Below, piece after piece: positions 1 through 64,000 of a stretch of 64,000 nucleotides of DNA. The stretch's first letter is position 1. Each line of letters begins with the position of its first letter. Source of the DNA: Acidobacteriaceae bacterium (GTDB lineage: Bacteria; Acidobacteriota; Terriglobia; Terriglobales; Acidobacteriaceae); NCBI GenBank assembly GCA_027452245.1, contig DAIDGW010000005.1, forward strand, positions 1 to 64,000, in the 5' to 3' direction. A program made the position numbers and the translations under genes. The notes beneath the pieces were generated by a model. That model did no database searches and was not told the DNA's origin. It saw only the letters and a list, made by a program, of their open reading frames with translations.

Positions 1-2
1 TT

Positions 3-62
3 CATCGTAAGCTGCGGGAGAAACAGGGTCAAACCCGGAAAGGCGGCATGATGATGCTTTAA
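3..62 (+). CDS. 3' tail of an unidentified protein (partial)
   Basis: Frame 3 is open from the first base of the window to a TAA at 60-62 and encodes a basic 19-residue tail ending GGMMML. The next gene starts about 30 bp downstream in the same direction, which suggests a shared transcript. The remaining piece is too short to identify, and it could be a chance open frame. Confidence 0.3.
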   Translation, partial: HRKLREKQGQTRKGGMMML

Positions 63-92
63 GTACTTGGATGCGGTCCAGAGACGGGAAGA

Positions 93-1526
93 TTGCCGGG
101 GACGGGTTATATTCAAGGTTTGCAAAAGCTATTAAGCAAACACGCGCGCTTCTTCGTTGCCGCCGGGTTGGCGGGCCTCGCTCTCCGCCTGCTCTTCGTT
201 TTTCGCTTTCCGGCGGTGGTGGATGATTCCCGGCTCTACGCGGATATCGCCAAAAACTGGCTGTATCACGGGATCTATGGGTTATCCAGCGGAACCGACA
301 TTGTGCCAACGCTTTCGCGCCTACCGGGATATCCCGCGTTTCTGGCCATGGTCTTCGCGATCTTCGGAGCCGGCAAGTTTCTACCGGTTCTAATCCTGCA
401 AGTGATGTTCGATCTGGGGACTTGCTTTCTGGTCGCGGATCTGGCGCGACGCTTTGTCGGAGAGCGGTCGGCTCAGGCGGCATTCCTGCTGACGGCGCTG
501 TGCCCCTTTCTGGCGAACTACGCAGCGGCGGCGCTGACCGAAACCCTGGAGATCTTTTTCACAGCGCTGGCTTTCGATCTGGCGGCCAGAGGAGTGGGAT
601 TGGGGGAGGCCGATTCAGGAAGTCCGCGCGCGGATCTTTGGCTCGCTTGCGGGTTCAGCATCAGCGCGGCAATCCTTTTGCGTCCGGATGGCGGGATCGT
701 GCTGGCTAGCATCGGAGCGTACCTCGGGTATCTGCTGATCAGAAAGTTCATCGGTGGTGGCGACTGGAAGCGCGATTTCCAGTACATGGTGCTGCTGGGA
801 CTTGGAGCGCTGCTGCCGCTTGTTCCCTGGACGGTGCGCAACCTGCACACCTTTCATCTGTTTCAGCCACTGGCACCGCGATACGCCAACGATCCGAATG
901 AGCCTGCGCTGATGGGCTTTAACCGGTGGGTGAAGACCTGGATGGCCGAGTTTGTTTCGGTGCAGGAGATCTACTGGAACGTGCCAGACGACGAGATCGA
1001 TGTGAAAAATCTTCCGGACCGGGCATTTGATTCCGCGAGTCAGAGGCGAGCCACCGAGGAAGTCTTTGCGCAATATAACGAGGACCACGCGGTCACGCCG
1101 GAAATTGATGCGCAATTCGGTGCGCTCGCGAAGGAGCGCATTGCCGCGCATCCTCTTCGCTATTACGTATGGCTTCCGGCCTTGCGCATTGCGGACATGT
1201 GGCTGCGTCCCAGAACTGAACTGACGTCGGCCGATCCACGCTGGTGGGAGTTTAACGACGATGCCGGCCTGCTGGCCGTGAGCATCGGGTTCGGAGCGAT
1301 CAATCTTGGTTATGTGGTCCTGGGGATGGCTGGGCTGGTGCGCACGCACAAATTATTTGGCATCGGGCTATTTGTTGTATTTCTTATACTGCGTTCAGCT
1401 TTTCTTGGGACGATGGAAAATCCCGAGCCCCGGTACACCCTGGAGTGCTATCCCTTATTGATTGTGCTGGCTTCGGCGGTGTTTAAAAACGCCGCAACTG
1501 GCAGTTCGGCAATGACACACGCGTGA
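93..1526 (+). CDS. Glycosyltransferase family 39-like (GT-C) membrane protein
   Basis: A 477-residue polytopic inner-membrane protein with about ten hydrophobic segments. It resembles the ArnT/PMT-type GT-C glycosyltransferases that move sugars from polyprenyl-phosphate carriers to acceptors on the periplasmic side. The first extracytoplasmic loop, after the first membrane segment (residues 18-38), carries the acidic pair VVDD at about 43-44 followed by RLYADIAKNW, matching the family's catalytic DD/DE position. The start is uncertain: TTG at 93 gives the listed length, and an in-frame TTG at 120 would also keep the first membrane helix. Donor and acceptor cannot be deduced. No other glycan genes are adjacent, so the family call rests on topology and the loop motif. 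Confidence 0.7.
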   Translation: MPGTGYIQGLQKLLSKHARFFVAAGLAGLALRLLFVFRFPAVVDDSRLYADIAKNWLYHGIYGLSSGTDIVPTLSRLPGYPAFLAMVFAIFGAGKFLPVLILQVMFDLGTCFLVADLARRFVGERSAQAAFLLTALCPFLANYAAAALTETLEIFFTALAFDLAARGVGLGEADSGSPRADLWLACGFSISAAILLRPDGGIVLASIGAYLGYLLIRKFIGGGDWKRDFQYMVLLGLGALLPLVPWTVRNLHTFHLFQPLAPRYANDPNEPALMGFNRWVKTWMAEFVSVQEIYWNVPDDEIDVKNLPDRAFDSASQRRATEEVFAQYNEDHAVTPEIDAQFGALAKERIAAHPLRYYVWLPALRIADMWLRPRTELTSADPRWWEFNDDAGLLAVSIGFGAINLGYVVLGMAGLVRTHKLFGIGLFVVFLILRSAFLGTMENPEPRYTLECYPLLIVLASAVFKNAATGSSAMTHA

Positions 1527-1692
1527 ACGCGAATCGATTCACAATTGCAATTTCCAATTTTTTACTTGAACCCCGTCAACGAGACGTTGCACAATAGCGC
1601 CCCAACAAGCCCCAGGGTCTCACTCGCGGTCGCCTCATCTCCTGGGCAGGTACTAAAAATTTGGACGCCTTCGCGGCTGAAGGAGCATTCCT

Positions 1693-2856
1693 ATGCGTCG
1701 TCGGATACGTGTAGTTGCTCAGATCGTCGGTATTGTCGTGGCAGTTGCAATCACGACTTTCGCTCAGACAGCGACAACATCATTAAAGGGGACGGTGACG
1801 GACGCCAAAGGGGCGGTTGTGCCCGGGGCGACTGTGACCATTCTGAATTCGGCCACCGGGTTCACACGAACAACGAAAACCGATGCGCAAGGAATCTACG
1901 ACTTCGTGCAGATCCCACCGGCGACCTACGACGTCACCAGCACGGCGCAGGGGTTCGCAACGACCAAGGTCAATGCGGTTACGCTGCTGGTGAACAGCCC
2001 CGGAACGCAGAATATGACGCTTCAGGTTGCCTCCAGCACCACGGTGGTCGAGGTGCAAGGCCAGGCGGAGATGATCAACACCGAGGACGCCTCTCAGGGG
2101 AATGCGTTTGCTTCAAAACAGTTGCTCAATTTGCCTTCCGAAGGCCGGGATCCGGTGTGGATTTTGAGCTTGCAACCGGGCGTAACGTACGTGGGCGGGG
2201 CATTTGTTGATCAAAACTACGACAGCCGGGGAGGGTCGGTGAACGGTGCCCGCAGCGACCAGACTAACGTGACGCTCGATGGAGTCGATAATAACGACGT
2301 TAATAATGGTAATGCTTTTCAGGGATCGCTGCGCGCGACAATGGATTCTCTGGACGAGTTCCGGGTGGCGACGAGCAACTCCAATGCCGATCAGGGCCGC
2401 TCCTCTGGGGCGCAGGTATCACTCGTCACTAAGAGCGGGACCAATCAGTTCCACGGGACGGCCTATGAATACAATCGCTCGAATATTGGTGAAGCGAATG
2501 ACTGGTTCAACGAGCAGGCGCAACTTCAGGCCCGCTTACCCAATATCCCTCCACACCTGATCCGGAATACCTTCGGAGCGACGGTCGGGGGACCGATTAT
2601 CAAGAATAAGCTGTTCTTCTTTGCCGCGTATGAAGGCCAGAGAACCAACGAAAGCCTGGAGGTTTCGCGCACCGTGCCCAGTGCGGCATTTCGCCAGGGT
2701 GTTCTGCAGTACCTCACGGGCAACGGAAGTATCGTGCAGCTCAACCCCACCCAGCTCAAACAAATGGACTTGCTGGGAGTTGGCGTAAATCCGCGGCGCA
2801 ACAGATGTTTAACCAGTACCCCACTCCCAACGCCACGAACTGCGGCGATGGCCTGA
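1693..2856 (+). CDS. TonB-dependent receptor, N-terminal part (frameshifted)
   Basis: The N-terminal part of an Oar-like outer-membrane TonB-dependent receptor. It has a signal peptide (residues 1-25, ending TFAQ), a carboxypeptidase-regulatory-like beta-sandwich at about 28-110 (LKGTVTDAKGAVVPGATV), and then a plug domain at about 120-230 (DGVDNNDVNNG). An AAGGAG ribosome-binding site precedes the ATG. Correct coding stops near 2793: from there this frame reads about 20 unrelated residues to a stop, while the receptor continues in frame 3 as the next entry. The junction reads NP then AAQQMFNQYP if a single G is restored in the CCGCGGCG run. Substrate is unknown; such receptors in acidobacteria are commonly assumed to import glycans or large ligands. 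Confidence 0.85.
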   Translation: MRRRIRVVAQIVGIVVAVAITTFAQTATTSLKGTVTDAKGAVVPGATVTILNSATGFTRTTKTDAQGIYDFVQIPPATYDVTSTAQGFATTKVNAVTLLVNSPGTQNMTLQVASSTTVVEVQGQAEMINTEDASQGNAFASKQLLNLPSEGRDPVWILSLQPGVTYVGGAFVDQNYDSRGGSVNGARSDQTNVTLDGVDNNDVNNGNAFQGSLRATMDSLDEFRVATSNSNADQGRSSGAQVSLVTKSGTNQFHGTAYEYNRSNIGEANDWFNEQAQLQARLPNIPPHLIRNTFGATVGGPIIKNKLFFFAAYEGQRTNESLEVSRTVPSAAFRQGVLQYLTGNGSIVQLNPTQLKQMDLLGVGVNPRRNRCLTSTPLPTPRTAAMA

Positions 2857-5558
2857 ATTTCGTGTGCAACACGTTTCCTGCCTCTACGCCGACCGGGCTG
2901 AATACCTATATCGTGAAGCTTGATGCCAATCTGACGTCGCGGCAAACGATGTTCGTGCGCGGCAACCTGCAGAACGATCACCTGGTTGCGGCGTCGGTGA
3001 CGGATGCGCCGCAATTCCAGGGCAGCCCGGCCAATATCACCCAGCAGGATAATGCCAAGGGAATTGCCGTCGGGCACGTGTGGACGATCAGCAACAGTAT
3101 GATCAACAACTTCCGTTATGGCTATGCGCGACCCAGCGTCAGTCTTTCGGGCCTGCAGACTCAGCCATACATCGAGTTCCGCGGCCTGGACAACGTGTCC
3201 GGACAAACGCCCACATCGTTTTTCCAAACGCCGGTGCACAATTTCATTGACGATGTGACCCGGATCAAGGGAGCCCACACCATCCAGTTTGGCGCGAACT
3301 GGCGGATCATTAACGACATTCGCTCCGACAACTCGCTTTCATTTCTGGGCGGATATACCAATCCATCGTGGCTGATTGGCTCGGGGTACACATGTGGAGC
3401 CTGCACACCGAACGGATTCAACCCCACGCAGATCGGCAAGCCAGCGGTGGGCGGTTCGAATACAAACGATACGGTCAACTTTGTTCAAGCATACGATCTG
3501 GCGGTCAGCGCCATGGCGGGCGTGATCTCAGAGGGATTCTCCGACTATAACCGGACGAAGACGGGATCTGTTCTGGGAGTCGGAGTGCCAGCATTTCGGC
3601 ATTTCAAATCGAACGAGTTCGAGACGTACCTGCAGGATGCGTGGCATGTGCGTCCGGACCTGACACTTACCTTTGGCGTGCGGTATACATTGCTGCAGCC
3701 TCCGTATGAAACCTCCGGAACTCAGGTGGGACCGACAAGCAGCATCAATAGCTGGTTCAACGACCGAGCGAATGCGATGTTGAATGGCCAGAGCTATGCG
3801 CCACTGATCACCTTCGGTCTTAACGGGCAGGCCAATGGCAAGGCCCCTTATTGGTCGTGGGACTACAAAGATATAGCCCCACGCCTTGCATTCGCCTGGG
3901 CGCCGAGCGGATCCGGAGGTAGCTGGTGGAGCCGCTTGTTGGGCAGCAGCGGTCAAACTTCCATTCGTGGCGGCTTCGGGATGTACTACGATCACTACGG
4001 CGAGGGAATCGTCAATTCGTTTGACCAGAATGGCTCATTCGGGCTAACAACCCAGCTCTCGAACCCGGCAGGCATACTGTCGGCTGGGGGCGGGGGAGGA
4101 AACCCGATTGCTCCGCGTTTTACAGGTTTGAATTCGGTCCCAAGCTCCGTGATTCTTCCGCCGCCCGCCGGAGGATTTCCGCAGACGCCCCCCTCTACTC
4201 TGAACACTGGTGGGTACGCAATCACCTGGGGCATGGACAACAAAATAAAGACCCCGTATTCAGAGGTATTCGATCTATCCATCACCCGTGAACTGCAGCG
4301 CGGGTTCGTCGTAGAAGCTTCATATATCGGCAGAATGGGACATCACCTGCTACAGGAGGAAGACCTGGCGATGCCGCTTGATCTGGTGGATCCAGCGTCG
4401 AAGATGAGCTACTTCCAGGCGGCGACGATGCTCTCGCAGGCCTACAACAAAGGAACGCCGATCAATAACCTGAAATCCATACCCTATTGGGAAAACCTGT
4501 TCCCCGCTGCCAAGGGGAACTTGGGATTTGGACCTCCGGGCAGCAGCGGCAATCTCGGTTGTGCCCCGGGAGACAGCGTCAATGGCAATTACACGGCCAC
4601 GCAAGCTGTGTATGACATGTGGAGTTGCTATGTGGGCAATGAAACTTCGGCGTTGTTCAACCTGGATGTTCCCGGCCTCTGCTATCCGGCCTGTTCCAAG
4701 CTGGGCCCGGATGCATACTTTGACTCACAATTCTCGTCTCTTTACGCATGGCGCAGTATCGGCGATTCGTCCTACAACGCACTGCAACTGATGCTGCGGC
4801 ACAAAGGGAACGGCCTGGATTTTGACCTGAATTACACCTATTCAAAATCGATCGACGTTGGATCGAACGCGGAACGAATTAACACGTTTCAAGGATTTGG
4901 CTTTGCCAGCCAAGTCATAAATTCATGGGCTCCGAATCAATTGCGCGCGGTGTCAGATTTCGATGCCACTCACCAATTGAATGCGAATTGGGTCTATGAG
5001 CTGCCAGTGGGTAAAGGGAAGTATTTTGCCAGCGGATTACATGGGGTCGGACAGGCCGTGTTCGGAGGATGGAGTCTGACTGGCATCCAGCGACTTTCCA
5101 GCGGCTATCCCTTCACGGTCGAACCGGGACTCGGATACTGGCCGACGAACTGGGAATTGACCTCAGCGGCGGTGATGCTGAAGGCTCCCAAGACGGGGGT
5201 TTATACGGATCCCAACGGCAATCCCAATGTGTTTAAGGGAAATCCCACGCAAATCGGTTCGCCGGGAAATTACTTCCGCTTCGCATATCCTGGGGAATCC
5301 GGCCAGAGAAACAACCTGCGTGGGCCGGGATTCTCCGAGACCGATGCCGGATTAGCCAAGTTGTGGAATGTGACGGAAGGTCAGGCTTTACGTTTCAGCT
5401 GGGAAGTGTTCAATCTATTCAACACTCCTAGTTTTGATGTGGGCCTATTGCAATATGGCGGGAACAACAGCATGACGACGGGATCGACGTTCGGCGAATT
5501 CCAGAAGACCATGGCTCCGCCGCGGGTGATGCAGTTCTCGTTGCGCTATTCGTTCTAG
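2805..5558 (+). CDS. TonB-dependent receptor, C-terminal beta-barrel part (frameshifted)
   Basis: Continuation of the Oar-like receptor begun at 1693, in the +3 frame. The ATG at 2805 is an internal Met of the intact protein (QQMFNQYPTPN), not a proven start. It encodes a roughly 900-residue outer-membrane beta-barrel with typical strand/turn signatures (LTLTFGVRYTLLQP, SIRGGFGMYYDHYGEG, VEASYIGRMGHHL) and the terminal strand MQFSLRYSF ending in the aromatic residue required for BAM recognition. Together the two parts give about 1288 residues, normal for this family. A strong hairpin terminator follows at 5580. Both halves are otherwise undamaged, which argues for a sequencing error or a very recent mutation. 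Confidence 0.85.
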   Translation: MFNQYPTPNATNCGDGLNFVCNTFPASTPTGLNTYIVKLDANLTSRQTMFVRGNLQNDHLVAASVTDAPQFQGSPANITQQDNAKGIAVGHVWTISNSMINNFRYGYARPSVSLSGLQTQPYIEFRGLDNVSGQTPTSFFQTPVHNFIDDVTRIKGAHTIQFGANWRIINDIRSDNSLSFLGGYTNPSWLIGSGYTCGACTPNGFNPTQIGKPAVGGSNTNDTVNFVQAYDLAVSAMAGVISEGFSDYNRTKTGSVLGVGVPAFRHFKSNEFETYLQDAWHVRPDLTLTFGVRYTLLQPPYETSGTQVGPTSSINSWFNDRANAMLNGQSYAPLITFGLNGQANGKAPYWSWDYKDIAPRLAFAWAPSGSGGSWWSRLLGSSGQTSIRGGFGMYYDHYGEGIVNSFDQNGSFGLTTQLSNPAGILSAGGGGGNPIAPRFTGLNSVPSSVILPPPAGGFPQTPPSTLNTGGYAITWGMDNKIKTPYSEVFDLSITRELQRGFVVEASYIGRMGHHLLQEEDLAMPLDLVDPASKMSYFQAATMLSQAYNKGTPINNLKSIPYWENLFPAAKGNLGFGPPGSSGNLGCAPGDSVNGNYTATQAVYDMWSCYVGNETSALFNLDVPGLCYPACSKLGPDAYFDSQFSSLYAWRSIGDSSYNALQLMLRHKGNGLDFDLNYTYSKSIDVGSNAERINTFQGFGFASQVINSWAPNQLRAVSDFDATHQLNANWVYELPVGKGKYFASGLHGVGQAVFGGWSLTGIQRLSSGYPFTVEPGLGYWPTNWELTSAAVMLKAPKTGVYTDPNGNPNVFKGNPTQIGSPGNYFRFAYPGESGQRNNLRGPGFSETDAGLAKLWNVTEGQALRFSWEVFNLFNTPSFDVGLLQYGGNNSMTTGSTFGEFQKTMAPPRVMQFSLRYSF

Positions 5559-5579
5559 GTTCTATCGCGAGGGCGATTG

Positions 5580-5605
5580 GGGGCGGAGAAACTCCGCCCC
5601 TTTTT
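5580..5605 (+). terminator. Rho-independent terminator of the TonB receptor gene
   Basis: A perfect 9-bp stem (GGGGCGGAG at 5580-5588 with CTCCGCCCC at 5592-5600), an AAA loop and a run of five T at 5601-5605. It lies 22 bp after the receptor stop codon. Confidence 0.85.
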
Positions 5606-5653
5606 ACTTGCAGAATTGAGGTGTGCGCGAGAAAAACCCGCTTCAGACCGTGT

Positions 5654-5869
5654 TTATGACAAAGGCGAATCGCTCATGCGGAAGCGAGTACGCACGTGCT
5701 CGGAGAGCAGTTCGATAGCCGGTCGATTGGAGAGAGGATCAGTCTGAGCCAGATACTTCAGGGCTTCGACGAGCAGGCGTTGTCCTTCGACGTAACGCGG
5801 GTCTGAAGTACGCTCTTTGCGCTTATTTCTGATGTTTGGCGGGACAGGAATGGTAAAAACTTTGGCCAT
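5654..5869 (-). CDS. Small hypothetical protein, 71 aa
   Basis: A short basic soluble protein, not recognised. The N-terminus is MAKVFTIPVPP, followed by a KRKERTSDPRY stretch and a helical C-terminal half (QRLLVEALKYLAQ). I chose the ATG at 5869 over an in-frame TTG at 5887, which adds only six residues. It stands alone between the receptor terminator and lolA on the minus strand. There are no membrane segments, cysteines or signal peptide. The open frame is clean and the composition protein-like, but without homology it remains a moderate call. Confidence 0.5.
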   Translation of the reverse strand: MAKVFTIPVPPNIRNKRKERTSDPRYVEGQRLLVEALKYLAQTDPLSNRPAIELLSEHVRTRFRMSDSPLS

Positions 5870-6007
5870 GAATGAACCCACACCCAACGTCGACTTAGTG
5901 TATATCCTTCACTCTGCAATTTCTAGCACATCCTGAGGGGGTTTGTTATCAGTAATTTACCCTGAGAATGCGCATTTCGTTGCAGTATTGACCCTAGGCC
6001 ATCTCGA

Positions 6008-6703
6008 TTAATGCGAGATAACCTGCGTCTTGCTGTTGGTCTTGATGCGGAAGACATCGGGATTGATTTTTTCATTCAGCCGGATGTCTGAGTATTTCGT
6101 AAGCCGGTAATCGCCTTGTGGCTGCAGAAATTTCTGCTGCACCGAAACTCCCTTTTCGGGATCGATCCACAAAGTAATTTCGCTGATATTGTTTTTCACC
6201 TTGGTGGACTTTGGAATAAGACGCAATTTTGCGGTCTGCTGCCCATTAACTGCTTCGGTACCTTCGTCGGTTACGTCGTAGTCTTTCATGAGTTCCTGGC
6301 CGCTGCCGCCAAAACCAAGAACAAAGTAGCTTTCGACTTCCTGGCGATTTTTGCCTGCATCGTAAACCGTCAACTGGTTGACCTTTGGGATATATAACTG
6401 GACCTTTCCTTCATTGAACAAAACCTCTTTTGCGTCGGGCTTGTTGACGTCGGCTTTCATCTGCACGGCATCGCCCACACGGCGGTAGTAGATGGTGCCG
6501 TACTGAACCTCGTCGACTTCATTAATAACCTTTTCGTAGAGGTCAGCCTCAAACTTTGCCTCGGCGCTGCGGAAATTCGCGGCGGTTTCATCCATTTTCT
6601 TGAGCACTGCCTGCAGTTGCGGGTTGGAGGTCTGCTGCCCGGCCGCATAGGGGATGCAAAACAGACAAATCGTCAAAGGAACGAGACGGAGCAAGGTTTT
6701 CAT
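6008..6703 (-). CDS. lolA: LolA-like outer-membrane lipoprotein carrier protein
   Basis: A 231-residue periplasmic protein with a cleavable signal peptide (MKTLLRLVPLTICLFCIPYAAG, about residues 1-22). The rest is a LolA/LolB-type half-barrel with alternating strands such as EVQYGTIYYRR, LYIPKVNQLTVYD and ITLWIDPEKGVSVQQKFL. LolA-family proteins carry lipoproteins from the inner to the outer membrane through a hydrophobic cavity. The upstream membrane-protein gene (6749-7174) is 45 bp away in the same direction, so they may be co-transcribed. Acidobacteria often have several LolA-like proteins, so a dedicated role other than bulk Lol transport is possible. Confidence 0.8.
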   Translation of the reverse strand: MKTLLRLVPLTICLFCIPYAAGQQTSNPQLQAVLKKMDETAANFRSAEAKFEADLYEKVINEVDEVQYGTIYYRRVGDAVQMKADVNKPDAKEVLFNEGKVQLYIPKVNQLTVYDAGKNRQEVESYFVLGFGGSGQELMKDYDVTDEGTEAVNGQQTAKLRLIPKSTKVKNNISEITLWIDPEKGVSVQQKFLQPQGDYRLTKYSDIRLNEKINPDVFRIKTNSKTQVISH

Positions 6704-6748
6704 AGGACGTTCTGTGTTCGCTCACTTCTTACGGGTACGAGTACTGGA

Positions 6749-7174
6749 TCAATGCCGCTCTGCCACGACTTTGTAGGTCACCACATTACCGCTGCGATCG
6801 GTCACTGGCTGATAGCTGACAATGGAAACGTTGCCTGAGACCGGTTCGATGGCATGCAACAGCTGCTCGCGGATGGTTAGATCATCTTGGGCGGAAACCG
6901 CGGCCCTCGATATCTCGTACATCAGATGTCCATTCGCGAGCGGGGTTACCACTATGTCGGTCGGATGCGGGATACGGGCCGTAGGTTTGTCTTTATAGTT
7001 AATCCAATAAGGCGAGAAGAAGACGAAGATCAGGATGAGCGTAACCATGATGTCGTAGTGCAGGGTTCCACGCTCGTGCTGCCAGAGAATGTAGCTGCGG
7101 ATTGTCCGCCACACCGCGTTCACCGGGAGCGATGGAGCATCGGTGCTGCTGGTAGTAATTTCAGCGCGTTGCAA
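6749..7174 (-). CDS. Hypothetical single-span membrane protein, 141 aa
   Basis: Not assigned to a known family. A cytoplasmic N-terminus of about 43 residues is followed by one membrane segment (IMVTLILIFVFFSPYWINY, about 43-61) and a periplasmic C-terminal domain of about 80 residues with mixed alpha/beta character (IVVTPLANGHLMYEIS, VVTYKVVAERH). It lies between serS and lolA, 45 bp upstream of lolA, suggesting an envelope role together with the LolA-like protein; that is inference. No Cys-lipobox or catalytic motif is seen. Confidence 0.6.
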   Translation of the reverse strand: MQRAEITTSSTDAPSLPVNAVWRTIRSYILWQHERGTLHYDIMVTLILIFVFFSPYWINYKDKPTARIPHPTDIVVTPLANGHLMYEISRAAVSAQDDLTIREQLLHAIEPVSGNVSIVSYQPVTDRSGNVVTYKVVAERH

Positions 7175-7270
7175 CTCCAGTGATCCGCTCCTTTCGTCCT
7201 CCGAACAGAGTATTAGTCCTCATTAGCTTACCGCTTCTGGTACTTACGATGCACTTTTAAAGAAGCCCAG

Positions 7271-8563
7271 CTAAAAGGTTTTCCTGGTAATCCGGTCTGT
7301 GCCCATGTAGGGTCGCAGGGCTTCGGGAATCATAACGCTGCCGTCAGCCTGCTGATAGTTTTCCAGGATCGCCAGCCAGGTGCGGCCCACGGCGAGGGCG
7401 CTGCCGTTCAGAGTGTGCACCAGTTCGGTTTTGTTCTTGCCTTCGGGGCGATACCGTATATTGGCCCGCCGCGCCTGGTACGACTCGAAATTGGAGCAGG
7501 AAGAGATCTCACGAAACAATTGCTGCCCGGGCAGCCACACTTCGATGTCGTATGTCTTCGCCGAAGCCGCGCTCATGTCGCCCGTGCTCAATGTGATAAC
7601 CCGATAATGCAATCCAAGCTTCTGCAATACGGATTCTGCATCGTGTGTCAGTTTTTCGTGCTGCTCGTACGATTCTTCCGGGCGGGTGAATTTTACCAGT
7701 TCGACTTTCTGGAACTGGTGCTGACGGATGATGCCGCGCACGTCCTTGCCGTAGGAGCCCGCTTCGCTGCGGAAACAGGGCGTATAGGCAGTGAGAGAAA
7801 TCGGGAGGCGGGAGGCATCCAGGACCTCGTCACGATACAGGTTAGTGACCGGAACCTCGGCGGTGGGAATCAGCCAGAGATCCTTGTCGCCGTGGGGTAC
7901 GCGGAACAGATCGGCAGCAAACTTCGGAAGCTGGCCCGTGCCGTACATCGAGTCGGAATTCACGAGGTAGGGCGGCAGGATTTCCGTGTATCCGTGCTCG
8001 CGGGTGTGCAGGTCGAGCATGAAGTTGGCGAGGGCACGTTCGAGCTTCGCGCCCAGATCCCAGTAGACGGCGAAGCGGGCGCCGGTGAGTTTCACGGCGC
8101 GCTCCAGGTCGAGGACGCCCAGTTCGGTTCCGAGGTCCCAGTGTGGCTTGGGGGCGAAATCGAATTTGGGCGGCGTGCCCCAACGACGGACTTCCACGTT
8201 CTGTTCGGCACTGGCTCCCACGGGAACGCTGGGGTGTGGCACGTTGGGAATGCCTACCAGGATATCGCGGAGGCGGCCATCGAAATCGGCCGCGGTCTTT
8301 TCAAGAGCCTGAATCTTTTCGCGGAGTTCTTTCGTTTCTGCGATGGCCAAGCTGGAATCCTGCCCGGCCTTCTTGAGCCTGGCGATATCTTCGGAGGCCT
8401 TGTTACGCCGTGCTTTGGCGCTTTCCGCCTCGGTGATGGCCTGGCGGCGCTGAGCGTCGATGTCGCGGAAGTCTTTCAGGACCGCAGCCGGATCCAATCC
8501 ACGCTGCCGCAGGTTTTCTTCCACTCGCGATAAATTTTCACGAACAAAATTGAGGTCGAGCAT
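7271..8563 (-). CDS. serS: Seryl-tRNA synthetase
   Basis: Charges tRNA-Ser (and tRNA-Sec where present) with serine. The protein is 430 residues, the usual bacterial length. The N-terminal long coiled-coil arm (about 1-105, rich in E/K/A), which grips the long variable arm of tRNA-Ser, is followed by the class II catalytic core. Motif 2 reads [20 protein letters not shown] and motif 3 reads [20 protein letters not shown] use the ATG at 8563 ([11 protein letters not shown]), matching family N-termini, rather than a TTG nine bases upstream. It is relevant here because an unusual tRNA with serine-type features is encoded on the transposon at 41.2 kb. Confidence 0.96.
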
Positions 8564-8779
8564 GGGAATCAATAATGTATCGGAAACCGGAAGGAAATTG
8601 CACCCGGGCCCAGCCTAAAGGGTTAAAATTTCACGGCGGACATCTTCGGCAAGGGTCGTTACTCGGGTAACTTTGCCAGCAATCCAGAATTGCCTGAAGA
8701 TGAGAAGTGGGAGCGCAAGAACTACTCGAGCGCCTTGGACGAATTTCCGGGCTGTACCGAAACTGTTCCCAATCACGCG

Positions 8780-10147
8780 ATGTCGTCCGTAAATACTGTT
8801 CCCATTGAAAGCCGAGAATCCGTAGGCTCGTGGAAAGAGGTTGACTGGCCTGCTATTTTCGTCCTGGCTGTTTTCCTGGCCACGGCCCTCCGCCTATTGC
8901 AGGCGGTGCTCCGGTATTCCGTTAATCTGATCTTTTGGGATCAATGGGATTTTTATACTCCCTTGTTCCACAACGCTTCGCTTTGGGAAATCTTCCGCTG
9001 GGAGCACGCTCCGCATCGCGAAGGCATCGGTTTGGTGCTCGACAGTTTCGTGCTGAGGTGGACTCACTGGAATACGGAGGCCGAAGCGCTCTTCATGCTG
9101 GGAGTGCTGTTGCTAGCCGGCGTCGCAGCGGTGGTGCTCAAGCAAAAGCTCTTTGGGAGCCTGAACTACACAGACTGGGTAATCCCTTGCCTGTTCCTGG
9201 CCTACGTGCAATTGGAGGTTCTGGTCGGCGAGGAGAATCCTTCGTATTCCGTTTTCCCAGAGTTGCTGATTGCACTTTATTGTCTGTCATGGACGATTCC
9301 GGCCCGCGTTGTGCGTTATGCCACCGTTCTTGCGCTTAACTTTCTCCTGATCTACACCGGATTCGGCATCTTCATGGGAGTGGTCACATTCGGCGTTCTT
9401 CTGCTGGATTTGCGGCGGGCTCTTCGGACGGATGCGGAATCGCCCGCGTTTTCCGCAGTGGCGCTTCTTATTGCCATGGGAAGTATGGGCAGTTTTTTTT
9501 ACCATTATCGGTGGAACCCGGCCCTAAGTTGCCCGATTCCTGATCCTCACCCGATCCGATATCCCTGGTTCGTCAGCCTCTTGTTCTCGTACTTTCTGGG
9601 GGTGCGGACGGTGGTTTGGGCTTCCGTGCTCGGTGGAGTGATTGTGCTCGCGGTTGTCTCTATCCTTGTCTGGCATGGCATACGGCTGTGGCGCGATGGA
9701 GTGTGGGTGCCGATTGACGTGAGCATCGTTGTCTTGCTTAGTTTCACGCTGCTGTTTGCATTTAACGCCTCAGCCGGCAGAGTCTGTCTAGGTCTACCAG
9801 AGGCAGCTCAGTTTTCGCGCTACATGGGTTTGCTGGTGCCGGGGCTTCTGGGTATTTATTTCCATCTGCTCACCTGGCGAAAAGGCGGCTGGCGCGCGGT
9901 CGCCACCCTGATCTTTGCGGTGGCGCTAATTCCTGCGACTTTTCGTACTCCTGGGGGCTATTCTCCCCAGATCGTACACGACGGAAAGCAGGCGTGGAGC
10001 CAGTGCATACGCAGCTATGGTGACATTGGCTATTGCGATTACACTACCCACTTTCCTGCTTATCCATTTCCGCGAAAGACGCAGATGGTAGAAAAGCTGC
10101 AATTCCTGCAAAGGAATCGGCTGAACCTATACTCCGAACGTCACTAA
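8780..10147 (+). CDS. Polytopic membrane protein of unknown function
   Basis: A 455-residue integral membrane protein with about ten hydrophobic segments. The first extracytoplasmic loop contains FWDQWDFYTPLF and WEHAPHREG, a layout resembling uncharacterised GT-C-like glycosyltransferases, but I cannot assign it firmly. The open frame extends up to a TTG at 8690. The ATG at 8780 (MSSVNTVPIESRES) is preferred because residues before it look non-coding. It is transcribed away from serS. The soluble C-terminal tail (about 410-455) contains several Cys and Tyr. No adjacent pathway genes help. Confidence 0.6.
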   Translation: MSSVNTVPIESRESVGSWKEVDWPAIFVLAVFLATALRLLQAVLRYSVNLIFWDQWDFYTPLFHNASLWEIFRWEHAPHREGIGLVLDSFVLRWTHWNTEAEALFMLGVLLLAGVAAVVLKQKLFGSLNYTDWVIPCLFLAYVQLEVLVGEENPSYSVFPELLIALYCLSWTIPARVVRYATVLALNFLLIYTGFGIFMGVVTFGVLLLDLRRALRTDAESPAFSAVALLIAMGSMGSFFYHYRWNPALSCPIPDPHPIRYPWFVSLLFSYFLGVRTVVWASVLGGVIVLAVVSILVWHGIRLWRDGVWVPIDVSIVVLLSFTLLFAFNASAGRVCLGLPEAAQFSRYMGLLVPGLLGIYFHLLTWRKGGWRAVATLIFAVALIPATFRTPGGYSPQIVHDGKQAWSQCIRSYGDIGYCDYTTHFPAYPFPRKTQMVEKLQFLQRNRLNLYSERH

Positions 10148-10264
10148 CTGGACCGCAGAGGCGATATTGCCGTTCGGAGGGTAGGCGATATCGGCGACAC
10201 TATTGGGGGCCACGAATCGATGGTTTTTGGTGGATTTCTCTCGCCTGTGTAAACTTACTTCGCG

Positions 10265-11911
10265 ATGAGTTCTTCCCCTACACCGATGCGCCTCCGCCTG
10301 AGTTGGATCGTTTTATTCCTGTTGCTTCCGATCGTTTGCTCCCGCGCGCTATACGCTTCTGCGTACAACGGGCATCCCAAGCTGGTCGTGGTGATCGTCA
10401 TCGACCAGTTTCGCGGAGACTACCTGGAACGCTATCGCGATCAGTTTGGCGAAGGCGGATTCCGGCTGTTCCTCGATCACGGGGCATATTTCACGAACTG
10501 CAACTACGACTACGCGAATACGCGAACCGCGCCTGGACACGCGACGCTGTTCACTGGCGCGTACAGCAACGGTCATGGGATCGTCGACAATGAGTGGTGG
10601 GATCCGCAGAAGCGGCGGATGGTGACCTCAGTCGATGACGATGACACGAAGAACGTGGGAGCGGCAGAAGAGAAGACCAGCGCCTCTCCGCACAATCTGC
10701 AGGCAGATACACTGGGCGATGAATTGAAACTGGCCACTCAGGGGAAATCCAGAGTGTTTGCGGTTTCGCTGAAAGATCGCGCGGCCGTGATTCCGGGCGG
10801 TTTCGCCGCCAATGGCGCCTACTGGATCGAGCCCAACAGCGGGAAGTGGATCACCTCGACCTATTACCGTAGCGAGTTGCCCAAGTGGGTGGCGGACTTC
10901 AATGCAAGCAACCGAACTGAGAAGTATTGGAATCGTGAATGGAAAGATCCCGAGGGCCATACGCTGCGGGACACAGCGCACCGGGTAGGCAAAAATGGTG
11001 CCCAGGCTGGATTCTATGAAGTAGTTGGCTCGACTCCGTTTGCCAACGACTATGAACTGGAGTTCGCGAAAGAGTTGATGGTTTATGAGCGGATGGGAAC
11101 TGGTTCGGCAACCGATCTGCTCGCCGTAAGCCTTTCTGCCAACGACATTCTGGGACATCAGGTTGGTCCCGATACTCCCGAGATGCGGTCCATGGCTTTG
11201 GCCTTGGATAGGCAACTCGCTGATTTCTTTTTGTTCCTGGGGCATCAGGTTGGCCTGGCGAACGTGTGGATTGCGCTTTCTGCCGATCACGGCGTCTCTT
11301 CTCTGCCCGACGCGGTGAAGAAACTGCATATTCCGGCAGCTAATCTGGGTGCCGATAAGGTCGAAGCCCAGATGAACGGAGCCATCGCGGCGAAGCTTTT
11401 TTCCGGCTCGAAAACATTTGTCCACCTTAGCTATCCGCTGGCATGGCTCGACGAGAATGCTTTTGCGGCCGTCCATATTAAAGAGCGTGATGCAGAGGAT
11501 CTGGTCGGCAAGCTCATGGAGCAGTCCGGACTTCGCGCCTATTACACGAAATCGCAACTGGCTGCGGGAGAGGCTCCTCGAACCGTCATGGGGCAGCAAT
11601 TCCTGAACAGCTATTCTCCTGTGGGAAGTTGGTTTGTGATGGGGGTTCCTGCGCCTTATACGGTTGGATCGGCCCGAGGAACGGATCACGGTACTCCTTA
11701 CCAATACGACACGCATGTGCCACTCGGGTTTTATGGTTTGCCATTTCAGACCGGAACCTACCGTACGCATGCCGAACCGGTGGACATGGTGGCGACTCTG
11801 GCTTCACTGTTAGGCATTAACGCTCCGACGCACGCTGTGGGACGCGTGCTCACGGAAGCTCTTGCCCTGCCACGTTCATCGCAAAACGCAGAGTCGAAAG
11901 GGCAGCCATGA
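10265..11911 (+). CDS. Alkaline phosphatase superfamily protein, PafA-like
   Basis: A 548-residue secreted metal-dependent phosphomonoesterase or phosphodiesterase of the alkaline phosphatase superfamily. A signal peptide (about 8-32) is followed by the first metal-site strand VVVIVIDQFRGDYL and then the nucleophile motif NTRTAPGHATLFTG, whose Thr near residue 88 replaces the Ser of E. coli PhoA, as in PafA. Later metal ligands are in LSADHGVSSLP and GTDHGTPYQYDTHVP. Such enzymes release phosphate from organic monoesters in the periplasm. The stop overlaps the pyrD start in ATGA, so the two are translationally coupled even though their functions are not obviously linked. Confidence 0.88.
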   Translation: MSSSPTPMRLRLSWIVLFLLLPIVCSRALYASAYNGHPKLVVVIVIDQFRGDYLERYRDQFGEGGFRLFLDHGAYFTNCNYDYANTRTAPGHATLFTGAYSNGHGIVDNEWWDPQKRRMVTSVDDDDTKNVGAAEEKTSASPHNLQADTLGDELKLATQGKSRVFAVSLKDRAAVIPGGFAANGAYWIEPNSGKWITSTYYRSELPKWVADFNASNRTEKYWNREWKDPEGHTLRDTAHRVGKNGAQAGFYEVVGSTPFANDYELEFAKELMVYERMGTGSATDLLAVSLSANDILGHQVGPDTPEMRSMALALDRQLADFFLFLGHQVGLANVWIALSADHGVSSLPDAVKKLHIPAANLGADKVEAQMNGAIAAKLFSGSKTFVHLSYPLAWLDENAFAAVHIKERDAEDLVGKLMEQSGLRAYYTKSQLAAGEAPRTVMGQQFLNSYSPVGSWFVMGVPAPYTVGSARGTDHGTPYQYDTHVPLGFYGLPFQTGTYRTHAEPVDMVATLASLLGINAPTHAVGRVLTEALALPRSSQNAESKGQP

Positions 11912-12846
11912 ACGAAACCGGCAGAAGTGGCAGGGATCTCCGGGTCAGCTTCTGCGGGATTGAATTGAAAAATCCCGTAATTGCGGCCAGCGGAACGTTC
12001 GGATACGGCGTGGAGTTTGAAGATGTCGTGCATCTGGCAAAACTCGGTGCCTTCGTGGTTAAGGGCTTGTCGAAAGAACCGATGATTGGAAATCCTCCGC
12101 CGCGGTTGTGGGAAACAGCCGCAGGCATGCTGAATGCGATCGGCTTGCAGAACATCGGCGCGGCCGCTTTCCTTGAGGAGAAATTGCCAAGTCTGCGTCA
12201 GATCAAGGATGCGGTCATACTGGCGAATATCTTTGGCTATACCCGCGAGGACTATGAAGCCACCATTCAAATTCTGAATGAAGGCGCCGGCATCGCAGCT
12301 TACGAACTAAACGTTTCCTGTCCAAATACTGAGCATGGAGGATTGCAGTTCGGCACCGATCCCAGATCGCTTGATGAACTTGTGACCACAGCAAAGCGCG
12401 TAGCGCAGCGGCCGCTGATCGTGAAACTCTCTCCGAATGTGACCAGCATCGCGCAAATGGCATATGTGGCGCAGGAGGCTGGCGCCGATGCGCTTTCGCT
12501 GGTGAATACATTTGTCGCCATGGCGATCGATCCGGAAACGCGCAAGCCACGAATTGCCAATGTCACTGCCGGGCTTTCGGGTCCGGCGATCAAACCGATC
12601 GCGGTACGAATGGTCTATGACGTCGCACACGCCGTCAAAATTCCAGTCATCGGCATGGGAGGTATTTCCACGGCGGCGGACGTGATTGAGTTCCTGCTCG
12701 CGGGAGCAACCGCGGTTCAGATCGGGACCGCCAGTTATTGGGATCCTTGTGCCACCGAAAAAATCGTAGATGAGCTACAGACCTGGTGCGCCGATCATCA
12801 TGTTGCACGCATTGCTGAACTTACCGGCGGATTGATGCTGGAGTGA
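11908..12846 (+). CDS. pyrD: Dihydroorotate dehydrogenase, class 1B catalytic subunit
   Basis: Oxidises dihydroorotate to orotate in pyrimidine synthesis; an FMN beta/alpha barrel of 312 residues. The N-terminal NPVIAASGTFGYG and the loop ELNVSCPNTEHGG carry the catalytic Cys (about residue 136) that marks class 1 enzymes. FMN-phosphate binding is by GMGGISTAADVIEFLLAGA. The sequence is of the 1B (PyrDB) type, which normally partners an iron-sulfur/FAD subunit PyrK to use NAD+. No pyrK is visible in this window, so the partner must lie elsewhere. Translation is coupled to the phosphatase gene by a 4-bp overlap. Confidence 0.93.
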   Translation: MNETGRSGRDLRVSFCGIELKNPVIAASGTFGYGVEFEDVVHLAKLGAFVVKGLSKEPMIGNPPPRLWETAAGMLNAIGLQNIGAAAFLEEKLPSLRQIKDAVILANIFGYTREDYEATIQILNEGAGIAAYELNVSCPNTEHGGLQFGTDPRSLDELVTTAKRVAQRPLIVKLSPNVTSIAQMAYVAQEAGADALSLVNTFVAMAIDPETRKPRIANVTAGLSGPAIKPIAVRMVYDVAHAVKIPVIGMGGISTAADVIEFLLAGATAVQIGTASYWDPCATEKIVDELQTWCADHHVARIAELTGGLMLE

Positions 12847-12924
12847 TGAGATAACTCTCACAGCCTGTCGGAGTTCGATTGTTAGCAGTATGAGTTGTTG
12901 TGATTTAGCCAGTTTGCGTTAGGG

Positions 12925-14328
12925 CTAATGTCCGCGGGCATACCATAGGGAACCAGGAGACTTGTAATTCTCGCCTTCGCCCCACACCACCTGTGTGGCG
13001 CCTTCGCTATCGATAGCAATGGAGAAATAATCGCCGAAGGGGAATTTGAATCCCTTGGGCAGGATATAGCTGAAACCTGTTACCGGGGTGGAAAGCTGCT
13101 GCTCTGGCGACCAGGTTGCGCCGCCGTTGGTGGAAGCACGATAAAGCGTGTTCCAGATTGGGATTGACTCTCCTTTGGAACCGCGGATGGATCCGGCGCG
13201 AGTGTCCATCCACGCAATTCGCACGTCACCGGGTGTTCCAGCGACGATAGCGGGAAATCCGCTGTCAACAGAATCGGGAGCTTTGGAAACATCAGCTTTC
13301 GGAGTCCATGTGGCTCCGCCAGTAGTTGAGGATGAGAAATAGATGCGCTCCGGGGCGCCGTCAAAATAACCAGTATTCCACAGCGCATAGAGAGTGCCCG
13401 CGCTGTCGGAAGAAAGCGCGACTTGCGCTCCCAGAAAAGCGGTTTCGCACTCCTGAGCCTTGCAATCCGGCGGTCGGCTGGAGGTGTCGAGCAGCGTGTT
13501 GGTCCAGGAATGGCCGGCGTCCGTTGAGCGGCTCACGTAGATGTTTACCGCCGTCCCCCCAACACTGCGCCGAGCGTATGCAGCCCAGCCGAAAAAGACA
13601 TTTCCAGACGGATCGACTGTGGCTCCTCCCGCCAGAGATGATCCGGAAATAGCTTCCGGATTGATATTCACCGCAGCGAAAGTCTGGCCTGCATCGTGAG
13701 AAGCCGCTACAAAGAACTTTTCGTCATGATTAAAGCCGACGTAAACGTCGGGGCCGCGTACGGCGAGCACAGGCTTATCGACATCTTCAACTGACCGGTC
13801 CGCAATCGAAAATGACCAAGTGCGGCCGAAATCCAGCGAACGCGCAACTACGGTATCGTGCCGGTTGTTTTGCAGCCACGAGGCATAAATTGTTTGCTTG
13901 TCGGCAGGATCGACTACGATCTGCGGATCGAACTGTCCCGTGGGATAGGGAAGCAGAGGCCGTGAGGCATGCCAGGAAACGCCGTTGTCGTCGCTGACCA
14001 GCAGCGTGATGGCGGGTATGCTGCACCGTGGGCAGTTTGCTGTTGGCCCATATTGAGGATAGAGAATGTACACATGCCCGTGCGGGTCAGCCGCCATAGC
14101 GGGCTCCCACTGATCTCCGGCAGCTCCGCCCACACGCCGTTGAGGAGTGAATCCGGAAGCGCCCATCGCTATTTGCGTAAGCCCTAACAGAGCACACAAA
14201 AAGATGGCATACTTCTGAAACGGGTTCCGGCGGCCGGGAATGAGGGCCAAGGCTTTCTCCCCAAAGATGTACACTGCTTGGACTTTACCTTCATTGCGGA
14301 TGAGCGTCAACGTTGTTTGGGCTGCCAA
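12925..14328 (-). CDS. Asp-box (BNR) repeat beta-propeller protein, sialidase-fold
   Basis: An exported protein built from Asp-box repeats: SDDNGVSWHA, SLDFGRTWSF, SHDAGQTFAA, STDAGHSWTN, STTGGATWTP and STNGGATWSP, six copies consistent with a six-bladed propeller. The hydrophobic segment AIFLCALLGLTQIAMG at about 42-57 is probably the signal peptide core, so the true start may be an internal GTG/TTG nearer it; the listed start is the longest open frame. Sialidases share this fold, but I see no clear FRIP motif, so a binding or structural role is as likely as exo-sialidase activity. It is convergent with pyrD and divergent from msrA. Confidence 0.7.
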   Translation of the reverse strand: MAAQTTLTLIRNEGKVQAVYIFGEKALALIPGRRNPFQKYAIFLCALLGLTQIAMGASGFTPQRRVGGAAGDQWEPAMAADPHGHVYILYPQYGPTANCPRCSIPAITLLVSDDNGVSWHASRPLLPYPTGQFDPQIVVDPADKQTIYASWLQNNRHDTVVARSLDFGRTWSFSIADRSVEDVDKPVLAVRGPDVYVGFNHDEKFFVAASHDAGQTFAAVNINPEAISGSSLAGGATVDPSGNVFFGWAAYARRSVGGTAVNIYVSRSTDAGHSWTNTLLDTSSRPPDCKAQECETAFLGAQVALSSDSAGTLYALWNTGYFDGAPERIYFSSSTTGGATWTPKADVSKAPDSVDSGFPAIVAGTPGDVRIAWMDTRAGSIRGSKGESIPIWNTLYRASTNGGATWSPEQQLSTPVTGFSYILPKGFKFPFGDYFSIAIDSEGATQVVWGEGENYKSPGSLWYARGH

Positions 14329-14401
14329 TGGACCCGTAACGTGACTTCCGTCATCGAACCAAATTACTCAATTTCGTGGAGCAACTTAGGAGCTGATCAG
14401 C

Positions 14402-14878
14402 ATGCAGAAAGCAACTTTCGCAGCAGGCTGTTTCTGGGGCGTTGAGGCGATATTCCGGCAAATTCCGGGGGTGGCTTCCACACGGGTCGGATATATCGGG
14501 GGAAAGACCGAAAACCCAACATACAAAGAGGTTTGCACCGATCGCACTGGCCACGCCGAGGCGGTCGAAATCGACTTTGACCCGACCAAGGTCAGCTATG
14601 GTGAACTGCTTAACATCTTTTGGGAGAATCATGACCCTACTCAGTTGAACCGGCAAGGGCCGGACTGGGGGACGCAGTATCGGTCCGCCATCTTCTACCA
14701 TTCCCCGGAGCAGAAAGCGGAGGCGGAAGCTTCCAAACAGGCGCTCGAGAATGCTCGCCGATATTCCAAGCCGATCACAACCCAGATCGTGCCGGCTCCG
14801 ACTTTTTATGCCGCGGAAGACTATCACCAGCAATATCTGGAAAAGCGTGGTCTGGCCAGTTGCCATGTCAAGTCCTAG
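14402..14878 (+). CDS. msrA: Peptide methionine-S-sulfoxide reductase MsrA
   Basis: Repairs methionine-S-sulfoxide in oxidised proteins using thioredoxin. The protein is 158 residues. The catalytic motif AAGCFWGVE puts the nucleophilic Cys at residue 10. Family landmarks [49 protein letters not shown] and YHQQYLEK are all present. A Cys near the C-terminus (ASCHVKS) may serve as the recycling cysteine. There is no fused MsrB. The last 4 bp overlap the end of the convergent membrane-protein gene. Confidence 0.96.
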
Positions 14879-15288
14879 GCATTGGCCGCGGGCAGTTTCG
14901 GACGGAAGAAAGCCAGTAAGACGAATCCGCCCACGTAGAAGGGCAAGCTCTGCAGAAAGTCGAACCCCGTAAGCCTGAGGACAAGGCCAGTAAGGCTGAG
15001 CGCCTCACAGAGTGCGTAAGTGGCGATATAGCCGGTTTTCCAGTGATTCAGACCGACCAGGCTTTCCCGGTCTTGCGTAAGAGTTTCCTGGGCGGGGAAT
15101 ACAAGAGTTCGCCGGACGACAAAGATCATTCCGACCACGGCGACCCCGATGCTGGAGAGGATATAGCTGATGGTCGGATCCACATCGCTTCTCGTGCGAC
15201 CGAGCATCTGGCCGAGGCTGGCATAGGTCACGATGCTGCCGAGCATCACCCATTGGACAACGCGCAGCATTTGTAAGACAGCATTCAC
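14875..15288 (-). CDS. Small multi-span membrane protein, 137 aa
   Basis: The open frame runs up to 15549, but the upstream part overlaps the next gene and is not protein-like. A GTG at 15288 preceded by GGGGGA gives a 137-residue protein with about four membrane segments ([56 protein letters not shown] and [15 protein letters not shown]). No family is recognised. It forms a minus-strand group with the anti-sigma-like gene at 15413 and the MBL hydrolase at 15863. The function is unknown. Confidence 0.6.
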
Positions 15289-15412
15289 GAGGCGTCCCCC
15301 ACGAAGCGGAAATGCTATGTTCCACCCAGAACGGCGAGAGGGGAACGATTCTTTGAGATGCAGGAACTCGTTAGTAACGTCCGGAGGTCGGATGACCGCA
15401 GATCGGTAGCGG

Positions 15413-15856
15413 CTAGGTTCCTGTAATTTTGATCCGGATTTCTTCAGGAAGGCGCTGCCGGATTTCTTCCGGAAGCTTGTCGTGGACGCGACGGGCGCCT
15501 TGCTTGGCGGCGTCGAGCACAGTGACCGGAGCCGGGGTTGCCACGGCAACTCCCAGCCAGATCAATGCCGAAAGGGCGAACCCGCCCAGAGCCGCAATCT
15601 CCAGCCAGAAAGCATGGCGCGGACCAAAGTGGCGAATGACGCCAAAGGCCAGCAAAAATACGGCCGCCGAGACCGATGCCAGAACAATCAGCCCGACATC
15701 AATGATGCGATGAATTTGTTGGCGGCTCCGGCAGTATTCGCATGCAGCAAAATGGCGTTCGTAATCACCGCGCATTTCGGGTGCAAGTCCGGAGATGTCA
15801 TAGCGCCATCCCGCCAGGATCTTGCCGACTATGGGATCAATGCACTCCTGACTCAT
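15413..15856 (-). CDS. Membrane protein with N-terminal zinc-finger-like (HxxxCxxC) motif
   Basis: A 147-residue protein. The N-terminal 45 residues carry HFAACEYCRSR, a His-x3-Cys-x2-Cys pattern like zinc-binding anti-sigma factor domains. Two membrane segments follow (about 52-73, IIDVGLIVLASVSAAVFLLAFG, and 84-107), then a C-terminal amphipathic tail rich in EE/RR. The pattern suggests an anti-sigma or sensor-like membrane protein, but no ECF sigma gene is adjacent, so this is tentative. Its start lies 7 bp from the end of the upstream MBL gene, making an operon likely. Confidence 0.6.
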   Translation of the reverse strand: MSQECIDPIVGKILAGWRYDISGLAPEMRGDYERHFAACEYCRSRQQIHRIIDVGLIVLASVSAAVFLLAFGVIRHFGPRHAFWLEIAALGGFALSALIWLGVAVATPAPVTVLDAAKQGARRVHDKLPEEIRQRLPEEIRIKITGT

Positions 15857-15862
15857 ATGAAC

Positions 15863-16666
15863 CTACAACCGTATCGGAGGAAGCGGTTCCGTCTGGCATG
15901 CCAGCAGCACACGATTCTGGAACAACCCGCCGCGCGTGGCCAACGCCATTTCCGCAGCTCTACGGGCGATCTCCGGATGGTTGTTCTGCTCCGATAGATG
16001 CGCCAAGACTACAAATGCTGCATTATTATCATAATCGTGTACAAGGAAATCGGCGAGGGCGTCATTGGAGAGATGGCCCACCCGGCTCATGACGCGCTGT
16101 TTAACCGACCACGGATAGGGCCCGCCCCTCAGCATCTCCAGGTCATGGTTCGATTCCATCACCAGCACATCGCTGCCGTTTAGGTGATCGCGTACGCTCA
16201 CCGGCAGGTAACCTAAGTCGGTGGCAATGCCTACCTTAATGCCCTCGGCCCGGAAGGTAAACCCAACCGGATCCGCAGCATCGTGCGGGATCGTGAATGG
16301 TTTGACGCAAATGTCGCCCACCTGGAAAGAGTGTCCGGACTCGAACTTTTCGAGCTTGTCCAGTTGTGGGCGCACTCCATTCTCATCGCGCATAGCCCGT
16401 GCCCACGCCTGATGAGTGGCGCCAGTCATGAAGATGGGAATGCTCAGTTTTTTGGCGAGGGTGGCCAAGCCATAAACGTGATCGGAGTGCTCGTGAGTGA
16501 TCAGGATGGCGGAGAGCGAGTGCGGGTTCTCGCCGATGGCCTTCATGCGCTTGAAAGTTTCCCGGCAGGAGATTCCGGCATCGACCAGAATCCTGGTCTG
16601 CGTACTGGCCACGATGGCGCAATTTCCGCGGCTGCCGGAAGCCAGCATGGAGACGGTCAAACCCAT
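15863..16666 (-). CDS. Metallo-beta-lactamase-fold hydrolase, YycJ/WalJ-like
   Basis: A 267-residue MBL-fold enzyme. After the opening strand MLASGSRGNCAIV, the metal-binding motif THEHSDH lies at about residues 57-63. Later ligands are in TIPHDAADPVGF, ESNHD and VLAHLSEQNNHP. The SGSRGNC opening and layout match the YycJ/WalJ group, linked in Firmicutes to exonuclease and cell-wall functions; the acidobacterial role is undefined. An ATG 12 bases upstream (16678) is an alternative start. It heads the minus-strand cluster 16666-14875. Confidence 0.88.
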   Translation of the reverse strand: MGLTVSMLASGSRGNCAIVASTQTRILVDAGISCRETFKRMKAIGENPHSLSAILITHEHSDHVYGLATLAKKLSIPIFMTGATHQAWARAMRDENGVRPQLDKLEKFESGHSFQVGDICVKPFTIPHDAADPVGFTFRAEGIKVGIATDLGYLPVSVRDHLNGSDVLVMESNHDLEMLRGGPYPWSVKQRVMSRVGHLSNDALADFLVHDYDNNAAFVVLAHLSEQNNHPEIARRAAEMALATRGGLFQNRVLLACQTEPLPPIRL

Positions 16667-16753
16667 GCTCGCCAGCATACCCCTAGATCCTGTGGAACGG
16701 CGAGTATCTTTTGTGGCTAGCGCTTGGTGCCCTTTACGGTGAGAGGCAGGAAC

Positions 16754-17107
16754 TTAAGTTCCGTTGCGCAAGTTGTTGATGACAGCGCGCACCAGTGACC
16801 CACCATAGGCGCCGGCGATTCCCGGCAGGAAGGCCAGAAACGATCCGTAAATCTGCGCCCGGCTCGGCTTCACCGTGCTCACCATATAAGCGGCTAATTC
16901 CGTCAGCGGAATGAATATGCCCACGCTGACAACCCAACGCCAGGGCCAGCGGGGCCGCAGGATTCCCATCATCATGCAGGAGGCAAGCACCAGAAGTGCC
17001 GTAAACAGGAGATCATCGACGACCACGTCGGCGCAGCCGGTGGCGATGCCGCAGAACGCCGCGAGAAGGTAAAACGGCCAGTCCCGGGAATGCTTATCGT
17101 CGCTCAT
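16754..17107 (-). CDS. Hypothetical membrane protein, 117 aa
   Basis: A small protein with about four membrane segments (WPFYLLAAFCGIATGCADVVV, DDLLFTALLVLASCMMMGIL, WVVSVGIFIPLTELAAYMV and FLAFLPGIAGAYGGSLVRAV), probably an inner-membrane protein. No family is recognised. The glycine-rich last segment is typical of small integral membrane proteins next to central-metabolism genes in acidobacteria. It lies 89 bp downstream of the hydroxyacyl-CoA dehydrogenase gene on the same strand and may share its transcript. Confidence 0.6.
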   Translation of the reverse strand: MSDDKHSRDWPFYLLAAFCGIATGCADVVVDDLLFTALLVLASCMMMGILRPRWPWRWVVSVGIFIPLTELAAYMVSTVKPSRAQIYGSFLAFLPGIAGAYGGSLVRAVINNLRNGT

Positions 17108-17195
17108 TATTGTACGAGACTCTTAGCGCGAAACTCCCAATCCTCAGGATCTTCAGTGTGGGAGTGCGCCCGGTATGCAAAAGCTGCCGCCTTAC

Positions 17196-18044
17196 TCAGT
17201 ATTTGTAAAATCCGCGGCCGCTTTTTCTGCCTAGCCAGCCAGCGTCGACCATCTTGATCAGCAGGGGGCACGGCCGGTATTTCGGATCGCCCAATCCGTT
17301 CTCCATCACCCGCATGATGTCGAGGCAAACATCGAGGCCGATGAAATCCGCCAGGGTCAGCGGTCCCATGGGATGCGCCATGCCGAGCTTGAAGACTTCG
17401 TCGACAGCTTCGGGAGTGGCCACTCCTTCCATGACCGCGAACATGGCTTCGTTCAGCAGCGGCATCAACACGCGGTTGGAGACGAATCCAGGGGCGTCGT
17501 TGACTTCCACGGGAGTCTTCTCCAGTTTCGTGGCCAAATCGCGGACAGTCGTGAAAGTTTCCTGTGACGTGGCCAGTCCGCGAATGACCTCGACCAGTTT
17601 CATGACCGGCACGGGATTGAAGAAGTGCATGCCGATCACATTCTGCGGCCGCTTGGTCAAGGCGGCGAGTTTGGTGATGGAAATCGACGAGGTATTCGAG
17701 GCGAGAATGATTTCGGGCTTCATCATCCGATCAAGATCACGAAAGATCTCAGTCTTGATCTCGAACCTTTCTGTCGCCGCTTCGACGATAAAATCGCAAT
17801 TGGCCATGCGGCCGCGATCGGTCACAGTTTCGATCCGTTTCAACGTAGAGGTCTTGTCGTCAATCGTGATCTTGTTCTTGTTGACTTCGCGGTCGAGATT
17901 CTTTGAAACCGTCTCTAATGCTCGATCGAGAAAGCGCTGCTCGATATCGCAGAGAACGACCGAGTATCCGCTGCGCGCAAAGACGTGGGCGATGCCGTTG
18001 CCCATCGTGCCGGCCCCGATGATTCCGACCTTCTGAATATTCAT
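17196..18044 (-). CDS. hbd: 3-hydroxybutyryl-CoA (3-hydroxyacyl-CoA) dehydrogenase
   Basis: A 282-residue NAD-dependent dehydrogenase interconverting 3-hydroxyacyl-CoA and 3-oxoacyl-CoA in beta-oxidation or butanoate metabolism. The Rossmann fingerprint GIIGAGTMGNGIA is at 7-19. The catalytic His lies in NVIGMHFFNPVPVMKLVEVI, and the C-terminal dimerisation domain contains NDAPGFVSNRVLMPLLNEA and GPLTLADFIGLD. The ATG at 18044 follows a GAGGTG ribosome-binding site at good spacing; the much longer open frame upstream is spurious. The gene is divergent from the tryptophanase gene, with 168 bp between the starts. Confidence 0.93.
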   Translation of the reverse strand: MNIQKVGIIGAGTMGNGIAHVFARSGYSVVLCDIEQRFLDRALETVSKNLDREVNKNKITIDDKTSTLKRIETVTDRGRMANCDFIVEAATERFEIKTEIFRDLDRMMKPEIILASNTSSISITKLAALTKRPQNVIGMHFFNPVPVMKLVEVIRGLATSQETFTTVRDLATKLEKTPVEVNDAPGFVSNRVLMPLLNEAMFAVMEGVATPEAVDEVFKLGMAHPMGPLTLADFIGLDVCLDIMRVMENGLGDPKYRPCPLLIKMVDAGWLGRKSGRGFYKY

Positions 18045-18212
18045 CCGTTCACCTCGATGAAAACTTTTGAGTCTACCACCGGGAAGCATGGGAAATCTCG
18101 CTGGCTGCGATTCTACGCACGGTTCCGCGTGCGAAGGATCACATCCCAAATTGCGCTTGCGGATCAAACATGAGAGTTTGTGGCGCCTCGAGGCGCTTCC
18201 AAGGACATTCCT

Positions 18213-19583
18213 ATGCCTGCCAAAACCATCATCGAGCCATTTCGGATCAAGAGCGTCGAACCGATTCGCTGGACAACTCGCGTGCAGCGCGAGCAACTGC
18301 TCGAAGCCGCCTATTACAACCTGTTCCTGCTGCCTGCCGAAGATGTGCTGATTGATCTGCTTACCGACTCCGGCACAGGAGCCATGTCAACGCACCAGTG
18401 GGCAGCCATTATGGAAGGAGACGAAAGCTACGCCGGCAGCAGAAGCTTCGATCACTTCAAGAATTCCATCCAGGACATCTTTGGGTATCGTCACGTAATA
18501 CCAACGCATCAAGGGCGCGCTGCCGAGCGCATCCTTTTCGGTGTGGCCTGCAAGAAAGGCGACGTGGTTCCGAACAATACGCATTTCGATACCACGCGGG
18601 CCAATATCGAATTTGTAGGTGCTGAAGCCGTTGACCTTGTGATTGAGGAGGGAAAGCACCCGGCGTCCACGCATCCTTTCAAAGGCAACATGGACGTTGC
18701 GGCACTCGAATCGCTCATCGAGCGCGTCGGACGCGAGCGCATTCCCCTGGTCATGCTCACCGTCACCAACAACTCTGGCGGCGGACAGCCAGTATCAATG
18801 GAGAACGTCCGCCAAGTCAGCACTGTATGCAGGCGGCACTCGATTCCGCTTTATTTCGACGCCTGCCGCTTCGCCGAGAACGCCTGGTTCATCAAGCTGC
18901 GCGAGAAAGGATATGAACTGAAGACTCCGAAAGAGGTCGCGCAGGAGATGTTCCGCTACGGCGATGGCTGCACCATGTCGGCCAAGAAGGATGGCATGGC
19001 TAACATCGGCGGATTCCTCTGCACGAATAACGACCTTCTTGCCCAACAGGAGAAAGACCTGCTGATCCTTACCGAGGGATATCCCACCTACGGCGGCCTT
19101 GCCGGGCGCGATCTCGAAGCGATCGCCGTCGGCGTGCAGGAATCGCTGGAGGAAGACTATCTGCGCTACCGCATTGCCTCGACCGCCTATTTAGGCAATC
19201 ACATCGCGAGCCAGGGCGTGCCGATCGTCCAGCCGCCTGGAGGCCACGCCATCTATCTCGATGCCCGTGCCTTCCTGCCCCACATTCCTCCGGATCAATT
19301 TCCGGGAGTAGCACTGGCCTGCGAACTCTATCTCGAAGGCGGAATTCGCAGCGTAGAGATCGGTGCGCTGATGTTCGCGAATGCCGCGAAAATGGACCTC
19401 GTCCGCCTCGCGATCCCTCGGCGTGTCTACACCCAAAGTCACATCGATTATGTCGTGGAAGTTATTCTCGAGGTCTGGAAGAACCGGGGAAACATTCCTG
19501 GGATGAAGCTCACGTATGAAGCGCCATTCCTGCGGCATTTCACCGCTCACCTCGAGCCAGCGAGGGTTGCGGTGGCGGGTTAG
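18213..19583 (+). CDS. tnaA: Tryptophanase (tryptophan indole-lyase)
   Basis: A PLP-dependent beta-eliminating lyase of 456 residues, splitting tryptophan to indole, pyruvate and ammonia. The PLP lysine is in CTMSAKKDGMANIGG (about residue 257). The closest alternative is tyrosine phenol-lyase, whose substrate-binding Arg381 sits in an ERG motif; here the same position (about 381) is Ile in SVEIG, as in tryptophanases, and the C-terminal RHFTAHL matches TnaA. I use the ATG at 18213, preceded by AAGGA, rather than the longer frame at 18180. The P5C dehydrogenase gene follows in the same direction, suggesting an amino-acid catabolic unit. No TnaC-type leader peptide was recognised upstream. Confidence 0.9.
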   Translation: MPAKTIIEPFRIKSVEPIRWTTRVQREQLLEAAYYNLFLLPAEDVLIDLLTDSGTGAMSTHQWAAIMEGDESYAGSRSFDHFKNSIQDIFGYRHVIPTHQGRAAERILFGVACKKGDVVPNNTHFDTTRANIEFVGAEAVDLVIEEGKHPASTHPFKGNMDVAALESLIERVGRERIPLVMLTVTNNSGGGQPVSMENVRQVSTVCRRHSIPLYFDACRFAENAWFIKLREKGYELKTPKEVAQEMFRYGDGCTMSAKKDGMANIGGFLCTNNDLLAQQEKDLLILTEGYPTYGGLAGRDLEAIAVGVQESLEEDYLRYRIASTAYLGNHIASQGVPIVQPPGGHAIYLDARAFLPHIPPDQFPGVALACELYLEGGIRSVEIGALMFANAAKMDLVRLAIPRRVYTQSHIDYVVEVILEVWKNRGNIPGMKLTYEAPFLRHFTAHLEPARVAVAG

Positions 19584-19694
19584 CGCGAGCGTCTGAATTC
19601 ACGCGCTTTCAAAGCCTTCCCTGCGTGTTTCCGGGGTGTAAACTAATCTAAGTCCTATATCCTGAATTATTTCTCTTGGAAAGGAATTCTCCCC

Positions 19695-21290
<1,596 letters not shown>

Positions 21291-21304
21291 CCGCCTTGAC
21301 TGAG

Positions 21305-21334
21305 GAGGCGCGGCGCCTGCCGCGCCTCTTAAAT
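21305..21334 (+). terminator. Hairpin terminator after pruA
   Basis: A perfect 10-bp GC-rich stem (21305-21314 with 21319-21328), a GCCT loop and a weak T-rich tail TTAAATTTT. It sits 14 bp past the pruA stop and upstream of the M28 peptidase gene. Confidence 0.65.
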
Positions 21335-21379
21335 TTTGCAAGTGGCAGAAAAATAGATCATCCAGAACGGAGCCGAATC

Positions 21380-23083
21380 ATGAAGCTGCGTTTGTGGTTT
21401 TGTGGCGTTGTCTCTCTTGCGTTGTCCTGCTCTCTGTTCGCCCAGAATTCTTCCGATCACTCAGCTATCCAGGTTGCGGAGAAGACCATCTCTCCGGAGC
21501 AGATTCGCGCGCATATCCGTTTCTTGTCTGACAGCTTGTTGCAGGGCCGCGCGCCGGGAACTTCCGGATACGATATTGCCGCCAAATATGTCGCGAGTGA
21601 ACTGGAAGGGATGGGGCTGCATCCTGGCGTTTCTGGCGGATGGTATCAGCCGGTACCTTTGGCGAAAGCGGTGACCGATCCTAAGGCGAGTTCGCTGGAA
21701 CTCACAATCAACGGCAAACAAGAAACTTTGACCGACGGGAAGGATTATGTGCTCTCGACCCGGTTTGCCAGCCCCGCGCCGAATGATGCCACCAGAGTCG
21801 AAAGCGACGTCAGCGCTCCCCTTGTATTTGTGGGCTTCGGAGTAACCGCTCCTGAGCAGAAATACGACGATTATGCCGGCGTCGACGTGGAAGGCAAGAT
21901 CGTCGTCAGCATTTATGGCGCACCGCCATCATTTCCATCCACGGTGCGGGCGTACTACTCTGATGGGATCGTCAAGGCGAAGAACGCTGTGTCCCGTGGC
22001 GCGCTTGGAGAAATCTCGATCATGCTGCCGGAGGATTGGAAACGCTATCCGTGGGATTGGATTGTACCGCAGATTCAGGTCGGCGAAATGCACTGGCTCG
22101 ACAGGAAGGGTGTACCCCACGACTTCTTCCCGCAACTGCGTGGCAATGCATTCCTGAGCGAAAAGGGGGCAGAAACGCTATTCACAGGCGCTCCGCAGAG
22201 TCTGGGTCAGGTATTCGCAACGGCTCGCGCCGGCAAACCGCAGGCCTTTGCTTTGTCCGCCAGCGCGCATATTCACACGGTGGCCCATGAAACTGTCATT
22301 CACAGTCCGAATATCGTGGCGGAGCTGAAGGGATCGGATCCTGATCTGCGTGATCAATACGTCGTTTATACCGCGCACGTGGATCATCTCGGGGTTTGCC
22401 CCGCGATCAATGGCGACAATGTCTGTCACGGCGCGCTCGACAATGCCTCTGGAACTTCAACCCTGCTGGAAATCGCCCGTGCCTATGCGAACTTGCCGAA
22501 GCCGCCACGGCTTTCAGTATTGTTTGTGTTTGTGACCGGCGAAGAAATGGGACTGCTCGGCTCCGATTACTTTGCTCATTTTCCGACCGTGCCTCTGCCA
22601 TCGATTGTGGCCAATGTGAATATTGACGGTGCACCCGGCAGCTATTTCGCCATGAAAGATGTTGTGGCTCTCGGCGCAGAGCATTCGAGTTTGGGTGCGG
22701 TCGTCGATTCCTCAGCTAAAGAACTGGGTTACGCCGTGAGCCCCGATCCCATGCCCGAGGAAGTGGCATTTATCCGCAGCGATCAGTATTCGTTCGTATT
22801 GCAGGGCGTGCCGGCCGTCGATGTGGAAGATGGAATCCATGCAACCGATCCCAGGATCGACGGGCTCAAAGTAATCAAAACGTGGCTGGTCACACGCTAC
22901 CATACACCGCTCGACAGCATGGATCAGCCTATTGATTTCACTGCCATGGCTAAAGGCGCAGTGATGAACTTCCTCATCGGATACGACGTGGCACAGCAAG
23001 CGCAAGCGCCCACGTGGAATGCCGGGGACTTCTTCGGGACCACCTACGGTCCAAAACACACCGCAGCTGGAGCCGGAAAGTAG
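21380..23083 (+). CDS. Secreted M28-family zinc aminopeptidase with PA-type insert
   Basis: A 567-residue exported metallopeptidase. The signal peptide is MKLRLWFCGVVSLALSCSLFAQ. A PA-like inserted domain lies at about 150-300 (LVFVGFGVTAPEQKYDDYAG). The M28 catalytic domain has the ligands YTAHVDHLGV (His/Asp near 331-333), CHGALDNASGTSTLLE, the GEE catalytic Glu in VTGEEMGLLGS (about 386) and NVNIDGAPG. Likely substrates are N-terminal residues of exogenous peptides. The ATG at 21380 is chosen because it gives the signal peptide; the open frame extends upstream through the terminator hairpin. It is followed by a strong terminator. Confidence 0.88.
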   Translation: MKLRLWFCGVVSLALSCSLFAQNSSDHSAIQVAEKTISPEQIRAHIRFLSDSLLQGRAPGTSGYDIAAKYVASELEGMGLHPGVSGGWYQPVPLAKAVTDPKASSLELTINGKQETLTDGKDYVLSTRFASPAPNDATRVESDVSAPLVFVGFGVTAPEQKYDDYAGVDVEGKIVVSIYGAPPSFPSTVRAYYSDGIVKAKNAVSRGALGEISIMLPEDWKRYPWDWIVPQIQVGEMHWLDRKGVPHDFFPQLRGNAFLSEKGAETLFTGAPQSLGQVFATARAGKPQAFALSASAHIHTVAHETVIHSPNIVAELKGSDPDLRDQYVVYTAHVDHLGVCPAINGDNVCHGALDNASGTSTLLEIARAYANLPKPPRLSVLFVFVTGEEMGLLGSDYFAHFPTVPLPSIVANVNIDGAPGSYFAMKDVVALGAEHSSLGAVVDSSAKELGYAVSPDPMPEEVAFIRSDQYSFVLQGVPAVDVEDGIHATDPRIDGLKVIKTWLVTRYHTPLDSMDQPIDFTAMAKGAVMNFLIGYDVAQQAQAPTWNAGDFFGTTYGPKHTAAGAGK

Positions 23084-23100
23084 GAGTGCGTTGAGATGGA

Positions 23101-23129
23101 AAGACCGTCCCGAGAAGGACGGTCTTTTT
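23101..23129 (+). terminator. Rho-independent terminator after the M28 peptidase gene
   Basis: A 10-bp perfect stem AAGACCGTCC / GGACGGTCTT with the 6-nt loop CGAGAA, running into a stretch of five T at 23125-23129. The stem also separates this gene from the convergent LuxR-type regulator. Confidence 0.88.
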
Positions 23130-23151
23130 GTGATTGTTGAGGCCTGAAGAT

Positions 23152-23829
23152 CTACTGCGCAACTCCGGCCGGAGGTTGCTGCGGAACGGTGGTTGCGGCG
23201 GTTGCGGCCGCGGCCTCATTCAGGATTCGGTGATGAATCGTGAACAACGCGAGTTCCAGCCGGTCGGAAACGCCAATTTTGTCATAGACGTTGCGCAGGT
23301 AGTTTTTGATGACCTGCTCGGTCGTCCCCAGCTGCGAGGCGATCTCTTTGTTCTTGTAGCCCTGAACGATTAAGGCGACGATGCGCAGTTCTTTGGCTGT
23401 GAGGCGGTCGCGCACGCGCAGTCCCACCATATCGTTCTCGGTGAGCTCGCTGGGCACGGCAACATCCTGCACCCACGTCTCGCCCCGCGCCACTTTGCGA
23501 ACGCAATCGACAAGCGCGGAACTGGTCACGTTGCGATAAACGACCCCATGCGCGCCATTGGACATATGACGCTGGGCGCTTTCGCCCGTATCGGCCAGAA
23601 TGACGACGCGGGTCTTCGCCCGGTTCGCAGCCTGTACGATCGCGGCAAAATCATTGTGAAAACCCGCGGCCACAACCAGCACAGCCGCGCGGAACTTGTC
23701 GAGCGCCATGAACATCTGCTCGGGTGTTTGAGCTTGAGCGACGATTCGCATCTCGTCTTCGACGGCGAGAACTTTCGCGATTCCCGCCCGGAAGATCGCC
23801 TGGTTATCTGCCAGAATCAGTTTGAGCAT
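23152..23829 (-). CDS. LuxR/NarL-type regulator with degenerate receiver domain
   Basis: A 225-residue protein with the layout of a NarL-family response regulator: a receiver-like domain (about 1-120), a linker, then a LuxR HTH at about 140-205 (LTAKELRIVALIVQGYKNKE, IKNYLRNVYDKIGVSDR). The phosphoacceptor position, normally Asp in a LLLD strand, is Ala (about residue 54 in VLVVAAGF), and the usual switch Lys (GYLLKD) is replaced in GVVYRN. Phosphorylation by a histidine kinase is therefore unlikely. The tail after 205 is Ala/Pro/Gln-rich. No kinase gene is adjacent. A PilZ gene lies 19 bp upstream on the same strand. Confidence 0.85.
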   Translation of the reverse strand: MLKLILADNQAIFRAGIAKVLAVEDEMRIVAQAQTPEQMFMALDKFRAAVLVVAAGFHNDFAAIVQAANRAKTRVVILADTGESAQRHMSNGAHGVVYRNVTSSALVDCVRKVARGETWVQDVAVPSELTENDMVGLRVRDRLTAKELRIVALIVQGYKNKEIASQLGTTEQVIKNYLRNVYDKIGVSDRLELALFTIHHRILNEAAAATAATTVPQQPPAGVAQ

Positions 23830-23848
23830 GTTATCTGGGCTCCAAATG

Positions 23849-24226
23849 TCAGGAGTTCCTGACGAACTCGTATGAATCGATCACGCAGGCCACGCCGCGT
23901 CCTTCGCTGGTCTTGTTCTCATCGGTGCGGACGACACGTCCCTTGCACTGAATGGTCACGTTTTCCAGGCCACCGGTCATCTCCGGCGGAAGAGTGATTT
24001 CGAACTCCACAGGCGAGCCAACATCCAGAGAGGCATCGGCGCGAATGTAGACGCCCGCTGCGCTGAGATCTCCTGTAACGCCCTTGGCCTCGCCGCTGGT
24101 TTCTGCCTGATGAATCTTTATCGGCAAATGCAGGGGAAATCTTTTCCCGGTCCGTGCTTCTTCGGACACAAGTCCTCCTCGACAGGTCACGTCACCTTTC
24201 GGTTCAGCTGAGGTCGACGCCGTCAA
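23849..24226 (-). CDS. PilZ domain protein (cyclic-di-GMP binding)
   Basis: A 125-residue single-domain PilZ protein. The c-di-GMP signature is intact: an Arg-rich box RTGKRF (about 26-31) and, about 25 residues later, DLSAAGVYI (D/NxSxxG). The rest is the expected beta-barrel (VEFEITLPPEM, CKGRVVRT, RGVACVID). It probably acts as a cytoplasmic adaptor whose partner is unknown. It is followed 19 bp later by the LuxR-type regulator, an arrangement suggesting a phosphorylation-independent, second-messenger-linked output; this is inference. An HD-GYP phosphodiesterase-like gene lies 2 kb away. Confidence 0.85.
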   Translation of the reverse strand: MTASTSAEPKGDVTCRGGLVSEEARTGKRFPLHLPIKIHQAETSGEAKGVTGDLSAAGVYIRADASLDVGSPVEFEITLPPEMTGGLENVTIQCKGRVVRTDENKTSEGRGVACVIDSYEFVRNS

Positions 24227-24460
24227 ACCGAGCGCCAGACGCGCCCTGTGGCGTATCTGGGGCTCCGGCAGCGGTTATATCACGGATGACGCTGGTATAA
24301 AAGCCTGATAACACACTTAGTTAAGGGTGAAGCAGGTTCGCGGCGCTCCAGGCCCATGCGCTTTGCCCGATCGTACTGGCCGGCGGTCTTATACCCGAGG
24401 AATTCTCTAACGTGCTAGTGTGGACTCATAGCCTCACGTCGATCTTGAGGAAGGGGCATC

Positions 24461-25999
24461 ATGTCGAGCCTCCAGAGTCGGGTTGTAATTTCTGCAAATA
24501 TTGTCTTACTTCTTTTGCTTCTATCAGTTAGAGGCGTGTTGGCACAGCCATCTGCTCCCGCGGATGCCGCTGCTTCAGGCGCCTCCGCCACAGGCGCTTC
24601 CAGTGCGGAGCAGGCAAAGTCCTCTCCGAAGCCGCAAACGCCAACCCCGGCTTCGGCGTCTACCGGACGGACGGATGTCTTGGCTCAGTTCAACGGAGCC
24701 CTTGAGGATTTGGCCGCTAAAGTCTCTCCGGCAGTAGTGCAAATTCTTGTCACCGGCTTCGGACCTCTGGAAGAACATCAACACTCAGACACAGCTCTGA
24801 TCGTCCGGCAACACGCCGTGGGATCCGGAGTGATTGTCGATTCCGACGGATACATCATGACGAATGCCCATGTCGTCGAAGGGGCGCAGCGGATTCAAGT
24901 CGCGCTCCCGCTACCAGATGGCGATTCTTCTGGTCGGGTGCCGGAGGGCCGGCGGCGCATTCTGGAAGCGCACTTGATCGGATCGCACAAAGCAACCGAT
25001 CTGGCACTGCTCAAAGTGGATCAAAAAGGTCTGCCGACATTGCCGCTGCTGGCGAATGAACGTCCCCGGGTAGGGCAGTTGGTCTTTGCGATCGGCAGTC
25101 CCGAAGGATTGCAGAACTCGGTCACCATGGGCGTGATCAGCGCTCTGGCACGGCAGCCGGATCCAACCAAAGCCATGGCATACATCCAAACCGACGCTCC
25201 CATCAATCCGGGAAACAGTGGTGGGCCGTTAGTCGATATGAACGGCGAAGTTGTCGGGCTCAATACTTTCATTCTTTCGGAAGGTGGAGGTAGCGAAGGT
25301 TTGGGGTTCGCCATTCCTGCGCGTGTCGTGGACTTCGTCTACAAAAGCTTGCGTAAGTATGGGCATGTGCATCGCGTGGAAATCGGCGCGGGAGCGCAGG
25401 CCATCTCGCCAACATTAGCCGAGGCTCTGCACCTGCAGCAGTCCTGGGGAGTGATCATCGATGATGTGAAACCCAATGGTCCGGCTGCGTCGGCCGGGGT
25501 GAAGATCCAGGACATCGTGGTTGCCGCCGATGATCGCCGTGTTGACACTCTACCTTCGCTTTCGGCCGCTCTGTATCTGCATCCGCTCGATCAACTTTTG
25601 AAACTGGAAGTTCTTCGCGGCTCCGAGCACAAGATCTTCTACATTCCGGCGGTCGAACATCACGACAAGATGGATCAGTTGCTCGACTCCGCCAATCCCG
25701 AGCAGAGCCTGATTTCACGATTGGGCATTTTGGCCGTCGATCTTACAGGAGACCTGCACTCGATTACCGAAGACCTGCGTATCCCGTCGGGAGTGTTAGT
25801 CGTGGGGCGCACGGCGGACTTGATCCTGCCGGAAAGTGGCTTGCAGGCTGGCGATGTGATTCATGAACTGAACCAGACTCCGATTGATTCGATGGCGACG
25901 CTGCGGGCTGCCGTGCATGCGCTCAAACCCGGTGATCCGGTCGCGATCCAGGTGGAGCGCGAAGGTGGCTTTCTTTATTTGAGTTTTGAGATGGATTAA
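24461..25999 (+). CDS. degP: HtrA/DegP-type periplasmic serine protease with two PDZ domains
   Basis: A 512-residue envelope protease or chaperone. The signal peptide or anchor is at 10-29, followed by an Ala/Ser/Pro-rich linker to about 70. The trypsin-like domain has the triad His near 137 (TNAHVVEG), Asp near 179 (ATDLALLKV) and Ser near 252 (PGNSGGPLV). Two PDZ domains follow (GVIIDDVKPNGPAASAGVKI at about 328-347 and ILPESGLQAGDVIHELNQ at about 455). A GAGGAAGGGG ribosome-binding site precedes the ATG. It is convergent with the HD-GYP gene, only 5 bp apart. It could equally be a DegQ/DegS-like paralogue. Confidence 0.9.
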   Translation: MSSLQSRVVISANIVLLLLLLSVRGVLAQPSAPADAAASGASATGASSAEQAKSSPKPQTPTPASASTGRTDVLAQFNGALEDLAAKVSPAVVQILVTGFGPLEEHQHSDTALIVRQHAVGSGVIVDSDGYIMTNAHVVEGAQRIQVALPLPDGDSSGRVPEGRRRILEAHLIGSHKATDLALLKVDQKGLPTLPLLANERPRVGQLVFAIGSPEGLQNSVTMGVISALARQPDPTKAMAYIQTDAPINPGNSGGPLVDMNGEVVGLNTFILSEGGGSEGLGFAIPARVVDFVYKSLRKYGHVHRVEIGAGAQAISPTLAEALHLQQSWGVIIDDVKPNGPAASAGVKIQDIVVAADDRRVDTLPSLSAALYLHPLDQLLKLEVLRGSEHKIFYIPAVEHHDKMDQLLDSANPEQSLISRLGILAVDLTGDLHSITEDLRIPSGVLVVGRTADLILPESGLQAGDVIHELNQTPIDSMATLRAAVHALKPGDPVAIQVEREGGFLYLSFEMD

Positions 26000-26004
26000 G
26001 AGTT

Positions 26005-27933
26005 TTACGCGCCTGCCGAGGCTGACAGCGGAACCCGGCTGGCCTCTTCGATTGCGGTTCCAAGTTGATCGGTCAACGAGACGAATGCTCGAAGATCATC
26101 GGCCGTGAATGCATCTTGAGTGACTCGATAGAGCGCAACCACTGCGGCGATGTTCGAACTGCCGCCCAGAGGAATTGCCAGCGCTGAACGAAGCGTGCTG
26201 AATTTCGTCGAATCGTTCAGGTATCCCGGTTCGACGGAAGGGTTTCCATTCAGGATCGGCTTCTCATTTTGCGCTACCCATCCCGAAAGACCTTCGCCGA
26301 GAGGAATCCGCAAAGAGGAAAACAGAGGCGTGTTTACGCCGCGCACGAACGCAGGTACAAGCACATCTCCTTGCGGCAGATAAACAGCCAAGGCGTCGTG
26401 CGGAAGCAGATGCTCCACTCGCCTAGCCAGTAATGACAACAAATCTTCGAGATGGACACGAGCACCGGATCGGGCGAGTTGCAGCAGCGACTCGCGTTCT
26501 TCTCTTGCTCTCTGAATGCGCTGTTCCGGGTCAGAGAATGCGGCTGGATGGGTTGGGGCTGGCGCGGACTCGGCAAAACCCGCCGCTGGCGCGGATCCGC
26601 GCTCGACTTTGATTTCAGTGGAAAGCTTCGGCGGCGCTTGCAACGGCTCGGCATGCGCCATCTTCTCCAGTTCGATATACCGCTGTTGCAGAACTCTCAC
26701 CACGCGTGGATCAAAACTGTTACCAGCTTCAGATGCGACTTTTGCCATCGCTTCATCCAGAGGAAGAGCTTTGCGGTATTGGCGATCGCTGGCCAGAGCG
26801 TCCAGACAATCGACGGCGGCCAGAATGCGGGCGCCAATTGGGATTCCGTCGCCTTTCAGTCCTGCCGGATACCCGCTGCCATCCCATTTTTCATGATGTG
26901 CCCGCACGATCGGAACCACAGGATACGGAAAATCCACCTGCTCGAGAATCTCCGCGCCCACGATGGGATGGATTTTCATCTTCTCGAATTCTTCCGGCGT
27001 GAGCTTGCCGGGTTTCGAAATGATGTGCTCGGGAACCGCCAGCTTGCCGATATCGTGCAGAACTGCCGCGGCCCGCAGCGCTTCAATTTCATCCGTATTC
27101 AAACCCAACTCTTTGCCGACTTCAATGGCATACACGCGTACTCGCTGCAGATGCTCGCCCGTAGTCTGATCTTTGGCTTCGATCGCGAGAGCCAACGCTT
27201 CGATGGTGCGCAAGTGCAGCTTTGATACCTGCTCGGCATGCTTCTTCTCGTTATCCAGCTTTTCCAGATACAAGCGGTACGAGCGGTACATCAGGTAAAT
27301 CGGGGGCAGTACCAGCAGGGAAGACTGCCATCCGATATGCCGGTTCAGAAAATCGACTAATCCTGCCAGTGCCGCACCCACGAGATAGTAGGGAAAGGAC
27401 CAGAGATAGGAATCGGACCAAACCTTGGCGACCGGTTTCTCTTCCGTGAGGCTGATGATCAGCGACATGGCTACCGTGTTGCACCCGAAGTGCGTAATCG
27501 CCGCCGCCAGCAATGCCACCGGACCGACTCCGTGCAGCACATCCGCAGCTACGATCCAGTACGCCATGTAGGCCGCTGCGCTGCACAACGTTACTTGCGA
27601 GAGGTTGAAGACGAGTTGAATCCATCGCAACTGTCGCGCCGGCTTCCAGTAGAACTGCGTCAAGGTCCCCACCAGTCCCAGCAGCAGGGTCTCCGGGAGG
27701 CTCATTTCGAGCACGCCAATCAAAGTGAAAAGAAAGTTCACCGAGAGCGTGCCCTCGATTCCCGGCAGACTCACTTTGAGCGAGGACGCGAGCATCACCG
27801 CGATCAGATAGCAGGCCAGTTTGATGGGATCGCTTGAGTTCCAGTGAGCGAACGCGAAAACACAGCAGATTACGGCGGCGACGGCCGTGATGGCGATGAA
27901 CACACGTGCGCCGAACTGGAGCGAGCGGGACAT
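26005..27933 (-). CDS. Membrane HD-GYP phosphodiesterase-type protein with C-terminal GAF domain
   Basis: A 642-residue signalling protein. The N-terminal membrane domain has about six segments (to about 220), followed by a short coiled coil and then the HD-GYP domain with LHDIGKLAVP (HD near 292) and HHEKWDGSGYPAGL (GYP near 354). HD-GYP proteins typically hydrolyse cyclic-di-GMP. After a Pro/Ala linker comes a GAF domain at about 480-630 (PLGEGLSGWVAQNEKPILNG), a likely ligand or redox sensor placed after the catalytic domain rather than before it. The motif residues look intact, so catalysis is plausible. Confidence 0.88.
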   Translation of the reverse strand: MSRSLQFGARVFIAITAVAAVICCVFAFAHWNSSDPIKLACYLIAVMLASSLKVSLPGIEGTLSVNFLFTLIGVLEMSLPETLLLGLVGTLTQFYWKPARQLRWIQLVFNLSQVTLCSAAAYMAYWIVAADVLHGVGPVALLAAAITHFGCNTVAMSLIISLTEEKPVAKVWSDSYLWSFPYYLVGAALAGLVDFLNRHIGWQSSLLVLPPIYLMYRSYRLYLEKLDNEKKHAEQVSKLHLRTIEALALAIEAKDQTTGEHLQRVRVYAIEVGKELGLNTDEIEALRAAAVLHDIGKLAVPEHIISKPGKLTPEEFEKMKIHPIVGAEILEQVDFPYPVVPIVRAHHEKWDGSGYPAGLKGDGIPIGARILAAVDCLDALASDRQYRKALPLDEAMAKVASEAGNSFDPRVVRVLQQRYIELEKMAHAEPLQAPPKLSTEIKVERGSAPAAGFAESAPAPTHPAAFSDPEQRIQRAREERESLLQLARSGARVHLEDLLSLLARRVEHLLPHDALAVYLPQGDVLVPAFVRGVNTPLFSSLRIPLGEGLSGWVAQNEKPILNGNPSVEPGYLNDSTKFSTLRSALAIPLGGSSNIAAVVALYRVTQDAFTADDLRAFVSLTDQLGTAIEEASRVPLSASAGA

Positions 27934-28280
27934 GCAGAAAGAGTTCTTTGATTTTCCCCTGTCGTTAGAACGGCTGTCGTGCGGAAAGTTTACCCATTAG
28001 TTACTGTGGTGTTCTCCTTTTGGATCAATAACTTACGTATATATTTAGAACGAATTTTTAGGTGTTCCAAAGCCGGACTGTTGAATTTTGCCGCATTCGC
28101 TTGGGACATTCTGTCCCTGTCCCACGTGTGTGCGCCAATCTGTCCCACGTCTCTGGTGCGAAACTCCCGCAAGTTGTTGAATTTCAACGCACCGAGGTCG
28201 GCCAAATTGGAACCGAACCTGCACTTTCATACCTCGCAGTGGGGTTACCCAAGTTTGAAAAGAGCCCAGTCGAGGGGATT
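27934..28280. other. Intergenic region upstream of the subtilase gene
   Basis: There are 347 bases without a convincing gene. An AT-rich stretch at 28020-28047 (TTGGAT, then TATATTTA) could be a promoter for the subtilase, though the spacing is not ideal. Further on are a small palindrome GGGACA-TTC-TGTCCC (28108-28122), two copies of TGTCCCACGT, and two similar TTGAATTT segments near 28080 and 28178. These may be regulatory; nothing recognisable as an RNA gene was seen. The subtilase frame stays open through much of this region, but the signal peptide at 28281 marks the real start. Confidence 0.4.
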
Positions 28281-30026
28281 ATGAAGAAGTTTTTGGTTCT
28301 GTTTTTGATGGTGGCAATTGGCGTCGCGGCCGCGGACGACTCGAAGATTTCGCCGGAACTACGAAATTATCCCGCGAACCAGAAGGCACAGATCATCGTG
28401 CAATATGCCCCGGGAACGCAGGTGAATTGCTCCGGCCTGCTTGGCCTTGTCGGTTGTCTAGTGAATGACGTTGTAAGACTCGGCGGCACCGTTTTGGGCG
28501 ATCTGCCGATCGTCAATGGCCTGGTCGCTGTGCTGGACGGCAATGGAATCGTTAACCTCTCGAATCAATCCAATGTCCTTTACATCAGTTCCGACCGGCC
28601 GCTGAGTCCGACGTTCAGCGACGCGCCGACGGTGACGGCCGTCAACGCACCTTACGCCTGGCAATCGGGATATACCGGCGCCGGAGTTGGAGTGGCATTG
28701 ATTGACAGCGGAGTGAACGTCAATAATGATTTGCGCGGTTTTCTTGGATTTCCGCGCGTTGTCTGGAACCAGAGCTTCGTCCCCGGAAGCTCCAGCGCCG
28801 CTGATCAATTCGGCCATGGCACGCACGTTGCCGGACTGATCGCGGGTGACGGGGCAAACTCCACCGGCGCCTCCTACTCGACAACCTTCAAAGGTCTAGC
28901 GCCGCAATCCTATCTCCTGAATTTCCGAGTTCTCGATCAGAACGGTGCAGGAACCGACAGCGCAGTCATCGCAGCGATTACTCGAGCCATCCAGTTGAAG
29001 CCCTGGTTCAATATTCGAGTCATCAACCTGTCGCTCGGGCGCCCAATCTATGAGAGCTATACGCTTGACCCTCTCTGTCAGGCGGTCGAGAAAGCATGGC
29101 AGAACGGAATCGTTGTGGTAGTTGCCGCCGGCAATAACGGTCGCTATCAAGATACGAATGGATACGGCACGATCACTTCGCCCGGCAACGATCCGTATGT
29201 GATTACGGTCGGTGCGATGAATACCATGGGTACGCCGCAGCGCACCGACGATATCATCACCAGCTACAGCTCCAAGGGACCGACCGCGGTCGATGCAATT
29301 GCCAAGCCCGACGTGGTTGCTCCGGGAAATCTGTTGGTCTCAATCGCAGATCCAAATTCCACTCTTTACAGCGAGTATCCCGGCAATCAGGTGCCGTACA
29401 GTTCATATGTTTACGGAGGCAGCTCTGCTTCCTCCGCCAATTACTTCACCTTGAGCGGCACCAGCATGGCGACCGGCGTGGTCAGCGGAGTCGTAGCTGA
29501 TCTGCTGCAGAAGAACCCGAACCTGACTCCAGATCAGGTGAAAGCGCGGCTGATGAAGACTGCGTATAAGTCGTTCCCGCAGTTCAGCAGCATCACCGAT
29601 TCCACCACCGGGGTTACGTACACCGATCAATATGACGTGTTCACGGTCGGAGCGGGTTACGTTGACCTGCAAGCTGCCTTGAACAGCAGCGATATTGCGA
29701 ACGCCTCGGCGATGTCGCCCGCGGCCAGCTATAGCGACGGCTACGTCTACTTGGCCGACGATCCGTCAGCAGTCTGGAACACTTCGGCTCCCTGGAGCAA
29801 TTCCGCCGTCTGGGGCTCGAATGAATTCGTCAGCGGTGCGCCGATGGTTACCGGAAATAACGCTCTCTGGGGCAGCAATGCGCTCTGGGGCAGCAACGCC
29901 TTGTGGGGATCCAATGCTCTCTGGGGATCGAATGCCTTGTGGGGCAGCAACGCTTTGTGGGGAAGTAACGCTCTTTGGGGAAGCAATGCACTCTGGGGCA
30001 GCAATGTTTCCGCAGGAGAACAATAG
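28281..30026 (+). CDS. Secreted subtilisin-family (S8) serine protease with ALWGSN repeat tail
   Basis: A 581-residue secreted protease. The signal peptide is MKKFLVLFLMVAIGVAAAD. The S8 catalytic triad is Asp in VALIDSGVN (about 139), His in HGTHVAGLIAG (about 181) and Ser in LSGTSMATGVVSG (about 394); the oxyanion Asn is in AAGNNGR (about 284). After about residue 490 the protein becomes a low-complexity Trp/Ser/Asn tail: three degenerate units (AVWNTS, APWSNS, AVWGSN) and then eight exact ALWGSN copies before VSAGEQ. The tail could be a surface-anchoring or binding module. A bidirectional terminator follows. Confidence 0.88.
   Translation: MKKFLVLFLMVAIGVAAADDSKISPELRNYPANQKAQIIVQYAPGTQVNCSGLLGLVGCLVNDVVRLGGTVLGDLPIVNGLVAVLDGNGIVNLSNQSNVLYISSDRPLSPTFSDAPTVTAVNAPYAWQSGYTGAGVGVALIDSGVNVNNDLRGFLGFPRVVWNQSFVPGSSSAADQFGHGTHVAGLIAGDGANSTGASYSTTFKGLAPQSYLLNFRVLDQNGAGTDSAVIAAITRAIQLKPWFNIRVINLSLGRPIYESYTLDPLCQAVEKAWQNGIVVVVAAGNNGRYQDTNGYGTITSPGNDPYVITVGAMNTMGTPQRTDDIITSYSSKGPTAVDAIAKPDVVAPGNLLVSIADPNSTLYSEYPGNQVPYSSYVYGGSSASSANYFTLSGTSMATGVVSGVVADLLQKNPNLTPDQVKARLMKTAYKSFPQFSSITDSTTGVTYTDQYDVFTVGAGYVDLQAALNSSDIANASAMSPAASYSDGYVYLADDPSAVWNTSAPWSNSAVWGSNEFVSGAPMVTGNNALWGSNALWGSNALWGSNALWGSNALWGSNALWGSNALWGSNALWGSNVSAGEQ
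29862..30005 (+). repeat. Eight tandem 18-bp units encoding ALWGSN
   Basis: Eight contiguous 18-bp units inside the subtilase frame. The peptide ALWGSN is identical in all eight, while the DNA varies at synonymous sites (GSN written as GGCAGCAAT, GGATCCAAT, GGATCGAAT, GGAAGTAAC; Leu as CTC, TTG, CTT). Conserved protein with drifting codons points to selection on the peptide repeat rather than fresh slippage. Confidence 0.92.
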
Positions 30027-30042
30027 AGCTACTGAGAACGTG

Positions 30043-30085
30043 GCGGGCAGGACGATTCCCTCGATGATCCTGCCCGCTAATTTTT
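30043..30085. terminator. Bidirectional terminator between subtilase and DUF2207 genes
   Basis: A 10-bp stem (GCGGGCAGGA at 30043-30052 with TCCTGCCCGC at 30068-30077), a 15-nt loop, then TAATTTTT on the plus side. It lies in the 57-bp gap between convergent genes; the final T run touches the DUF2207 stop codon. Confidence 0.75.
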
Positions 30086-31838
30086 AGAACGCTCCGCCGC
30101 CCCCACCGCCAAAGCCTCCGCCGGAAAATCCTCCGCCTCCGCCGAAACCGCCACCACCGCCAAATCCGGAACCGCTGGAAGTTGCCCGTGGCGCCGACAC
30201 AAACACCTGGTGCATATCCGTTGCCATGCTGTGCATGGAACTCGAAAACAGAATGGGATTGAACATCATCCCCGGCATATATCCCCCGGGAGCGACATAC
30301 CAACTCGGCGGATCTTTGACGATTCCCGCAAAGGCCTGTGCCCAGTGATGCTCCACACCCAGAGCCATCGCGTACGGTAGAAATTTCTCAAACGTCGTTG
30401 GCGGCATGACTTTCAGCCGGTCGGCATCAACACGGTTCATGAACTCCTGAAAGCCGAGAACCGCGACCTGCGTCCGTGCGCCTTTCAGAGTCTTGGCAGT
30501 CATTTGCCGGGCAAAGAGCCACCAGATCAAAGCGGAGATCAGTCCGCATACGATCAGCAGCGGAACCGAACTGAAGAAGTCGGCCCATCCCATGTACTGG
30601 AAGATAGCGAAGGGAATGAGAATGCAAATCGCAGCCACGATGCTTAGACCATTAGCCGACTCCGGGTCCACCGAATACATCCCCTTCAACTTCAAGGCTG
30701 CCATAATGTCCTGGCGAATGACCGGAACGGCGGTGTAGAAGCGGTTTTTCAAGCTGGAGAGGCGCGTTTCCGACTCGCCATCAAAGACATTTTCCAGCAT
30801 GACACGCTCGTGAGGTGCGAGGTCCGAGGTCCACTCCGTCGATGGCTTGATCAGATGGAAGTTATAGTCGCGGTGCGTGAACAGCAATCCCTTGTCCGCG
30901 ACTTCCTCGATCTTTACGTAGCCGCGCACCGCGAGATCGATGATCGTGGAAGTGATGTCGCGCGGATGAATGCTGTCATCGAGTAGCGTTCCAGCTTCCG
31001 CCGGCGAGATTCCTGGAGGTGGCTCATACAGGGGTGCTACCGACATTCCCGCATTCGGGTCCCGTCCGCGGTACCACCACAACGTGAACATCACGGCAAG
31101 CGTCGCAAAGGGCAGGAAGACTATGGGATTGCCGCCCACAAACCAGAACAGGCGGGTGATGGCCCCTGGTTCCTTGAGGATGCCCTTCGGAATGTAGATG
31201 TCGATCGTCAGGCCGCCGCGCATGGGCAAGGGGTCTCTCGTGGCGAACTGGACATCGGCGCCATTAACTGTCGCCGTGGCGTCACTCGCGCTGGATCCAT
31301 ATACGCCTGTAAAAGCCTGAGCGCGCAGAGACCCGGCGGCATCCGCAGGAAAGTGCACAACCGATGTGGCGTGCTCGATCGGCACTGGCCAGTCGTTGCC
31401 GGTCACATTCCAGTAGAACTCATCATGATCAGGAAAGAACCGCATGCCATTGCGGACGAGGTAAGTAATCTCGACTGTCCGTCCCGTGTCGTCGGCGTTG
31501 GGAATGTAAATCTTCAGATCACGATAATCGCCCGACTTCGACGAATCGTATTTCAGTTTGGAGCCGCTGCCATCAGTCACACTGATGACGTCAAGATAAA
31601 GATGGTAGTTGGCTCCGTTCGGCCCCGGATAATCAATCGGGATCATGCGGTGGATTCCGTGCCACTCGCCAACGAACATCAGTTCGATGTGTTCGTTGAC
31701 CGTGGCGCTGCCATCCTGCTGCACGGTGATCGTGTCCTGGAAATCGGTGATGCGCCACGACTTTGCGGCGAGAGGAGCGGCGAGCGCGCAGATCAGCGCC
31801 ACCACAGTGAAGACTTTTGCCCCAGTGCGTGCTCGCAT
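30084..31838 (-). CDS. DUF2207 family membrane protein with Gly-rich C-terminus
   Basis: A 584-residue protein with a signal peptide (to about 25), then an extracytoplasmic DUF2207 domain of about 200 residues ([31 protein letters not shown]), membrane segments near 235-255 and 405-445, a cytoplasmic region, and a C-terminal tail of Gly/Phe repeats ([11 protein letters not shown] type). The function is unknown. DUF2207 proteins are very often encoded with LemA, as here, where lemA ends only 2 bp before this gene starts. The same strand order (lemA then DUF2207) supports an operon and a joint membrane complex. Confidence 0.85.
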
Positions 31839-31840
31839 GT

Positions 31841-32389
31841 TCAGAACTTGACGGCCACCGGTTCGCGGTCGGCCTGCGCCGTTTCAAAGAATTGGCGAGC
31901 CTGGAAGCCGAACATGCCCGCCAGAATATTGGTCGGAAACGACTGTATTTTCGTATTCAGGTCGCGGACCACGGCATTGTAGTAGCGGCGCGCATTCTGG
32001 ATGGCGTCTTCCGTTTGGCTGAGCGATCCCTGCAGCTGCGTGAACTCTTCCGAGGCTTTCAGTTCCGGATAATTCTCGGCCACGGCAAACAGGCTCTTGA
32101 GCGCTCCGCTGAGCTGATTTTCCGCCGCCGCTTTATCGGCAGGCGTGGTGGCCTGCATCGCCTGCGAGCGAAACTTCGCGATGTTCTCGAAGGTGCCCTT
32201 TTCGTGGGCAGCGTATCCCTTCACGGTTTCGACGAGGTTCGGAATGAGGTCATGACGGCGCTTCAGTTGCACGTCGATGTCGGACCAAGCCGAATCCGTG
32301 CGCACCCGCAGTTGCACCAGGCTGTTGTACATCCCGATCAGAACGACAAGGATGAAAACCAGAACGACAAGAACAATAATTCCGGCCAT
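31841..32389 (-). CDS. lemA: LemA family protein
   Basis: A 182-residue protein with an N-terminal membrane segment ([19 protein letters not shown], about 4-22) and a long helical bundle with the family hallmarks [40 protein letters not shown], given here as residues about 22-62, and later [19 protein letters not shown]. LemA proteins are widespread envelope proteins of unclear biochemical function. It lies immediately upstream of, and is surely co-transcribed with, the DUF2207 gene. Confidence 0.93.
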
Positions 32390-32505
32390 GAGTTTCTCCA
32401 GGACGGGAACTGAACTCCCACGGAAGGTAACACAGAATAGGCTACAGACAAAGCAGAGCTGAAACCACTGAGGATCTAAGCGGTAAGCGGCGGGAGTAAG
32501 AGCGT

Positions 32506-33546
32506 CTATTGCGCGGGCGCGAAATAGCCTTTACGCGCCCGGACCTGAAGGTCCTTTTTCAGGGTGGAAATTTGAATCGTGCGGTAGCGGCCGTCGGCGT
32601 CGAAATCCGCCGGCTTGTACGACACCACATACTGGCTTCGTAGTTCGTCTTCAATCGCGGCGAAGGAGTGGGTGACATCCTTCATCTTGAAGGGGAAGAA
32701 AGCGCGGCCGCCGGTTGAATCCGCCAGTTGCTCCAGGACGTGGTCGCCGCGCAGAACAAGACCGCTATCGTCGGTGGAGATTGCGTAAATAATGACTTCC
32801 GCCCGTTGCGCCATCTCAATCGCTTGCGCGCGCGACACTTCGCTCTGGTTGTCTTCGCCATCACTGATTACGATGATGGCCTTGCGTACCGGATGATCCG
32901 GTCGGTCTTTCAGGAACTTTTCTTTGCAGGCGCGGTAGATGGCGTCATACAGGGCTGTGCCGCCGCCGTTATGCAGCCGGTGTACTGCCCAATAAAGCCG
33001 GGGATAACTGTCGGTAAAATCCTGTGCCACGTGGCTGTGGCTGTTGAACCCCACCACGAATGCCTTGTCGAAACCCTGGCGAATCGTGTGCTGCAGGAAG
33101 TCAGTCGCGGCGTCCTGCTCGAAGGTGAAACGGCTATTGACGGACCCGCTCACGTCGACCAGTAATCCAAGATCCAGCGGCAGATCTGTTTCCCGATGGA
33201 AATTCACGATTTGCTCAGGCGGTTTGTCATCATCGAGAATTGTGAAATCGCTCTGATTCAGGTCGCGCACGAACTTGCCCCGTTTGTCGGTCGCGATGAA
33301 TAGAACGTTGACCTCATCCACGCGCTTGTGGATGGTGATCACCGGCCCTTGGTCATCACCGGTAGTTTCGTAGCTGGCGGATGTGCCAGGTGCGGACGGG
33401 GGAAGATAACTCTCTTGAGCGAACGTTTGAAAAGGCAAAATTCCAGCAAGCGCTAGTGAAAGAGAAATCGTTCCGATGGCTCGACTCAGGTGCTTCCCGC
33501 TGAAGCGCTTCAAATTTCTCCCTCTCCCGCTTTTAAATCTGCCCAT
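32506..33546 (-). CDS. Secreted von Willebrand factor A (VWFA-related) domain protein
   Basis: A protein of about 346 residues. A basic N-terminus and a signal-peptide-like segment (IGTISLSLALAGILPFQTFAQ) are followed by an N-terminal beta domain (VNVLFIATDKRGKFVRDL) and a VWA domain starting LDLGLLVDVSGSVNSRF, which contains the MIDAS DxSxS motif. It continues through ALYDAIYRACKEKF and KAIIVISDGEDNQS. Proteins of this design are abundant in acidobacteria; their partners are unknown. An in-frame GTG at 33561 is an alternative start to the ATG used here. Confidence 0.85.
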   Translation of the reverse strand: MGRFKSGRGRNLKRFSGKHLSRAIGTISLSLALAGILPFQTFAQESYLPPSAPGTSASYETTGDDQGPVITIHKRVDEVNVLFIATDKRGKFVRDLNQSDFTILDDDKPPEQIVNFHRETDLPLDLGLLVDVSGSVNSRFTFEQDAATDFLQHTIRQGFDKAFVVGFNSHSHVAQDFTDSYPRLYWAVHRLHNGGGTALYDAIYRACKEKFLKDRPDHPVRKAIIVISDGEDNQSEVSRAQAIEMAQRAEVIIYAISTDDSGLVLRGDHVLEQLADSTGGRAFFPFKMKDVTHSFAAIEDELRSQYVVSYKPADFDADGRYRTIQISTLKKDLQVRARKGYFAPAQ

Positions 33547-33811
33547 AACAGTTAGATGCACGCCGGGTGCCGAAGCAGCAGAGTGACAACCTTCGTATGT
33601 GCTTGACTCTAATGGGTTGCAAGGCTGTGCGCCAAGTTACAAAAGGAGCACGTAATTGGTCATGGCAGGAAGTACATACCGAGTACGGCAAAACTGCACT
33701 TCGCCGGCGGTGTCATGTACTTTCGGGAGTCCTCCTCAAGCCTTTTCGCCGCTGGAGCGCGCTAAGATGTTGCCCGTGGGACTATTGTAGTTGCCATCTT
33801 CGGAGGAGTTC

Positions 33812-34537
33812 ATGAAAAAACTTGCTGTCGGGTTTTTGGCAGTGCTGATGTTTTCCACGCTCAGTTTCGCCGCTCCCGATACGCCGCGAGATGAAAGAGA
33901 AGTAGATCGCGTCAAGGATTCGGGCGAAGTTCTGAAAGAGATCCTCAATATTCCCGATAACATTCCGCAGGAACTGCTGGACAAAGCCGAATGTCTGATT
34001 GTTCTGCCATCCGTCAAGAAGGGTGCTTTCGGCATTGGCGGCAGCTATGGCCGCGGAGTCATGATCTGCCGCGGGGGTAAGCACTATACGGGCCTTTGGG
34101 GCGCTCCTGCTCTTTATGCACTGGAAGGCGTGAGCATCGGTTTCCAACTTGGCGGGCAGGCAACGGATTTCGTTTTGCTGGTCATGAATCCGCGCGGTGC
34201 GGAGTCGCTGCTCTCGAGCAAAGTGAAGTTGGGAGCGGACGCCTCGGCTGCGGCTGGTCCTAAAGGGCGAACCGCGGAAGGCGCCACCGATATCGTGATG
34301 ACAGCAGAAATTCTTTCCTATTCCCGCAATAAGGGCTTGTTTGCGGGTATTTCCCTGGAAGGCTCAACCCTGCGTTCCGACGGCAGCGCCAATGAGAAGC
34401 TCTACGGACGGAAACTCACGGCGAAGGAAATCATTCGCGAAAACAAAGTGGGCATTCCTGCCTGCGCCCACGAACTGGTTACTTTGCTCGACAAGAAGTC
34501 GCCAAAAAACAAATCCGATCCGAAGTCGCTGGAATAA
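33812..34537 (+). CDS. SYLF/Ysc84-type lipid-binding protein
   Basis: A 241-residue exported protein: signal peptide MKKLAVGFLAVLMFSTLSFA, then the SYLF/YSC84 domain with IPDNIPQELLDKAECLIVLPSVKKGAFGIGGSYGRG (given here as about 45-80), IGFQLGGQATDFVLLVMN and SLEGSTLRSDGSANEKLYG. SYLF domains bind lipids; bacterial members are periplasmic or outer-membrane associated. The ATG at 33812 follows a GGAGGAG ribosome-binding site, better than the open-frame start at 33791. A 265-bp intergenic stretch precedes it, presumably with the promoter. Confidence 0.87.
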   Translation: MKKLAVGFLAVLMFSTLSFAAPDTPRDEREVDRVKDSGEVLKEILNIPDNIPQELLDKAECLIVLPSVKKGAFGIGGSYGRGVMICRGGKHYTGLWGAPALYALEGVSIGFQLGGQATDFVLLVMNPRGAESLLSSKVKLGADASAAAGPKGRTAEGATDIVMTAEILSYSRNKGLFAGISLEGSTLRSDGSANEKLYGRKLTAKEIIRENKVGIPACAHELVTLLDKKSPKNKSDPKSLE

Positions 34538-34558
34538 ACTCGTTCCGTGATTATTAGC

Positions 34559-34594
34559 CGCCCTCTGCGCTGCAACTTCTGTGCGCAGAGGGCG
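34559..34594. terminator. Strong hairpin between SYLF gene and tag
   Basis: A perfect 12-bp stem (CGCCCTCTGCGC at 34559-34570 with GCGCAGAGGGCG at 34583-34594) with a 12-nt loop, between the two plus-strand genes. No clean T run follows (CTTGCTTCT), so it may be an attenuating or processing hairpin rather than a full terminator. Confidence 0.5.
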
Positions 34595-34617
34595 CTTGCT
34601 TCTGAGGAAGCCGAAAT

Positions 34618-35226
34618 ATGCCAGAGAAGAAGGTAATTCAGCGCTGTGCCTGGGCTACCAGCGAACTCTCCACTCGCTATCACGACGAAGAATGGGGTGT
34701 CCCGGTTCACGAGGATCGCACGCTCTTCGAATTCCTCATTCTCGAAGGCGCGCAGGCGGGACTGAGTTGGAACACGATTCTGAACAAGCGTGCCCGTTAC
34801 CGCGAAGTCTTCGACGGCTTCGACCCAGCACACGTCGCACGCTACGACAAGCGAAAAACGCAGCAACTCCTTCGCGATCCGGGCATCGTTCGCAACCGGC
34901 TCAAGATTTCCTCGGCGGTCGATAATGCACGAAAATTCCTCGAAATCCAGCAGGAATTTGGCAGCTTTGATCGCTATATCTGGCAATTCGTGGGCGGCAA
35001 GCCCTTGATCAATCGCCGGACTTCTCTTGGGGAGATTCCCGCACGCACCGAGATCTCTGACCTGATCAGCAAGGAACTGCAGAAGCGCGGTTTCCGCTTT
35101 GTTGGATCGACCATCTGCTACGCCTTCATGCAGGCGGTGGGGATGGTGAACGACCACCTCACCGGTTGCTTTCGTTACCGGCAGATCTCGTCTCAGCGCG
35201 GGCGGAACGCGCTGGCGGTCAAATAG
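34618..35226 (+). CDS. tag: DNA-3-methyladenine glycosylase I
   Basis: Removes 3-methyladenine from alkylated DNA (base excision repair). 202 residues. Family signatures: RCAWATSELSTRYHDEEWGVPVHEDRTLFEFL across the N-terminus, QAGLSWNTILNKR, and the C-terminal VGSTICYAFMQAVGMVNDHLTGC. The zinc ligands of Tag correspond to the N-terminal Cys (RCAW), a His (RYHDEEWG) and the C-terminal His and Cys (NDHLTGC), all present. A convergent DUF4149 gene overlaps its last 34 bases. Confidence 0.95.
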   Translation: MPEKKVIQRCAWATSELSTRYHDEEWGVPVHEDRTLFEFLILEGAQAGLSWNTILNKRARYREVFDGFDPAHVARYDKRKTQQLLRDPGIVRNRLKISSAVDNARKFLEIQQEFGSFDRYIWQFVGGKPLINRRTSLGEIPARTEISDLISKELQKRGFRFVGSTICYAFMQAVGMVNDHLTGCFRYRQISSQRGRNALAVK

Positions 35227-35675
35227 CTGACCACGATCCCCAGAAGCAGGATGGCTCCTTCGACGCGCGTCGACCAGACGTGCAGGGCATCGAACTGCAC
35301 ACGCGCTGGATCATTCAGCGGCACCGTCGCGAAATCGCCGACTGCCGCACGCAGTGTATCCATGTGCGGCATGATCCAGAACTGCGAAAAGACAGTCAGT
35401 CCGAGCATCACCACGATGAGCACGTTTCGTGCGGCGAAAATCTCTAGCCGGCCATTGAGCGCCTGGCTGTAAGCCAGCGAAGAAATGAGATACACAATGG
35501 CGGAGACGATGGCGATCCAGTGCAGCCCGCTGAGAGCGCGGCCGACGACGTTGCCGGCGAGATGCGTGCTCGGAAGCATCTGAAACGCTGTGGGAGCGAG
35601 CACGAAGGCAAAGAAGATCAGGCCGCCGATCCAAAGAATGAGAGACAGCAGCATCAGGAAGCGGAGAAAGGTCAT
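35193..35675 (-). CDS. DUF4149 membrane protein
   Basis: A roughly 160-residue protein with four membrane segments: FLMLLSLILWIGGLIFFAF, LHWIAIVSAIVYLISSLAY, VLIVVMLGLTVFSQFWIM and AILLLGIVVSYLTASAF. The pattern with HxSxR-like HVWSTRVEG before the last helix matches the DUF4149/TMEM205-like family, whose role is unknown. The ATG at 35675 is used; an in-frame start lies 9 bases upstream. Its 3' end overlaps tag by 34 bp in antisense orientation. Confidence 0.8.
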   Translation of the reverse strand: MTFLRFLMLLSLILWIGGLIFFAFVLAPTAFQMLPSTHLAGNVVGRALSGLHWIAIVSAIVYLISSLAYSQALNGRLEIFAARNVLIVVMLGLTVFSQFWIMPHMDTLRAAVGDFATVPLNDPARVQFDALHVWSTRVEGAILLLGIVVSYLTASAFRPR

Positions 35676-35708
35676 GACCGGCAATTATACGGCGTTGATC
35701 GAAGACGC

Positions 35709-36668
35709 CTAGACGGGGACGGGGACGTTTTCGATGATCTCGCGCAGCACCTGGTCTCCCTGTTCGGACTTCTTCAGGCTTGAGGCGTACAGGCCATTGA
35801 CCACCACGCGGTGCGCAAAGACTGGGACGGCCAGGATTTTGAAGTCTTCGGGAGTGCAGAAGAAGCGTCCGTCGAGAAATGCCATCGCCTGCGCGGCACG
35901 ATATAAAGCCTGTGAGCCACGGGGAGAAACTCCCAGGGAAAGATATTCCGATTCGCGGGTGCGGCGCACGATTTCGAGCGCGTAGCTGACCAGCGATTCG
36001 TCCACCCGAACCTGTTTTACGGCCTCCTGCATTTCGAGAACATCTTCGCCATTCAGCGCAGGCCGCAATTCTTCCAGGTGAGAGGCGCCCACTTCCGAGC
36101 GCAGGATTTCCCGCTCAGACTGGCTGTCGGGATATCCCATGCGCGCCCGCACCAGAAAACGATCAAGCTGCGATTCCGGCAGCGGATAGGTTCCGTGATG
36201 CTCCACGGGATTTTGCGTCGCAATTACCAGAAACGGCTGCGGCAATGCGTACGAGTGCGCGTCTACTGTGACCTGGCTTTCGTTCATGGCTTCGAGGAGC
36301 GCCGATTGCGTCTTCGGGGTCGTGCGGTTGATTTCATCCGCCAATAACACATTGGTGAAGATTGGGCCGCGCTTGAATTCGAACTGCTGCTCCAGCGCCG
36401 AATAGACAGAGATTCCCAGCACGTCGGAAGGCAGCATGTCATTGGTGAACTGCACGCGCTGAAAATCGCAGTCGATGGCGCGAGCCAAGGCCTGACCAAG
36501 AGTGGTCTTGCCGACGCCAGGAACGCCTTCAATGAGCAGGTGTCCGCGGGCAAACACCGCGACCAGCGCGAGGCGGACGACGTCGTCCTTGCCGCGGATC
36601 ACGCGTTGCAGGGCTTTTTCCAGTTCGGCAGCTTTGCGGGACACAGCAATCGCGGTTTCGGGCGACAT
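35709..36668 (-). CDS. MoxR-family AAA+ ATPase
   Basis: A 319-residue ATPase of the MoxR group, chaperone-like factors that help assemble or activate partner complexes, often VWA-domain proteins. Walker A is GVPGVGKTT at 48-56, Walker B LLADEINR near 110-117, and the sensor-1 region FLVIATQNPVEHHGTYPLPE. The C-terminal lid is normal. The ATG at 36668 is preferred over the extended frame, whose first 43 residues look non-coding. The usual DUF58/VWA partner genes are not adjacent, although a VWA gene lies 2 kb away on the same strand. Confidence 0.92.
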   Translation of the reverse strand: MSPETAIAVSRKAAELEKALQRVIRGKDDVVRLALVAVFARGHLLIEGVPGVGKTTLGQALARAIDCDFQRVQFTNDMLPSDVLGISVYSALEQQFEFKRGPIFTNVLLADEINRTTPKTQSALLEAMNESQVTVDAHSYALPQPFLVIATQNPVEHHGTYPLPESQLDRFLVRARMGYPDSQSEREILRSEVGASHLEELRPALNGEDVLEMQEAVKQVRVDESLVSYALEIVRRTRESEYLSLGVSPRGSQALYRAAQAMAFLDGRFFCTPEDFKILAVPVFAHRVVVNGLYASSLKKSEQGDQVLREIIENVPVPV

Positions 36669-36809
36669 TCTTTTGATTCTACTATCGGCTCTCTGGCGGG
36701 CGGAGTTACCGACGTACTCGCACGCCAGGCTCGGCCTGTACGAAAAAATGCTCTCGCGGTTTAAACCGAAGAACGCGAGAGCCGGAACAACTTGCAACTG
36801 GCGGGAACG

Positions 36810-37670
36810 TTATTGCGTGAATTCCGCCGGCCGGCCAGTCAGCCGCTCGATCCGCTTGGCAATGGGCGGATGGGTCGAAAACAGATTGCCAAAATTCATT
36901 CCCAGCAGCGGCTGAATGATGAACAGGTGTGCCGTCGAGGGAGTTGCGGCCATGGGCACACGCCGCGAATATGCATCAAGCTTCTGCAGGGCGCTGGCCA
37001 GAGCATACGGATTGCCGGTGAAATGGGCACCCGTTGCGTCCGCCTGATATTCACGCGAGCGCGAGACCGCAAGCTGGATCAAGGTCGCGGCGATCGGGGC
37101 AACGATCAGCATGAACAGGGCGGCGAGCCCGCCGCCGCGGTCCCCGCGATCGTCGCGTTCGAATCCGCCAAAGATCATGGCCCAACGTCCCATGCTGGCC
37201 AGCATGGTGATGGCGCCGGCGATGGTCGCGGTGACCGAACTGATCAGGATGTCGCGGTTGTTGACGTGTCCGAGTTCATGCGCCAGGACGCCTTCAAGTT
37301 CCTCATCGGTGAGCAGTTGCAGAATGCCCTGCGTCACCGCGACCGAAGCATGCTGCGGGTTGCGCCCGGTGGCGAACGCGTTGGGCGAATCCGTCGGGAT
37401 GACATAGATCTTGGGCATCGGCAAGCCGATTTTCTGTGTCAACCGTTCGACGGCCGCATAGGCGCGCGGCAATTCCTCGCGGGTGACCGGCTGCGCCCGA
37501 TACATGGCGAGCGCGATCTTGTCGGAATAGAAGTAGGAGACGAAGTTCATCACGGCGGCGAAGATCAGGGCGAGGATCATCCCGTTCTGGCCACCAAAGG
37601 CGCGGCCGATGAACATCAGCAGCAGCGTGAGCAGCGTCAGCAGAAACGCGGTCTTGAATGTGTTTCCCAT
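36810..37670 (-). CDS. htpX: Membrane zinc protease HtpX
   Basis: A 286-residue M48 integral-membrane metalloprotease involved in membrane-protein quality control. Two N-terminal membrane segments (about 6-24 and 30-48) precede the active site [10 protein letters not shown] at 131-140 (His131, Glu132, His135), followed by two more segments. The third ligand Glu lies in [13 protein letters not shown]. The length and loops match HtpX. It is the last host gene before the transposon, which starts 161 bp upstream of its start codon. Confidence 0.94.
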
Positions 37671-37823
37671 AAAGGTCTTACAACTATTCCTTTAGATGTG
37701 CGCCAGAGGGTCGAGATGCAGGGTCAGGGCGTACCCTTCGAACTGGCAGATGGCCCCACATTTTGAAAGCCTTCGACGATATATCCCCCACAAGGCCCAC
37801 ACTCGATCTATTGGAATCAGCAA

Positions 37824-37831
37824 CTTAGCGT
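37824..37831. repeat. Target-site duplication, left copy (CTTAGCGT)
   Basis: The 8 bases CTTAGCGT directly abut the left terminal inverted repeat and recur directly after the right one at 42264-42271. Eight bases is the duplication size known for IS1595-family insertions. Confidence 0.93.
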
Positions 37832-37854
37832 GGCATAAATATACTTGACTAATC
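37832..37854 (+). repeat. Left terminal inverted repeat, 23 bp
   Basis: Begins GGCATAAATATACTTGAC and is identical over all 23 bases to the reverse complement of 42241-42263. A small palindrome (ACTAAT-CGTG-ATTAGT) continues inward from its end toward the transposase start and may be a transposase or promoter site. Confidence 0.95.
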
Positions 37855-37882
37855 GTGATTAGTTTAGTACAAATATCATGTT

Positions 37883-38887
37883 ATGCAAGAGCCAACGACA
37901 TTTCAAGAGGCGATCCTGTATTTTGCAGACCGGAACCGCTGCATAGACTACCTTGCACTCCGACGCTGGCCGGACGGCAAGCCCGTGTGTCCCGTTTGCG
38001 GACGTAATGACGCGAGTTTTCTAGAGCACCAGGGCCGCTGGCAGTGCAAAAGCGTCCACCATCACCGCCAGTTCTCCGTGAAGGTGGGAACGGTGATGGA
38101 AGATTCGGCCATACCGCTGGAGAAGTGGCTCCCTGCGATCTGGGCTATTGTGAATGACAAAAACGGAATCAGTTCCTGGGAATTGCATCGGGCGCTGGGG
38201 ATAACGCAGAAAACCGCGTGGTTTATGCTTCACAGAATCAGGCTTGGGATGTCGCTGCAAAATAAGAAATTCGGAACTCGCAAAAAGATGGGCGGTCCCG
38301 AGGGTGGCCCTGTTGAAGTGGACGAGACATTCGTGGGCGGACGAAAAAAGAATATGCACGCGGACAAGAAGATCCGATATGAAGCTCGCGGCGGAGCCTT
38401 CGGCAAAGCTGTCGTGCAAGGAATCCTAGATCGGACAACACGCGAAGTTCGCGCCAAGGTTGTTCCTGACATCAAGCGCGACACCCTACAGGCCGAAGTG
38501 CTCAAGAACGTCAAATACGGAACCGCTGTCTACTCCGACGACGCTGTGGGATACGACCGCATGAACTGGTGGTACGTCCATGAGGTCGTGAACCACTCGG
38601 AGGAGTACGTTCGCGGACAGGTCCACACAAACGGCCTAGAGAATTTCTGGAGCCTGCTCAAGAGAACGTTGAACGGGACGTATGTGGCAGTTGAGCCGTT
38701 CCACCTAGACCGATACATCGACGAACAGATTTTCCGTTATAACAATCGCGCAACGAAGGAGAACCCACTGACCGACGCAGACCGATTCAGCTTGGCGTTG
38801 ACGCAGATCGCAAACAAGCGACTGACGTATGCTGAATTGACCGGGAAAACTGCCGAGGGAGCCTCGCCAACGCCGGAGCCGTTCTAA
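37883..38887 (+). CDS. IS1595-family transposase (ISXO2-like)
   Basis: A 334-residue DDE-type transposase. The N-terminal zinc-ribbon has CPVCGR at about 36-41 and WQCKSVHHHRQFSVKVGTVM. The ISXO2-like catalytic domain has VDETFVGGRKK (Asp near 147), VYSDDAVGYD (Asp near 219) and the acidic Glu near 253 in HTNGLENFWSLLK. All catalytic residues look intact. It starts 28 bp inside the left inverted repeat. None of its 26 valines uses the GTA codon, notable given the UAC-anticodon tRNA carried by the same element. The stop overlaps the convergent 63-residue ORF by 4 bp. Confidence 0.95.
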   Translation: MQEPTTFQEAILYFADRNRCIDYLALRRWPDGKPVCPVCGRNDASFLEHQGRWQCKSVHHHRQFSVKVGTVMEDSAIPLEKWLPAIWAIVNDKNGISSWELHRALGITQKTAWFMLHRIRLGMSLQNKKFGTRKKMGGPEGGPVEVDETFVGGRKKNMHADKKIRYEARGGAFGKAVVQGILDRTTREVRAKVVPDIKRDTLQAEVLKNVKYGTAVYSDDAVGYDRMNWWYVHEVVNHSEEYVRGQVHTNGLENFWSLLKRTLNGTYVAVEPFHLDRYIDEQIFRYNNRATKENPLTDADRFSLALTQIANKRLTYAELTGKTAEGASPTPEPF

Positions 38888-39075
38888 TCCGCGGCGTTTG
38901 AAGCGTGGTCGGAAACCGAAGATGAGTGAGCGGGCCGTTTCTTAGCCCGCTTTTTTGCTGCTTTCTCACGCTTCTCTTTTTCGAGCGCTTTTTTGATTTC
39001 GGAGTGTGGGACGCGCATTAACGATTCCACCGCCTCATTGAAGTTCTCGAATGGCGTTCGCGATTTGGGCATCAT
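38884..39075 (-). CDS. Small lysine-rich transposon-associated protein, 63 aa
   Basis: The N-terminal motif FENFNEAVESLMRVPHSEIKKALEKEKREK is spread over about residues 9-38, followed by a basic KKRAKKRPAHSS tail. I recall similar short proteins with an F-x-x-F/VPHxEIK pattern being common near insertion sequences, but the function is unknown. The start may be either of two adjacent ATG codons. It lies 6 bp downstream of the zinc-ribbon ORF on the same strand (an operon) and overlaps the transposase stop by 4 bp in antisense. Confidence 0.65.
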   Translation of the reverse strand: MMPKSRTPFENFNEAVESLMRVPHSEIKKALEKEKREKAAKKRAKKRPAHSSSVSDHASNAAD

Positions 39076-39081
39076 CAGCGG

Positions 39082-39351
39082 CTACTCCACCTGTTTGATA
39101 TCGAATCGGAAAAGATGCGCCTGGTTCTCGGCTTGCTCCTCCGCAGTCTTTCCCATGCGATGAAATCTTGCCAGTCCAGCAAGGGCAGATTTTATGTTGT
39201 CATTCATTTCCATACCGCAGGAGCTACAGTTCTCAGGGATACGCGCTGTTTCGATATTAAGGATGAGCGCAGTTCCACATCCGTCGCAGGTCAAGGTGAC
39301 GTTGGCTAGATCCTCCCTGTGCGCTATGACTGCTCGATAGGCTGACATCAT
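39082..39351 (-). CDS. Small zinc-ribbon protein, 89 aa
   Basis: A cargo gene of the transposon. Two Cys pairs, CDGC (about 23-26) and CSSC (about 42-45), are spaced as a zinc ribbon, followed by a helical C-terminal half (ALAGLARFHRMGKTAEEQAENQ). No enzymatic motif. It is first in a two-gene minus-strand unit with the 63-residue ORF. A nucleic-acid- or protein-binding accessory role is plausible but unproven. Confidence 0.65.
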   Translation of the reverse strand: MMSAYRAVIAHREDLANVTLTCDGCGTALILNIETARIPENCSSCGMEMNDNIKSALAGLARFHRMGKTAEEQAENQAHLFRFDIKQVE

Positions 39352-39451
39352 AAAAACGCCCGCTTTCAGGCTTGACTATAGCATAGCGTGATATTTCATT
39401 AGTTATTCTTGGACTCCCGCCTATCATGTGGCGGGTACACCCGCACGTTTG

Positions 39452-39772
39452 CTACTTAAACAGTGTCTCAATTATGGCTACCAGAACATACATAAGTACA
39501 ATCACTACAATGCCTATGGCCCATGACGATATCTTCCTCCATACGCGACCGTCAAACCGCTTTAAATGCGCTCGCGTATGAACTAGGTCGGATCTCAATT
39601 CGGTTATTCGTGTTCTGAATCGTGGATCGCACGACAAATTACGGTTAGTGGCCTCTTCCAATACTGCCGTGTACGCAGATTTCGTAAGACTCCGACTGTC
39701 CGCAACTATACGCAACAGTTCCTCGTCTCCCAGAGTTGCGTAATGAGCCTTAAGCTGCTGTGTGTCCATCAA
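39452..39772 (-). CDS. Small tail-anchored-like membrane protein, 106 aa
   Basis: A cargo gene. The N-terminal helical region (LKAHYATLGDEELLRIVADS, then AYTAVLEEATNRNL) resembles a short repeat seen in uncharacterised membrane proteins. A single C-terminal membrane segment (IGIVVIVLMYVLVAIIETLF, about 85-104) would leave almost nothing outside. On my reading the membrane segment uses three GTA valine codons, relevant to the UAC tRNA on this element. Function unknown. A hairpin CCCGCC/GGCGGG at about 39418-39437 lies just beyond its stop. Confidence 0.6.
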   Translation of the reverse strand: MMDTQQLKAHYATLGDEELLRIVADSRSLTKSAYTAVLEEATNRNLSCDPRFRTRITELRSDLVHTRAHLKRFDGRVWRKISSWAIGIVVIVLMYVLVAIIETLFK

Positions 39773-39973
39773 TCGCGATCTCGCGCCGATCTATAAGGAA
39801 CGATTATGCAACAATTCTGCCGGTCCGACAGTAGAACATTTATCCGGCGATGAAGGCCGGTTTGAGTGATCGCGTCTGGACCGTTTCGGAACGGTCGCAC
39901 GCATGGCAGGGATCAGCAAGCTACCGTATGCGAAATTAATCGAACAGAACACCTTTACGCCGTTTGTTCGGCC

Positions 39974-40534
39974 TTAAGCGACAGCTCCGAGCGGCGCTGC
40001 CTCCACACGCCACCGGCGGCGACTCTTGGCTCCAAGCCACGTGCCTAGTATGCGCTCGGAGTCACGACTCCCGTGCAACGCTAAAAGCCACTGCTCAACT
40101 TCGTGCGTATGATCCAAGGCCTCTTTCAACTTCTTGTCGCCCGACAAAATGCCATATACAAATCGTACCAATTTGTCTCGTCCCTCAGACAACGGCAACG
40201 TTGTGCTAGATTCTATTCCTGAGTATCTTTCGGGCGTGACTCCTATCAAAGCAGAAAACTCTTTTGACGGCTTACCCAACCGTTTACGCAAATAGCGCAC
40301 CTGTTCCCCCGTTAAGGGCGATGTCTTCGTCACAAGCGTACGAGCTATAGACGCGAGCAACTGATTCAGCGAGGGAATGTCAGCCGCCTGTTTTTTGCAA
40401 CGTGAGCACACCCAATACTTAACCCCCACAAGGAACACGTTTCCAAGTCCAGAGCCGACATAGTGGTATGGCTGTTCTGCCGTCGAAACGTATTCAACCG
40501 CAGACGCGTCACAGTCGTGTTCGTGAATGTGCAT
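39974..40534 (-). CDS. MqsA-like zinc/HTH antitoxin (putative)
   Basis: A 186-residue protein. The N-terminal metal-binding region contains HIHEHDCD and VCSRCKKQ (CxxC near 43-46). An XRE-type helix-turn-helix follows at about 75-115 (LTGEQVRYLRKRLGKPSKEF, GVTPERYSGIES), then a helical C-terminal extension. The zinc-plus-XRE layout is that of MqsA/YgiT-type antitoxins. It sits 6 bp downstream of a DUF4258-like ORF on the same strand, giving the toxin-first order typical of mqsRA. It probably autoregulates through its HTH. Two nearby valines (KLVRFVYG) use GTA codons. Confidence 0.7.
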   Translation of the reverse strand: MHIHEHDCDASAVEYVSTAEQPYHYVGSGLGNVFLVGVKYWVCSRCKKQAADIPSLNQLLASIARTLVTKTSPLTGEQVRYLRKRLGKPSKEFSALIGVTPERYSGIESSTTLPLSEGRDKLVRFVYGILSGDKKLKEALDHTHEVEQWLLALHGSRDSERILGTWLGAKSRRRWRVEAAPLGAVA

Positions 40535-40540
40535 AATCCC

Positions 40541-40849
40541 TCAATACTTCGTTAAAATTTTCAAAGTTGCCGTAGCGGTGTCTGGCTTGACGAGTAAATG
40601 GAGTTCCACAAGATCCACATCGACCGTGCGGATAAGATACTTGAATCCTCCAGTATTCGACGGTTCGGGAGGGCGTTCCAATGTCCAGTCTCTGCGACTG
40701 AGACCATACTGAATGTCCTCGTCGCTAATGTTTCGCTCAGCGCGCTCAACCTCAGAGTGGAAGCTCTCGCGCACGTACCCCTTCTCTAGGGCTTTGGCAA
40801 CGAACTGCCGCAACCCAGCCTCGGACATGGGCTTAATCAAACTTAACAT
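40541..40849 (-). CDS. DUF4258-like putative toxin
   Basis: A 102-residue ORF with the DUF4258-type order of elements: ESFHSEVERAERNISDEDIQYGL (about 29-51, an H-x-x-x-R-x-x-R-x-I-S-x-x-D pattern), then strands FKYLIRTVDVDLVELHLLV and ATLKILTKY. DUF4258 proteins are often the toxin partners of zinc/HTH antitoxins and are thought to be RNase-like. The start is uncertain: 40849 lies inside an operator-like palindrome, so the ATG at 40828 (MSEAGLRQF) may be the true start. Paired with the antitoxin gene 6 bp downstream. Confidence 0.65.
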   Translation of the reverse strand: MLSLIKPMSEAGLRQFVAKALEKGYVRESFHSEVERAERNISDEDIQYGLSRRDWTLERPPEPSNTGGFKYLIRTVDVDLVELHLLVKPDTATATLKILTKY

Positions 40850-40861
40850 AATTTTAAGTTT
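40839..40861. promoter_or_regulatory. Palindromic operator candidate of the toxin-antitoxin pair
   Basis: Arms AAACTTA (40839-40845) and TAAGTTT (40855-40861) are perfect inverted repeats with a 9-nt spacer. A consensus -35 TTGACA (minus strand, 40866-40861) overlaps the outer arm. This is the expected position for autorepression by the HTH antitoxin. Confidence 0.5.
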
Positions 40862-40933
40862 GTCAAGTGAAAAAGCAAGTAAATTCCGGGGTTACTTTAG
40901 GGAAACGCAGGAATACTACCAGAAATGAAAGGC

Positions 40934-41074
40934 TTAGCGGAGTCTCTGTTCAGCGTCTTTGTGCGGTAGTGATTTAATCAACTTGTCTAGGACCGCGTCA
41001 AATGCGGCCTTTTCCACCTTGACCGACTTTTTGGGCGTTTTCTTCTTCACAGCTTTCCTTTTCTTTTGTGCCAT
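40934..41074 (-). CDS. Very small lysine-rich protein, 46 aa
   Basis: An ORF starting MAQKKRKAVKKKTPKKS, then an acidic/helical half FDAVLDKLIKSLPHKD and a stop at 40934. The basic N-terminus and helical C-terminus mirror, in reversed order, the 63-residue ORF at the other end of the element. It lies between the toxin-antitoxin pair and the tRNA. Coding status rests only on the clean frame and composition; a nucleic-acid-binding role would be a guess. Confidence 0.45.
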   Translation of the reverse strand: MAQKKRKAVKKKTPKKSVKVEKAAFDAVLDKLIKSLPHKDAEQRLR

Positions 41075-41155
41075 TTGTTTGCAAAATCCACAAGGTTTTG
41101 CACAGAAATGCACCTACATCCACAGGCGCTTGTAGGGCTAGTATTCGGGACGGCG

Positions 41156-41241
41156 GGAGGCTGACTGGTCGGTACCAGGAGCGGTCTTACAAACCGCAGT
41201 TCCCCGACAGGAACGGTGTTCGACTCACCCAGCCTCCGCCA
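41156..41241 (+). tRNA. Non-canonical (allo-)tRNA, serine-type body with UAC anticodon
   Basis: An 86-nt tRNA gene with encoded CCA. The acceptor stem is a perfect 8 bp (41156-41163 with 41230-41237), then discriminator G (41238) and CCA (41239-41241). The D arm is 5 bp (41165-41169/41174-41178) with loop CGGT. The anticodon stem GCGGT/ACCGC has loop CTTACAA, anticodon TAC at 41188-41190 (reads GUA valine codons). The variable arm is long (41199-41214, 5-bp stem). The T stem has only 4 bp (GGTG/CACC) around the canonical TTCGACT loop. A standard 7/5 fold would leave a C-C mismatch and an unpaired G at position 8; the 8/4 fold pairs everything. Long variable arm plus G73 are seryl-tRNA-synthetase identity features, while the anticodon is that of valine. 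The 8/4 shape matches the class called allo-tRNAs. It lies in transposon cargo. Confidence 0.85.
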
Positions 41242-41318
41242 TCCTTCGCACTACGTTATACCACCAAACTCAACCGATGGCACAAACGTGTGCTTCCCAG
41301 ACAGATCCTCGATTCCCG

Positions 41319-42191
41319 TCAGGCTGCACCTGCCTTGACTTTCTCAACGTGTTCCCTGATTTCCTCCAGCGTCTTCCTGTTAAAGCTACGAGTATGAATT
41401 CCAAAACTTTTGAAATCTATAAGCGCTGTGAATGACTTCCGATTCGCACGCGCAACCCTATGCGCTTGAGCTGCCTTAAAAACCTCGAATGCCACCAGGT
41501 CAGCAGGTTGCAAGGCAATACAATCCTCCCAACCTAACGGCGCAATTGTCGTGAAGTAATGGCGGTGATCGAAGTTTGGGTCGGCCATGTAGTTGTTGAA
41601 CGCATTCAATATGGTCGCGTCATGGTCCGTAGTTCTGTCATGGAAGAGTGTGATCTTAACTTCGACGCCGGGGGCGTTCTCTTTATGGTCTTGTCCAATC
41701 GTCCACAGGATGAACTTAGTCAGAAAGTCATAACCAGAGCCTAGGCGGTCATCTGCCCATTCAGGGAATACCGCCATTAAATCATCGAGGCTCACGTCGT
41801 ATCCAACCGTGTGCATTCCGCCGCGAAGTCGCTTGATGATGCCAAATAACCCGATGACAAATTCGTCCCGCTCGTCGTGCGTCCAACCATCAAATTCATT
41901 GCGGCGACCGCTACAATCAGCGGCATGATAACGGGAAATCAGCGGCCTTCCAGTCCGCTTTAGTTCCTTGTTTTTGGCTGCAAGATGGAGCTTCCACAAT
42001 CGCTCCATCTCAAACCATACTTTCCCCTTCGCAACGATGCAGGACATTGAAAATAAATCTTGCTTGGCACCGTCGTAGCTCTCGTCCATGTATCCGGTCA
42101 TCAACACAAAGGTGCCCTTACAAGCTCCAAGCGGGCTGAATGGTTCCCAAAACTCTTGGAGTGGTAAGTATTTCGCTAACGGGCTTTGCAC
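41319..42191 (-). CDS. DUF3800 domain protein
   Basis: A cargo protein of up to 290 residues; the probable start is the ATG at 42101 (MTGYMDESYDG), giving 260. DUF3800 features are present: an opening strand with DES near the N-terminus, the middle HAADCSGRRNEFDGW, KITLFHDRTTDHD, and the C-terminal ALQPADLVAFEVFKA. The acidic residues at these positions suggest an RNase H-like nuclease fold, which is inferred, not shown. Such genes are frequent on mobile elements and defence islands. It starts close to the right end of the transposon. One GTA codon lies at 42018-42020. Confidence 0.75.
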   Translation of the reverse strand: MQSPLAKYLPLQEFWEPFSPLGACKGTFVLMTGYMDESYDGAKQDLFSMSCIVAKGKVWFEMERLWKLHLAAKNKELKRTGRPLISRYHAADCSGRRNEFDGWTHDERDEFVIGLFGIIKRLRGGMHTVGYDVSLDDLMAVFPEWADDRLGSGYDFLTKFILWTIGQDHKENAPGVEVKITLFHDRTTDHDATILNAFNNYMADPNFDHRHYFTTIAPLGWEDCIALQPADLVAFEVFKAAQAHRVARANRKSFTALIDFKSFGIHTRSFNRKTLEEIREHVEKVKAGAA

Positions 42192-42240
42192 ACAGAAACC
42201 TCAACTTTCTGTGGCTTAAACAGGCTCAACCAATCGGAGT

Positions 42241-42263
42241 GATTAGTCAAGTATATTTATGCC
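42241..42263 (-). repeat. Right terminal inverted repeat, 23 bp
   Basis: The exact reverse complement of 37832-37854 (begins GATTAGTCAAGTATATTT). It defines the right boundary of the transposon. Confidence 0.95.
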
Positions 42264-42271
42264 CTTAGCGT
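42264..42271. repeat. Target-site duplication, right copy (CTTAGCGT)
   Basis: Direct repeat of 37824-37831, immediately outside the right inverted repeat. Confidence 0.93.
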
Positions 42272-42418
42272 CATATTAGCGAACTAATCCATGGCGCTCA
42301 ATAATTTACGGGTAAAATCCTCAGCCGCAAGGACTTACGTGCCGTCCCACAGCGCACGGGCTACCAGAATGATCGGAGACGGAGACTGTGGATGTCAAGG
42401 ATTGTGGTCACATCGTGC

Positions 42419-42957
42419 TTACTCGGAATTTACGATGCCCGGAACGGGTGCCGAGGAGACGTTCCATTCGGGGAGAGCCTTCACAACGCTAACGGTTTCG
42501 AGGCTGACCGTAATGACCTGGCCGATGAGGCGGAGGATGTAAGTGGGATCGTCTTGGCGGTCGGGATCGTTGGTGATGCCGCTACGCTTGTCGGTTGAGA
42601 CCCGATATTGAGCTTCATCTTTTCGACGCGATAGTCGAGTTTTTCGCCTTTATTCTCGACTTTGGTCAGCGGATATTCGGGCTGCTGTTCATAGTGGACG
42701 TGGATTTCGGCGAGGCGCCGGCCGGCCTTGACGAAGGCGCGGAAGATGTCGAGGCCGGTGGTGGACCCGGTTGCCTGCGAGCTTCGCTCTCCGGCAACGG
42801 CCTCCGGCAGAGTGGAGTTGTTTTCTTTCTTGTTGCTTCCCCCGGGCTTACGCCCGGGGCTGTGATCTGCCGCCCCTCCGGGGCTGTCGTCGGCAGATGG
42901 CGGCGTCTGGTTAGCACTGACGAACGGGATGCGCGGCAATTTGCGGCCGAGACTAAC
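42419..42957 (-). pseudogene. Remnant of a type ISP-like restriction-modification enzyme C-terminus
   Basis: Minus-strand fragments of one protein. One frame begins RKLPRIPFV at about 42945, has a low-complexity insertion, then DIFRAFVKAGRRLAEIHVHYE and KLDYRVEKMKL. The text then jumps to another frame at about 42600, reading YRVSTDKRSGITNDPDR, DDPTYILRLIGQVITVSLET and a stop at 42419. I recall this order from the C-terminal specificity region of large type ISP restriction-modification proteins, but about 35-40 residues between MKL and YRV are missing and the whole methylase/helicase part is absent. It is therefore a decayed fragment, truncated at its 5' side against the next gene. Confidence 0.7.
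42840..42884. repeat. GC-rich double-hairpin element inside the R-M remnant
   Basis: Two adjacent hairpins: CCCCGGGC-TTAC-GCCCGGGG (42840-42859) and GCCCC-TCC-GGGGC (42872-42884). They fall in the low-complexity stretch that interrupts the otherwise recognisable restriction-enzyme remnant, so this looks like an inserted short palindromic repeat. Only one copy occurs in this window. Confidence 0.55.
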
Positions 42958-42962
42958 GCACG

Positions 42963-44390
42963 CTACGACTGCTTGGCGGACTCGCGTTTCAAGGCGCGCT
43001 GCAGCGTCTGGTCGAGAGCGGCCTTGGTCTTTTCGTACTCCTGCTGGGAAATGTGTCCCTGCTTGTGTTCGACCTCGAGCTGGAAGAGTTCTTCTTTCAA
43101 GCCCTCAAGCAACATCGAGGCCGAGGATCGCGGCGCTTCTGCGGACGGCACCGGAGCAGGCGTGAGGCGGGCCGGTGTTGGTTCGCGGAAATCGTAGTCG
43201 GGATCGCTTTCTTCGATGACGCGGGGCTTGCTGCCTGCTCCGGCGCGGACGGCCGCTTGCTGGCGCGATGCGACATAGACTCCGCCGGCGGCGAGGGCGA
43301 GGGCGAATCCGCCGAGAATCCACCAGCGATAGCGTTGCAGGGGATCAGGAGCATCAATCGGAGGGCCGAGGCCTCCGCCGGGACGGTCATCAGTGCTCTG
43401 CGCGGCCGGTGCCGAGCCATCGTTGGGAGCGCCGCCATTTGCCTGACGCTCCTGCAGGGTTCCTTCGCCGGTGACTTTGAAGGCGAGCGGCTGTCCTGTG
43501 GTTGTACCGGAGATGACTTGCACATTGGCATCCGGCTGCTGCGGATCGTTCATGGCCTTGTAACCGCTTCCCGGCGCGGCTGCGAACTGCATCGACTTCG
43601 GCAGGATGGCGACGAAGTGCTGCAAGGGATAGAGCGACTTGGGATCGACATTGGCGCTGCCGGTATAAGGCAGTTGATAAGCGACTTGAAACTGGGTGGT
43701 TCCGGGACGCAGCGGGAAGGGAAAGGCGTAGCGGGTCTTGTCGCCGGTTTCCGCGACGGGCATGGAGTTGATGGGCTGTCCGCCTTCGGTCATGGCGGAA
43801 CCTTGAATCACCTGCGCGCCTTCAGGCACGAAAAACTCCAGGTTGCGCTCGTTCTCCTGTGTGCGTGGCGGCTTCGAGGTGTTTTGTATGGCGAACATGC
43901 GCTCGATTTCGAGTTGTCCCTGTTCGGCCTGAATGCGCATGATATCGGCAACCACTTCGATGCCTTCGATCTTCTTTCCCACGTCGTAAACTTGAACATC
44001 GACGGAGGTCGTTCCCGGGGGCGCCATGCGGTGATAGGTCACGCCCTCATGGATGGCGCGAATCAGGTGCGGGGCTTGCGGATCGTCGAGTTTGAAGCTG
44101 AAGTTTCCCTTGGCGTCGGCTTTGGTGGTGGCCGCGACTTCCATGCCCTGGCCGAGTTTGATGAGTACAACATCGTCGCCCGCGGCGGGTTTGCCCGTAG
44201 TGGCGTTCTTCACGTTGCCGGTAAGAGTCTGGGCGGCGCAAAAAGAGACGGCGAAGACAAGGACGGCAAGCGCGGAGATCGTTTTGCGCAAAGTCGTGTT
44301 TAAAGAGCCGCGGCCATTGTTGCGGCGCGGAGCCGGGATGCGGACACAGTTGACGTTCTCGAGCATTGGCATCTTTTCTACTGTCATCAA
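42963..44390 (-). CDS. Membrane-anchored protein with carboxypeptidase-regulatory-like N-terminal domain
   Basis: Up to 475 residues. A signal peptide near 36-54 (ISALAVLVFAVSFCAAQ) is followed by a carboxypeptidase-regulatory/SpaA-like beta domain (LTGNVKNATTGKPAAGDDVVL, GNFSFKLDD), a large extracytoplasmic beta-rich region (about 140-330), a Pro/Gly linker, one membrane segment (WWILGGFALALAAGGVYVA, about 355-373) and a cytoplasmic tail ending in a coiled coil (LKEELFQLEVEHKQGHISQQ, then EYEKTKAAL). The ending resembles SHOCT-like motifs. The start may be an internal Met. The function is unknown; a stalk-like envelope protein is likely. Confidence 0.7.
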   Translation of the reverse strand: MMTVEKMPMLENVNCVRIPAPRRNNGRGSLNTTLRKTISALAVLVFAVSFCAAQTLTGNVKNATTGKPAAGDDVVLIKLGQGMEVAATTKADAKGNFSFKLDDPQAPHLIRAIHEGVTYHRMAPPGTTSVDVQVYDVGKKIEGIEVVADIMRIQAEQGQLEIERMFAIQNTSKPPRTQENERNLEFFVPEGAQVIQGSAMTEGGQPINSMPVAETGDKTRYAFPFPLRPGTTQFQVAYQLPYTGSANVDPKSLYPLQHFVAILPKSMQFAAAPGSGYKAMNDPQQPDANVQVISGTTTGQPLAFKVTGEGTLQERQANGGAPNDGSAPAAQSTDDRPGGGLGPPIDAPDPLQRYRWWILGGFALALAAGGVYVASRQQAAVRAGAGSKPRVIEESDPDYDFREPTPARLTPAPVPSAEAPRSSASMLLEGLKEELFQLEVEHKQGHISQQEYEKTKAALDQTLQRALKRESAKQS

Positions 44391-44584
44391 AGGGAGGTAA
44401 GTCGGATTCCTGAACTTAATCTGGAATTGTACACCTCGGATTATGTGCGAAAGAGTGCTGGGGTACGGGTAAGTTGCGAATCAGGAAGCGCCAAAAAGCT
44501 TAAGCCTTGTAGAATCGAGGGCATGCCTGGACAGGAAAACGATACCCGGTGATCGGGTAGCCAGGCTGTGCACCGCGGAGAGCT

Positions 44585-45940
44585 ATGTCTGAGCGTTCGT
44601 GCCGTTCTGCCCTGCTGACGGACCTGTACGAAGTCACGATGGCGGCGGCTTACTTTGAAAACGGGTTTTCCGATAAGGCGAGCTTCGAGTTGTTTGTACG
44701 CTCGCTGCCGAAAGAGCGCGGGTATCTCATCGCGGCCGGCCTGGATCAGGCCCTGGAGTACCTGGAGAACCTGCAATTCCGGGAGGATGAAATCGCGTAC
44801 CTGCGCAGCCAGCCGGTCTTCCGCAATGTGCGCGATGAGTTTTTCGAATACCTGAAAGCTTTCCGTTTTACGGGCGAAGTGTGGGCGGTTCCGGAGGGCA
44901 CGCCGGTTTTTGGAGAGGAACCGTTACTGCGTGTGACGGCGCCCATGATCGAGGCGCAAGTGGTCGAGACCTTCCTGCTTTCTACGCTGACATTCCAAAG
45001 CATGATTGCTTCGAAGGCAGCGCGAGTGGCATCGGCGGCGCAGGGGCGAACGATCATCGAATTCGGATCGCGGCGGGCGCATGGGCCAGAGGCCGGAGTG
45101 CTGGCGGCGCGTGCGGCGTACATCGGAGGCTGCGTCGGGACGTCGAACCTGGAAGCCGGGAAGCACTTCGGCATTCCTGTATTCGGAACCCTGGCCCATT
45201 CGTTCGTGATGGCCTATGACGACGAAGAAGACGCTTTCCAGAGATTCATCAATATTTTCCCCGAGCGGAATGTATTGCTGGTAGATACGTACGACACCAT
45301 GGCTGCAATCGAGAAGATTATTCGAAACGGTTGGCATCCGGCAGCGGTGCGGTTGGATAGCGGCAACCTGCTCGCCTTGTCGAAACTGGCGCGCAAGCGG
45401 CTCGATGATGGCGGACTGCGGAAGACGGAGATATTTGCCAGCGGAGACCTGGACGAGTTCGCGATTGCAGAGTTGCTGGCGAAAGGCGCTCCCGTGGACT
45501 CGTTTGGAGTAGGAACGGCCCTGGCGACTTCGAAGGATGCTCCGGCGCTGAGCGGGGTGTACAAACTGGTGGATCTGGAGTCGGAGGCGGGAATTTCGTA
45601 CCGGGCAAAATTCAGTCATGAGAAAGTCACGTATCCGGGACGCAAACAGGTATATCGGTTCCACCATCCCGACGGCACTTTCCGCGAAGATGTGATCGCC
45701 TGCGAAAGCGAGTCGCTGGAAGGAGCGCAACCGCTGGTGGAATGCGTGATGAAAAACGGAAAGCGGATCAAGGCGGCACCGAAGCTCCGCGAGATTCAGG
45801 ATCGCGCGCGGGAAGAGCGAATGAAGATTCCGGCGGATTGTGCGCGATTGCGCGAGCCGCAGAAGTATCCGGTGACTTTCAGTGACCGCCTGCGAGCGCT
45901 ACTGCGGGCGGTCCACAAAGAAATGGTTGTCAAACAGTGA
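44585..45940 (+). CDS. pncB: Nicotinate phosphoribosyltransferase
   Basis: Makes nicotinate mononucleotide from nicotinate and PRPP in NAD salvage. 451 residues. Family landmarks: LLTDLYEVTMAAAYFENG at the N-terminus, FELFVRSLPKERGYLIAAGL, IEFGSRRAHGPEAG (about 160-173), GTSNLEAGKHFGIPVFGTLAHSF and VRLDSGNLLALSKLARK, plus FASGDLDEFAIAEL. The residue that is phosphorylated in NAPRTases should lie in the GTLAHSF region (His). It is divergent from the previous gene. It is also close in length to the pncB of Gram-positive bacteria rather than of E. coli type. Confidence 0.94.
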   Translation: MSERSCRSALLTDLYEVTMAAAYFENGFSDKASFELFVRSLPKERGYLIAAGLDQALEYLENLQFREDEIAYLRSQPVFRNVRDEFFEYLKAFRFTGEVWAVPEGTPVFGEEPLLRVTAPMIEAQVVETFLLSTLTFQSMIASKAARVASAAQGRTIIEFGSRRAHGPEAGVLAARAAYIGGCVGTSNLEAGKHFGIPVFGTLAHSFVMAYDDEEDAFQRFINIFPERNVLLVDTYDTMAAIEKIIRNGWHPAAVRLDSGNLLALSKLARKRLDDGGLRKTEIFASGDLDEFAIAELLAKGAPVDSFGVGTALATSKDAPALSGVYKLVDLESEAGISYRAKFSHEKVTYPGRKQVYRFHHPDGTFREDVIACESESLEGAQPLVECVMKNGKRIKAAPKLREIQDRAREERMKIPADCARLREPQKYPVTFSDRLRALLRAVHKEMVVKQ

Positions 45941-45969
45941 AAGGACAGAGCTGAGCACCGAAATTTTCT

Positions 45970-47301
45970 CTAGCCCACACGCAATTTCTTCTGCATTTGC
46001 TCCAGAGTTACACCGCTGGTTTCCGGGTAGATAAAAAGCACCACAAAGAATTGGAGCACCATCATGGCTGCGAAAAAGGCGAAGGGTATCGACTTCGACC
46101 ATGCGGCAACGGTCGGGAATGCGAACGAGATGATGGCGTTCGTCAGCCAGTGTGTGAGGCTGCCGAGGCTCTGTCCTTTGGCGCGGACGCGGTTGGGGAA
46201 GACTTCGCTGAGATACACCCAGATGACCGATCCCTGGGAGAAGGCGAAACTGGCGATGAATCCGACGAGGAGCCAGAGCAGTAGATTGCGATGGCGGTTA
46301 GCGGTGAAGATAAGTGCGACTCCCGCGAGGCAAATGGCGGTGCCAACCGCGCCGACGAGGAGAAGCTTCTTGCGCCCGAACTTGTCGATGACTGACATGG
46401 CGATAACGGTAAAGATCAGGTTGGTAAGCCCGACGGCGACAGCCTGCACGTCCCCGGAAATCTGGGAGTAGCCCGCGGCCGCGAAAATGTCGTTCAGGTA
46501 GTACAGAATGGCGTTGATGCCGGAAAGCTGGTTGAACATGCCCACGGTGATTGCGAGAAAGATGGGCAGCCGATACTTGCTGGAAAATAGCGGTTCGTCG
46601 GCGTGACCGTGCTCAGCGTCGATCGAGAGGATGATTTCCTGCAATTCCTGCTCGTAATTCTCTTCACCGATCAATTGCAGAACGCTGCGCGCTTCGGGGA
46701 TACGCTGTTTTTTGACCAGCCAACGCGGGCTGCGGGGAATAGCGAAGAGAAGGGCAAGAAAGATGGCGGCGGGAGCGGCCGCGATCCCGAGTTTCCATCG
46801 CCATTCCATATTGATTGCGAAGTGCTGGACGCTAATCAGGAAATTCGAGAGGTATGCCAGGAGGATTCCGGCGACGACATTGAATTGGAAGACTCCGACG
46901 AGGCGTCCGCGCCAGGCCGCAGGAGCGATTTCGGCGATATACATGGGCCCCAGCACCGAGGAGCCGCCGATGCCGAGGCCTCCAATGAAGCGGAATACCA
47001 CGAGAGCGTCCCAGTTCCAGGCAAAGGCGCATCCCAAGGCGGAGAGGACGTAAAGGATTGCCAGGACGCGAAGGCTATCACGGCGTCCGTACCTGTCTCC
47101 CGGAATGCCCGCGAACATGGCGCCGACAATGGTCCCAATCAGGGCGGCAGAAACGGTGACGCCCAGCAATCCCGGAGTCAGGCGATAAACACTGGTGAGA
47201 CTGCCGGTCGTGCCAGAGATGACGGCAGTATCGAATCCAAACAGCAGGCCGCCGAGAGCGGCAACTACTGTGCTTTTGATGAGTGCGGCAGTCAGCTTCA
47301 T
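45970..47301 (-). CDS. Sugar porter family MFS transporter
   Basis: A 443-residue, twelve-helix symporter-type carrier of the XylE/GalP/GLUT family. Signature motifs: GGLLFGFDTAVISG in helix 1, GDRYGRRDSLR after helix 2, YIAEIAPAAWRGRLVG, PRSPRWLVKK (PESPRWL), QLSGINAILYY, DKFGRKKLLLVG and YLSEVFPNRVRAKGQS. These indicate a hexose or pentose carrier; the exact sugar is unknown. It is convergent with pncB (29 bp apart) and divergent from the DUF72 gene. Confidence 0.92.
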   Translation of the reverse strand: MKLTAALIKSTVVAALGGLLFGFDTAVISGTTGSLTSVYRLTPGLLGVTVSAALIGTIVGAMFAGIPGDRYGRRDSLRVLAILYVLSALGCAFAWNWDALVVFRFIGGLGIGGSSVLGPMYIAEIAPAAWRGRLVGVFQFNVVAGILLAYLSNFLISVQHFAINMEWRWKLGIAAAPAAIFLALLFAIPRSPRWLVKKQRIPEARSVLQLIGEENYEQELQEIILSIDAEHGHADEPLFSSKYRLPIFLAITVGMFNQLSGINAILYYLNDIFAAAGYSQISGDVQAVAVGLTNLIFTVIAMSVIDKFGRKKLLLVGAVGTAICLAGVALIFTANRHRNLLLWLLVGFIASFAFSQGSVIWVYLSEVFPNRVRAKGQSLGSLTHWLTNAIISFAFPTVAAWSKSIPFAFFAAMMVLQFFVVLFIYPETSGVTLEQMQKKLRVG

Positions 47302-47435
47302 GGGCTTATCGAAGTGAAGGTGACATCATCGCATGGCGGGTGCCGGGATTTGAATTCTTTTGAAAATGTCGCCAAAAGTGATCCCACGGCGATGAAAAAC
47401 AACTGGCAGACCTCCGGCCGGCATCCTCTTTAACG

Positions 47436-48188
47436 ATGGGCTGCGACATTCGCATTGGGACGTCAGGATTTCATTACAAGCACTGGCGAGGGCACTTTTA
47501 TCCGGAAAAGATGCCGTCATCGCAGTGGCTGAATTTCTACCTGCAACATTTCGATACGCTGGAGTTGAACAACAGCTTTTATCGTCTGCCTACCGTCGGC
47601 GCGTTTGAGAACTGGCGCGACAGTACGCCGGCGAATTTTGTCTTTGCAGTGAAAGCCAGCCGATTTCTCACGCATAACAAGAAACTGAAGGACCCGGAAA
47701 ACGCCCTGGATAATCTGCTGCCAAGGGCGGCCCATCTCGGGAAAAAACTCGGACCAATACTGTTCCAGCTTCCTCCGCAATGGAAGGTGAACCCGGAACG
47801 GCTGATGGGACTGCTGGAGATCTTGCCGAAAGAGCTGCGCTATGCCTTCGAGTTCCGGGAGTTGTCGTGGCTTACGCCGGAGATCAATAAGATCCTGGAG
47901 AGGTTCAATGCGGCGTTCTGCATTTATGAACTGGCCGGGTATCACTCGCCACTCGAGGTGACGGCGGATTTTGCATACGTTCGATTGCATGGCCCGGCGG
48001 CGGGAAAATATCAAGGCAGCTATAGCGATGAGCGCCTCAATGAATGGGCCAAACGAATTCGTGACTGGGCGAAAAGTCTGAAGGCTGTCTACATCTATTT
48101 TGATAACGACCAGGCCGGTTATGCGGCACAGAACGCGCTTAAGCTGAAACGGATGGTGTCACGACACGCGGCCCGGAATGCAGCCTGA
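47436..48188 (+). CDS. DUF72 family protein
   Basis: A 250-residue TIM-barrel-like protein of the DUF72 (YecE) family. Features: IRIGTSGFHYKHWRGHFYPE at the N-terminus, FDTLELNNSFYRLPT, FVFAVKASRFLTHNKKL, LGPILFQLPPQWK and YIYFDNDQAGYAAQNAL. No biochemical function is established for the family. It stands alone, opposite a rhodanese gene that ends 2 bp after it. Confidence 0.9.
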   Translation: MGCDIRIGTSGFHYKHWRGHFYPEKMPSSQWLNFYLQHFDTLELNNSFYRLPTVGAFENWRDSTPANFVFAVKASRFLTHNKKLKDPENALDNLLPRAAHLGKKLGPILFQLPPQWKVNPERLMGLLEILPKELRYAFEFRELSWLTPEINKILERFNAAFCIYELAGYHSPLEVTADFAYVRLHGPAAGKYQGSYSDERLNEWAKRIRDWAKSLKAVYIYFDNDQAGYAAQNALKLKRMVSRHAARNAA

Positions 48189-48190
48189 GC

Positions 48191-48568
48191 TCAGTCCTGA
48201 GTGAGCGGGTATCCTTTTTCGCGCCACTCGCGGATACCGCCATCCATCGAGATGACATTCTTGTAGCCCATCTTCTGCAGGTTGTCGGCGGTGAGCGCAG
48301 AGCGGAATCCACCGCCGCAATAGAGAACCATTTCCGTGTTCAAATCCGGGACGCGGTGCTCGATGTCGCGCTCGATGATGCCTTTGCCGAGGTGAATGGC
48401 CCCGGGAAGATGATCTTTGGCGAATTCGCTCTCTTCGCGAACGTCGACGAGCATGAAATTATCGTTCTGGTCGAGCCTGTGCTTGATCTGATCGACCGTA
48501 GTTTCGCGGACGCGCGATTTCGCGTCGTCTACCAGCTTCAGGAATCGTGGCGGATGGTGGTGGGCCAT
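48191..48568 (-). CDS. Single-domain rhodanese-like protein
   Basis: A 125-residue sulfurtransferase-type protein. Rhodanese motifs: LVDVREESEFAKDHLPGAIHLG, then the active-site loop YCGGGFRSAL with catalytic Cys near residue 84, and the C-terminal MGYKNVISMDGGIREWREKGYP. It probably handles persulfide sulfur in the cytoplasm; no signal peptide. The 40-bp interval to the divergent pseudouridine synthase gene must hold both promoters. Confidence 0.9.
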   Translation of the reverse strand: MAHHHPPRFLKLVDDAKSRVRETTVDQIKHRLDQNDNFMLVDVREESEFAKDHLPGAIHLGKGIIERDIEHRVPDLNTEMVLYCGGGFRSALTADNLQKMGYKNVISMDGGIREWREKGYPLTQD

Positions 48569-48608
48569 TCAGTTTGTCCTCCGGTCTGTTTTCGATGTTC
48601 TATTTTGG

Positions 48609-49445
48609 ATGAAGGATAGGGATCGGGCAAAGGCCTCCGGTAACATATTTCTCGTGCCAGGGGGCAAAAGCACGAGGGGCCAGCGAAGGGTAGGGCTGGC
48701 ACGGGCGTTGTCGAAGCTGGGGTTCTGCTCACGATCTCGAGCCGCGCAACTGATTTCGTCGGGACGAGTGCGGCTGAACGGGAGGGTGCGGCGTGACCCG
48801 GAAACCCCGGTTTCGTTGGCCGGCGATCGCATTGAAGTTGACGATCGGAGTGTCACTCGCGCCGAAAAAGTCTATCTGATGATGAACAAGCCCCGAGGAC
48901 TGATCACGACCGCCTCCGATGAAAAGGGCAGGGCAACGATTTACGAGCTACTTGAGAAGTCGGGCGAAATTGGGGGTGTGAAATGGATTGCGCCGGTCGG
49001 CCGGCTCGACAAGGCGAGTGAGGGACTGCTACTGCTGACCAACGACTCGGAGTGGGGCGCCCGGATCGCCGCTCCGGAGACGCATTTGGATAAGACTTAT
49101 TACGTGCAAGTGGGGAGCGTACTGAAACCGGAACAACTGCGGCTCCTGACGGGTGGGGTGAGAATGCAGGATGGTGAACGGCTGAGCGTTAAGGAGGCGA
49201 CGTTGCTGCGATCAGGCGAGAAGAATTGCTGGGTCGCGATTGTCCTCGACGAGGGCAAGAACCGGCAAATCCGGCGCATCTTTGACGCGATGGAGATTGA
49301 GGTTTTGCGGCTGATCCGGGTCGCGATTGGCCCGTTGGTGCTGGGGAACTTGGCAAAGGGCGGAGTTCGAAGGCTTACCCTGGAAGAAATGCGGTTGCTG
49401 GACACGGCTATGGGAAATACTCGATTCAAGTGTGATCAGAATTAG
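48609..49445 (+). CDS. Pseudouridine synthase of the RsuA/RluB family
   Basis: A 278-residue RNA-modifying enzyme. The N-terminal S4 RNA-binding domain (about 30-75, LARALSKLGFCSRSRAAQLI, GRVRLNG) is followed by the synthase domain with KPRGLITTASDEKGRATIYE and the catalytic Asp in PVGRLDKASEGLLLLTND, and ending GKNRQIRRIFDAM. It probably modifies rRNA; the RsuA, RluB, RluE and RluF subgroups cannot be separated from this alone. The first 20-25 residues are weakly conserved, so an internal start is possible. Confidence 0.9.
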   Translation: MKDRDRAKASGNIFLVPGGKSTRGQRRVGLARALSKLGFCSRSRAAQLISSGRVRLNGRVRRDPETPVSLAGDRIEVDDRSVTRAEKVYLMMNKPRGLITTASDEKGRATIYELLEKSGEIGGVKWIAPVGRLDKASEGLLLLTNDSEWGARIAAPETHLDKTYYVQVGSVLKPEQLRLLTGGVRMQDGERLSVKEATLLRSGEKNCWVAIVLDEGKNRQIRRIFDAMEIEVLRLIRVAIGPLVLGNLAKGGVRRLTLEEMRLLDTAMGNTRFKCDQN

Positions 49446-49577
49446 GCTCCTGAGATCCTGGATGTCGAAAGGTGCAGTGGAGCCGGGGTTGGGATTGGAA
49501 CCAGGTTTTAGTACGTTTTTACTATGTCGCTTTGAGACTTCAGCCGCTATTTTGATCAACACGCGATTTCGGGGTCG

Positions 49578-52472
49578 GTGGCAGTAGCGGCAGTGGGGTT
49601 GGGGCTCCATTCTTCGATGTTCTTCGCAACATTATTTCGGAGGGCGATCGCCCGTGGTCCGTTTTGGCTGGTGGGTTTTCTGGCCATCACGGCCGCGTAC
49701 CTTTTTACGTATCCGCAGGCCAATGTCATTTACGCGGCTGTCGTGCTGCTGCATGCGTTTGCCGGACTCGTGCTCGCGATTCTGCTGATTCCCACTATTC
49801 GCAGGTTGTATCGAGAGTCGAACTGGGCCGGGCGTGGTGGCTGGATCTTGATCGCGGCAGGTGCCGTAGTCGGCCTGATTCTGATCAAGACCGGAACCCC
49901 ACTCTCCGAATGGAACAAGCTGTATCTGCACATCGCGCTATCGATGGCGGGGGTGGGATTACTTGCCGCTGCACTCTGGAGTGCGCGGTCATCGCGTTCT
50001 GGCGTTGTGGCGCTGCGCAGCGCGATTTGCTTAGTGGCGCTGGCGGGAATCGGATATGGCTCGTTCCGGATCAGGGACCGATGGGAGACGAGCCGCCGCA
50101 TTGAGAATCCGACGATGCCGCCGGAGAGCATGAACGGCGAGGGAGATGGGCCTCGCGGGCCGTTTTTCCCAAGTTCCGCGCAGGTATACGGTCATCAGAA
50201 GATCCCGAGCAAGTTCTTCATGGAGTCGGACTCGTGCAAGCGTTGTCATGAGGACATCTACAACGACTGGTACAGTTCGGCCCACCATTATTCCTCCTTC
50301 AACAACCAGTGGTACCGCAAAGCCGTCGAGTACATGCAGGACACGGTGGGCACGCGGCCCTCGAAATGGTGCGGAGGGTGTCACGATCCAGCCGTACTCT
50401 ATGCAGGTTTGATGGACACTCCGATCAAGCAGATCGTGCATCGTCCGGAGGCGCAGGCGGGTCTGGGATGTATGATGTGCCACTCGATTGCGAACGTGAA
50501 AAGCACGATGGGACAGGGGGATTTCTATCTGGAATATCCGAAGCTGCACGCGCTGGCGGCCAGCAAGAATCCCATCGTGCGCACGCTGCACGATTTCGTC
50601 GTGAATCTGAATCCGGAGCCGCACCGGCGGGTCTTTCTCAAGCCTTTCATGAGGACGCAGACGGCAGAGTTCTGTTCCTCGTGCCACAAGGTTCACCTGG
50701 ACGTTCCGGTGAATGGTTATCGCTGGATCCGCGGATTTAACGAATACGATAATTGGCAGGCCAGCGGAGTTTCCGGACAGGGCGCGCGTTCGTTCTACTA
50801 TCCCTCAAAGCCCTTGCAGTGCGCCGATTGCCACATGCCCATGGAAGCGTCGCACGACATGGGCAATGTGCATGGCATGATCCACTCGCACCGGTTCCTG
50901 GCGGCGAATACGGCACTTCCAACCGCGAATGAGGATGAGAAACAGCTGGAGCTCACGGAGAAGTTCCTGAAGAGCGGAGCGGTTTCGGTGGACATTTTTG
51001 CCATGTCTCCCGCGCAGTCTGAGCAGAAAGCCGGCGTAGCGTCGCAATCGGAGCTGGCGACTACCTTTGCCGTGGGCGAAGAAGCGGAGCACAACATCAC
51101 GGCCGAGACCACGGGAGAAACGGCTCCGGTAACGGCACCTTTGAATGAGGTTCAGCCGCCGCTGCGACGGGGCGACACCGTGCGGATCGATGTGGTGGTG
51201 CGGACGAAAAATGTCGGCCACTTTTTCCCCGGCGGGACAGTAGATGCATACGACACCTGGCTGGAACTGAAAGGCACAGACGAAAAGGGCCGGACGGTTT
51301 TCTGGAGCGGCATGGTGGAAGACAACGGAAAAGGTCCAGTCGAGCCGGGAGCGCATTTCTACCGGTCGCTGCAGATCGATGCGCACGGCAATCTGATCAA
51401 TAAGCGGAACTCCTGGGCGACGCGGGCCGTTGTCTACGTGCGGCTGATCCCGCCGGGCGCAGCCGACACCGTCCATTACCGCGTGCACATTCCGGAAAAT
51501 GCCGGGGACAAGATCACGTTCCATGCGCGTCTTTGCTATCGCAAGTTCTCATGGTGGGAGACGCAATTCGCGTTCGCGGGAACGCCGGATCCCAAGGCGC
51601 CGCCTGCGGTCACGCCGGATTACGATGACCGGCCATTCCTGTTTACGGCGTCGTTGCAGGGAGTCTCTGCAAAAGAAGAGAAAATTCCCGACCTCCCAAT
51701 TGTGGCAATGGCAGAGGACGAAATCACGCTGCCGGTTGTGTCAAGCAACGCAGCGAAATTCGAACCCAAGGTCATCACGAAAAAGGAAGAATGGCAGCGC
51801 TGGAACGACTATGGGATCGGACTCTTTCTTCAGGGAGATCTGAAAGGCGCGGCAGAGGCATTCCGAAAAGTGACGGAAGCCGATCCGAACAATCCCGACG
51901 GATGGGTGAACATCGGGCGTTGTGCCGTGCAGGAAGGGGACATGGCGCGGGCGCGAACCGTCCTGCAGAAAGCAATTTCCTTGCAGCCCGACCTGGCCCG
52001 CGCAAACTATTACTATGCGCGGGTGCTGCGCGCCGACGGCAATTACGCCGGGGCCGAGCAGGAACTGCACAAGGTCCTGGCACAGTATCCTCGGGACCGC
52101 GTCGCGTTGAACGATCTGGGACGCGTGCTTTTCCTGGAGCGGCGATACAACGATGCGGTCAAAGTGCTGGATGCGGTGCTGGCTGTCGATCCGGAGGATT
52201 TGCAGGCGCATTACAACCTGATGCTTTGCTACAACGGATTGGGAAACGAGAAACTCGCGAACCAGCATAAGGAGCGCTACTTGCGGTTCAAAGCAGATGA
52301 GGCTTCGCAGGCGATTACCGGGCCGTACCGTCAGAAACATTCCGATGACAATAATGAAAGACAGGCCGTGCACGAGCACGTTTCGGTTCCGCTGCCGGCG
52401 CTTGTGAACGAAAGAGGCATAGCAAAGGCCGAGAGCCGGGCAAGTATTCCATCCCACGGAGCTTCCAAGTAG
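49578..52472 (+). CDS. Membrane-anchored pentaheme c-type cytochrome with C-terminal TPRs
   Basis: A 964-residue protein. Four N-terminal hydrophobic segments (about 20-155) anchor an extracytoplasmic heme domain with five CXXCH sites: CKRCH (about 220), CGGCH (264), CMMCH (297), CSSCH (365) and CADCH (414). Next comes a beta-rich region (VRIDVVVRTKNVGHFFPGG), then three to four tetratricopeptide repeats from about 735 (AAEAFRKVTEADPNNPDGWV). The layout resembles cytochrome c554/NrfA-type electron carriers fused to a TPR scaffold. The start is GTG at 49578 or ATG at 49617. Its stop abuts the next ATG, so the three-gene unit to 57902 is an operon. Confidence 0.85.
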   Translation: MAVAAVGLGLHSSMFFATLFRRAIARGPFWLVGFLAITAAYLFTYPQANVIYAAVVLLHAFAGLVLAILLIPTIRRLYRESNWAGRGGWILIAAGAVVGLILIKTGTPLSEWNKLYLHIALSMAGVGLLAAALWSARSSRSGVVALRSAICLVALAGIGYGSFRIRDRWETSRRIENPTMPPESMNGEGDGPRGPFFPSSAQVYGHQKIPSKFFMESDSCKRCHEDIYNDWYSSAHHYSSFNNQWYRKAVEYMQDTVGTRPSKWCGGCHDPAVLYAGLMDTPIKQIVHRPEAQAGLGCMMCHSIANVKSTMGQGDFYLEYPKLHALAASKNPIVRTLHDFVVNLNPEPHRRVFLKPFMRTQTAEFCSSCHKVHLDVPVNGYRWIRGFNEYDNWQASGVSGQGARSFYYPSKPLQCADCHMPMEASHDMGNVHGMIHSHRFLAANTALPTANEDEKQLELTEKFLKSGAVSVDIFAMSPAQSEQKAGVASQSELATTFAVGEEAEHNITAETTGETAPVTAPLNEVQPPLRRGDTVRIDVVVRTKNVGHFFPGGTVDAYDTWLELKGTDEKGRTVFWSGMVEDNGKGPVEPGAHFYRSLQIDAHGNLINKRNSWATRAVVYVRLIPPGAADTVHYRVHIPENAGDKITFHARLCYRKFSWWETQFAFAGTPDPKAPPAVTPDYDDRPFLFTASLQGVSAKEEKIPDLPIVAMAEDEITLPVVSSNAAKFEPKVITKKEEWQRWNDYGIGLFLQGDLKGAAEAFRKVTEADPNNPDGWVNIGRCAVQEGDMARARTVLQKAISLQPDLARANYYYARVLRADGNYAGAEQELHKVLAQYPRDRVALNDLGRVLFLERRYNDAVKVLDAVLAVDPEDLQAHYNLMLCYNGLGNEKLANQHKERYLRFKADEASQAITGPYRQKHSDDNNERQAVHEHVSVPLPALVNERGIAKAESRASIPSHGASK

Positions 52473-54275
52473 ATGGCTTTACGAAATTGTGAATGCGCCA
52501 CAGAGACACGGGGTCACAGAAAAGCATTCCTTCTCTCTCTCTCACGCCTTTTCTGGGCGTCTGTGTCTCTGTGGCTAATGGGGGCCCTGGTTGCAACCGA
52601 GGGCGCGGCTCAGACCGTACATTTCCGCGACATCACAGCGCAAGCTGGGATTCATTTCACGCACAACAGTGGAGCCTTCGGAAAGAAGTGGCTGCCGGAA
52701 ACTATGGGGCCCGGATGTGCTTTCATCGATTACGACAATGACGGATATGCCGATGTGCTACTTGTCAACGGGTCTGATTTTCCGGGACACCCCAGGAACG
52801 GCGCGACCACGCTCAAGCTCTATCACAACAATCACGACGGAACTTTCACCGACGTAACCCGCAAGGCCGGGTTGTCGTCTTCGTTTTTCGGACTCGGTAT
52901 AGCAGTCGGCGATTACGACAACGATGGTTTCGATGACATCTTTGTCACCACCCTCGGCCAGAATCATCTTTTTCACAACAATGGGAACGGAACGTTCACC
53001 GACGTGACGAAGTTTGCGGGGCTTGGGGGCCCGAATGATTTTTCGACCAGCGCCGCCTGGGTGGATTACGACCGCGACGGCAAACTCGATCTGGTAGTCG
53101 CGAATTATGTGCAGTGGAGCGAAAAAGGAGACCTCTTCTGCACAATCGACGGAACGCACAAATCGTATTGCACCCCGGAATCCTATAAAGGCGTTTCCGT
53201 GCGCCTTTGGCACAACTTGGGCAATGGCAAGTTCGAAGACGCAACGCGCAAAGCTGGACTCTACGATCCGACCTCGAAAAGCCTGGGTATCACGATTCTG
53301 GACTACAACTCGGATGGGTGGCCCGATCTGCTGATCGCCAACGATACCCAGCCGAACAAGTTGTATTTGAATAAGAAAGACGGGACATTTGAAGAGCGTG
53401 GCGTGGCCGCGGGAATTGCCTTCAGCGAAGACGGAGTGGCGCGCGCCGGCATGGGTACCGACGCCGCTGACTACGACCGCAGTGGACATCCCAGCGTGCT
53501 GATCACGAATTTTGCCAACCAGATGCTCTCGCTCTATCACAACGAAGGCAATGGTTTATTCGTGGACGAAGCCCCGCAGTCGGAAGTAGGACGCGCGTCG
53601 CTGGTTACGCTGGGATTCGGTTGTTTCTTCTTCGATTATGACAATGACGGTTGGCCCGACATTTTTGTTGCTGACGGGCACATCGAAGATCAGATCGAAC
53701 GCGTGCAGAAGCGCGTGAGCTATGCGGAGCCTCCCCACTTATTCCGGAATCTCGGCAATGGAAAATTTGCCGAGGTGACGAAGCAGATGGGAGCAAGTTT
53801 CGCAGCCGCCAAAGTAGCGCGGGGTGCGGCCTATGCCGACATTGAAAATGACGGTTTTCTGGATATATTGATGTCCACCAATTCAGGGCCAGCGTATCTA
53901 TTTCACAACGAAGGTGGAACCAATCATAGCCTGCGAGTGAAGTTGATTGGAACGAAATCGAATCGCGACGGGATTGGATCGGTCGTTCGCGTAGTGTCGA
54001 ACAACATGCAGGACAAGCAGTGGAAGATGCTGCGCTCGGGATCGAGCTATCTTTCGCAGAGCGAACTGGTACTGACGTTCGGGTTGGGCCAGCAAGCGAA
54101 AGCCGACATGATGGAAGTGCAGTGGCCCAGCGGGCACGTGGACCGGCTCGGGGACGTGAATGCGGGACAGACAATCACGATCGAGGAAGGCAAGGGGATC
54201 GTGTCCAGCCGGCGCTATAAGGCTCCAATCAAGGCGAGGTCCGCGATCACGCGAGTGGCGAACGCGCGCCACTGA
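52473..54275 (+). CDS. CRTAC1-type protein: FG-GAP/VCBS repeats plus ASPIC/UnbV domain
   Basis: A 600-residue exported protein. Its signal-peptide-like core (LSRLFWASVSLWLMGALVA) is encoded within an imperfect palindromic repeat (52497-52575). The body is a seven-bladed-propeller type array of calcium-binding repeats: DYDNDGYADVLLV, DYDNDGFDDIFVTT, DYDRDGKLDLVVANY, DYNSDGWPDLLIAND and DYDNDGWPDIFVADG. The C-terminal ASPIC/UnbV domain (about 510-580) has VQWPSGHVDRLGDVNAGQTI. The start ATG follows directly on the cytochrome stop (TAGATG), so translation is coupled. A downstream Met (MGALVATEG) is an alternative start. Confidence 0.85.
   Translation: MALRNCECATETRGHRKAFLLSLSRLFWASVSLWLMGALVATEGAAQTVHFRDITAQAGIHFTHNSGAFGKKWLPETMGPGCAFIDYDNDGYADVLLVNGSDFPGHPRNGATTLKLYHNNHDGTFTDVTRKAGLSSSFFGLGIAVGDYDNDGFDDIFVTTLGQNHLFHNNGNGTFTDVTKFAGLGGPNDFSTSAAWVDYDRDGKLDLVVANYVQWSEKGDLFCTIDGTHKSYCTPESYKGVSVRLWHNLGNGKFEDATRKAGLYDPTSKSLGITILDYNSDGWPDLLIANDTQPNKLYLNKKDGTFEERGVAAGIAFSEDGVARAGMGTDAADYDRSGHPSVLITNFANQMLSLYHNEGNGLFVDEAPQSEVGRASLVTLGFGCFFFDYDNDGWPDIFVADGHIEDQIERVQKRVSYAEPPHLFRNLGNGKFAEVTKQMGASFAAAKVARGAAYADIENDGFLDILMSTNSGPAYLFHNEGGTNHSLRVKLIGTKSNRDGIGSVVRVVSNNMQDKQWKMLRSGSSYLSQSELVLTFGLGQQAKADMMEVQWPSGHVDRLGDVNAGQTITIEEGKGIVSSRRYKAPIKARSAITRVANARH
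52497..52575. repeat. Imperfect palindromic repeat forming the signal-peptide codons
   Basis: Outer arms GCCACAGAGACAC (52497-52509) and GTGTCTCTGTGGC (52563-52575) are perfect inverted repeats, and inner arms CAGAAAAG (52517-52524) and CTTTTCTG (52548-52555) also pair. The sequence resembles the interspersed CACAGAGACACAGAG-type repeats I know from many bacterial genomes. It lies wholly inside the 5' end of the CRTAC1 gene. Confidence 0.7.
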
Positions 54276-54341
54276 ACCGCAGCGGCGAACATCGGAAGGC
54301 GCTGTGATCTGCGCACAGCCTGTGGTTAAATCTTCTGAAAA

Positions 54342-57300
54342 ATGAATCTGAATATCTCATTTACCTGGGCCAGCATCCTGGTGGTGGCATTTGGCCTTTC
54401 CGCTCCTGACAATCACTCGAACACGACGGAAGCCTATCGCCTGAACAATCTGGGCTGTGCCTACATGAACCAGCAGCTTTTCGAAAAAGGGCTGCAACAC
54501 TTCCAGCAGGCGGCGGCGCTCGATCCGAAGATGACGATGGCGCGCATCAACGAAGGCATCGCGTACTTCAGCCTGCAGAAGATCGATCAGGCCAAGTCGA
54601 TGCTGCAGGGCGCGCTCAAGGAAGAACCGAACGATCCCTATGCATGGTACAACCTGGGGCTCATCGAGAAGAACAGCGGAGACACGCAGTCGGCCATCGA
54701 AGATTTCAAGCGTGTTACCGGGATCGACGCGACAGACGCCGATGGATGGTATTTCCTGGGAACGGTGTACGTCCAGGCCAAGCAGTTTCCGCAGGCCATC
54801 GATGCCTTTCATCACGCGCTCGAAATCAATCCCATTCACGCGTCGGCGGAATTCGGATTGTCGCGCGCCTATCAGCAATCGGGCCAGGTCGAGCAGGCCC
54901 GCGATCAGTTGAAGAAATTCCAATACATCACCCAGAACAAAATCGGGTCGCCGATGAGCCTCGCATACGGCGAGCAGGGAAAGTATTCGCGGGCCATCGA
55001 ATCTCCGCAGGAACCGTTGAAACCGCGGGCACCCATTGGCGTCCGTTTCGTGGATGTGACGAAGGAGGCGGGGATTTCATTCAGGAATGACTCGACCCGA
55101 CAAAACGATCTCGGGTTTGGTGCCTGCTTCCTGGATTACGACAACGACGGAAAAGTCGACCTGTTTCTCGCTGATGATGGGCCAGAGGGAGGCGTGGTTC
55201 TTTATCACAACTTAGGGAATGGGAAGTTTGAAGATGTAACGAAACAGGCTGGACTCGGTGCCAGCGTTCACGCCCGCAGTTGCACATCGGGAGATTATGA
55301 CAACGATGGATTTGCTGATTTGGCCGTCAGCGGCGATGAAGGAGTCTTACTGCTGCATAACGAAAAAGATGGCAAGTTCAAAAATGTTGCGGCAGGCGCC
55401 GGAATCAAAGGCGTGGGCACGGATCAACTCATGGGTATCGATGGAATGGCCTTCATCGACTATGACCACGACGGCGATTTGGACCTCTATATGGCCAGTG
55501 GCTTGGTCCAGACCGTTGGCCCTGCTGCGACGAGTGCTACGGCGATGTGGCGAAACAACGGAAATGGCACCTTCACTCCGGTTGATATCGGAATTTCCAT
55601 TCCTGTCTCTGCTGCCAATGCAATCGGAAGCGACTTCAACAATGACAGGGCGGTTGATCTTGTTCAGGCCGACTGGTCAGGGGGAACGGTTTTCGAAAAT
55701 CCGCGCGAGGGGAATTTCCCGGCCTCCCATCCGTTTTCGGCAGAATCCACGAAGAATGACTTGCCGACGGTTGGCGTCACCGCCCTCGATTTCGACCACG
55801 ACGGTTGGATGGATTACGCGCTGACCCGGCTCCGACCACCCGCCCTCACTCTCTGGCGCAACGATCACGGTAAGTGGTTTGACCAGGTGAAGCTACCCGA
55901 AACCAATTGGGCCCGCGCCTACGGCGTTGCCGCCTTCGATTATGACAATGACGGGTGGGTCGATCTTGTAGCCGTTGGCGAGACGAAAGATGGCAAGGGC
56001 GAAATCAAACTCTTCCGTAATCTTGGTCCGGACGGATTCAAAGATGTCACCAGCAACGTTGGGCTCGACAAGATTCATCTCGAGCGTCCGCGGGCGATTA
56101 TCACAGGAGACTACGACAACGATGGCGCGGTCGATCTGCTGATCACGCAGAATCACGCGCCCGCGGTGCTACTGCGCAATGAAGGAGGTAATCAGAATCA
56201 TTGGTTGCGGCTCGCGCTCAAGGGATTGAACGACAACAAGTCGGGGATCGGAACCAAAGTCGAAGTGTTCGCGGGTGGCAACCGCCAGAAATTCGAAATC
56301 TACGGATCAAACGGATATCTGGGGCAGAACTCGCCTTACCTGACGGTCGGCCTGGGGCAGTCGACTGAAGCCGATATCGTGCGAATGCTTTGGCCGACAG
56401 GCGTACTGCAGGACGAAATTCATGTTACCGGCGACAAGCAGCAGAACTTTCTCGAAATTGATCGACGCGGAAGTTCGTGTCCGACGTTGTTTGTGTGGAA
56501 TGGCGGGCGCTATGAATTCGTGGCCGACATGCTGGGCGCTGGAGTAGTTGGGCACTGGATCGGCCCCAATCAGCGCGACATCCCGCGTCCGGTGGAGTGG
56601 ATCAAGATTGGTCGGGATCAAATTAGGGAGAAAAGTGGCTCCTACGTCTCGCAAATGCAGCGAGACACGGGGCACCCCCCGATTCTCGGCGGTGTTGCAG
56701 GAGGGAATAACGGTCTTCTCAGTTTCCGTTTTATGGAACCGCTCGAAGAGGCGGTCTATCTTGATCAGGTGCGACTGCTGGCGGTCGATCATCCGGCGAA
56801 TGTAGATGTTTATCCCAACGAATATTTCGCCTCGAACCCGCCGTACCCACCCTTCAAGGTCGTGGTGAGCAAAGACGCAAGGCCTCCGGCTGGCGCATGG
56901 GACGAGCATGGGCACGACGTTCTGCCCGATCTGCTGACGCACCACTATTTCGGAGATTTCAGGCTCACGCAGTTTCAGGGATTCGCGGAGCCGCACACGC
57001 TGACAATCGATCTGGGCGAGCCGTACCGCGGTGGCCCGCTGTGGCTGCTGCTGCACGGCGAAGTCGAATACTTTTCGGCGAACAGCATGTATGCCGCGTC
57101 ACAGGCGGGAATTGAGGCGATCCCGCCCTACGTGGAGGCGCTTGCGCCTGATGGGAAATGGAAGCGCGTTGAAGACGATATGGGATTTCCGGCCGGCGGT
57201 CCGCGAACGATGACTGCCGATCTTACCGGCAAACTTCCCAGCGGTACGCGCAAGATTCGCTTCACCACCAACCTCGAGGTCTATTGGAACAGCATTCTGG

Positions 57301-57902
57301 TCGATCGGACTCCGCAATCGCAAAGTGGGCGTCATCCTGAGCGCAGCCGTTTTTCAGGCGGAGCGAAGGATCTTGTGAGCAGCGGCTCACTAGTTCGCCT
57401 CACGCCTGTTCCCCTCGTCCACGCCGATCTCGAATTTCACGGCTATCCGCTAAAGATCGAGGGTGAGCCGAAGGGTAATGTGGATTACATCTACGAAACC
57501 GCGAGCGCGACTGGACCCTACACGCGTCCAGCGGGGAATTACACCCGATACGGCGATGTGCTGCCGCTGTTGACGGCGACCGATGACCAGCTGGCTGTGT
57601 TCGGTTCGGGGGATGAAGTCAGGCTCGACTTCGATCCCTCACATTTGCCCGAATTGCCCAAGGGATGGGTGCGTGACTATTTCTTCGCTGCCAATGGCTA
57701 TGAGAAAGACATGGATTTCTACGCAGCGGAAGGGAACTACGTTGCCCCGCTGCCGTTCCTGAGCATGGGCGAATATCCATATGGCAAGCCGAAAGCGTTT
57801 CCGCTCGACGACGAGCACGTGAAGTACTTGCTCGAATACAACACGCGCAGCATGTCAGGAAAGGAGCAGCGCGGGTACGCGTTCGATTATCCGAAAAAAT
57901 AG
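54342..57902 (+). CDS. Large TPR plus CRTAC1 (FG-GAP, ASPIC/UnbV) protein
   Basis: An 1186-residue protein. The short hydrophobic N-terminus (ISFTWASILVVAFGLSA) is probably a signal. TPR repeats cover about 30-210 (NNLGCAYMNQQLFEKGLQHF, AWYNLGLIEKNSGDTQSAIE). Propeller-type FG-GAP repeats follow at about 225-620 (DYDNDGKVDLFLADD, DYDNDGFADLAVSG, DYDHDGDLDLYMASG), then an ASPIC/UnbV domain near 640-705 and a 480-residue beta-rich C-terminal region. A repeat-derived insertion encoding HPERSRFSGGAKDL lies at about 997-1010. It is the last gene of the cytochrome operon (67 bp after the previous gene). A plausible role is an extracellular calcium-binding scaffold working with the cytochrome; that is inference. 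Confidence 0.85.
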   Translation: MNLNISFTWASILVVAFGLSAPDNHSNTTEAYRLNNLGCAYMNQQLFEKGLQHFQQAAALDPKMTMARINEGIAYFSLQKIDQAKSMLQGALKEEPNDPYAWYNLGLIEKNSGDTQSAIEDFKRVTGIDATDADGWYFLGTVYVQAKQFPQAIDAFHHALEINPIHASAEFGLSRAYQQSGQVEQARDQLKKFQYITQNKIGSPMSLAYGEQGKYSRAIESPQEPLKPRAPIGVRFVDVTKEAGISFRNDSTRQNDLGFGACFLDYDNDGKVDLFLADDGPEGGVVLYHNLGNGKFEDVTKQAGLGASVHARSCTSGDYDNDGFADLAVSGDEGVLLLHNEKDGKFKNVAAGAGIKGVGTDQLMGIDGMAFIDYDHDGDLDLYMASGLVQTVGPAATSATAMWRNNGNGTFTPVDIGISIPVSAANAIGSDFNNDRAVDLVQADWSGGTVFENPREGNFPASHPFSAESTKNDLPTVGVTALDFDHDGWMDYALTRLRPPALTLWRNDHGKWFDQVKLPETNWARAYGVAAFDYDNDGWVDLVAVGETKDGKGEIKLFRNLGPDGFKDVTSNVGLDKIHLERPRAIITGDYDNDGAVDLLITQNHAPAVLLRNEGGNQNHWLRLALKGLNDNKSGIGTKVEVFAGGNRQKFEIYGSNGYLGQNSPYLTVGLGQSTEADIVRMLWPTGVLQDEIHVTGDKQQNFLEIDRRGSSCPTLFVWNGGRYEFVADMLGAGVVGHWIGPNQRDIPRPVEWIKIGRDQIREKSGSYVSQMQRDTGHPPILGGVAGGNNGLLSFRFMEPLEEAVYLDQVRLLAVDHPANVDVYPNEYFASNPPYPPFKVVVSKDARPPAGAWDEHGHDVLPDLLTHHYFGDFRLTQFQGFAEPHTLTIDLGEPYRGGPLWLLLHGEVEYFSANSMYAASQAGIEAIPPYVEALAPDGKWKRVEDDMGFPAGGPRTMTADLTGKLPSGTRKIRFTTNLEVYWNSILVDRTPQSQSGRHPERSRFSGGAKDLVSSGSLVRLTPVPLVHADLEFHGYPLKIEGEPKGNVDYIYETASATGPYTRPAGNYTRYGDVLPLLTATDDQLAVFGSGDEVRLDFDPSHLPELPKGWVRDYFFAANGYEKDMDFYAAEGNYVAPLPFLSMGEYPYGKPKAFPLDDEHVKYLLEYNTRSMSGKEQRGYAFDYPKK
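57331..57376. repeat. Short interspersed repeat within the TPR-CRTAC1 gene
   Basis: The segment around GTCATCCTGAGCGCAGCCG and GGCGGAGCGAAGGATCTTG matches, from memory, a very common acidobacterial intergenic repeat (CATCCTGAGC...GAAGGATCT). Here it is inside an open frame and read as HPERSRFSGGAKDL. Confidence 0.55.
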
Positions 57903-57923
57903 GGGCGAATCGAGTTCGCCCCT
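57894..57923 (-). terminator. Rho-independent terminator of the GH2 gene
   Basis: Reading the minus strand, AGGGGCGAA (57923-57915), loop CTCGA and TTCGCCCCT (57909-57901) form a 9-bp stem followed by A and six T (57899-57894). It overlaps the 3' end of the convergent TPR-CRTAC1 gene. Confidence 0.8.
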
Positions 57924-57951
57924 GGGCTTGAGACTGTATCCTCAGCCAGAT

Positions 57952-60648
57952 TTATTCGGCGTTCCAGCCCTTCACTTCAACTGACGGCTTTGCTTCTCCC
58001 AACGCGCTCGCGCGATAAGTTGCCGTGACTTCCCGCTTTTCACCCGGCAACAGCGAGATGTAGTTGTCTTCCCAGAGCACGGGCAGAATCTCTTCTCCCT
58101 TCGCACCTTTGTTCACTTGCAGGTGAACGAAGAAGGCGATGTTCTTGCTGGGGTTCTCGACTATGACGTGGGTGACTTCATCCTCTCCTTTGCGCTCGCT
58201 GCGCTCTGTGACTTTCAGTTTCACCTTCGACATTTGCGAGAGCGCCGTGAAATCCGCGAAGTTTTCCGTGGGAGTCATATACCAGGTACTGTGCGCCCAG
58301 TCGATGGTTTCGGGTTTCGTCGAGAGCCAGTAGAAATTGGAACCCACAATTCGGCCGGCCGAATCTTTCAGCCGAAGCACGAGGAAGTATGTTGGGCTCA
58401 ACCCTTCGATATTCGGCAGGGTAAAAATCTTCGCTGTGCTGTCGGCGGCCGCGTCGACATCGTTGTCCTGGGAAAACTTCTCGGCCGCGTCGAGGTTATA
58501 GACCTTGGTTGTGAGCTTCAATCCCTTGGCGTCTTCGTACTGGCTGCTGACCAGCCAGATCGAATGATCATCATAGCCGTAGATGGGATGCAGCGCCTCT
58601 AACGACCTCTTGGCGCCGAAATATCCGCCCCCGGGACGCATGTAATAGTCGTAAAGATGCCAGATCATGGAAGGCCAGGCATTGTTGAGCATCCACTGAA
58701 TGACGCCCGTCGCCTGATACTTGTTGCGGCTGTAGGCTTCATACATGGCGCGCACGCCTTCATAAGTCTGCATCTGCGATTTGAGGGCGAAGTCTTCTAC
58801 GTTGTTGGCCGGGCCATAGCGCTTGGTTAAAGCCTCGCTGAAGACATTGAGAGTTTTGAATTCTCCGCCTCCAGCGTGGTAATTCCATACTTCATCGATC
58901 GGCCAGAGATGATCCTTGCCCACCATGGCCAGGATGCTGGGGACAGGCGGGACGGCGGGTCCCATGCTGGTTTCGGTGTTGAACCCATACGCGCCACCGC
59001 AGCCGCCCATATTGCACTGCTTGCGGCCGGGTTGGCCTTCGGGCGTGTCGAGTTCCCAATATCCCGGCGCGATGTACTCGTAAGGACCACTCATCTTTAC
59101 GCCGCTGTGTCCCGTCACACTTGTAGGTTTCCCTGTCGCCGAAGAAATAATCGGATTGGGCCACATCAACTGCTTTTCCACATCGAGGTACATCTGCTCG
59201 ACATCCGGGGGCGGAGGGTTGTCGCTGCCATTCAGCCACATGACCATCGCAGGATGGCTGCGCAGCCGATAGATCTGGTCGCGCAATGACTCCTTGGCAA
59301 TGTCGTAATCCGCCGGTTTCCAGCGTGGCCATCGTTCCCAAAACGCGCAGCAGCACCATCCGGCCATGATGAGCGTGCCCTGCTTGTCGGCGAGATGGAA
59401 GAACTCTTCGGTCTCAAGTTTGCCTTCGAGCCGGATTGTATTCAGGCCCATATCCCGGACATAGGCAAAATTATCTTTCAGGTGCTCGGAGGTTTCCCGC
59501 ATCATCATGTCAGGAGACCAGCCGCCACCGCGGATCAGGATGTTCTTGCCATTGATCTTGAACAGGCGTCCGCCGACGGAATTCATTTCCGAGGTCACCT
59601 CGCGGATGCCGAATTCGCTGTCGGTCCGGTCGCTGACCGCACCGTTGATTTCGAACTCCATGGTCAACGGATACAGATTGGGCGTGCCCATTTGTCGGGG
59701 CCACCAGAGCCGCGGATTGGAAAACGCAAGTTGTGAAAACTGGTCGGGCGTGAAAGTCACATCCTTCGATTCGTTCGGTCCGAGTTCCACTTCCTGTTGA
59801 AATGAAACGTTCTCGATTTTGCCTTTCAATGTGCCTTTGACCGGCTGATCGCCGCCGTTTTTGACCAGAGCGGTTACGGTCAATTCGGCGCGGTCGTTCG
59901 CCGGCGAGTTCACTTTCGAAACGACCGTTGGATAGCGGATCGCGACCGGTCCGCTGGTGGTGAGATAAACGTCGCGGAACAGTCCCATGTCGCGATCGGG
60001 CGGCATAGGGTTCCAGTCGACGAACGTGATGGCGAGATTGTTCTCGGTTGGCGCCCACACCTGAACGGCGAGCGCATTGTCGCTGCCTGGCTTGATCGTA
60101 TTGGTGACGTTCAATTCATAGGTACGCCATGTCCCGGCAATCTGGTCAGAGTTGGCGATTTGCTTGCCATTCAACCAGATATTCGCGCGATAGTTGATCC
60201 CGTCAAACTTCAGCCAGACCGTCTTGCCCTTATAGTTCGCGGGTGCGACGAACTGCTTGCGATACCACCAGGAGACTGCATACGGGCTGTCGGCCGGCAT
60301 GGCAATATTGGCAAAATTTCCGCCAATCGGATATTCCACGCCCGGGAACTTGCGCAGGTTCATGCCGAAATCGGGATTCGGCAACTTCTTCGCGTTGACT
60401 TCGGCTGCGACGACCGTGCTCGGAACCGCCGTCTCGATCCATCCCGCCGGAGAGAATTTTGTGGTCGCAATGACCTCGCCGGGCTCCTGTACCTTGGCCG
60501 AGGTCTGCACTGACCAGTCTTCGTGCAGTAACAGACGGCTCTCGTTGCCGGACGAGCCCTGGTGCTTGGATTGAGATTTTTGCTGAGCGAAGGCGGAACA
60601 TGCGAGGAGCAAACAAAGCAGGAATGCCAATCTCTTGCTTGGGGTCAT
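57952..60648 (-). CDS. Secreted glycoside hydrolase family 2, exo-beta-D-glucosaminidase-like
   Basis: An 898-residue secreted enzyme with signal peptide SKRLAFLLCLLLACSAFA. The GH2 order of domains is visible: sugar-binding jelly roll (VWLKFDGINYRANIWLNGKQ), Ig-like domains, the TIM barrel, and C-terminal beta domains. Near residue 474 the acid/base position has Asp in LNGSDNPPP instead of the usual NE, and the nucleophile Glu near 558 is in GFNTETSMG. This Asp/Glu pair is known from exo-beta-D-glucosaminidase CsxA, so chitosan or chitin-derived glucosamine is the likely substrate. The start is the ATG at 60648 before the signal peptide; the frame extends to 60735. Confidence 0.85.
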   Translation of the reverse strand: MTPSKRLAFLLCLLLACSAFAQQKSQSKHQGSSGNESRLLLHEDWSVQTSAKVQEPGEVIATTKFSPAGWIETAVPSTVVAAEVNAKKLPNPDFGMNLRKFPGVEYPIGGNFANIAMPADSPYAVSWWYRKQFVAPANYKGKTVWLKFDGINYRANIWLNGKQIANSDQIAGTWRTYELNVTNTIKPGSDNALAVQVWAPTENNLAITFVDWNPMPPDRDMGLFRDVYLTTSGPVAIRYPTVVSKVNSPANDRAELTVTALVKNGGDQPVKGTLKGKIENVSFQQEVELGPNESKDVTFTPDQFSQLAFSNPRLWWPRQMGTPNLYPLTMEFEINGAVSDRTDSEFGIREVTSEMNSVGGRLFKINGKNILIRGGGWSPDMMMRETSEHLKDNFAYVRDMGLNTIRLEGKLETEEFFHLADKQGTLIMAGWCCCAFWERWPRWKPADYDIAKESLRDQIYRLRSHPAMVMWLNGSDNPPPPDVEQMYLDVEKQLMWPNPIISSATGKPTSVTGHSGVKMSGPYEYIAPGYWELDTPEGQPGRKQCNMGGCGGAYGFNTETSMGPAVPPVPSILAMVGKDHLWPIDEVWNYHAGGGEFKTLNVFSEALTKRYGPANNVEDFALKSQMQTYEGVRAMYEAYSRNKYQATGVIQWMLNNAWPSMIWHLYDYYMRPGGGYFGAKRSLEALHPIYGYDDHSIWLVSSQYEDAKGLKLTTKVYNLDAAEKFSQDNDVDAAADSTAKIFTLPNIEGLSPTYFLVLRLKDSAGRIVGSNFYWLSTKPETIDWAHSTWYMTPTENFADFTALSQMSKVKLKVTERSERKGEDEVTHVIVENPSKNIAFFVHLQVNKGAKGEEILPVLWEDNYISLLPGEKREVTATYRASALGEAKPSVEVKGWNAE

Positions 60649-60842
60649 AAGGCTCCAGAACGGCTGATCGAAGAATAGATTGCAGGTGCAAAATGTACGC
60701 AAGGAAGGAATATCACTTCTATTAATTCGTTTCAATAGCGGAGTTTTTCGAACGATGAGAAGACCGGAACGCCAGCCGAAGCGCCCCGGCAGGCTGGTTT
60801 ATAATTGATACTTCGGCTTACATCCCTGGAGTCCACAACAAG

Positions 60843-62837
60843 ATGATTCGATTTCTGCAAACCCCTGGGCCGCTGAAGAAGATTATTCTCGGCGGCCTGC
60901 TCCTGATTATCTGCGGAGCAATGGTAATTACCCTCATTCCCGGTGGTCTGGGTTCTGATATTTGGGGCCAGCCCGGCAAAGGCGTAATCGCTAAAGTCAA
61001 CGGCGACGATATCACGGCCGACCAGGTGCGGCGAACTGCACAGCAGATTGCACGCCAGCAGGCAGCGCAATATGGCCAGAACGCCGGCATGCTCATGCCC
61101 TTCCTGCTCCAGCAGGCGACCCGAACCGCCGCTGAACAGCTGATCAACCGCCAGGCACTCTTGACCGAAGCCGGGCGTATGGGGCTGCACGTCACTCCGC
61201 AGGAAGTTCGCGACGATCTGGAGCATGGCCGGTACGCGGCTACATTCTTCCCGGGAGGGAAGTTTATCGGGGAGACGGAGTACGAGACGCTTCTGGAGCA
61301 AAATGACCTGACCCCGGCCACTTTTGAAGAGGACGTCCGGCAGGAGCTCCTGATCGCTAAGCTGGAAGCCCTGATCTCGGGCAGCGCAACTGTGAGTGAC
61401 TCTCAGATTCGCGACCAGTTCATCAAGCAGAACACCAAGGTGAAATTTGATTATGCCGTCCTCAAGCTGGACGACATCCGCAAGACGCTGCACCCCACGG
61501 ACACAGAGCTGAAGGCGTTCTACGACAGCCACAAGGCGAGCTACGCAAATTCCATCCCTGAGACGCGCAAGATTCAATACGCTGCCATCGACACGAGCAA
61601 GTTGGCCGACAATGTTCAGGTCACCCAGCAGGAGTTGCAGGCCTACTACGACCAGCATCGCGATGAGTATCGCGTGCCGGAGCAGGTTAAGGTAAGCCAC
61701 ATTCTGATTAAGACTCCGCTGCCCGGGCCGGATGGAAAAGTGGATGAGAAAGGTGTGCAGGAAGCGCAGCAGCGCGCACAGGACATCCTCAACAAACTAA
61801 AGGCCGGGGCGAACTTCGAGGAGCTAGCAAAGAAATACTCGGAAGATCCCGGCAGTGCTAAAGAGGGCGGTTCGCTGGGCTGGATTGGCCGAGGGCGCAC
61901 GGTTCCAGAATTTGAGAAAGCTGCGTTCTCGCTGCCGAAAGGCCAAATGAGCGGCCTGGTTAAGAGCAGCTACGGATTCCACATTATCCGCGTAGATGAC
62001 AAGCAGCAAGCGCACATGAAAACGCTCGACGAAGTGAAGAGCGACATCGAGCCGATCATCAAGCAGCAAAAGGCCCAGCAAGTCGCTGAGCAGGAAGCGG
62101 AAGCCCTCGACAATCAGGCGAAAACGCAGGGATTGGCGGCTGCGGCAGCGGCGAAGGGCATCCCGGTGGTCACGACCGACTTCATCAGCCGCAAAGACGC
62201 GCTGCCAGGGTTAGGGCCGTCTTCGCAGTTCATGGACGCAGTGTTCACTGCGGGAGAAAAGTCGGCGCCCGACATGGCTCCGACCTCGCAAGGCTATGCC
62301 GTCTACCAGGTGCTTGCGATCAAGCCTCCGTCGACCCCAAGTTTCGATGAGATTCGCAGCAAAATCGAAGACGAATTCAAGAACGAACGCGCCGATGCTC
62401 TGCTCCGGCAGAAAACCCAGGAACTTTCCGACCGAGCCAAATCGGAGCACGACCTGAAAAAAGCCGCGAAGGAACTAGGCGCCCAGATGAAGAGCAGCGA
62501 TTTCGTCCTGCCGGATGGTCAGGTGCCCGACATTGGTTCCATGACCGGACAGGCCTCGGTCGCCTTCACGTTGAAGCCGGGTGAGATCAGCGGTCCGATC
62601 AACAGTGGAACTACCGGAGCGGTGCTGTCCGTGCTGGAAGATCAGGCTCCGAGCGATGCTGACTTTGCGGCCAAGAAAGATCAGATCCGCGAGCAGTTGC
62701 TGCAGAGCAAGCAACAGCAGCTGTTTGCATTATTTGTCAGCAACCTTCGTGATCAGATGGAAAAATCCGGCAAAATTAAAATCAACCAGCAGGAAATGAA
62801 CTTACTGACCAAGAACGGTAACGAAGAAGGTTTATAA
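60843..62837 (+). CDS. PpiD/SurA-like periplasmic peptidyl-prolyl isomerase (parvulin)
   Basis: A 664-residue envelope folding factor. The N-terminal membrane segment (IILGGLLLIICGAMVITLIPGG, about 14-36) anchors it in the inner membrane. A SurA_N-like region follows (GVIAKVNGDDITADQVRRTA), then the PpiC parvulin domain at about 275-370 with VSHILIKTP, YSEDPGSAKEGGSLGWIGRG and SYGFHIIRVDD. A long helical and beta C-terminal region follows. Architecture and size match PpiD, which chaperones newly translocated outer-membrane proteins. It precedes malQ on the same strand by about 107 bp. Confidence 0.9.
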   Translation: MIRFLQTPGPLKKIILGGLLLIICGAMVITLIPGGLGSDIWGQPGKGVIAKVNGDDITADQVRRTAQQIARQQAAQYGQNAGMLMPFLLQQATRTAAEQLINRQALLTEAGRMGLHVTPQEVRDDLEHGRYAATFFPGGKFIGETEYETLLEQNDLTPATFEEDVRQELLIAKLEALISGSATVSDSQIRDQFIKQNTKVKFDYAVLKLDDIRKTLHPTDTELKAFYDSHKASYANSIPETRKIQYAAIDTSKLADNVQVTQQELQAYYDQHRDEYRVPEQVKVSHILIKTPLPGPDGKVDEKGVQEAQQRAQDILNKLKAGANFEELAKKYSEDPGSAKEGGSLGWIGRGRTVPEFEKAAFSLPKGQMSGLVKSSYGFHIIRVDDKQQAHMKTLDEVKSDIEPIIKQQKAQQVAEQEAEALDNQAKTQGLAAAAAAKGIPVVTTDFISRKDALPGLGPSSQFMDAVFTAGEKSAPDMAPTSQGYAVYQVLAIKPPSTPSFDEIRSKIEDEFKNERADALLRQKTQELSDRAKSEHDLKKAAKELGAQMKSSDFVLPDGQVPDIGSMTGQASVAFTLKPGEISGPINSGTTGAVLSVLEDQAPSDADFAAKKDQIREQLLQSKQQQLFALFVSNLRDQMEKSGKIKINQQEMNLLTKNGNEEGL

Positions 62838-62944
62838 GACAAATTTAGCCGCGAATCCGAGTCCAGAGCTGCCTACAGTCAGTGGCGCGATGCGATCCGG
62901 TTCGCGGCCTTCGCTTCCCAGTCGAGCTTGAGAGATCAATCTGC

Positions 62945-64000
62945 ATGCCGTTCCCGCGCTGTTCCGGAATCCTCTTACATCCCTCGTCGTTGCCGTCGCT
63001 CGGCGGAATTGGCGACTTCGGGCCGGCGGCCTACCAGTTCGTAGACTTCCTGGCTGCAGCCCGGCAGGGATTGTGGCAAGTGCTCCCTCTGGGGCCGCTC
63101 GGCTACGGAAACTCCCCGTATTCCGCGACCTCAGCGTTTGCGGGGAATCCATTGCTCATCAGCCTGGAGCGCCTCGCCCGGCATGGCTGGATCAATTCCT
63201 CCAAAGTGCAGCAACTGGACGCCAGCACGGGACCGGTCATCTACGAACGGGTCTTCGCCGGCAAGATGCCCTTGTTGTTCGAAGCTGCACGAAATTTTGT
63301 GGAATCGGCCTTGGGCAGGCCGCGCGACAGGTTCGAGAACTTCTGCCGCGACAATGCATGGTGGCTCGACGATTTTGTTTTGTTTGACGCCTTGCGCGCC
63401 CAACAGAAGCTGAAGAGTTGGAACGCATGGCCGCGCGAATTGGCATATCGCGAACCGGCGGCACTGGAGCAGGCACGTACCGAATTAGCGAAGGACCTGA
63501 AGATCCGCAGCGCCTTGCAGTTCGCCTTCTACGAACAATGGCAATCGCTGCGCCGTTATTGTGCCGAGCGCTCGGTGAGAGTTGTGGGCGACGTTGCTAT
63601 TTTTGTGAATTACGACAGCGCCGACGTCTGGACACGCCGCGATCTATTCCGGCTCAATGGCAATCTCGAACCAGAAGTGGTAGCCGGAGTTCCTCCGGAT
63701 TTCTTCAGCAAGACCGGCCAACGGTGGGGAAACCCCCTTTATCGCTGGGACGTGATGAAGGGCCGGGGATATGAGTGGTGGATCCAGCGGCTGCGATGGG
63801 CAACGCGAAACTGCGACTACATTCGGCTCGACCACTTCCGCGGCTTCGACCAGTTCTGGGAGATTCCCGCGGGCGACGACACGGCTGTGAACGGCCGCTG
63901 GGTCGATGGTCCGCGTGATGATCTGTTTCACGCATTACGAGAGGCGCTGGGCGGATTGCCTTTCTTTGCCGAAGACTTGGGATATATCACGCCCGAAGTG
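62945..64000 (+). CDS. malQ: 4-alpha-glucanotransferase (amylomaltase), 3' truncated by window edge
   Basis: The first 352 codons of a GH77 amylomaltase, which transfers alpha-1,4-glucan segments in glycogen and maltodextrin metabolism. It opens PFPRCSGILLHPSSLPSLGG, then PLGPLGYGNSPYSATSAFAGNP, VVGDVAIFVNYDSADVWT and VAGVPPDFFSKTGQRWGNP. The catalytic nucleophile Asp is in YIRLDHFRGF and the acid/base Glu in FAEDLGYITPEV, which is the last residue group in the window. The reading frame is open to base 64000. Confidence 0.95.
   Translation, partial: MPFPRCSGILLHPSSLPSLGGIGDFGPAAYQFVDFLAAARQGLWQVLPLGPLGYGNSPYSATSAFAGNPLLISLERLARHGWINSSKVQQLDASTGPVIYERVFAGKMPLLFEAARNFVESALGRPRDRFENFCRDNAWWLDDFVLFDALRAQQKLKSWNAWPRELAYREPAALEQARTELAKDLKIRSALQFAFYEQWQSLRRYCAERSVRVVGDVAIFVNYDSADVWTRRDLFRLNGNLEPEVVAGVPPDFFSKTGQRWGNPLYRWDVMKGRGYEWWIQRLRWATRNCDYIRLDHFRGFDQFWEIPAGDDTAVNGRWVDGPRDDLFHALREALGGLPFFAEDLGYITPEV

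Follow-up and report, generated by a model that had tools for sequence, protein, structure and literature searches.

Serine-type tRNA genes form a family at IS1595 elements of one bacterial family, and in relatives of the element described here the codon cognate to the cargo tRNA stands at fixed positions of the transposase gene, with its synonyms excluded. This coupling is the new part of the present analysis; the tRNA of the window (the whole 64-kb stretch of DNA that was analyzed) counts as a new allo-tRNA, and the element around it is an IS1595 transposon. No published report of a coupling between a cargo tRNA and transposase codons was found among the titles and abstract openings of the literature matches listed, a scope outside which Mukai et al. 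(2017) falls. The overall explanation, which we consider probable, is that an intact serine-type 8/4 allo-tRNA travels as IS1595 cargo, coupled to the transposase in relatives and an orphan in the window.

The allo-tRNA gene of the window and its transposon

ARAGORN called a single tRNA gene in the window, at positions 41156 to 41241 of the forward strand, with the anticodon tac (UAC). According to a pairing script, the transcript has an 8-bp acceptor stem, a 5-bp D stem closed by the 4-nt loop CGGU, a 5-bp anticodon stem, a 5-bp variable arm, and a 4-bp T stem. All 27 of 27 pairs in this 8/4 form are Watson-Crick, and RNAfold returns the identical cloverleaf as its minimum-energy structure (−39.9 kcal/mol). 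A loose 8/4 descriptor that left the variable arm and the loop letters free had one match in the window (both strands) and likewise one among ten mononucleotide-shuffled sequences (one strand, 640 kb in all), so the 8/4 shape by itself is weak evidence. The tRNA identity is instead settled by the full pairing, the T loop UUCGACU, U33, G73, and the encoded CCA, together with conservation: in an alignment with two relatives, 81 of 81 pair cells were kept and 8 pairs were changed on both sides, which was reached by 0 of 500 shuffles.

A 12-bp acceptor branch split 8/4, a long D stem with a 4-nt loop, and a long variable arm place the gene among the 8/4 allo-tRNAs. Long variable arms and G73 are serine identity features, whereas tRNA-Sec has an 8/5 branch and a UCA anticodon. 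The Rfam tRNA-Sec model (RF01852), searched against positions 40000 to 43000, matched positions 41155 to 41238 at 47.3 bits against a cut-off of 47, and the molecule does share with tRNA-Sec the long acceptor, the long D stem with a 4-nt loop, and the long variable arm; tRNA-Sec was nevertheless rejected, as the branch is 8/4 rather than 8/5 and the anticodon is UAC rather than UCA. The same model matched in 395 of 396 genomes of the phylum and thus separates nothing. Nor does the gene have the 7/5 branch, short variable loop, and A73 of a canonical tRNA-Val. The preliminary description had read a perfectly paired 8/4 allo-tRNA with anticodon UAC, serine-type features, and a C-C mismatch at the fifth T pair under a 7/5 reading; the ARAGORN call, the pairing, and the conserved pair cells bear out the first of these, and the other two can be read from the sequence. 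Its alternative of a dead remnant found no support, the stems being perfect and kept in close relatives.

The tRNA lies within a complete IS1595-family element of 4,432 bp (positions 37832 to 42263). The element is flanked by an 8-bp target-site duplication, CTTAGCGT, whose left (37824 to 37831) and right (42264 to 42271) copies match at 8 of 8 positions, and it is bounded by 23-nt terminal inverted repeats at 37832 to 37854 (forward strand) and 42241 to 42263 (reverse strand) that are 100% complementary. An open frame on the forward strand at 37883 to 38887 encodes a 334-aa transposase with Zn ribbon and DDE_Tnp_IS1595 domains (Pfam PF12762, 7.8e-39; PF12760, 4.2e-9). The proposal that the tRNA is cargo of an IS1595-type element therefore stands on the Pfam domains, the perfect ends, and the duplication. 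While these properties are those of the IS1595 family, the element differs from it in carrying a tRNA and other cargo, and its relatives differ in the coupling of the tRNA to transposase codons.

Six cargo open reading frames (ORFs) lie on the reverse strand. No Pfam match over the cut-off was found for o1 (39082 to 39351, 89 aa). The 106-aa product of o2 (39452 to 39772) has, by eye, a membrane-helix-like stretch with several GTA and ATA codons. A helix-turn-helix protein of 186 aa is encoded by o3 (39974 to 40534; HTH_3 just below cut-off, 21.8 bits versus 23), and o4 (40541 to 40849, 102 aa) is DUF4258-like, also below cut-off (21.9 bits versus 25); o3 and o4 are perhaps a toxin-antitoxin pair. 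The small, basic 46-aa product of o5 (40934 to 41074) resembles ORFs in two UAU elements by tblastn (64% over 39 aa in L116 and 55% over 33 aa in L115). Finally, o6 (41319 to 42191, 290 aa) has no Pfam match, and a 60% identical protein is encoded in L050, a decayed relative of the window element in an Acidobacteriaceae assembly whose transposase is 74% identical at the DNA level. A block comprising o1 to o5 and the tRNA (39076 to 41318, boundaries approximate) is missing from L050, and it may have been inserted in the window element or lost from L050, either being possible. A nucleotide search of the element's own genome found no second copy, and a search of the element against plasmids gave no match.

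Related tRNAs at IS1595 elements

A covariance model of the window tRNA alone returned 2 clear relatives in 40 genomes (82 and 79 bits, the next match scoring 48), both with the anticodon UAU. Searching 61 genomes with the tRNA at the nucleotide level (E up to 1) yielded, apart from the window itself, nothing beyond short or weak matches. A model built on the three tRNAs matched in 2 of 396 phylum-wide genomes under stricter Infernal filters, namely, the window's own genome and one of the same family. In 300 genomes of the bacterial family, it gave 27 matches in 26 genomes (E up to 1e-9), the window included. Together with the two relatives found at first and a GCG tRNA on the chromosome of G012, these matches make up 30 tRNA loci. 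An IS1595 transposase was present within 5 kb at 19 of the 30 and at none of the other 11. Paired ends with an exact 8/8 duplication and the tRNA inside were found at 9 of the 19 loci with such a transposase, and at 8 of 15 in another count.

ARAGORN called 20 of the 30 tRNAs: 16 as UAU, the window as UAC, one as GCA (in G604), one as UUA (L125), and one as GCG. Several of the 10 that were not called have weakened anticodon stems around a TTATA loop. Further loci among the matches listed include UAU tRNAs of 9/3 or ordinary 7/5 shape. A long variable arm characterizes the tRNAs of the family, with G73 in nearly all of them. By script, 35 of 41 tRNAs had G directly following the acceptor stem, with the end misplaced by the script and G read by eye in L174, L175, L278, L281, and L284, and with L130 ambiguous. 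The preliminary description had suggested a search for copies of the tRNA body with other anticodons, and such relatives exist, mostly UAU and at IS1595 elements. The closest bodies found were L115 (93% over 83 nt, UAU) and L116 (86% over 113 nt, loop read as UAU).

Several features accompany these loci. At L114 (G604:C9), a body 84% identical to the window tRNA has the anticodon GCA (Cys) and CCA, and no IS1595 transposase lies within 5 kb of it. Picked by eye, a conserved RNA structure of about 110 nt lies just 5′ of the allo-tRNA at 10 of the 30 loci (L112, L117, L118, L127, L129, L132, L133, L134, L083, and L084; for example, L084 at about 3455 to 3575). Its main helix has 12 pairs, 11 of them with two-sided changes and 3 of 120 cells broken, and TCACC with GGTGA may form a pseudoknot by eye; L083 and L084 gave no Rfam match at E up to 3, and no such RNA was seen before the window tRNA. 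A second tRNA-like gene of about 75 nt, Ala-type or with an odd anticodon, adjoins the UAU tRNA in four elements (L174:4211-4285, L175:4181-4256, L276:4206-4279, and L284:4229-4301). The tRNA loci L119, L120, L122, L124, and L134, at which no IS1595 transposase lies within 5 kb, have in common an antisense ORF of 92 to 103 aa, placed about 110 bases after the tRNA start in four of them; L119, L124, and L134 also have, by eye, a different transposase-like gene. Between transposase and tRNA, L128, L130, and L136 share two toxin-antitoxin-like ORFs, which we take to be HigB-like and XRE-type. A class II tRNA that appears Leu-like by eye but has the anticodon GTC (Asp) occurs at L222:6576-6661, in the stretch around an IS1595 transposase.

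Transposase codons coupled to the cargo anticodon

In aligned transposases of these elements, ATA codons concentrate in the same few columns and ATC and ATT do not. Among 18 transposases there were 299 same-column ATA pairs, compared to a shuffle mean of 49 and a maximum of 88 (5,000 trials with Ile codons reassigned), and ATA shared a column with ATC or ATT 5 times versus 406 expected. The alignment was then searched against 300 genomes of the family, and the best 60 further loci among the matches listed were added. Five key columns (91, 202, 426, 459, and 467) were used; they had been picked on the first set, and the first counts are therefore not blind. The enlarged set holds 27 UAU elements, 18 called UAU by ARAGORN and 9 with the anticodon read by eye as UAU (L116, L127, L128, L129, L135, L136, L168, L178, and L125, the last called UUA by ARAGORN).

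Among the matches listed, the 27 UAU elements had 569 same-column ATA pairs versus 102 expected (z 32, with the next codon at 6.0) in a test restricted to transposase pairs less than 70% identical, and ATA shared columns with its synonyms 14 times versus 819 expected. Codons neighboring the ATA sites vary synonymously; ATA does not. At least two key columns carried ATA in 26 of 27 UAU elements versus 1 of the 39 transposases that lack such a tRNA, whereas ATC or ATT stood at key columns in 0 of 27 versus 21 of 40 tRNA-less transposases (among the matches listed). With only the ARAGORN-called UAU elements of that set, all 18 of 18 had ATA at at least two key columns (z 23). ATA was kept at column 91 in 4 of the 39 tRNA-less transposases among these matches, and one tRNA-less locus, L177, kept two ATA codons. 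ARAGORN found tRNAs, possibly outside the element ends, in the stretches of four of the 39 (L201, Glu; L212, Ser-ACT; L217, Val; L222, Asp-GTC).

Left out of the coupling counts were L170, L176, L179, L180, and L197, whose contigs end 7 to 1,610 bases after the transposase, as well as L195 (two stops), xL050, and xL051 (stops). Of these, L170, L176, L179, and L180 have ATA at at least two key columns. Stop-codon readthrough in the transposases was considered and rejected: L172, L187, L188, L190, and eight more have their in-frame stops in a single last column, which makes these gene ends, and L195 is a broken copy.

A sister clade shows the same relation with another codon. Elements in six genomes (G540, G509, G030, G005, G600, and G516) carry a class II tRNA with the anticodon UAA, of 7/5 shape by our own reading. 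In 6 of 6 UAA elements, and in none of the others among the matches listed, TTA occupies columns 91 and 467, which hold ATA in UAU elements and lie in the motifs MNLxDV (91) and VSxKHL (467). Each UAA-clade transposase gene has only two or three TTA codons. A seventh transposase of this clade, at a contig end (L197, above), has TTA at both columns too, and in the transposase tree the seven members form one clade. Exact duplications enclose both tRNA and transposase in 2 of the 6 elements (L189 and L191). The tree also holds four tRNA-less lineages near or among the UAU elements (L184/L185, L187/L188/L190, L172, and L182/L183), and ATA at column 467 is absent from all four. L184 and L185 are 98% identical, complete elements with exact duplications and no tRNA.

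For an out-of-sample test, the prediction was fixed beforehand, 398 genomes of the family were searched, and 12 new transposases were taken. A UAU tRNA lay near 7 of the 12, called by ARAGORN in 5 and by the model in 2, with the anticodons of L277 and L281 read by eye. ATA stood at at least two key columns in 6 of these 7 elements, and ATC or ATT in 0 of 7. The exception, L284, has one ATA at the key columns and five in all, so the prediction for every element failed once. The single assessable new tRNA-less element, L286, has no ATA. Not counted were L279, L282, and L283, whose contigs end 1,182 to 1,621 bases past the gene, and L287, which has one stop; each of the four has ATA at at least two key columns. 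Because certain new rows closely resemble earlier ones (L276 is 97% identical to L130 and L277 is 97% identical to L083), the test is not fully independent.

The window copy looks like an orphan by these sequence comparisons. Its transposase belongs to another subfamily, with P at column 467, and has no ATA, TTA, or GTA at any of the five key columns; GTA accounts for 0 of its 26 Val codons. In o2, o3, and o6, GTA falls in hydrophobic stretches and appears valine-like by eye. The search of the genome turned up four further IS1595 transposases, none with GTA at the coupled columns (placed approximately). We therefore rejected GUA recoding for the window, and the suggestion that this copy places serine at GUA valine codons is not supported. 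The wider idea of a mobile agent touching the code is supported in the relatives, where cargo tRNA and transposase gene show codon-anticodon coupling, but not in the window copy, which offers no GTA in its transposase.

Decoding and possible roles

Because the tRNAs look serine-type, AUA and UUA may be read as serine at the coupled sites; this we infer from the tRNA, and the protein sequences do not settle the residue. A column profile assigned control codons correctly (ATC and ATT to Ile, AGC to Ser, and GTA to Val), and it gave Leu for TTA in UAU elements, Ile for ATA in UAA elements, and the normal residues for both in tRNA-less elements. For ATA in UAU elements, Ala ranked first, Ser fifth, and Ile tenth, with Ala, Gln, Arg, Thr, and Ser above Ile. 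In a sequence-weighted profile, Ser and Ile were equal for ATA (−21.2 and −21.0), behind Ala and Val, and the profile for TTA in the UAA group gave equal values for Leu and Ser (−4.7 and −4.8), behind Ala. A nearest-neighbor test over all ATA sites favored Ile and Val, an outcome driven by columns 91 and 459, where one or the other of these residues stands in tRNA-less relatives. With columns 91, 459, and 467 removed, the order was Ala, Thr, Ser, and then Val, with Ile behind. Recoding of whole elements was rejected: 17 ATA sites in six cargo families, two of them mostly at loci without an IS1595 transposase, ranged from mixed to Ile-like, three families being clearly hydrophobic, which argues for site-specific use in one gene and not for a full private code.

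In the mechanism that we propose, the element's tRNA would be charged by SerRS and would decode the cognate AUA or UUA codons of the transposase gene. A proper transposase would then depend on the tRNA, and this dependence would keep the two together like lock and key. A UAU ancestor with its neighbor gene o5 may have moved into an L050-type element with an uncoupled transposase, and its anticodon would have changed to UAC after capture; the resulting orphan could at most misread GUA at a low level. In its full form, the proposal is of a private sense-codon assignment in an acidobacterial IS1595 transposase, in which AUA (UUA in the sister clade) would mean Ser at two to five fixed sites, the transposase would be locked to the tRNA, the code would switch with the anticodon, and the window would be a hybrid with a captured tRNA changed to UAC. 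We hold this full form to be evenly balanced between right and wrong.

The strongest competitor is rare-codon supply, in which the tRNA would only set the reading speed of two to five AUA or UUA codons, one of them near the start, and so tune transposase dose, with the amino acid hardly mattering. Column 91, the fourth residue of MNLxDV, is P, R, C, Q, A, V, L, or I in relatives, a tolerance suggesting that tRNA dependence itself is selected there; yet wherever the residue would read as Ile or Leu, each anticodon group uses one fixed codon, and most of the closest tRNA-less relatives have Ile at this column, both of which fit rate control. At ATA columns 375, 426, 440, and 486, however, the residues of relatives are S, T, A, K, D, or E, a pattern that points away from Ile, and we lean somewhat against rate control while treating it as possible. 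The residues of relatives bear likewise on the idea that Ser in place of Ile or Ala weakens the transposase, the tRNA limiting its own element. Although Ile, Val, or Ala is possible at the sites in tRNA-less relatives, Ser or Thr stands in relatives at several of the variable ATA columns, where Ser would thus be expected to do no harm, and such self-restraint appears improbable. Shared descent, chance, or a DNA-level motif fixing ATA is barely credible: the transposases are related and near copies have codons in common, but the synonymous variation beside the invariant ATA, the ceiling of z 6.0 for other codons under the same descent, and TTA at both sites in the UAA clade all speak against it.

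Two further alternatives concern the tRNA more than the codons. A role outside decoding, such as signaling RNase P processing or giving a preceding RNA a structured 3′ end, would suit the RNA upstream of some of the tRNAs and the weakened anticodon stems; it leaves the codon-anticodon match unexplained, the upstream RNA is not seen in the window, and we judge such a role quite improbable. The window tRNA could also be charged by ValRS through A35 and C36 and serve as a spare valine tRNA. The anticodon UAC fits valine identity, and cargo GTA behaves as Val by eye, but the long variable arm and G73 point to serine and the host genome already has its own tRNA-Val genes with UAC, GAC, and CAC, so that we consider valine charging rather unlikely.

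Phages reassign stop codons with their own suppressor tRNAs, and here too a mobile element's tRNA would read its own genes differently from the host. Unlike the phage case, the transposon would use a sense codon at a few fixed sites of one gene. Genes have also been engineered to need a particular code (code-locking, as described in the available text of PMC12269064), and against that the transposon case would be natural and confined to one gene. The available text of PMC7609411 reports allo-tRNAs from Acidobacteria, Clostridia, and Proteobacteria, with odd anticodons covering 35 of 64 codons, and states that with those of Silvibacterium bohemicum, CUC and UUA are decoded as Ser in Escherichia coli. 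The tRNAs described here share with them the 8/4 or 9/3 acceptor branch, the long variable arm, and the odd anticodons. They differ in that sister elements have serine-like tRNAs of 7/5 shape at this place, and in that the cognate codons occur in the transposase gene of the very element that carries the tRNA; that text names no natural message for allo-tRNAs, and the coupling supplies a candidate, the transposase gene of the carrying element. If the tRNA inserts Ser, the element would hold a sense-codon lock that is both natural and mobile, within a host whose use of these codons is otherwise normal, and a few constructs would suffice to test what allo-tRNAs do. A rule of code change would follow as well, in which anticodon and codons differ together (UAU with AUA, and UAA with UUA).

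Two other RNA features were observed apart from the transposon. An Acido-Lenti-1 RNA (Rfam RF01687, 55.9 bits) lies at positions 42840 to 42885 of the window, outside the element. Elsewhere in the same genome (locus L258, G000:C244:1151-9823), ARAGORN called 26 tRNA genes clustered in about 9 kb, including Ile-TAT and Val-TAC, an arrangement that resembles a phage or plasmid tRNA array.
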